Source of the DNA: a virus
Direction: 5' to 3' (one strand)
DNA length: 22,205 nucleotides
Virus record (IMG/VR): IMGVR_UViG_3300047457_000483
Location: 1 to 22,205 of that record
Made by a program: the position numbers and the translations under genes. Shown here piece by piece: positions 1-22,205 of this stretch. Numbering within the stretch: the stretch's first letter is position 1; every line of letters begins with the position of its first letter. A model generated the notes under the pieces. That model was given only the letters and a program-made list of their open reading frames with translations, did no database searches and was not told the origin of the DNA.

Positions 1-621
1 ATAGTTTCTTCAATAGTAAATTATGCTGGTCTTGCCATATCTGGAATTACAACAACTGGAATTCAATATGGAACAAGCTCTAATACTTTCTATAGAAATG
101 CTGGTCTATTTAGACTTTACTTTAGTCCTGATTCCGCTGTTGATTATTTACAACATGATGTAAGTGGTTATGCATACGGATTAAAATCGTGGAATGTAAG
201 TGGAGCACCAGGAGAAACTGTTTCTGGTTTAGGAGCAGCTTATCAAGTGTTTGCTCAAGGGTATAATATGTCTGCACCATTATCAGCAATAAGCTTAACA
301 GGAACAGTTAGTGCTTTATTCCCTCAACTAATGAAACTTAGTAGAGACACTAACGGTGATGGTGTACCTGACACATTACACCCATCAGGATTCTATTATT
401 GTATAGAGTTCTTAAAAGACAATCCATCCCAAGTTATTCTAGATGAATCAGCATCTTATGCATTCCAAAATGCTAGAAACTTATCTTTAGGATCTTCAGG
501 AAGACCAAGAAGAGTAACTATCTATGCTCCAGGAACAACTCAATCATATAGTGATATGAACCCTGGAGACTATGTGGGACCAGTGCCAACTAGAAATTTT
601 GATTTAAGGAGCAAGAGCTAA
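1..621 (+). CDS. virion structural protein, 3' end only (probable baseplate/tail protein)
   Basis: The reading frame is open from base 1 and closes with TAA at 619-621, so about 206 C-terminal residues are visible and the gene begins outside the window. The ATG at 247 is internal and is not the start. The visible part is rich in Ser, Gly, Thr and aromatic residues, without membrane segments or cysteine clusters (one Cys), as in phage structural proteins. A DTNGDGVPD stretch (bases 349-375) looks like a calcium-binding loop of the thrombospondin type 3 or EF-hand kind. The gene ends 2 nt before the next start, so it is co-transcribed with the structural genes that follow. I do not recognise the family. 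A baseplate or tail role is inferred only from position upstream of the PAAR tip gene. Confidence 0.7.
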   Translation: MVSSIVNYAGLAISGITTTGIQYGTSSNTFYRNAGLFRLYFSPDSAVDYLQHDVSGYAYGLKSWNVSGAPGETVSGLGAAYQVFAQGYNMSAPLSAISLTGTVSALFPQLMKLSRDTNGDGVPDTLHPSGFYYCIEFLKDNPSQVILDESASYAFQNARNLSLGSSGRPRRVTIYAPGTTQSYSDMNPGDYVGPVPTRNFDLRSKS

Positions 622-623
622 TT

Positions 624-3071
624 ATGGCTAACTATACTTTTGCAGACAGTCAATATAGATTTATTGAACCTATTAGATATTTTAAAGCTAATGATCCATA
701 CTATTTTGAAGTAGATAACCTTCCATTAAAACAATTACAAGAAAACTGTTTATGGTTGAGAGATCAACTCCGTACAATAAGCGGGGAAAGGTCTAATAAT
801 GAATCATTAGAAATTAAAAGAAAAGATTTTGATGAACTTAGACCATATGCCACTGGTGGTGACAGAGTTGTTAGAGTTAAACCCGGAAGATTCACAGCTA
901 GAATAAATGATATAGGATCAAACCCTCTTGCATATTTAACTAAGCTCGCTGGGGAAGCTTTGGATGATACTGATCTTTATAAAGCATATGGAATAAATAC
1001 TTCTACTGATGTTTTCAATCAAGCTTTAAATGCAACATTATTAACACTTAAACAAACAACTGCTTCTTATGCACAAAATCTAAACGGATTAACAGAGAGG
1101 GCTTTTACTTGGGCTATAAGAGAAGTAAATCGTCCTTCAGAATATGGTGGACTAATAACAGATGCCTTATCCTACACAGGAGTAAACGCTGGATCTTTAG
1201 GACCTTTCTTATATTCCGAAGCCATCCTTCCTTGGGCTATGTCAGTTTCTACGGGGGATACTTACTACTCTCTTATCTCAAGTTATCCAGAAGGAAACCA
1301 GTCTATAGGATACTCAACTTTACCTTTATTAGAAAGTGAGTTTATTAAGAGATGGAGAGGTGTTGCTAGAACTGCAATAGTAGATATTCCAACAGAATTG
1401 ACTGTAGAAGTTCCTGAATTCAATGATCAAGATTTCTACTATACAGATGAAAATGGAGCCAAAGTTTATCAAACAGCAGCAAGTAGAATAGACTTAGTAT
1501 TTATTTATTCAAAACCTGTTGATGCGTCTTCAACCTTAGTTCTAAAAAATGGAGCAGTGAACACTCTAACTGCTCCTGCATTAGGAATTGTTAGAGGTGC
1601 AGGAATTGGCCCAAGTTTCCAAAGAACAACAACTAGACCAACTACTACAACATTAGACAGTAATGGTAATCCAATGATTCAAGCTCATGCGGCAGATACT
1701 GTTGCAGCTAATGTTGGATTTGCTTCTTCTGTTGGGAATGAGTTGAGCCAAGATATAAAAGGATCTTTCCCCTCTCCTGAAGATTTACTAAACCTATCAC
1801 CATTATTATGCAACGAACTAGAAGATAATGCTATTGAATTAGTAGGTCAAAGTATTCTTCCTGTTGCATATGTTTATGTTAGAAGAGTTCCAACAACTAT
1901 AGCAGGATCTGAAGTTATTGACACAGAAGATATTATTGATATTCGTCCATTCTTTAGAACGGCTGAATTAACTTATAATGAGCGTGCTGGTTTAGCTGCT
2001 GCGGTTCCACAATTATCCTTAGCTAATCCTGCGGTTGGAAGATCTCAATTAGACGCTGAAATGTGGAAGATGACTAATTATGTTGAAGCCAAAATTAATG
2101 AAATAATTAATGACCAAAATGATTCAGGCTCAACTAATTTTGCAACATCTCCTAGAGTTGCTGCTACAGGGTATATCTTTGGTGGATATAACTTTGGACC
2201 AGAAGCAGTTCTTTTAAAGTTCTATAAGACTAAATTTGCATCTGATTCAGATACTAATAATGACTCTATTTCATATATAAAGAATTATATACAATCAAAA
2301 TACGGGTATGGGGATGTAGCTACTGTACCTTTTAATATTCCAGCAAGACCAGATTGGGATCTGGCTGAATGGTGTAAATTAGGAAATTTCTCTGAAAAAG
2401 GTTACTATCCTAACGATAGAATAAATGCTGTTGTAAATGCTCAAACAAGCACTGGAGATGGTTTTGTGAAAGCTGGATCATCATCTAAAAAAGTTTTACC
2501 AGCGGTAGAGGGAACTACCCCAACTTGGTTGTCTAATGATTGGATAAATAAGTTTGAAAATGTTATTGAAGGCCAAGGTGCTGGAAATACTTACAAAGTA
2601 GGATTTTATTATATTTCTAAAAAAATAAAGTTTGTAAGACCTCAATGGATGATTGATTATCATGTAGATGTTGAATTAGTAAATTCAATATTAAGAACTG
2701 AAAGAGGATTGTCCCCCGAATTGGCTGCATATACTGGAGTTTGGGTAGAAAAAGGGTACAATGAATTCACAATTTATGTTGGATTTAATGGAAGATCTTT
2801 CTGGGATAATGGGCCAATAGTTCCTCTACCTAATGAAGATAGAGAAAGTGCTAGATTTTCTAATTTCCTAGTTATGGTTAGAGATATTCTAACTTCAGAT
2901 ACTACTGCTCAAAGTGGAAATTCTGGATTTACAGGGAATGTTCGTTTAGGTATTTGTACTTACCCAACAGTTAAGTGGAAATTTGTAGCAATACCAAGAG
3001 CAGGAGCAGGAGATTTCCATTATGTAAATTTAAATTCAGATAGTCCAACCATCACACTACAAGGTGGTTAA
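624..3071 (+). CDS. virion structural protein, 815 aa, probable baseplate component
   Basis: Complete 815-residue protein starting 2 nt after the previous stop, with AAGGAG at 607-612 as Shine-Dalgarno. The N-terminus (residues 11-47) has the pattern YRFIEPIRYFKANDPYYFEVDN followed by LPLKQLQEN. I associate this with N-terminal attachment regions of structural proteins in marine T4-like phages, from memory only. Residues about 332-350 form a Thr-rich linker (TTTRPTTTT) between an N-terminal and a C-terminal part, suggesting a multidomain baseplate or fibre-base protein. There is no signal peptide or membrane segment. The neighbours, a Cys-rich giant structural protein and a PAAR tip, favour the baseplate. 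The precise T4 equivalent is not recognisable; a fibre-connector role is equally possible. Confidence 0.75.
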   Translation: MANYTFADSQYRFIEPIRYFKANDPYYFEVDNLPLKQLQENCLWLRDQLRTISGERSNNESLEIKRKDFDELRPYATGGDRVVRVKPGRFTARINDIGSNPLAYLTKLAGEALDDTDLYKAYGINTSTDVFNQALNATLLTLKQTTASYAQNLNGLTERAFTWAIREVNRPSEYGGLITDALSYTGVNAGSLGPFLYSEAILPWAMSVSTGDTYYSLISSYPEGNQSIGYSTLPLLESEFIKRWRGVARTAIVDIPTELTVEVPEFNDQDFYYTDENGAKVYQTAASRIDLVFIYSKPVDASSTLVLKNGAVNTLTAPALGIVRGAGIGPSFQRTTTRPTTTTLDSNGNPMIQAHAADTVAANVGFASSVGNELSQDIKGSFPSPEDLLNLSPLLCNELEDNAIELVGQSILPVAYVYVRRVPTTIAGSEVIDTEDIIDIRPFFRTAELTYNERAGLAAAVPQLSLANPAVGRSQLDAEMWKMTNYVEAKINEIINDQNDSGSTNFATSPRVAATGYIFGGYNFGPEAVLLKFYKTKFASDSDTNNDSISYIKNYIQSKYGYGDVATVPFNIPARPDWDLAEWCKLGNFSEKGYYPNDRINAVVNAQTSTGDGFVKAGSSSKKVLPAVEGTTPTWLSNDWINKFENVIEGQGAGNTYKVGFYYISKKIKFVRPQWMIDYHVDVELVNSILRTERGLSPELAAYTGVWVEKGYNEFTIYVGFNGRSFWDNGPIVPLPNEDRESARFSNFLVMVRDILTSDTTAQSGNSGFTGNVRLGICTYPTVKWKFVAIPRAGAGDFHYVNLNSDSPTITLQGG

Positions 3072-3077
3072 TTTTGA

Positions 3078-6000
3078 ATGGCAACGAAACCAACCTTTGA
3101 TTGCGGTACTTTCGGACCGGGGTCAGGTCGCCCAAGCGACCCACCTGATGGAGGAGATCGTCACGATCCTTGGGATCCAGATAGAACTGACCCAAGGAAC
3201 GATTTCCCTGGTCCAGAACCATATGACCCCGATCCAAAAGATCCGTGTGAAACCACAGTACAAGTTTGGACTTGTTATTCTGTTTCTTATAATCCAGCTT
3301 TAATTTTACCCTGTGTTATAAATGGTCAACTTTGTAAATGCATTTATAATTCTCAAGGTGTTTGTGCTGACCGAACAGAAGTAATTCCTTGTGATGAACC
3401 TTATATATTTGGACCTAATGAGTATAGAACTAAAGATGAGTGTTTAGCTAATTGTCCAAATGAGTATGATGTAGATTGTAATACTACTCCCCCCGATCCA
3501 GGAGATCCTAGTACTCCAGGTCCAGGGACCCTTGATCCTAGTTCGGCCACAGATCCACAAGGTCCTAAATATACTATATTTTACGAGTGCAAGCAAAATC
3601 AAGCTCCAGGAACTAGATATTTATGTAATCCTCCTCCTAATTGGCCTCCTCCAGGATGCGTTCCACCTTGCCCATTCCCAAATAATTTAAATTGTTATTG
3701 TGAGGTAACTTCTGTAGGAACTTGTAGTCCTAAATTAATTAGGTATTATGGGCAAACTCCTCCAGATCCAGCTAGTTATGGAATGTATCCCAGTGATGCT
3801 GCTTGTCAGGCAAATTGTCCTAATGAAATTAGAGTTAATTGCATTCCTGATAACCAAACAGATATTGGAACTGGAACTTCTGCCACACCAGAACAGTGTT
3901 CGTATACTTATTGGAAGTGTAGTTTGCTAAACATTCCAGGAATACCTTATCCATGTCCAGGTCCAGGAGGGGTATGTTTATGTTATCCATTACAGACAAG
4001 ACTTTGCACTTCTGCGGTTAGAATTGTTGAATGCCCCGTAGGTCCAGTTGATTATGGACAAGGCGAATATCCAACAAAAGGTGAATGTGAAATAGATCAG
4101 GTTTTTTGTCAACCTACTATTACTCAGGATTGTGATGTTACCGGGGTTGGTGATTCTACTACTCCTGGAGGACCTCTCCAAAGACCTCCAAACGGAGGAG
4201 GTGGAGGAGGAGGAATAACCCCTACTGGACCTTCATCTGGAGCAAGAGGTCTTACCCCCGCAGGGGGAGGAGGTGGTGGAGGAATAACCCCCACTGGACC
4301 TTCATCTGGAGCAAGAGGTCTTACCCCAACAGGAGGAGGAGGAGGTCCAGGAGGAGGAATAACCCCAGGCCCACAGAGCGGTGCAGCAGGGGGACTTACT
4401 AGAAGAAATGGTGGTGGAGTGCCTACAGGACCAAGCACTGGTGTTAGAAATCCTTCAAATACATATGCATTTACTTTCTATCGCTGTGAACCAGTTCAAG
4501 GGCCAGTAACACCTTTTGATGTTGCTTGCCCAATTCCCCCTAATGCTCCAACAGGAACAACTTGTTTTAAAACTTATTTAGGGGATAGAAATTGTAAATC
4601 AGTAACAGTGCAAGTTCCAGTAGGTAGTAATTATTTTGTTTCTCCTACAAATAATGAGTACCTAACAATGGCAGATTGTTTAGCGGCTTGTACTCCTTTG
4701 TATACACCTTGTGAGTGTGATTATCCTACTCCTATTGGTGATTTAAATACCCCAGGTTCTCCAACATCTACGGAACCTAATGGTGGGGGTAATAATAACG
4801 GTGGGGGTTCCACAACACCTCCATTTACTAAGACTAAAACAGACGGGTCAACTACTCCAGGTGGATTAGTTTTAAGAATTCCTGGAACAGGCGGGGGAAC
4901 AAGTCCTGGAAATGGTTTCCCAACTTTAGATCCAATAGCTAGAGTATTTCCAAAAATAAGAAGAACTAAAGACAGAAGGGTATTTAATAACGGAGCAAGT
5001 CAACTTCCTTCCAATGATAATAACACAGATCCTCCAATAGTAACTAGAGTTTATAACAAGTGTGTTAAACAAGCTCCCGTACCCCCTCGTTATGTTAACT
5101 GCCAAAACCCAAATAGCGGACAATTTGATTGTAAATGCTATCTGATAAAAGAAGCAAAGTGTATTCAAGAAGTAGTAACACAAAATCCAGACGGGTCCTT
5201 CCCCCCTCCAACTCCTCCTTATGTTACATACTCAATTAACAACAATAACGCTTGCTTAAATAATGTTTGTTTCCAAGAAGTGAGTCCTTGTATTTCAGGA
5301 CCTCAAACACCTGAAATTTTTACAGGGCCTTCTGAAGATGATAATAGTCCCGAGCCGGATTCAGGAATTCCTTTTGATGCTACAGAAGTTAATCCAAATG
5401 ATCCGTACCAAGATCCATATGGTCAATTAGTTCTTACTGAATCTGTTGGTCCTGATACTTTAGCATTAAATCAAGATCCTGATACATCATTCCTATTTAG
5501 AAATCCCAGATCTTTCGAGGGGAACATTGTGGATAATCCTGGATATTATACTGATATTTTAGCACCGAGGATCCATAAAAGTATTCTATATGTTTTAGAG
5601 AATAGCAATAGGTCTTCTAATTGGGATACTAAACCAATTTCTGATATTACAGATATTAATATAGAAAAAAGTCTTAATAGAGAATTCTTAGAAACTCTTA
5701 AACTAATTAAGAGGTGGGATTCTAAAGAAATTGATTATAAGATTTTTATTAGAGTAATTAAATCAAAACTTCTAACTGGAGAAATGGATTCAATTGACCC
5801 TGTATATTACAGAAGACTTGCGGCACAAGAAGATTTAAAGATAGTCATACCAAGAAAAACACAAAATAAAGATTTAAACATATTAAAAGCTTTTGCGTAT
5901 TTAGAGAAAAAGATGATTCCTTTGGATCCAAACGAAGATCCAGGAAGTAGAAATGCAGCTTTAGTCCCTCTGTACAAAGTATTAGCAACAGATGTTGAAA

Positions 6001-7277
6001 AAGCTCTCCCTCTTTTCGTAGACGGAGAAGAAAGAAAAGTATTTATTAATGATAATGATATAGTTATAGGTAGAGCAGGATTACGAATTTCTGATGGTGA
6101 TTATGTTACATTAGGAAGTGGATCTACCTCAAGAAGACTGTATCTAAGAACAGAAAAAGATCATGCTTATACAATTACCGCATTCGATAAGGCAGTAGCT
6201 CTAGATCTATTAAATGGAAATCCTTATGTAACTATTTCTGCATCTAGTAGCTACTCTAGTATGGTTGAGTTTACTTCGGATCTCAGTGCATTGAGACAAG
6301 ATGTGTATTTCTTAAAACTTAATACTTCTACAATTAATACTTCTAGGAAAACACCTTACTTAGATGCTACTGTGGCTAAGTATGATTTAATGCCAACCGT
6401 AACAGATGCAGATGTATCAGCAATTAATGAATATGTTAAATTTAAACTTAATCATAAAGTTTTCCATATTCAATATGATGATATGATGATTGATCATATG
6501 TTACAAAGTAGTGCTATTACTCTTTCACAAGATGATATTAGGTTTGACGGCCATGCTAGAAAAACTAATAAACAAGTTCCAATCTTAGTAAGACAGCTTC
6601 CTTGGTATATCTTAGTATTCCCTACAGATAAGAATGAATTAAATAGTCTGCTTTCAAGATCTAAAATAGAGACTTTTAACACCTCTATAGTTCAAAGATC
6701 TTTAAATTATATTTTATCTGTAAATAGAGATATTTATAATCCGCTAGGAAGAGCAAGTTCTTTTATGGATATAAATTTAAACTATCCAGAAAAGAATGTT
6801 TTTGATGAGTACGATTTTGAAAGTAGAAAGATAATTTTTAATAAAGATAATCCAATATTTAAGACTGGGTATAAAAATGGTCAGCCAACTCCTAGGAAGA
6901 AAACTGGGCTAAGAATATCTTACGAGATAGTTAATGAATTAAATAATAATTATGTTTTAGATAGGGGGTTAACTACCTTTGACCTGTTCTCACGAATGAA
7001 TTTCTCCCAGTTTAATCAATTTGCAACTGACCTTGGGGAAGAAACCTATAATCAAATTAAACAAGGAGTATTTGGAGCAGCAGTATATTCTGTAACAAAA
7101 TACTCTGGGGATCCCTACATATTTAAAACAGCTTTGAAAAGCAGAAGGTCCACCGCCACAGAGGACACTTACACTCAAATTAAAGCTACTAACACAGGTT
7201 ATTATGTTCAGCCTCCTACTAGGACAGAGCAGCCTAGACTTATCATAAGAAGTAATCAGAGACCATTAAGAGGATGA
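3078..7277 (+). CDS. giant Cys-rich modular virion protein, 1399 aa, probable baseplate/tail-tip protein
   Basis: The protein is sharply two-part. Residues 1-56 are Pro/Asp-rich. Residues about 57-738 hold five Cys-rich modules (about 57-134, 165-255, 274-352, 462-547, 657-738). Each has about eight cysteines in a recurring order: a Tyr-x-Cys entry, a Cys-x-Cys centre, then a Y-x-T/S-x-x-x-C-x-x-x-C-P-like end such as DECLANCPNE or AACQANCPNE. Linkers are Pro- or Gly-rich and include a 23-residue Gly-rich tandem repeat at about 374-432. Residues from about 775 to the end look globular, with mixed hydrophobic and charged residues, and contain no cysteine. The gene starts 6 nt after its neighbour with a poor Shine-Dalgarno and stops 1 nt before the PAAR gene. 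Position suggests a baseplate or tip role, perhaps cell-surface contact; I recognise no named family. Confidence 0.75.
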   Translation: MATKPTFDCGTFGPGSGRPSDPPDGGDRHDPWDPDRTDPRNDFPGPEPYDPDPKDPCETTVQVWTCYSVSYNPALILPCVINGQLCKCIYNSQGVCADRTEVIPCDEPYIFGPNEYRTKDECLANCPNEYDVDCNTTPPDPGDPSTPGPGTLDPSSATDPQGPKYTIFYECKQNQAPGTRYLCNPPPNWPPPGCVPPCPFPNNLNCYCEVTSVGTCSPKLIRYYGQTPPDPASYGMYPSDAACQANCPNEIRVNCIPDNQTDIGTGTSATPEQCSYTYWKCSLLNIPGIPYPCPGPGGVCLCYPLQTRLCTSAVRIVECPVGPVDYGQGEYPTKGECEIDQVFCQPTITQDCDVTGVGDSTTPGGPLQRPPNGGGGGGGITPTGPSSGARGLTPAGGGGGGGITPTGPSSGARGLTPTGGGGGPGGGITPGPQSGAAGGLTRRNGGGVPTGPSTGVRNPSNTYAFTFYRCEPVQGPVTPFDVACPIPPNAPTGTTCFKTYLGDRNCKSVTVQVPVGSNYFVSPTNNEYLTMADCLAACTPLYTPCECDYPTPIGDLNTPGSPTSTEPNGGGNNNGGGSTTPPFTKTKTDGSTTPGGLVLRIPGTGGGTSPGNGFPTLDPIARVFPKIRRTKDRRVFNNGASQLPSNDNNTDPPIVTRVYNKCVKQAPVPPRYVNCQNPNSGQFDCKCYLIKEAKCIQEVVTQNPDGSFPPPTPPYVTYSINNNNACLNNVCFQEVSPCISGPQTPEIFTGPSEDDNSPEPDSGIPFDATEVNPNDPYQDPYGQLVLTESVGPDTLALNQDPDTSFLFRNPRSFEGNIVDNPGYYTDILAPRIHKSILYVLENSNRSSNWDTKPISDITDINIEKSLNREFLETLKLIKRWDSKEIDYKIFIRVIKSKLLTGEMDSIDPVYYRRLAAQEDLKIVIPRKTQNKDLNILKAFAYLEKKMIPLDPNEDPGSRNAALVPLYKVLATDVEKALPLFVDGEERKVFINDNDIVIGRAGLRISDGDYVTLGSGSTSRRLYLRTEKDHAYTITAFDKAVALDLLNGNPYVTISASSSYSSMVEFTSDLSALRQDVYFLKLNTSTINTSRKTPYLDATVAKYDLMPTVTDADVSAINEYVKFKLNHKVFHIQYDDMMIDHMLQSSAITLSQDDIRFDGHARKTNKQVPILVRQLPWYILVFPTDKNELNSLLSRSKIETFNTSIVQRSLNYILSVNRDIYNPLGRASSFMDINLNYPEKNVFDEYDFESRKIIFNKDNPIFKTGYKNGQPTPRKKTGLRISYEIVNELNNNYVLDRGLTTFDLFSRMNFSQFNQFATDLGEETYNQIKQGVFGAAVYSVTKYSGDPYIFKTALKSRRSTATEDTYTQIKATNTGYYVQPPTRTEQPRLIIRSNQRPLRG
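4212..4365 (+). repeat. Gly-rich coding tandem repeat, 69-nt period
   Basis: Two nearly identical 69-nt units begin at 4212 and 4281, with a third degenerate start at 4356. Each encodes the segment GITPTGPSSGARGLTP plus a poly-Gly run. The repeat lies between Cys-rich modules 3 and 4 of the 1399-aa protein. It is in frame (23 codons), so copy-number change would lengthen or shorten a flexible linker without breaking the gene. Confidence 0.9.
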
Positions 7278-7278
7278 T

Positions 7279-7572
7279 ATGCCAAATATAATGAGAATTA
7301 ATGATTTAGGTTTTGCCCCTAACTATAGTCCAACTTATCCACAAATTTTAAATGGAATAGATTCTGTTAGAGTAGAAGGCTCTCCTGTAGCTATTGTGGG
7401 AAGTGTATATCAAAACCACAAAAAAGGAGATAATAAACATAACTTAAAAATAGCGTCTACTGGTAGTGGATCGGTTAGAGCTAAAGGAATTCCTATTCAC
7501 AGGGAAGGGGATTCAATGTCTTGCAACCATGTTGCTCAAGCTGGAGCAAAAAGGACACGGGCAGGGGGATAA
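7279..7572 (+). CDS. PAAR-domain tail spike tip protein (T4 gp5.4-like)
   Basis: This 97-residue protein matches the PAAR family in length and motif layout; T4 gp5.4 is also 97 aa. PAAR proteins fold into a cone with a zinc ion near the apex and cap the central spike of contractile tails, helping it pierce the host outer membrane. Candidate zinc ligands are His47, His54, His74, Cys82 and His84, the last two in the segment GDSMSCNHVAQAG, typical of PAAR C-terminal halves. The Gly-rich C-terminus (KRTRAGG) is also typical. The Shine-Dalgarno AGAGGA lies just upstream, and the start follows the previous stop by 1 nt, so it is translationally linked to the Cys-rich giant protein. The central spike protein it would sit on (gp5/VgrG-like) is not in the window. 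Confidence 0.9.
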   Translation: MPNIMRINDLGFAPNYSPTYPQILNGIDSVRVEGSPVAIVGSVYQNHKKGDNKHNLKIASTGSGSVRAKGIPIHREGDSMSCNHVAQAGAKRTRAGG

Positions 7573-7651
7573 AAAAATAAAAAAATTGTATTATTTTAAA
7601 ATCCTGCCTACATATTTTTAGAGTTTAAAAAACTTTATTTGGAGATTATTT
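7573..7651 (+). other. AT-rich intergenic gap between tail-tip and head-core genes
   Basis: Seventy-nine bases, almost all A/T, separating the PAAR gene from the head block; neighbouring genes elsewhere overlap or nearly touch. There is no convincing terminator hairpin. A late promoter for the head genes probably lies here, since the next gene starts a new functional block with its own ribosome site (TTTGGAG), but no clear TATAAATA element is visible. Confidence 0.4.
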
Positions 7652-8209
7652 ATGAATCACATCAAACTTAACGATGATTATCGTCGTATGCTGTTAGAAT
7701 CAGCCTTCTGGGGTAAGGCTGGTATCGACTCCCCCGCCCCAGAGTCAGCCGATATGGTTAACGAGTCAACTGAAGAGGAATCACAAGAGGAAGGAACAGA
7801 GGAGCAGGAAGAGGCTCATGTTTGCCCTCTTTGCACTTCAATGTTAGAGGCTCCCATCGACGCTGAGAGAGTTGTTGAGCACTTAGAAATAGTTGCTCAT
7901 GTTCTCGATAGACTCGACCAAATAAACGAAAGCGAGTTGGATCTTGATCAAGTTATTGCAGAAGCTATTCAAACAGTTCTCCTCCAAGACGAAGAGTCTG
8001 ATGAAGAGGGTGATGAGTTTATTAGCGAAGAAGAAACAGATGAAGAAGAACTCACTGAAGAAGAATCAGAAGAGGAAGAGTGTGACGAAGAAGAAGTTGT
8101 CGAAGAAGCTTACGGCAAGAAGGCTTCAAAGAAAATGAAGGCAATGAAGGGAATGGATCCCGGTTATAAGGCTGCTTCTAAAAAAGGTAAGATGCCCAAA
8201 AGCTGCTGA
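7652..8209 (+). CDS. acidic prohead-core-like protein with CxxC/HxxxxxH motif (gp67-like position)
   Basis: A 185-residue protein with an extremely acidic middle (about residues 39-55 and 113-152, mostly Glu and Asp) and a short basic tail (GKKASKKMKAMKG to KMPKSC). Residues 56-83 contain Cys58-x2-Cys61 and, 15 residues later, His77-x5-His83, a spacing that could hold zinc. Residues 14-18 read LLESA, fitting the T4 gp21 cleavage rule (L/I)-x-E followed by a small residue. It is the first gene of the head block, two genes before gp21, where T4 has the acidic core proteins gp67 and gp68. It has its own upstream gap and a TTTGGAG ribosome site at 7638-7644. A core role is inferred from acidity and position, not from recognised homology. 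Confidence 0.7.
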   Translation: MNHIKLNDDYRRMLLESAFWGKAGIDSPAPESADMVNESTEEESQEEGTEEQEEAHVCPLCTSMLEAPIDAERVVEHLEIVAHVLDRLDQINESELDLDQVIAEAIQTVLLQDEESDEEGDEFISEEETDEEELTEEESEEEECDEEEVVEEAYGKKASKKMKAMKGMDPGYKAASKKGKMPKSC

Positions 8210-8215
8210 TAGCTT

Positions 8216-8668
8216 ATGAGCGATTTTAATCAACTTAGAAATGCCGGAATGACCATTGGTGATTTCGCAGAGAAGCTAATGGAGTCTGGAGCAGTTAAGC
8301 CTCAAAATAAGAGTGCTCCTGTTCAGACTCCAAAAGCTCCAGTATTTGAGCAACGAGATATCTCAAAAGTACAAGTTCCAGATGATTTTATGAAACAGGT
8401 TCTGGGGAATAAGTATACTCCTCAAAGGCCAGAAAATAAAGTTTCAAAGAAAGTGATTCAGGAATCAACGCAAGTTCAACCTGTTCAACTTCTCAATGAA
8501 GAGAAAGTAGACGAACTAATTTCTCTTTTGAGGGATGTAAAAAATCTTCTATCGGAAATGACTACTGCTGGATCTATCGGTGTTAACTTGGCTGGGCCAA
8601 AAAAAATCGTTAAACCAAAAACAAGATCAGAAGCTTTCAAGCTCGCATTTAAAAAAAATAAAAAATGA
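8216..8668 (+). CDS. small head-assembly protein of unknown family (gp68-like position)
   Basis: A 150-residue protein starting 6 nt after the acidic core gene. It has a Pro/Gln-rich, probably disordered middle (about residues 30-80), a predicted helical segment near residues 93-115 (NEEKVDELISLLRDVKNLLSEM), and a strongly basic C-terminus ending in KLAFKKNKK. Two candidate gp21 cleavage sites occur: LME|SG at 21-25 and IQE|ST at 81-85. It overlaps the next gene by 4 nt (ATGA), indicating translational coupling. Its place between an acidic protein and the protease matches T4 gp68, but I see no sequence similarity I can vouch for. An internal head or scaffold accessory role is inferred. Confidence 0.65.
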   Translation: MSDFNQLRNAGMTIGDFAEKLMESGAVKPQNKSAPVQTPKAPVFEQRDISKVQVPDDFMKQVLGNKYTPQRPENKVSKKVIQESTQVQPVQLLNEEKVDELISLLRDVKNLLSEMTTAGSIGVNLAGPKKIVKPKTRSEAFKLAFKKNKK

Positions 8669-9048
8669 ACTTAAGTGACATAATAGACTTTCTTCGTGAA
8701 GAAAAGTTTGGAAAAGATAAGAAAGTTTCGAACCCTACAAAAACTAGGGCAAAAACTTATGGATCCATTTCCCAAGCCTTGAACCAGGGAACTTATGGAG
8801 ATATCTTTACCACAACTGCTTCTAATAGATTGTATGTTATCACAAAAGCTAAATGGGGCAAGAAAAGCGGACATGGCAAAGTTGCGAAGGGGTTCACTCC
8901 AGGAAGTGCTACCCCTTCAGCTAATTTTGATTCAATTAAAAAACACGCAGTAAGAACAAGATTAAGATATGCTCCAAAAGGAGCTTCTAAAACTTTGGCT
9001 TCAAAATACGGAAGTAGAAGCCTACGGAAAAAATTTGGAGTAAAGTAA
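8665..9048 (+). CDS. small basic protein of unknown function in the head-core operon
   Basis: A 127-residue, strongly basic protein. The start overlaps the previous stop by ATGA and the gene ends 1 nt before gp21. The N-terminus (MNLSDIIDFLREEKFG) looks helical. The middle, around GSISQALNQGTYGDIFTTTA, is neutral. The C-terminal half is rich in Lys, Arg and Ser (RLRYAPKGASKTLASKYG, SRSLRKKFGVK). There is no membrane segment or cysteine. The composition would suit a DNA-associated or capsid-interior protein, and the tight packing with prohead genes supports a head role, but I recognise no family. Confidence 0.6.
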   Translation: MNLSDIIDFLREEKFGKDKKVSNPTKTRAKTYGSISQALNQGTYGDIFTTTASNRLYVITKAKWGKKSGHGKVAKGFTPGSATPSANFDSIKKHAVRTRLRYAPKGASKTLASKYGSRSLRKKFGVK

Positions 9049-9049
9049 G

Positions 9050-10045
9050 ATGTTATTAACAGATGTTTTTATTATTGAAAATTTAGAAGTTCTTCAGGAG
9101 AGCACTGGAAATAAGACCATGAAAGTTCGTGGTATTTTCCAAAGAGCGGAAGAATCAAATAACAATGGTAGAGTTTACCCAACTCCTGTTTTAACAAAAC
9201 AAGTTGATAAGCTTCAATCAATGATATCTGAAAGAAGACTTTGTGGAGAGTTAGATCACCCACAAAATGATTCAGTAAAACTTTCAAATGCTTCACACCT
9301 AATTACCAAATTGTACATGAAAGGCAATGAAGTTTTTGGTGAAGCTGAAATACTAAACACCCCAGCAGGGCTTACTGCTAAAGCTTTAATTAATGGAGGT
9401 GTGAAGATTGGAATTTCTTCTAGAGGAATGGGTACTTTATCTGAAGACTCCAAAGGACATAAGATAGTGAACGAAGACTTCAATCTTATAACATTTGATT
9501 TGGTTGCTGATCCTTCAACAAGAGGAGCTTATCCAGCCTTGTCAGAATCCAAGACTAGATCTTTTGTAAATGAATCAACAACTAAGCTTCAAAAAGAAGA
9601 GAACTTTGTAACCTTATTAAAGCAAAAGTTTAATGAAGGATATGAAAACTTCATGCATGAGATGAAGCATAAAGGCTCAAAGAAATTAAAAGGTAAGCAG
9701 CATAAGTTAGATGTAAACAAGAATGGAAAACTTGATTCTGCTGATTTCAAAATGCTTCGTTCAAAGCAAACAAATGAGATGAAAGTAACTTCAAAACCCT
9801 CCGCTAAAGAGTTACTTAAGTTAGCTAAGGCAGAGATTTCCCACGCTAAGATGGCTAAGAAAGCTGGAACTTCTCTAACAAAATTAAACAAAGCTGTAAA
9901 GAAGCAGGACTCTAAGAATGCTGATGTTTCAAAGTTTTCTAAGGACGAAAAGAAGCATAGCAAGATGGCAGCATCTACTAAGAAGACTTTACAAAAATTA
10001 AAGTCTGCTGAAGAAAAAGAACACGAAATGATGGAGAACGACTGA
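9050..10045 (+). CDS. 21: prohead core protease (T4 gp21-like) with basic EF-hand-bearing C-terminal extension
   Basis: Serine protease that matures the prohead by cutting scaffold and capsid precursors. Residues 1-170 match T4-type gp21: GELDHP holds the probable catalytic His70, GISSRG holds the probable catalytic Ser123 or Ser124, and FDLVADPS (149-156) is a conserved downstream block. The total of 331 residues exceeds T4 gp21 (about 212) because of a Lys-rich extension after about residue 175. The extension carries DVNKNGKLDSAD (221-232), a textbook EF-hand loop (ligand positions 1, 3, 5 and 12, with Gly at 6). Candidate self-cleavage sites are LQE|ST (15-19) and LSE|SK (164-168), the second falling exactly between protease and extension. 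The stop shares one base with the next start (TGATG). Confidence 0.92.
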   Translation: MLLTDVFIIENLEVLQESTGNKTMKVRGIFQRAEESNNNGRVYPTPVLTKQVDKLQSMISERRLCGELDHPQNDSVKLSNASHLITKLYMKGNEVFGEAEILNTPAGLTAKALINGGVKIGISSRGMGTLSEDSKGHKIVNEDFNLITFDLVADPSTRGAYPALSESKTRSFVNESTTKLQKEENFVTLLKQKFNEGYENFMHEMKHKGSKKLKGKQHKLDVNKNGKLDSADFKMLRSKQTNEMKVTSKPSAKELLKLAKAEISHAKMAKKAGTSLTKLNKAVKKQDSKNADVSKFSKDEKKHSKMAASTKKTLQKLKSAEEKEHEMMEND

Positions 10046-10815
10046 TGGCTAATTATTCTCAAAAATTACAAAGTCTGCGTTTAGATGAAGAGCAGAGAGT
10101 TGATGAGTTCATTGCCGCTTTAGGTAGGGGGTTAGCTGCCTTAGGTAGAACTAGATTAGGAGGTAAGGTGGGTAGAGGCATTGGAGCTTTATCTTCCGAG
10201 AAACCAAAAGAAGCTTATGGAAAAGTATTAGGAAAATGGAACCCTTTATCAGGAAGATATGAGGGGGGTTCTGGCGGCACTACAGCGGAAAGATTAGCGT
10301 CCTGGAGACAAGCTAATCAAGAGCGTAAATCTAAGAGTCAGGCCACTCCTCCCCCACTTCCAACCACTCCTCCCCCACTTCCAAACCAAGCTCAAGCCAC
10401 CGCACCTAATGTAACACCACAGCAAGCATATGATTATATGAAAGATGTTGGCCGTAGCATGAAGCGAACCGCTAGAGCGGAAACTTTAGGAAATTTAGAT
10501 CTTAAAGCTAGGAGTAAAGCAGCAGCGGCACTTAAATCTCAAAGAAAAAACAATCCCAATGCCTCTAGCGCAGATGTTAGAAGAGCGGCGTACTCCAAAA
10601 CGGGAGAAGTTCTTGGAAACCAAAAAATGAAAGCAGATATGAAAAAAAATCTTAGAGGGGCAGCTTTAACTAGTTCTAACAAAAATTTTGATAAAAAAGT
10701 AGGGATTCCTTTGAGAAAAGCTATGGAATATGCTCATAGAATTAATTCCTACCAAGGAACTTTAATGCAAGAGATGAGATTATCTTATATAAATTTATTT
10801 AAAAATGTGAACTAG
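10045..10815 (+). CDS. basic protein of unknown function between gp21 and gp22
   Basis: A 256-residue, strongly basic protein translationally coupled to gp21 (TGATG overlap). Residues about 18-45 are Gly/Ala/Leu-rich (AALGRGLAALGRTRLGGKVG). Residues about 100-115 contain a duplicated TPPPLP element. The rest is Lys/Arg/Ala-rich and probably helical (RSKAAAALKSQRKNN, ADVRRAAYSKTGEVLG). The C-terminus has SYINLF (247-252), very like SYINIF in the basic protein at 14588-15241. In T4 nothing separates genes 21 and 22, so this is an insertion relative to that order. The last codons and stop lie inside a terminator hairpin. An internal DNA-associated head protein is a reasonable guess; no family recognised. 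Confidence 0.65.
   Translation: MANYSQKLQSLRLDEEQRVDEFIAALGRGLAALGRTRLGGKVGRGIGALSSEKPKEAYGKVLGKWNPLSGRYEGGSGGTTAERLASWRQANQERKSKSQATPPPLPTTPPPLPNQAQATAPNVTPQQAYDYMKDVGRSMKRTARAETLGNLDLKARSKAAAALKSQRKNNPNASSADVRRAAYSKTGEVLGNQKMKADMKKNLRGAALTSSNKNFDKKVGIPLRKAMEYAHRINSYQGTLMQEMRLSYINLFKNVN
10343..10384 (+). repeat. perfect 21-nt tandem duplication (Pro-rich linker)
   Basis: Two exact, adjacent 21-nt copies (10343-10363 and 10364-10384) encode TPPPLP twice within the basic protein upstream of gp22. Identity at every base, including third codon positions, suggests a recent in-frame duplication of a flexible linker. Confidence 0.9.
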
Positions 10816-10825
10816 CACATTTTTT
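10801..10825 (+). terminator. intrinsic terminator overlapping the stop codon of the preceding gene
   Basis: AAAAATGTG (10801-10809) pairs perfectly with CACATTTTT (10816-10824) across a 6-nt loop (AACTAG), and the descending arm runs into a T tract ending at 10825. The loop contains the TAG stop (10813-10815) of the preceding gene, so translating ribosomes would cover the hairpin. It separates the prohead-core genes from gp22-gp23. The stem is mostly A-T, so it may be only partly effective. Confidence 0.65.
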
Positions 10826-10880
10826 AAAAAAAATTAAAAATAGCTAAAATATATAGTATCTACATAAAGGATCAAGACTT

Positions 10881-11525
10881 ATGCAAAAGAAATTAACTAA
10901 TATTGTAAACCTTCTTCCTGAAGGTTTGGACGAATCAACGGTAGAAAAGATTTTTGAATTAGTCGATTCTACAATTAACGAGCAAGTTGAGCAAAGAGTT
11001 AGTTTGCTTGAAGCTAAAGTTAATGCTTATTTAAGAACAAAAATAGATGAATTAAAGCAGCACGCACTAAACGAACTCTCAGAAGAGAATGAAGTTTATC
11101 GTAATGCTCGTCTATTCGAATCAGTTAGAACTTTAATGGCTCTAGAGATGACCTCTGCTGACGAAAATAATTTAGTCAGTGAGATGAAGAACTCTCAAAA
11201 GGAGCTTGATGAAGAAAACACAGTTTTAGCCCAGCAACTATCAAAACTAATAGAAGAAAACGAAAAGTTGCAGAATACTGTTAAAGTTTTAACAAATAAA
11301 GTAAACCTTTCTGAGTCAGAAAATAAGAAGCTCAAGAAAGGGAATATGCGTTTAGCGGAGGAAGTAGAAAACTTACAAGCGACAATAGATGAGCCTTTCG
11401 CTTCATCTGAAAAAGCTGTAATGATTTCTGAAGCTAATCGTGAAGTTAAAGAAAAGAATGATGTGAATAACACATTCTTATCAGAGGCAATGATGAGATT
11501 AATGCCTTTTCAAGCCAAAAACTAA
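10881..11525 (+). CDS. 22: prohead scaffold core protein (T4 gp22-like)
   Basis: A 214-residue, almost wholly alpha-helical, Glu/Lys/Leu/Asn-rich protein with long heptad-like stretches (about residues 95-170), as expected for the coiled-coil scaffold that fills the prohead before DNA packaging. It sits directly between gp21 and gp23 as in T4. The N-terminus contains LLPEGLDESTVEKIFELVD, a pattern I associate with gp22 proteins of marine T4-like phages. Candidate gp21 cut sites near the C-terminus are ISE|AN (182-186) and LSE|AM (200-204), the latter resembling the known T4 gp23 cleavage context (LTE|A). T4 gp22 is degraded by gp21 to small peptides. The Shine-Dalgarno AAAGGA lies at 10866-10871. 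It ends 7 nt before gp23. Confidence 0.88.
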   Translation: MQKKLTNIVNLLPEGLDESTVEKIFELVDSTINEQVEQRVSLLEAKVNAYLRTKIDELKQHALNELSEENEVYRNARLFESVRTLMALEMTSADENNLVSEMKNSQKELDEENTVLAQQLSKLIEENEKLQNTVKVLTNKVNLSESENKKLKKGNMRLAEEVENLQATIDEPFASSEKAVMISEANREVKEKNDVNNTFLSEAMMRLMPFQAKN

Positions 11526-11532
11526 GGAATAA

Positions 11533-13140
11533 ATGCTTATGGATTCAATGTATGTACATGACGATCAATTAGTACAGAAGTGGGGACCTGTCCTCGAAGG
11601 CATTAAGACTGATTATGCCAAGAGAGTTACAGCCCAACTTCTCGAAAACCAAGCCAAAGCAATCGTTGAGCAGAGAGTCAACGAAGATGCTCCCACACAA
11701 GTAGGTAACCTTGGAACCTTTGCCAAGTTTGCATTCCCACTCGTTCGTAGAGTCTATCCTGAACTGATAGCCTCTAACTTCGTTGGTGTGCAACCAATGC
11801 AAGGTCCAGTTTCTCAAGTCTTCTACCTAGGACACACTCGTAGATATGGTGCAACTTACCAGACCATGTACAGCAAGTTCAACCTTACTCCTTATGGTAA
11901 CTTCACCTCAGGAATAGGTTCAATTTCTGGTACATCTGGTGGAAAAGGAACTTTTGCTGGAGGATCAACTAACGGCCTTGATGGTGATGCTGCTGCTACT
12001 GGTTTTGATGTTAGCAATGTTTTAAACTTCTCAGGATTTGGATCAGCTAACGCTTCAGGCTATGGTTGGCCTAGCTCAACCATGGGTGGTAAGATTGCTG
12101 CTTTCCCAAATGCTAATGCAACAATGGGTTGGGTTGTAAGTGCTGGTGAAGCTCTCTCTGGTGCTGGTATCCCTGAACTCAGCATTCACATTGAGCAGGA
12201 AGCTGTTGTCTCAAGAACCCGTAAGATGAGAGCCTTGTGGACCCTTGAGGCTTCACAAGATCTCAAGGCTTACCACAACCTTGATCTAGAGCAGGAGTTA
12301 ACCACTCTACTCTCCAAGGAACTCCAACTTGAGATTGACCGCGAGCTAATCGAAGATCTCCGTATGATTGCATACGGATTCACAAGAACCAACACTATCG
12401 CTCAATTAGGTGGAGCATCACTTAAGAACATGGATAGCGATTACCTAACCTTAGGTGATTTCGAAGGTTTAGCAAACCCAACCACTGCTGCAACTGGAAC
12501 CTTCACTCCAAGCGCATTCGCATACAACTTACCAACATCAGTTCCTGGATCAGCAAACAGAATCTCAAATGTGTTTGTTTGCGATCTAACTAACCCAGGT
12601 GTAGGTTTAAGCCCCCGCCATGTTGGTGAAGTTTACGCTAACCTCTTAGCAGTGATTAACCTAGCTTCACAGGATATCTATAAGACAACCTTAAGAGGCC
12701 CTGGTAGCTGGCTACTCACTTCACCCCTAGTTGCTTCACTCCTAGAGAGTGCTGCCAAGCTCGAAGGTGGAGTTGCAAGAGAAGACGGCCCAACCAATAT
12801 TGGCAATGCTGGTATTAGCTTCAAGGGCAAGTTCATGGGACGCTATGACCTTTATGTTGACCCAATGTATCCCGATGACGAGATCATGGTTGGCTATAAG
12901 GGAGCTAATGCTATGGACGCTGGATTTATCTATGCTCCATACATCCCACTCCAACAATTACCCACCATCACTGATCCTCAGACCTTCCAGCCCAGAAAAG
13001 GCATCTTAACCAGATACGGTAAGGTCCAAGTTGAGCCTAGCTCAAGATTCTACAGAATCATCAGACTGATTGGATCAACTTCACAGTACCTCTTCGTGAA
13101 TGGTTCTAAGAATAACAGCTTCTTAGGAACTGCAATCTGA
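11533..13140 (+). CDS. 23: major capsid protein (T4 gp23-like)
   Basis: A 535-residue protein close in length to T4 gp23 (521). Family hallmarks include the N-terminal QLLENQAKA segment, LVRRVYPELIASNFVGVQPM followed by GPVSQVFYL, the TLEASQDLKAYHNLDLEQEL segment, and the C-terminal block RYGKVQVEPSSRFYRIIRLIGS. The HK97-fold subunit builds the head lattice after gp21 removes an N-terminal propeptide; candidate cuts are IVE|Q (after residue 46) or VNE|D (after residue 51). Two in-frame ATGs (11533, 11539) flank the spacing window from AAGGA at 11524-11528 (4 or 10 nt), so the start is uncertain by two codons. C-ending codons are visibly commoner than in neighbouring genes, as expected for the most abundant virion protein. 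Two hairpins follow the stop. Confidence 0.97.
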   Translation: MLMDSMYVHDDQLVQKWGPVLEGIKTDYAKRVTAQLLENQAKAIVEQRVNEDAPTQVGNLGTFAKFAFPLVRRVYPELIASNFVGVQPMQGPVSQVFYLGHTRRYGATYQTMYSKFNLTPYGNFTSGIGSISGTSGGKGTFAGGSTNGLDGDAAATGFDVSNVLNFSGFGSANASGYGWPSSTMGGKIAAFPNANATMGWVVSAGEALSGAGIPELSIHIEQEAVVSRTRKMRALWTLEASQDLKAYHNLDLEQELTTLLSKELQLEIDRELIEDLRMIAYGFTRTNTIAQLGGASLKNMDSDYLTLGDFEGLANPTTAATGTFTPSAFAYNLPTSVPGSANRISNVFVCDLTNPGVGLSPRHVGEVYANLLAVINLASQDIYKTTLRGPGSWLLTSPLVASLLESAAKLEGGVAREDGPTNIGNAGISFKGKFMGRYDLYVDPMYPDDEIMVGYKGANAMDAGFIYAPYIPLQQLPTITDPQTFQPRKGILTRYGKVQVEPSSRFYRIIRLIGSTSQYLFVNGSKNNSFLGTAI

Positions 13141-13142
13141 TA

Positions 13143-13159
13143 ATTAGTTAAAAACTAAT
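13143..13159 (+). other. small AT-rich hairpin just after gp23
   Basis: ATTAGTT (13143-13149) pairs with AACTAAT (13153-13159) across a 3-nt loop, 2 nt after the gp23 stop. No T tract follows, so it is probably not a terminator itself. It may protect the 3' end of the gp23 message together with the stronger hairpin downstream. Confidence 0.5.
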
Positions 13160-13164
13160 GTTTG

Positions 13165-13197
13165 GGGGCTAGAGAAAAATAATCTCTAGCCCCTTTT
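13165..13197 (+). terminator. intrinsic terminator after gp23
   Basis: GGGGCTAGAGA (13165-13175) pairs perfectly with TCTCTAGCCCC (13183-13193) over a 7-nt A-rich loop, followed by TTTT (13194-13197). This GC-rich 11-bp stem is strong and closes the gp22-gp23 transcription unit. The T tract is short, so some read-through into the neck genes is likely. Confidence 0.9.
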
Positions 13198-13200
13198 CAT

Positions 13201-13218
13201 TTACCTATATAATATAGG
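13201..13218 (+). promoter_or_regulatory. candidate promoter element before the neck operon
   Basis: TTACCTATATAATATAGG directly follows the gp23 terminator and shares its first nine bases and a TATAAT core with the element at 19625. If it acts as a -10 element, the start would fall near or after the TAGGA ribosome site of the 66-aa gene, which argues against it driving that first gene efficiently. Low confidence. Confidence 0.25.
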
Positions 13219-13225
13219 ACTTTTC

Positions 13226-13426
13226 ATGTTTAAATATAGATCCAAGTGCAGATGGAATTTACTTCTTTATATAAATAATTCAATAGTTGAGATTCGACCT
13301 GACGAAGAGTTTTTATCGTCTCATATTGTAGAATCAAAATACTTAGAATTAAAAGAGGAACCTGAAGCCCCCAAAAAGATAAAGAAACAAAAGGAAGATA
13401 TAAATGAGTCTCTCAATAATAGCTAA
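13226..13426 (+). CDS. small protein of unknown function upstream of gp13
   Basis: A 66-residue protein with a good ribosome site (TAGGA at 13215-13219, 6 nt before the ATG) and a 23-nt overlap with the gp13-like gene, indicating translational coupling. The first 45 residues look beta-rich (WNLLLYINNSIVEIRPDEEF) and the C-terminus is Lys/Glu-rich and probably helical or disordered. Similar short proteins occur between capsid and neck genes in some marine T4-like phages, to my recollection, but have no known function. The overlap and start site support it as real. Confidence 0.65.
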   Translation: MFKYRSKCRWNLLLYINNSIVEIRPDEEFLSSHIVESKYLELKEEPEAPKKIKKQKEDINESLNNS

Positions 13427-14279
13427 ACCAAGAATATTAAGTTATGGGGATACTTTTGGTAAGTATGGGGGAACTTTATTAACCGATACTATTCCTGACG
13501 GAGAAATAAAGTTAGACAATCTTAATACTTTAACTCTGGTTGATGGAGTAGAATTTAATAATTTTGAACTTTCTGTTAGGGATTATGTGTTAGCTAGATT
13601 GGGTCACCCTGTCGTTAGAGTAGAACTAACTGCTTTTCAATTAAAGAGTGCGATAGAGGAATCAATTAGTAAGTTCTCGTACCATGCACCTTTTTGGAAT
13701 CGTCAGTTTGCAGCATTTGACGCTTCAGCAGGAATTAATCAGTATGAACTTCCTGCTCATATAGCTCATAACTTAAGCTATGTAAACTATAGAAAAACTC
13801 TATTAACAATTAACCAAGCAGCCCATGATTTGGAATATGATTTCTTTATAAAATATTTCCAAGACAACTTTATTCATGGAGATTTCAGACTTGGGGATTT
13901 CTTCTTATTACAACAACATCTGGAACTTGCAAGAAAAGTTTTAGGTCAAGAAGGTGCTTTTGATTTAGTTAATGGAAAAATACTTCAACTATACCCTGTG
14001 CCTTCTGTTAATAATGAGAGAGTAATTTTAGAGTACAGAGCCGTGGATTCAAACACCATACATCCAGCATATAGAAACTGGATCCAAAAGTATGCTTTGG
14101 CTATAGCCAAAGGAATTCTAGGAGAGATTCGTGGTAAGTATAGCTCGTTGCCTTCCCCAGGCGGTGGTGCTTCTTTAAATGGGGCCGCATTGAGTCAAGC
14201 CAGTGTGCAAGAAATAAAACAGCTTGAGGAGGACTTAAGAAGTGAAATTGAAGAACCTCCAACATTTACAATGTACTAA
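13404..14279 (+). CDS. 13: neck protein (T4 gp13-like head completion protein)
   Basis: A 291-residue protein (T4 gp13: 309) that would attach below the portal to close the filled head and join the tail. Supporting signs are the overall length, the mixed helical and beta composition, and a C-terminal segment SLPSPGGGASLNGAALSQAS followed by VQEIKQLEEDLRSEIE. This resembles the 'PGPGG-L-G-LL-G-I-LEEL' C-terminal helix region of gp13-type neck proteins. The N-terminal part includes YVLARLGHPVVRVELTAFQL followed by KSAIEESISKF, an amphipathic helix pattern common in connector proteins. AAGGAAG serves as ribosome site. The gene lies directly before the two basic proteins and gp14. In T4 gene 13 is far upstream of gene 23; here it follows it. 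Confidence 0.75.
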   Translation: MSLSIIAKPRILSYGDTFGKYGGTLLTDTIPDGEIKLDNLNTLTLVDGVEFNNFELSVRDYVLARLGHPVVRVELTAFQLKSAIEESISKFSYHAPFWNRQFAAFDASAGINQYELPAHIAHNLSYVNYRKTLLTINQAAHDLEYDFFIKYFQDNFIHGDFRLGDFFLLQQHLELARKVLGQEGAFDLVNGKILQLYPVPSVNNERVILEYRAVDSNTIHPAYRNWIQKYALAIAKGILGEIRGKYSSLPSPGGGASLNGAALSQASVQEIKQLEEDLRSEIEEPPTFTMY

Positions 14280-14288
14280 GGAGTCTTT

Positions 14289-14591
14289 ATGCCATTAAAA
14301 TCAGGATCAAGCCAAAAAACTGTAAGTTCAAACATCAAAGAACTGATGCACGCTTATAAGAAAAAAGGAAAGATTGGAACTAGCACTCCAAAAGGAAGTA
14401 AGGCTGCTCAAAAACAAGCAGTTGCTATCGCTTTATCCAAAGCTAGAAAATCAATCAAAGAAGGTAAACTTTGTGCAAAAGGGAAATCTGCTGCGAAAAG
14501 AAAATTCGATGTTTACCCATCCGCTTATGCCAATATGTACGCCTCTGCTGTCTGTTCAGGCAAAGTTAAGCCAGGAGGAAAGAAGAAGTGA
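14289..14591 (+). CDS. small basic paired-cysteine protein
   Basis: A 100-residue, very basic protein. Residues 1-55 contain SSNIKELMHAYKKKGKIG followed by AAQKQAVAIALSKARKS, a pattern I associate with the DUF6496 family of short basic proteins (from memory; a profile search would decide). Residues 60-90 read KLCAKGKSAAKRKFDVYPSA followed by YANMYASAVC, a module with Cys62 and Cys89 that I recall from marine phages and large algal viruses. The C-terminus is KVKPGGKKK. It follows the gp13-like gene by 9 nt with an AAGGAG ribosome site and overlaps the next gene by GTGA. An internal, DNA-binding head role is plausible from charge and location only. Confidence 0.75.
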   Translation: MPLKSGSSQKTVSSNIKELMHAYKKKGKIGTSTPKGSKAAQKQAVAIALSKARKSIKEGKLCAKGKSAAKRKFDVYPSAYANMYASAVCSGKVKPGGKKK

Positions 14592-15241
14592 ACATAAACG
14601 AAGATCTTAGAAAGTGGGTTGCTGAAAAATGGGTTGACATTGGAGCACCTAAAAAAGGTGGGGGATTCAAACCATGCGGAAGACAAAAAGGTGAGAAGCG
14701 CAAAGGATATCCTAAGTGTGTTCCTCTTGCTAAAGCTCATTCTATGTCTAAATCCCAAAGAAGATCTGCGGTAAAAAGAAAAAGAGCAGCAGGAAATACT
14801 GGCCCAAAACCAACCAATGTTGCTACATTCAAAAAGAAAAAAATTCAAGAAGCTTGTTGGAAAGGATATAAAGCAAAAGGTATGAAAAAGAAAAATGGAA
14901 AAATGGTTCCTAATTGTGTTCCAATAACGGAATCATATATTAATATATTTATGTCAATTACAGAAGCTAGTCCAGCTTGGCAAAGAAGTGAGGGTAAAGA
15001 TCCTAAAGGTGGATTGAATAGAAAAGGTATAGCTTCTTACAGAGCAGCTAATCCAGGCTCAAAACTTTCCATGGCTGTTACTACCAAGCCTTCTAAACTT
15101 AAAAAGGGCTCTAAAGCGGCTAATAGACGCAAGTCATTCTGTGCAAGAATGGGGGGCATGAAGAAGAGATTAACTTCAGCTAAAACTGCTAAGGATCCTA
15201 ATAGCAGAATAAACAAAGCACTTCGTAAGTGGAATTGTTAA
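14588..15241 (+). CDS. basic three-module paired-cysteine protein with candidate gp21 cleavage sites
   Basis: A 217-residue protein starting with GTG in a GTGA overlap. Module 1 (1-88) has LRKWVAEKWVDIGAPKKGGG, Cys30, YPKCVP (Cys44) and MSKSQRRSAVKRKRAAGN. Module 2 (89-115) is a short CWKGYKAKGMKKKNGKMVPN unit ending in CVP (Cys90, Cys110). Module 3 (127-217) runs from PAWQRSEGKDPKGGLNRKG to SFCARMGGMKKRL and DPNSRINKALRKWNC (Cys185, Cys217), which I believe is the DUF6321 pattern. The junctions carry IQE|A (86-89), ITE|S (113-116) and ITE|A (124-127), all fitting the (L/I)-x-E cleavage rule of T4 gp21. This suggests a head precursor cut into small basic peptides, an inference from motif and context. 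Similar modules occur singly in other phages and in giant viruses, to my recollection. Confidence 0.8.
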   Translation: MNINEDLRKWVAEKWVDIGAPKKGGGFKPCGRQKGEKRKGYPKCVPLAKAHSMSKSQRRSAVKRKRAAGNTGPKPTNVATFKKKKIQEACWKGYKAKGMKKKNGKMVPNCVPITESYINIFMSITEASPAWQRSEGKDPKGGLNRKGIASYRAANPGSKLSMAVTTKPSKLKKGSKAANRRKSFCARMGGMKKRLTSAKTAKDPNSRINKALRKWNC

Positions 15242-15244
15242 TAA

Positions 15245-15817
15245 ATGAAAGATATTTCAAAAAATTTCCATATCACTACTAAAATGCCTGAGATTCCTGA
15301 TATTGATCAGGGAGAATCAGAATTAAACCTATTTGATCAGAATAATCCTGATATTAATTTATTTAATTTAGTGGATGATGAAATTATAAAACTCTCAGGA
15401 AGTAAAATGTATTTATTCAAATACAATCAAACTGAGGATTATGATCCTGTTTATATGGAAGCGAGAAATAAACCTGTATCAAAAATTCCAATAATTGTAC
15501 ACGGGCATTATGAACCTACAACCTTAGATCAATCTTTAACAAATTTTGGAATAGAAATTCAAAACGATCAATTATTTACATTTAATAAATCTTACATTCA
15601 AAAAAAATTAGGAAGACCTTTGATTCCTGGAGATATTATTAAGCCTTTTTTCCAGGATCAAAAGTATGAAATTTTTCAAGTGAATGAAGATTCCTTTGAA
15701 GCTTATGGAATTTATCATTTAGTTTGCCATGCTAGAATTCTTCGTGATTCTACTCAAATTCAAGATACTCCTTTAAAAGATGTATCTGATCCTTTAGGTG
15801 GGTATGATAACAGATGA
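15245..15817 (+). CDS. 14: neck protein (T4 gp14-like)
   Basis: A 190-residue protein (T4 gp14: 256). Residues about 100-155 (LTNFGIEIQNDQLFTFNKSY through RPLIPGDIIKPFF and YEIFQVNED) align by eye with T4 gp14's [20 protein letters not shown], then EGDLIYFP and LFEINWVEP. This region forms the core beta-barrel of the neck subunit that sits between gp13 and the tail. The N-terminal 50 residues are acidic and Asn/Asp-rich, and the T4 C-terminal extension is lacking. It begins 3 nt after the basic three-module gene and overlaps gp15 by 4 nt (ATGA), keeping the T4 order 14-15. Confidence 0.75.
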   Translation: MKDISKNFHITTKMPEIPDIDQGESELNLFDQNNPDINLFNLVDDEIIKLSGSKMYLFKYNQTEDYDPVYMEARNKPVSKIPIIVHGHYEPTTLDQSLTNFGIEIQNDQLFTFNKSYIQKKLGRPLIPGDIIKPFFQDQKYEIFQVNEDSFEAYGIYHLVCHARILRDSTQIQDTPLKDVSDPLGGYDNR

Positions 15818-16563
15818 CATCAGGAATAGTGCCAGTTTATATTAACTCCGAGATTCTTGATTCTACTCTTGATTTTGATTCTATCAAAAGTAGAAGCTCC
15901 TCCTATAAGACTAGGGAAGCTTATATCCGAGCCGAGATAATGAGAATGACAAAGCAGGAATCAAGGATTTCTGGTTTGTATAAGCAACTGTTACGATCAA
16001 TAATAAACCATTTTTCTGATTTAGTTTGTGTAGATTCAGAAGCAAAAGTTATAGAAGTTAGATGTATTTTTGCAAATCCTGAAAGAGTTGTTGCTAGTTT
16101 AAAACAAGAAACTAATATCATACTTCCAATAATATCAATATCACAAGATAGCTCTCAAACAGATCCATCTAGAGGTAGGTATAAATCACATCTAGTACAT
16201 GAAGTAATGTACGACAGAGAAAAGAACAGAGCTACTAGAGTTCTAAGTATCGCACCAGTTCCAGTGGATATTACATATAGTGTTAACCTTTGGTGCAAAT
16301 ACAGAGAAGATCTAGATCAGCTAACAGAACAAGTTAGATTAAAATTTAATCCTAATGCTGATTTAGTTATTGAAAATCACGATTTAGTTGTAGCCTTCTT
16401 GGAGGAGGCAGATTCAATTGAGGGGGCAGCTTCCGAGGTAGGGGACAGAGAAGATCGCATACTTAAAAAAACATTTAAAGTTAATGTTAAAACTTATATC
16501 AATAACCCTAAGTTTTTATTAACTTCTACTGGGGCAATAGAAAGAATTATTTTGGATTTTTAA
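15814..16563 (+). CDS. 15: tail terminator / sheath-stabilising protein (T4 gp15-like)
   Basis: A 249-residue protein (T4 gp15: 272) that would form a hexameric ring on top of the finished tail, lock the last sheath ring and bind the neck. The diagnostic stretch is ITYSVNLWCKYREDLDQLTE followed by QVRLKFNPNADL, matching T4 gp15's YELSIFTRYEDDMFQIVEQI followed by LPYFQP. Upstream ILPIISIS corresponds to the T4 ILPRINLH region. The ending, EDRILKKTFKVNVKTYI, corresponds to the family's SLTFEVNGWMYP. Translation is coupled to gp14 (ATGA overlap). In T4 genes 16 and 17 (terminase) come next; here the tail sheath follows after one small gene. Confidence 0.82.
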   Translation: MTSGIVPVYINSEILDSTLDFDSIKSRSSSYKTREAYIRAEIMRMTKQESRISGLYKQLLRSIINHFSDLVCVDSEAKVIEVRCIFANPERVVASLKQETNIILPIISISQDSSQTDPSRGRYKSHLVHEVMYDREKNRATRVLSIAPVPVDITYSVNLWCKYREDLDQLTEQVRLKFNPNADLVIENHDLVVAFLEEADSIEGAASEVGDREDRILKKTFKVNVKTYINNPKFLLTSTGAIERIILDF

Positions 16564-16616
16564 AAAAATATTTCTAAAAAACGAAATGTATTCTGTACAT
16601 ATGAATGGAGAATCCA

Positions 16617-16793
16617 ATGAAATTAATTAAAAATACAAGTCTTCAAGCCTTTACAATATACTTAAATGGTGATAAGGGCTGTGTTGAAAAATGGTTACCC
16701 CCAGGTCAAGGGGTAGTTGTTCCTGACCATTGGCTAACTGAACAAGTTAAAACAATGGCTAATAAAAGAATACTTAAAATAACAAACGCTTAA
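16617..16793 (+). CDS. small protein upstream of tail sheath
   Basis: A 58-residue protein (62 if the in-frame ATG at 16605 is used). I prefer 16617 because TGGAG at 16606-16610 lies 6 nt before it, whereas 16605 has no ribosome site. The sequence reads as a small beta-rich domain, with IKNTSLQAFTIYLNG, then KWLPPGQGVVVPDHWLTEQV and MANKRILKIT. Short proteins with the same 'L-x-P-x-x-x-VVP...Q...L..RRLLKI' flavour commonly precede sheath genes in myophages, as I recall, but without assigned function. It ends 13 nt before gp18. A tail-completion or chaperone role is possible but unsupported. Confidence 0.65.
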   Translation: MKLIKNTSLQAFTIYLNGDKGCVEKWLPPGQGVVVPDHWLTEQVKTMANKRILKITNA

Positions 16794-16809
16794 TAGGAGA
16801 TAAAATATG
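16794..16809 (+). promoter_or_regulatory. strong ribosome binding site of gp18
   Basis: TAGGAG (16794-16799), a 7-nt AT spacer and ATG at 16807. The same TAGGAGATAAA element is used before gp19 at 18971, indicating a shared high-efficiency translation start for the two most abundant tail proteins. Confidence 0.85.
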
Positions 16810-18969
16810 CCAAATTTCGTTAGCCCAGGTGTATATGTAATTGAGAAAGACATATCAGAGTACACGCCAGCACTCAATAGCTCTATAGTAGGTATTGTTG
16901 GCTTTGCTTCAAAAGGTCCTACCAATAAAGCCACTTTAATAACTAACCAAGCTGATCTAATCAGAATCTTCGGTGAACCAAGTGAAGCTATTTATGGACA
17001 AGGGTTAGAGGCTGCTTTAGAAATCCTAGAGACAACTAATGCTCTTTATTTCATAAGAGCAGTTTCTGAAACTGCTTCTGATACTAAGGATGCATCAGCG
17101 GTAATTCCTTTTGGAGCTTGCGCTGCGGTAGCTGTTTCTGGACCTTCTACATCTGGAACTGGATTCGGTATTGACAGAGCACTGTATTTAAAAATACAAG
17201 TATATGATAACGCTGGAGTTGCACAATATCCTTCACCTAAACAATTTTCAATTCCTGCTGGAACAACCTCGCTTACTTCTTCTCAGTCTCAAGCTTTAAG
17301 AAAAGTAATTGGGGGGCAATTAGATACAGATGTTGTTGGTGTTTTTGATAATAATGAAACAACTACAGGTTTAGGTTTGTCCGGCCATATTGTAAGTAAG
17401 TTTGCTGGATCTGGATCATACATGACTGTTTCAGCATATTCTGATTCTACTTTTACAACAGGATTAGCTGTGCTTCAACCTGTGGTGGCTGTTTCTGCTG
17501 TGGGGGGAACTTATGAAGCATATAATGTAAGTGCTGTAGCTGATACCTCCACCTTAACTGTGTATGGTGCAACCTTCAATTCTACAGGAACTTCTTCACT
17601 TACTTATTTAATAGAATCTCTGTATGCAGGAGCAGGGTATAATGCTGGAACCACTGATTCAGGGGACACTAGCGGAAACTCCATAACCATTAGAGGAATT
17701 GGTGGTGGAAATTTCTTTGTTGATATAAATGATAAAGGTTCAGTAATAGAAAACTTTAAAGCAGCTTTATTTTCTAGTGGAGCCTTTGTTGAAGATGTTA
17801 TTAACACAGGAGAAACAGAAACTACATCAGATTATATTAAAGGTAATCTGTATAAGGGAGAGGCTGACATTGCCACCGTTACAAAACTAAATAACTTTGC
17901 ATCACAAGTTAGTAGCTTGTTTGCAACTGGAGATCTTTTTGGAACTCAAGGTGGAGGTGTCGCTGGAACTAGAGCAACTTGGGCTAGATATGTTAAGCCA
18001 ATCGCTGGAACCTATAACCTCACAGGAGGAACAAATGGAATTCCAACAGCAGAAGCAGATAAAGCTACTGCTCTGATTGGAAATGCAGCCACAGAACCTA
18101 AGACGGGTATCTACGCACTTGATGATGATACTTTAAATGTTGGCATAGCTTTGGTTCCCGGAGTTTATAATCAAAATGTTCAAAATGCACTAATAACTTT
18201 AGCAGAAACAACTCAAAACTTCTTAGCTTTAGTTGCTCCTCCTTATGGAATTGGAACCGTGCAAGATGCTATTGATTGGACAAATGGTAAATCATCAAGC
18301 ACTGCTGGAGCTAGAAGTTCTGCTATCAATAGTTCTTACGCTGCTGTCTACTTCCCACACATTAAAGTGTTTAGTACCTTTGACGGAATGGATCGTTGGT
18401 ATGACCCAACAATCTTCGCTGCAAGACAAATGGCATACACTGATAGTGTTTCAGAGCCCTGGTTTGCTCCCGCTGGCTATGTCAGAGGTAGATTAACTAA
18501 GCCCACTGATGTTGAAGTTAGACTATCGCAAGGTGATAGAGATGTTATGTACAGTGGTGGAAATGTGGTTAACCCAATCGTTAACTTCCCACAGCAAGGC
18601 ATAACAATCTTTGGTCAAAGAACAACTCAAAGAGCCTCAACTGCCTTAGATAGAATTAACATTCGTAGATTAATGATCTACATTCGTAAGATTATTTTAG
18701 CATCAACTAGAACCCTTGTATTCGAACCAAATGATGAGTTTACTTGGGCAAGAGTTGAAAATCTACTGAATCCATTCTTAGACGATATCCGTGCAAGAAG
18801 GGGTATAACTGAATTCAAGGTTATCTGTGACTCAACCACAAATACACCTGTAAGAATTGATCGTAACGAAATGTGGTGTAGAGTTCTTATTAAGCCAACA
18901 AAGACCGCCGAAATCATAGTCTTTGAACTCAATCTAACTAATCAATCGGCTGATTTAGGTACAATCTAA
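16807..18969 (+). CDS. 18: contractile tail sheath protein (T4 gp18-like)
   Basis: A 720-residue protein (T4 gp18: 659). The N-terminus is classic sheath: MPNFVSPGVYVIEKDIS followed by IVGIVGFASKGPTNKATLIT and a FGEPSE segment. The C-terminal domain contains WYDPTIFAARQMAYTD, PWFAPAGYVRGRL, FPQQGITIFGQRTTQ, RASTALDRINIRRLMIYIRK and LVFEPNDEFTWARVENLLNP, the conserved core that forms the contractile lattice. The middle (about residues 105-390) is Ser/Thr/Gly-rich and corresponds to the variable, outward-facing domains. The protein polymerises around the gp19 tube and contracts on infection. Codons in the C-terminal third appear richer in C endings than the middle, which could reflect conserved versus recently diverged parts. 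Confidence 0.97.
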   Translation: MPNFVSPGVYVIEKDISEYTPALNSSIVGIVGFASKGPTNKATLITNQADLIRIFGEPSEAIYGQGLEAALEILETTNALYFIRAVSETASDTKDASAVIPFGACAAVAVSGPSTSGTGFGIDRALYLKIQVYDNAGVAQYPSPKQFSIPAGTTSLTSSQSQALRKVIGGQLDTDVVGVFDNNETTTGLGLSGHIVSKFAGSGSYMTVSAYSDSTFTTGLAVLQPVVAVSAVGGTYEAYNVSAVADTSTLTVYGATFNSTGTSSLTYLIESLYAGAGYNAGTTDSGDTSGNSITIRGIGGGNFFVDINDKGSVIENFKAALFSSGAFVEDVINTGETETTSDYIKGNLYKGEADIATVTKLNNFASQVSSLFATGDLFGTQGGGVAGTRATWARYVKPIAGTYNLTGGTNGIPTAEADKATALIGNAATEPKTGIYALDDDTLNVGIALVPGVYNQNVQNALITLAETTQNFLALVAPPYGIGTVQDAIDWTNGKSSSTAGARSSAINSSYAAVYFPHIKVFSTFDGMDRWYDPTIFAARQMAYTDSVSEPWFAPAGYVRGRLTKPTDVEVRLSQGDRDVMYSGGNVVNPIVNFPQQGITIFGQRTTQRASTALDRINIRRLMIYIRKIILASTRTLVFEPNDEFTWARVENLLNPFLDDIRARRGITEFKVICDSTTNTPVRIDRNEMWCRVLIKPTKTAEIIVFELNLTNQSADLGTI

Positions 18970-18970
18970 T

Positions 18971-18985
18971 TAGGAGATAAATATG
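18971..18985 (+). promoter_or_regulatory. strong ribosome binding site of gp19
   Basis: TAGGAG (18971-18976), a 6-nt spacer and ATG at 18983. It is nearly identical to the gp18 site. It lies 1 nt past the gp18 stop, so the two genes share one message. Confidence 0.85.
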
Positions 18986-19561
18986 ACTAATATTTATAAA
19001 ACAGAAAGAGGCACTGTAGCAGACAATAAACTTCCTAAAGTTTCTACAGGACTCGACTCAGTAAAAACATTCGCATGGGAAATTCACTTCAACATTCCTA
19101 ATGCACCTGATGGCGCAAAGACTGAACAGTTGGTTTTGGCTGCTAGATCTGTAAAAGGAATAGGATATGAAGTTGAGCAAATTGAAGTTCAAAGAGTAAA
19201 CGACAAGCTGTACTATCCTGGAAGAGCCAAGATGGATACTCTTGAGGTTGTCTTCGATAACCAATACTTATCCAAAAATGGCGCGGCTTTATACCAGTAC
19301 ATGAAAAGAATCTACAATCCAATTACAGGAGAAATTCTAACTGCTCCTGGTGTCGCTGGTGGTTTTAAGATTCCTAGTGTTAAAGTTATTCAGCTTAAGA
19401 ATGATATGACCCCATTTAGCGAGTCAACTCTATATGGAGTTTTCCCATTATCATTCAAACCAGCCGAATTAAATTACGACACACAATCAGCTTTCCATAC
19501 CATTACCATGACCTTCAGATATGATTACATGAGCCATGTTAATGAAGGTGGAATACCATAA
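18983..19561 (+). CDS. 19: tail tube protein (T4 gp19-like)
   Basis: A 192-residue protein (T4 gp19: 163) that stacks as hexamers to form the rigid inner tube through which DNA passes. Family signs include the position directly after the sheath gene and the basic-acidic beta pattern YEVEQIEVQRVNDKLYYPGR, which corresponds to the 'V--G-KYYPGR' loop of tube proteins. Others are a following TLEVVFDNQYL segment, a helix (LYQYMKRIYNPITGEI) and the terminal strands FHTITMTFRYDYMSH. It is the last gene before a strong terminator. Confidence 0.93.
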   Translation: MTNIYKTERGTVADNKLPKVSTGLDSVKTFAWEIHFNIPNAPDGAKTEQLVLAARSVKGIGYEVEQIEVQRVNDKLYYPGRAKMDTLEVVFDNQYLSKNGAALYQYMKRIYNPITGEILTAPGVAGGFKIPSVKVIQLKNDMTPFSESTLYGVFPLSFKPAELNYDTQSAFHTITMTFRYDYMSHVNEGGIP

Positions 19562-19586
19562 GATAAATATTACTTAAATATATAAT

Positions 19587-19623
19587 AAACCCAACTTATC
19601 GTTGTTGGTAAGTTGGGTTTTTT
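19587..19623 (+). terminator. strong intrinsic terminator after gp19
   Basis: AAACCCAACTTA (19587-19598) pairs perfectly with TAAGTTGGGTTT (19609-19620) across a 10-nt loop, and the T tract continues to 19623 (six T in all). It ends the sheath-tube transcription unit, 25 nt after the gp19 stop. Confidence 0.95.
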
Positions 19624-19624
19624 C

Positions 19625-19641
19625 CTTACCTATAATAAGAT
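19625..19641 (+). promoter_or_regulatory. candidate promoter element before the 842-aa gene
   Basis: TTACCTATAATAAGAT lies between the gp19 terminator and the ATG at 19642. Nearly the same box, TTACCTATATAATATAGG, occurs at 13201-13218 just after the gp23 terminator. Both contain TATAAT, and T4 late promoters are TATAAATA-like -10 elements. Here the predicted transcript would begin close to the ATG, so it would be nearly leaderless. This is a weak call from two sites. Confidence 0.3.
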
Positions 19642-22170
19642 ATGAATTATTTCCAAGAACTACTTGAGAGTTATGATAGGTTAAAGAAAAGAACCTTTAA
19701 GTTAGTTTATATTAATGAGGCTGTAGCTTTGCCTCCTGAAGGGGTAAGCCAAGCAAATGATTATATTACTAAAGCCTTAAGTTCCCCAGAAGAAAAATTA
19801 CAAGTAGCTGGGTTGAATCTTCAAGTTTATTTTTCTAATGATAAACAGGAAGTAATGATGGCTGGAGATGGGGTTGGTGCATATCCAAAAGCAATAACTC
19901 AAAACAAACAACCCGCCCAAGGAGTTCAGGGGCAGCGTGGACAAAACTACAGCCAGTTTGTGAGGATGGTCTCTGGGCAAGGGCCACAAGCCCAGCAAGG
20001 CTCACAGGAAGGGCAACAGCCTTCACAAGAGCAAATCCAGACACCTGAACAAGCATACCAAGAAGCAATTACTCCAGGTTCAAAAGAATATTTATTACCT
20101 TTAGAAAAGCCAATAGAACCTGAACTACAAAGAGAATTATTTTTTAGAGCTTACGAACTTAAAAAATTGTGCAAACCTTTAGAAAGAGATGGATCTATTC
20201 CTGATTTTTGTGATGAACTTCAACTAACAGGAAAATCATTACCTGGAACTTTAGGTATAGGATCTAGTCAGAAGTCGTTCGAAAAGAAAGTTTCACAAGG
20301 AACTTCATTTGTTCGTAATGCAGACACAGGATTAATAGAAAGAACGGATTCCCTTTCCTTAGATCAAAGAAGGAAAGCAGTTGATGGGTGGAAAGATTTA
20401 ACACAAGTTTTAGTTAATCCAGAACTTGTTGATTGTAATAAAGCATTCAATAATATTAGAATTAAGGAGCGGGGTGGAAGGTCAACCAAGATTGTTTTTG
20501 GATCTACAGATGAAGGGTTGGATAAATCTGTTGTTACAACTGCGGGAGTTTTAGAATTAACTGCTATAAGTAAATTAAAGCAACACTGTAAAAAGTCTTT
20601 TAAGCCAGTAGATTTAACTTTATCAGTGGGAAATAAATATACAGTAAGAGGAACTTTTTTTGAAAAATGCACGAACTTTGCTTTTAGATTTAAATCAGTT
20701 CAAAAGTTACAAGATCGTTGTGCCTCTGGAGACAAGAAAGCTTGTTCAATAGCTCAAACAAGAAGAAGAAATTTAGCGGAAGATATTGTTCTTCATACTG
20801 AAAAAGTTAGATCAAACGCAATAACAACACAACAATCTGAAGGCATTGTTACCACTCCTGAATATGCCGCAATAATGGACTTATTAAAAGAGCATCAATC
20901 TTTTGATACTCCAGCAATTCTTGAATTCTTATCTAGAGAGAATGCGTTCGCCTCTGTTTTAGTTAATACTAATTTCCCAAATGCTTTAGGAGTTATTGAC
21001 TCCTCTTTAAATCCCAAAACAGGTAATAGAGCAGACAGAAAAGTATTATACTTAGATGAGCAATCCGCATTAGCTGATATGTCTAAGTTAGGTGGATCAG
21101 TAACTCCAGTAGTAATCGGGGAATATTTATCTAATTGTGCCACAGATGATAGTAACCCTGTATGTTCAGAACTTAGTGATATAATGGAAGACTACAAGTT
21201 GAAAGAGTCTTCTGTAATTTATCTTGGTGATTTAGGACTTAAGAGAGTTACCTCTTTGGAAGGGGGATTAACAGCGGGATCTTTTAGTGGGGCAAAAAGA
21301 CTAAACGATTTATCAAAGAGAGTGCCTCTAAAGAAAATTCAAAATGGTGATAGAATAGAAGATAATTATATATCTAAAATAGATGAGATTCAACAAATAA
21401 CTCCTGGAGATCAAAGAGATAGGAGTATGCGAGATGTGGAAGACAAGATTGATAATACATTATCTAATTTTACATCTCAACTATCTGCAAAAATAATAAA
21501 TGTTCCTGGACAAGGTGGACAAAAAGCTTTAGTAGATTTAAACAAGCCTACTAAAGTAGTTGAGTATCTTAGAAAAGTTTTGAGAGAAAAAGTTAGTAAC
21601 GACATTCTAAAGAATAGTTCCTTAGATAAATTATTAAATTCAGATAATTATAGAGGGAGAGAATCTAGAGAAGAGTCTGTAGGAACATTGATGAGGTATA
21701 TCCGTAATCATATGTATAGAAAATCTTTGCAAGAGTCTCCTGAAGCAACAACGGATGCTTTACTAAGAAGACTGTATATTTGTGCTGGAAATAACACAGA
21801 ACTTATACAAAGCATGGTTGATGACAGCGGTAAAAATTTAACATTCAACCATAATCAAGTATTAAGAAACTTGGAGCAAGCTAAAAAAGATAAGAGGCTT
21901 AGAATAGAAGTAAAAGATTCTTTAGTTAGATATTATGTATCTGATACTCAAGGTAATGAGATAAAGTATGCAGAGCTTGGAGAAGATGTGAATATAACTT
22001 ATAACGGGGAATCTACTCACAAGTTTTCAGCAGAGTTTACAACTGATGCGGCTAGATCAGCAGTTATTATAAACGAAGAAAAGAAAAATTCTGAGCTTGA
22101 TAAAGAAAAACTTATAGAAGAATTTATTAAGATACAACAAAAATTACTAGAATGTTTTAATTCAAAGTAA
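19642..22170 (+). CDS. large protein of unknown function, possible internal head protein, 842 aa
   Basis: Complete protein starting just after a terminator, with no Shine-Dalgarno. The N-terminus MNYFQELLESYDRLKKR resembles the T4 capsid-targeting propeptide (MKTYQEFIAE then A): an aromatic, Gln-Glu, two hydrophobics, then Glu before a small residue. LLE|S (7-10) and INE|A (24-27) fit the gp21 cleavage rule. Residues about 85-150 are a Gln/Gly-rich linker (GQGPQAQQGSQEGQQPSQEQ). The rest looks globular and helical, with several Cys in the middle (LKKLCKPLERD to CASGDKKACSI) and a Lys/Glu-rich C-terminus. In T4 the portal gene 20 follows gene 19; this protein shows no portal features I recognise. 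It could instead be a tail or baseplate protein. Confidence 0.7.
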   Translation: MNYFQELLESYDRLKKRTFKLVYINEAVALPPEGVSQANDYITKALSSPEEKLQVAGLNLQVYFSNDKQEVMMAGDGVGAYPKAITQNKQPAQGVQGQRGQNYSQFVRMVSGQGPQAQQGSQEGQQPSQEQIQTPEQAYQEAITPGSKEYLLPLEKPIEPELQRELFFRAYELKKLCKPLERDGSIPDFCDELQLTGKSLPGTLGIGSSQKSFEKKVSQGTSFVRNADTGLIERTDSLSLDQRRKAVDGWKDLTQVLVNPELVDCNKAFNNIRIKERGGRSTKIVFGSTDEGLDKSVVTTAGVLELTAISKLKQHCKKSFKPVDLTLSVGNKYTVRGTFFEKCTNFAFRFKSVQKLQDRCASGDKKACSIAQTRRRNLAEDIVLHTEKVRSNAITTQQSEGIVTTPEYAAIMDLLKEHQSFDTPAILEFLSRENAFASVLVNTNFPNALGVIDSSLNPKTGNRADRKVLYLDEQSALADMSKLGGSVTPVVIGEYLSNCATDDSNPVCSELSDIMEDYKLKESSVIYLGDLGLKRVTSLEGGLTAGSFSGAKRLNDLSKRVPLKKIQNGDRIEDNYISKIDEIQQITPGDQRDRSMRDVEDKIDNTLSNFTSQLSAKIINVPGQGGQKALVDLNKPTKVVEYLRKVLREKVSNDILKNSSLDKLLNSDNYRGRESREESVGTLMRYIRNHMYRKSLQESPEATTDALLRRLYICAGNNTELIQSMVDDSGKNLTFNHNQVLRNLEQAKKDKRLRIEVKDSLVRYYVSDTQGNEIKYAELGEDVNITYNGESTHKFSAEFTTDAARSAVIINEEKKNSELDKEKLIEEFIKIQQKLLECFNSK

Positions 22171-22205
22171 AGAAGTAATCATCGGATAAGGTTAGTATTT
22201 TATCT

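Follow-up and report, generated by a model that had tools for sequence, protein, structure and literature searches.

What is the function of two genes, set among the head and neck genes of a T4-like phage, whose small basic products fall into modules with a candidate cleavage site of the prohead protease at every border? The question is raised by the window analyzed here, which is the whole 22,205-base viral record IMGVR_UViG_3300047457_000483. The phage is T4-like and encodes gp21 (prohead protease, 9050-10045, + strand, Peptidase_S77 E 5.8e-26), a gp22-like core protein (10881-11525), gp23 (11533-13140), a gp13-like adaptor (13404-14279), gp15 (15814-16563), gp18 (16807-18969), and gp19 (18983-19561). 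Both basic-protein genes sit between the gp13-like gene and gp15, as plus-strand open reading frames at 14289-14591 (100 aa) and 14588-15241 (217 aa), exactly where a preliminary description of this DNA had placed them. They overlap by 4 nt, such that the GTG start of the second spans the TGA stop of the first, with AGGAGG just 5' of this GTG.

Profile searches of the modules, which the preliminary description had proposed, resolve the region into four units that we call V, A, B, and C. The 100-aa basic protein (phrog_27331) consists of a DUF6496-like N-terminal part (PF20106; 23.0 bits, just below the cut-off of 24) followed by module V (14463..14588, predicted mature G59-K100, 42 aa, net +10, two Cys). 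The 217-aa precursor (DUF6321, phrog_727, phrog_23735) is, as had been claimed, a chain of three basic modules with two cysteines each. These are module A (14603..14851, predicted mature D6-E88, 83 aa, net +20, C30/C44), module B (14852..14932, predicted mature A89-E115, 27 aa, net +6, C90/C110), and module C (14966..15238, predicted mature A127-C217, 91 aa, net +22, C185/C217), all on the plus strand. Module C is DUF6321 (PF19846; 63.4 bits against a cut-off of 28.5, residues 136-215). Between B and C lies a hydrophobic 11-aa linker, SYINIFMSITE (14933..14965, + strand), which is predicted to be excised. The cysteine pairs of both proteins, including C62/C89 of the 100-aa protein, are as previously listed. 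Modules A, C, and V were aligned apart for conservation; the pairs of A and of C are invariant throughout the aligned homologues, and the cysteines of V are kept only within its own subfamily. A full-length joint alignment laid module A over module C, and was judged to be an artefact.

The published gp21 cleavage motif is L/I-X-E (PMC9026906), and I-x-E stands directly before four of the four modules. The predicted sites, all on the plus strand, are I56-K57-E58/G59 before module V (14454..14462, from the sequence and from kin that read VNE/G, VIE/A, IIE/G, MIE/G, and LIE/K), I3-N4-E5/D6 before module A (14594..14602, from kin that read LNE/D, VNE/D, FVE/D, FIE/D, LVE/D, and LRE/D), I86-Q87-E88/A89 before module B (14843..14851), I113-T114-E115/S116 at the end of module B (14924..14932), and I124-T125-E126/A127 before module C (14957..14965). 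The preliminary description had pointed out IQE/A (86-89), ITE/S (113-116), and ITE/A (124-127), all of which are present; INE/D (residues 3-6 of the 217-aa protein) and IKE/G (residues 56-59 of the 100-aa protein) are additions to that list. It had also estimated that the motif should be rare by chance, and this is the case: the composition of the 217-aa protein predicts 0.09 occurrences of [LI]xE[AS], against the three that are present. All four strict [LI]xE motifs in this protein are at module borders, as is one of the two in the 100-aa protein (the exception is IKE at 16-18); a match to a looser motif, VAE at 11-13, lies inside module A, away from any border. Over 200,000 shuffles of the residues of both proteins, the motif came to precede two of the four modules at most.

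Homologues were gathered from IMG/VR and phage genomes. A tblastn search with a set of marker proteins, from which the modules themselves were excluded, sorted their loci into T4-like and podophage-type, and the T4-like label was added where the record carried gp21 or gp23. We scored a loose motif, hydrophobic-x-Glu within 0-3 residues of a module start. In T4-like proteins it occurs at 54 of 80 module starts, where 4.1 would be expected if all positions are considered and 6.4 if only linkers are; the other 26 lack it. The two classes differ sharply at each module, T4-like against podophage-type, with 8/11 versus 0/51 for V, 16/24 versus 1/57 for A, 10/16 versus 0/7 for B, and 20/26 versus 0/69 for C, where it should be noted that some loci are fragments, that the T4-labelled locus L080 looks mislabelled, and that p-values are indicative only because members of a class are related. 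Fused proteins number 31 in T4-like loci and none in podophage-type loci (0/288, all single-module frames), the absence of gp21 from short contigs of the latter type being deduced from the phage type. In podophages, the modules are placed among portal, scaffold, and capsid genes. Upstream of the P1 Glu, strong constraint falls at P3 only: of the 72 distinct stretches compared, 71% have L, I, V, or M at this position, against a background of 15%. Where module C and Peptidase_S77 occur in the same IMG/VR record, hydrophobic-x-Glu stands just before module C in nine cases out of nine.

Loss of the sites from the borders in homologues, which the preliminary description had named as counting against cleavage, was looked for and is not what we see; the linkers diverge. 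One example is the close relative L223, a locus that was found with gp21 alone and not with the modules. It has the same two genes, with INE/D, IQE/A, MTE/S (at the end of module B), IME/A, and IKE/G, and its linker SYINTFLLIME has diverged from the SYINIFMSITE of the window with its I-x-E-type end kept. In the S-SM2 homologue (L202 3114-5240), a DUF192 domain (E 4e-24) separates modules, which means that the chain can take up entire globular domains.

Stand-alone V proteins read M-[AG]-KLC and fused ones mostly E-[GA]-KLC; likewise, M-[SG]-LRKW is seen in many stand-alone A genes, and fused A is mostly E-D-LRKW. The P1 Glu of fused V and A thus occupies the position of the start Met in the stand-alone genes, and cutting there would yield the same start as Met removal.

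The proposed cutter is encoded about 4.2 kb upstream of the module genes. The window gp21 shares with T4 the conserved His70 and Ser123/124 of the catalytic region, and carries LSE/S where T4 gp21 carries ITE/S; the window gp23 has IVE aligned with the LTE of T4. The C-terminal tail of gp21 (9050-10045), which follows LSE/S, is long and basic and includes a dockerin/EF-hand-like stretch, KLKGKQHKLDVNKNGKLDSADF. Relatives of the window phage carry module B within the gp21 C-terminal tail, past the predicted self-cleavage site (L224 7965-9071; L226 7977-8831; L228 7977-9074), which fits the earlier suggestion that the modules are mobile. The gp22-like core protein (10881-11525) contains seven [LI]xE[ASG] motifs, with 0.7 expected for the [AS] form.

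Taken together, we consider it likely that the two genes encode tandem precursors of small basic internal head proteins that are cut by gp21. The precursors would enter the prohead core, where the phage's own gp21 would cut after Ile-x-Glu at every module border. This would free V as a piece of 42 aa, A of 83 aa, B of 27 aa, and C of 91 aa, and remove the 11-aa linker. The pieces would then remain in the head with the DNA, or be injected with it, like the internal proteins of T4. The preliminary description had suggested a precursor cut by the prohead protease into small peptides packaged with DNA; what stands of this is that the sites are conserved at the borders and nearly confined to T4-like loci, and that gp21 is encoded. 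Cleavage, packaging of the pieces, their association with DNA, and any role after injection are all inferred. We also lean, somewhat less firmly, toward a broader interpretation, in which the protease-cut polyprotein of T4-like aquatic phages would be the counterpart of other phages' operon of small head proteins, with a P1 Glu at the place of each initiator Met, and in which a kit of modules may be shuffled among precursors, leader-bearing single genes, and the gp21 tail.

Some evidence comes from virions. ORF137 of S-CREM2 (108049-109521) coincides with a homologue ending in module C, and was detected in the proteome of CsCl-purified virions with four unique peptides at 4.1% coverage (PMC10665884). 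This supports association with the virion, in a form, cut or uncut, that these data do not distinguish. The homologues in S-B43, RN05-S, and RB11-B are labelled "structural protein" in their records. For S-SZBM1, the published protein table does not list the product of the DUF6321 gene, SSZBM1_192. Two other proteins considered as possible homologues, S-SCSM1 ORF92 (a "virion protein") and S-SZBM1_194 (L222 10253-12376), lack the modules and were rejected. The latter, 707 aa long and adjoining gp16, contains mid-protein an internal TYREFIAE/G, which is almost the targeting sequence of T4 IPIII.

Could gp21 cut the precursors and most of the fragments nevertheless exit the head, such that the modules serve assembly only? 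Sacrificial core proteins of this kind have a precedent in T4 gp22 and gp67: most of the several fragments into which T4 core proteins are cut leave the head (PMC9026906), the annotation of gp67 describes an internal-peptide precursor, and the low coverage of S-CREM2 ORF137 would also fit. We regard this as unlikely, however. In podophage-type loci the modules are complete stand-alone proteins that keep their cysteines, and the pieces should thus have a role of their own. In addition, the gp22-like core protein of the window is acidic (net -12), whereas the pieces are strongly basic.

It is less likely again that the protein stays whole, in which case the modules would be basic domains joined in a protein of the virion or the infected cell, and hydrophobic-x-Glu would serve as a structural linker or helix cap. 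Cleavage is, after all, deduced from the sequence, and the linkers of cyanophage homologues are Glu-rich, making the motif commoner there than on average. Yet the linker-only control still leaves 54 motifs seen against 6.4 expected, only P3 and P1 are constrained, and the motif follows the type of phage. A different kind of explanation is that genes once separate have fused and that the motif is what remains of their ribosome-binding sites, given that E and K abound in the translated stretches 5' of the stand-alone genes. Such a remnant would be expected to read G, E, R, or K, and not to have the aliphatic P3 observed, and the codons of the five window sites (ATC AAA GAA, ATA AAC GAA, ATT CAA GAA, ATA ACG GAA, and ATT ACA GAA) are without AGGAG; the idea was rejected on these codons, and we consider it very improbable.

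Returning to cleavage by gp21 into internal head proteins, most likely the window precursor would work like IPI, IPII, and IPIII of T4, a likeness in mode of action that need not imply homology. Those are likewise small internal proteins with the gp21 motif L/I-X-E at the mature start. No T4 IP family appears among the Pfam, PHROGs, and NCBIfam matches of the window proteins, but the T4 internal proteins are too diverse for this result to speak against homology. Each T4 protein has one leader and one product, whereas the window genes have several products in tandem, with internal sites. In T4, the ten N-terminal residues of IPIII are enough to direct a protein to the head interior; residues 4 and 7 matter for targeting and residues 8 and 10 matter for processing, and exchange of the P1 Glu for Asp is reported to block cutting of IPIII (PMC9026906). 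IPIII starts MKTYQEFIAE/A and IPI starts MKTFKEFTSTTTPVSTITE/A, with the cut positions placed by the motif. Single-module relatives of the window proteins have leaders that resemble that of IPIII (such as MKTFKQYLEE/, MLTFQEFITE/, and MKSFKQHLGE/); in L014, L113, and L107, for example, the protein opens with a targeting leader of the T4 type, which is 10-19 residues long and closes with the cut site. The window precursor has no leader of this kind but only MNINE/, which at five residues is too short for a T4-type targeting leader.

A close likeness is to the T4-GC119/gp114 proteins of cyanophages (phrog_727, with DUF6321 at the C-terminus), in which modules A, B, and C are likewise chained together; the A-B-C order ending in DUF6321 recurs in S-RIM8, S-H25, S-B43, and others. 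These proteins have site-like motifs at most borders and are encoded close to neck and terminase genes. They differ in often being longer (134-939 aa), with more linkers than the window protein, and in that their gene lies between gp16 and gp17, whereas that of the window lies between the gp13-like gene and gp15. In the open-access literature searched, we found no description of T4-GC119 as a cut precursor and no mention of DUF6321. T4 gp67 and gp22 are similar as head proteins cut at several L/I-X-E sites, but they are core proteins that are mostly degraded and lost, without conserved modules that exist as separate genes. The polyvalent phage proteins (PMC5512222) are comparable in being multi-domain, predicted to be packaged, and freed of their domains by proteolysis; there, however, embedded peptidase domains do the cutting, whereas here the capsid protease would release small basic modules. 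What sets the window genes apart is that a tandem precursor unites parts that have genes of their own elsewhere. If our interpretation is correct, a polyprotein strategy exists for the internal proteins of a DNA phage, and the "hypothetical" module C proteins can be assigned to the interior of the head, with maturation by the capsid protease and with mature ends predicted to the residue.

Module C is carried by more than 500 phage records, mostly of cyanophages, with pelagiphages as well. Its structural model is helical (mean pLDDT 83), and that of module A is of low confidence (pLDDT 63). Significant matches of the module C model in a viral structure library are other DUF6321-type or unnamed phage proteins. 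The sole PDB match to this model, TrmK (Foldseek E 7; VIA-align Z 3.3), was taken as noise. Profile searches against solved structures gave no match for C and V, and for A only matches with E 0.58 or worse. The preliminary description had placed such modules in giant algal viruses too, and this receives indirect support: DUF5872 (PF19197), at E up to 1, matches 30 of 46 relatives of module A and 11 of 33 relatives of module V, the window members being unmatched, and the proteins listed for an algal giant virus include one of DUF5872 (PMC12085832). A search of plasmids for a cellular origin of the modules gave no match. Five matches to module A occur in bacterial or archaeal genome bins (L231-L235), on contigs with an HTVC027P-type portal; these contigs are podophage, and the bins therefore contain phage sequence.

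Elsewhere in the window, an 842-aa protein (19642-22170) with 11 Cys starts MNYFQELLE/S, a leader resembling a targeting sequence, and has INE/A at 24; it had no match in Pfam or PHROGs. A 1399-aa protein (3078-7277), for which no family match was found, has 47 Cys and Gly/Pro-rich repeats. Its gene is adjoined by that of a 97-aa PAAR-motif protein (7279-7572), a spike tip.
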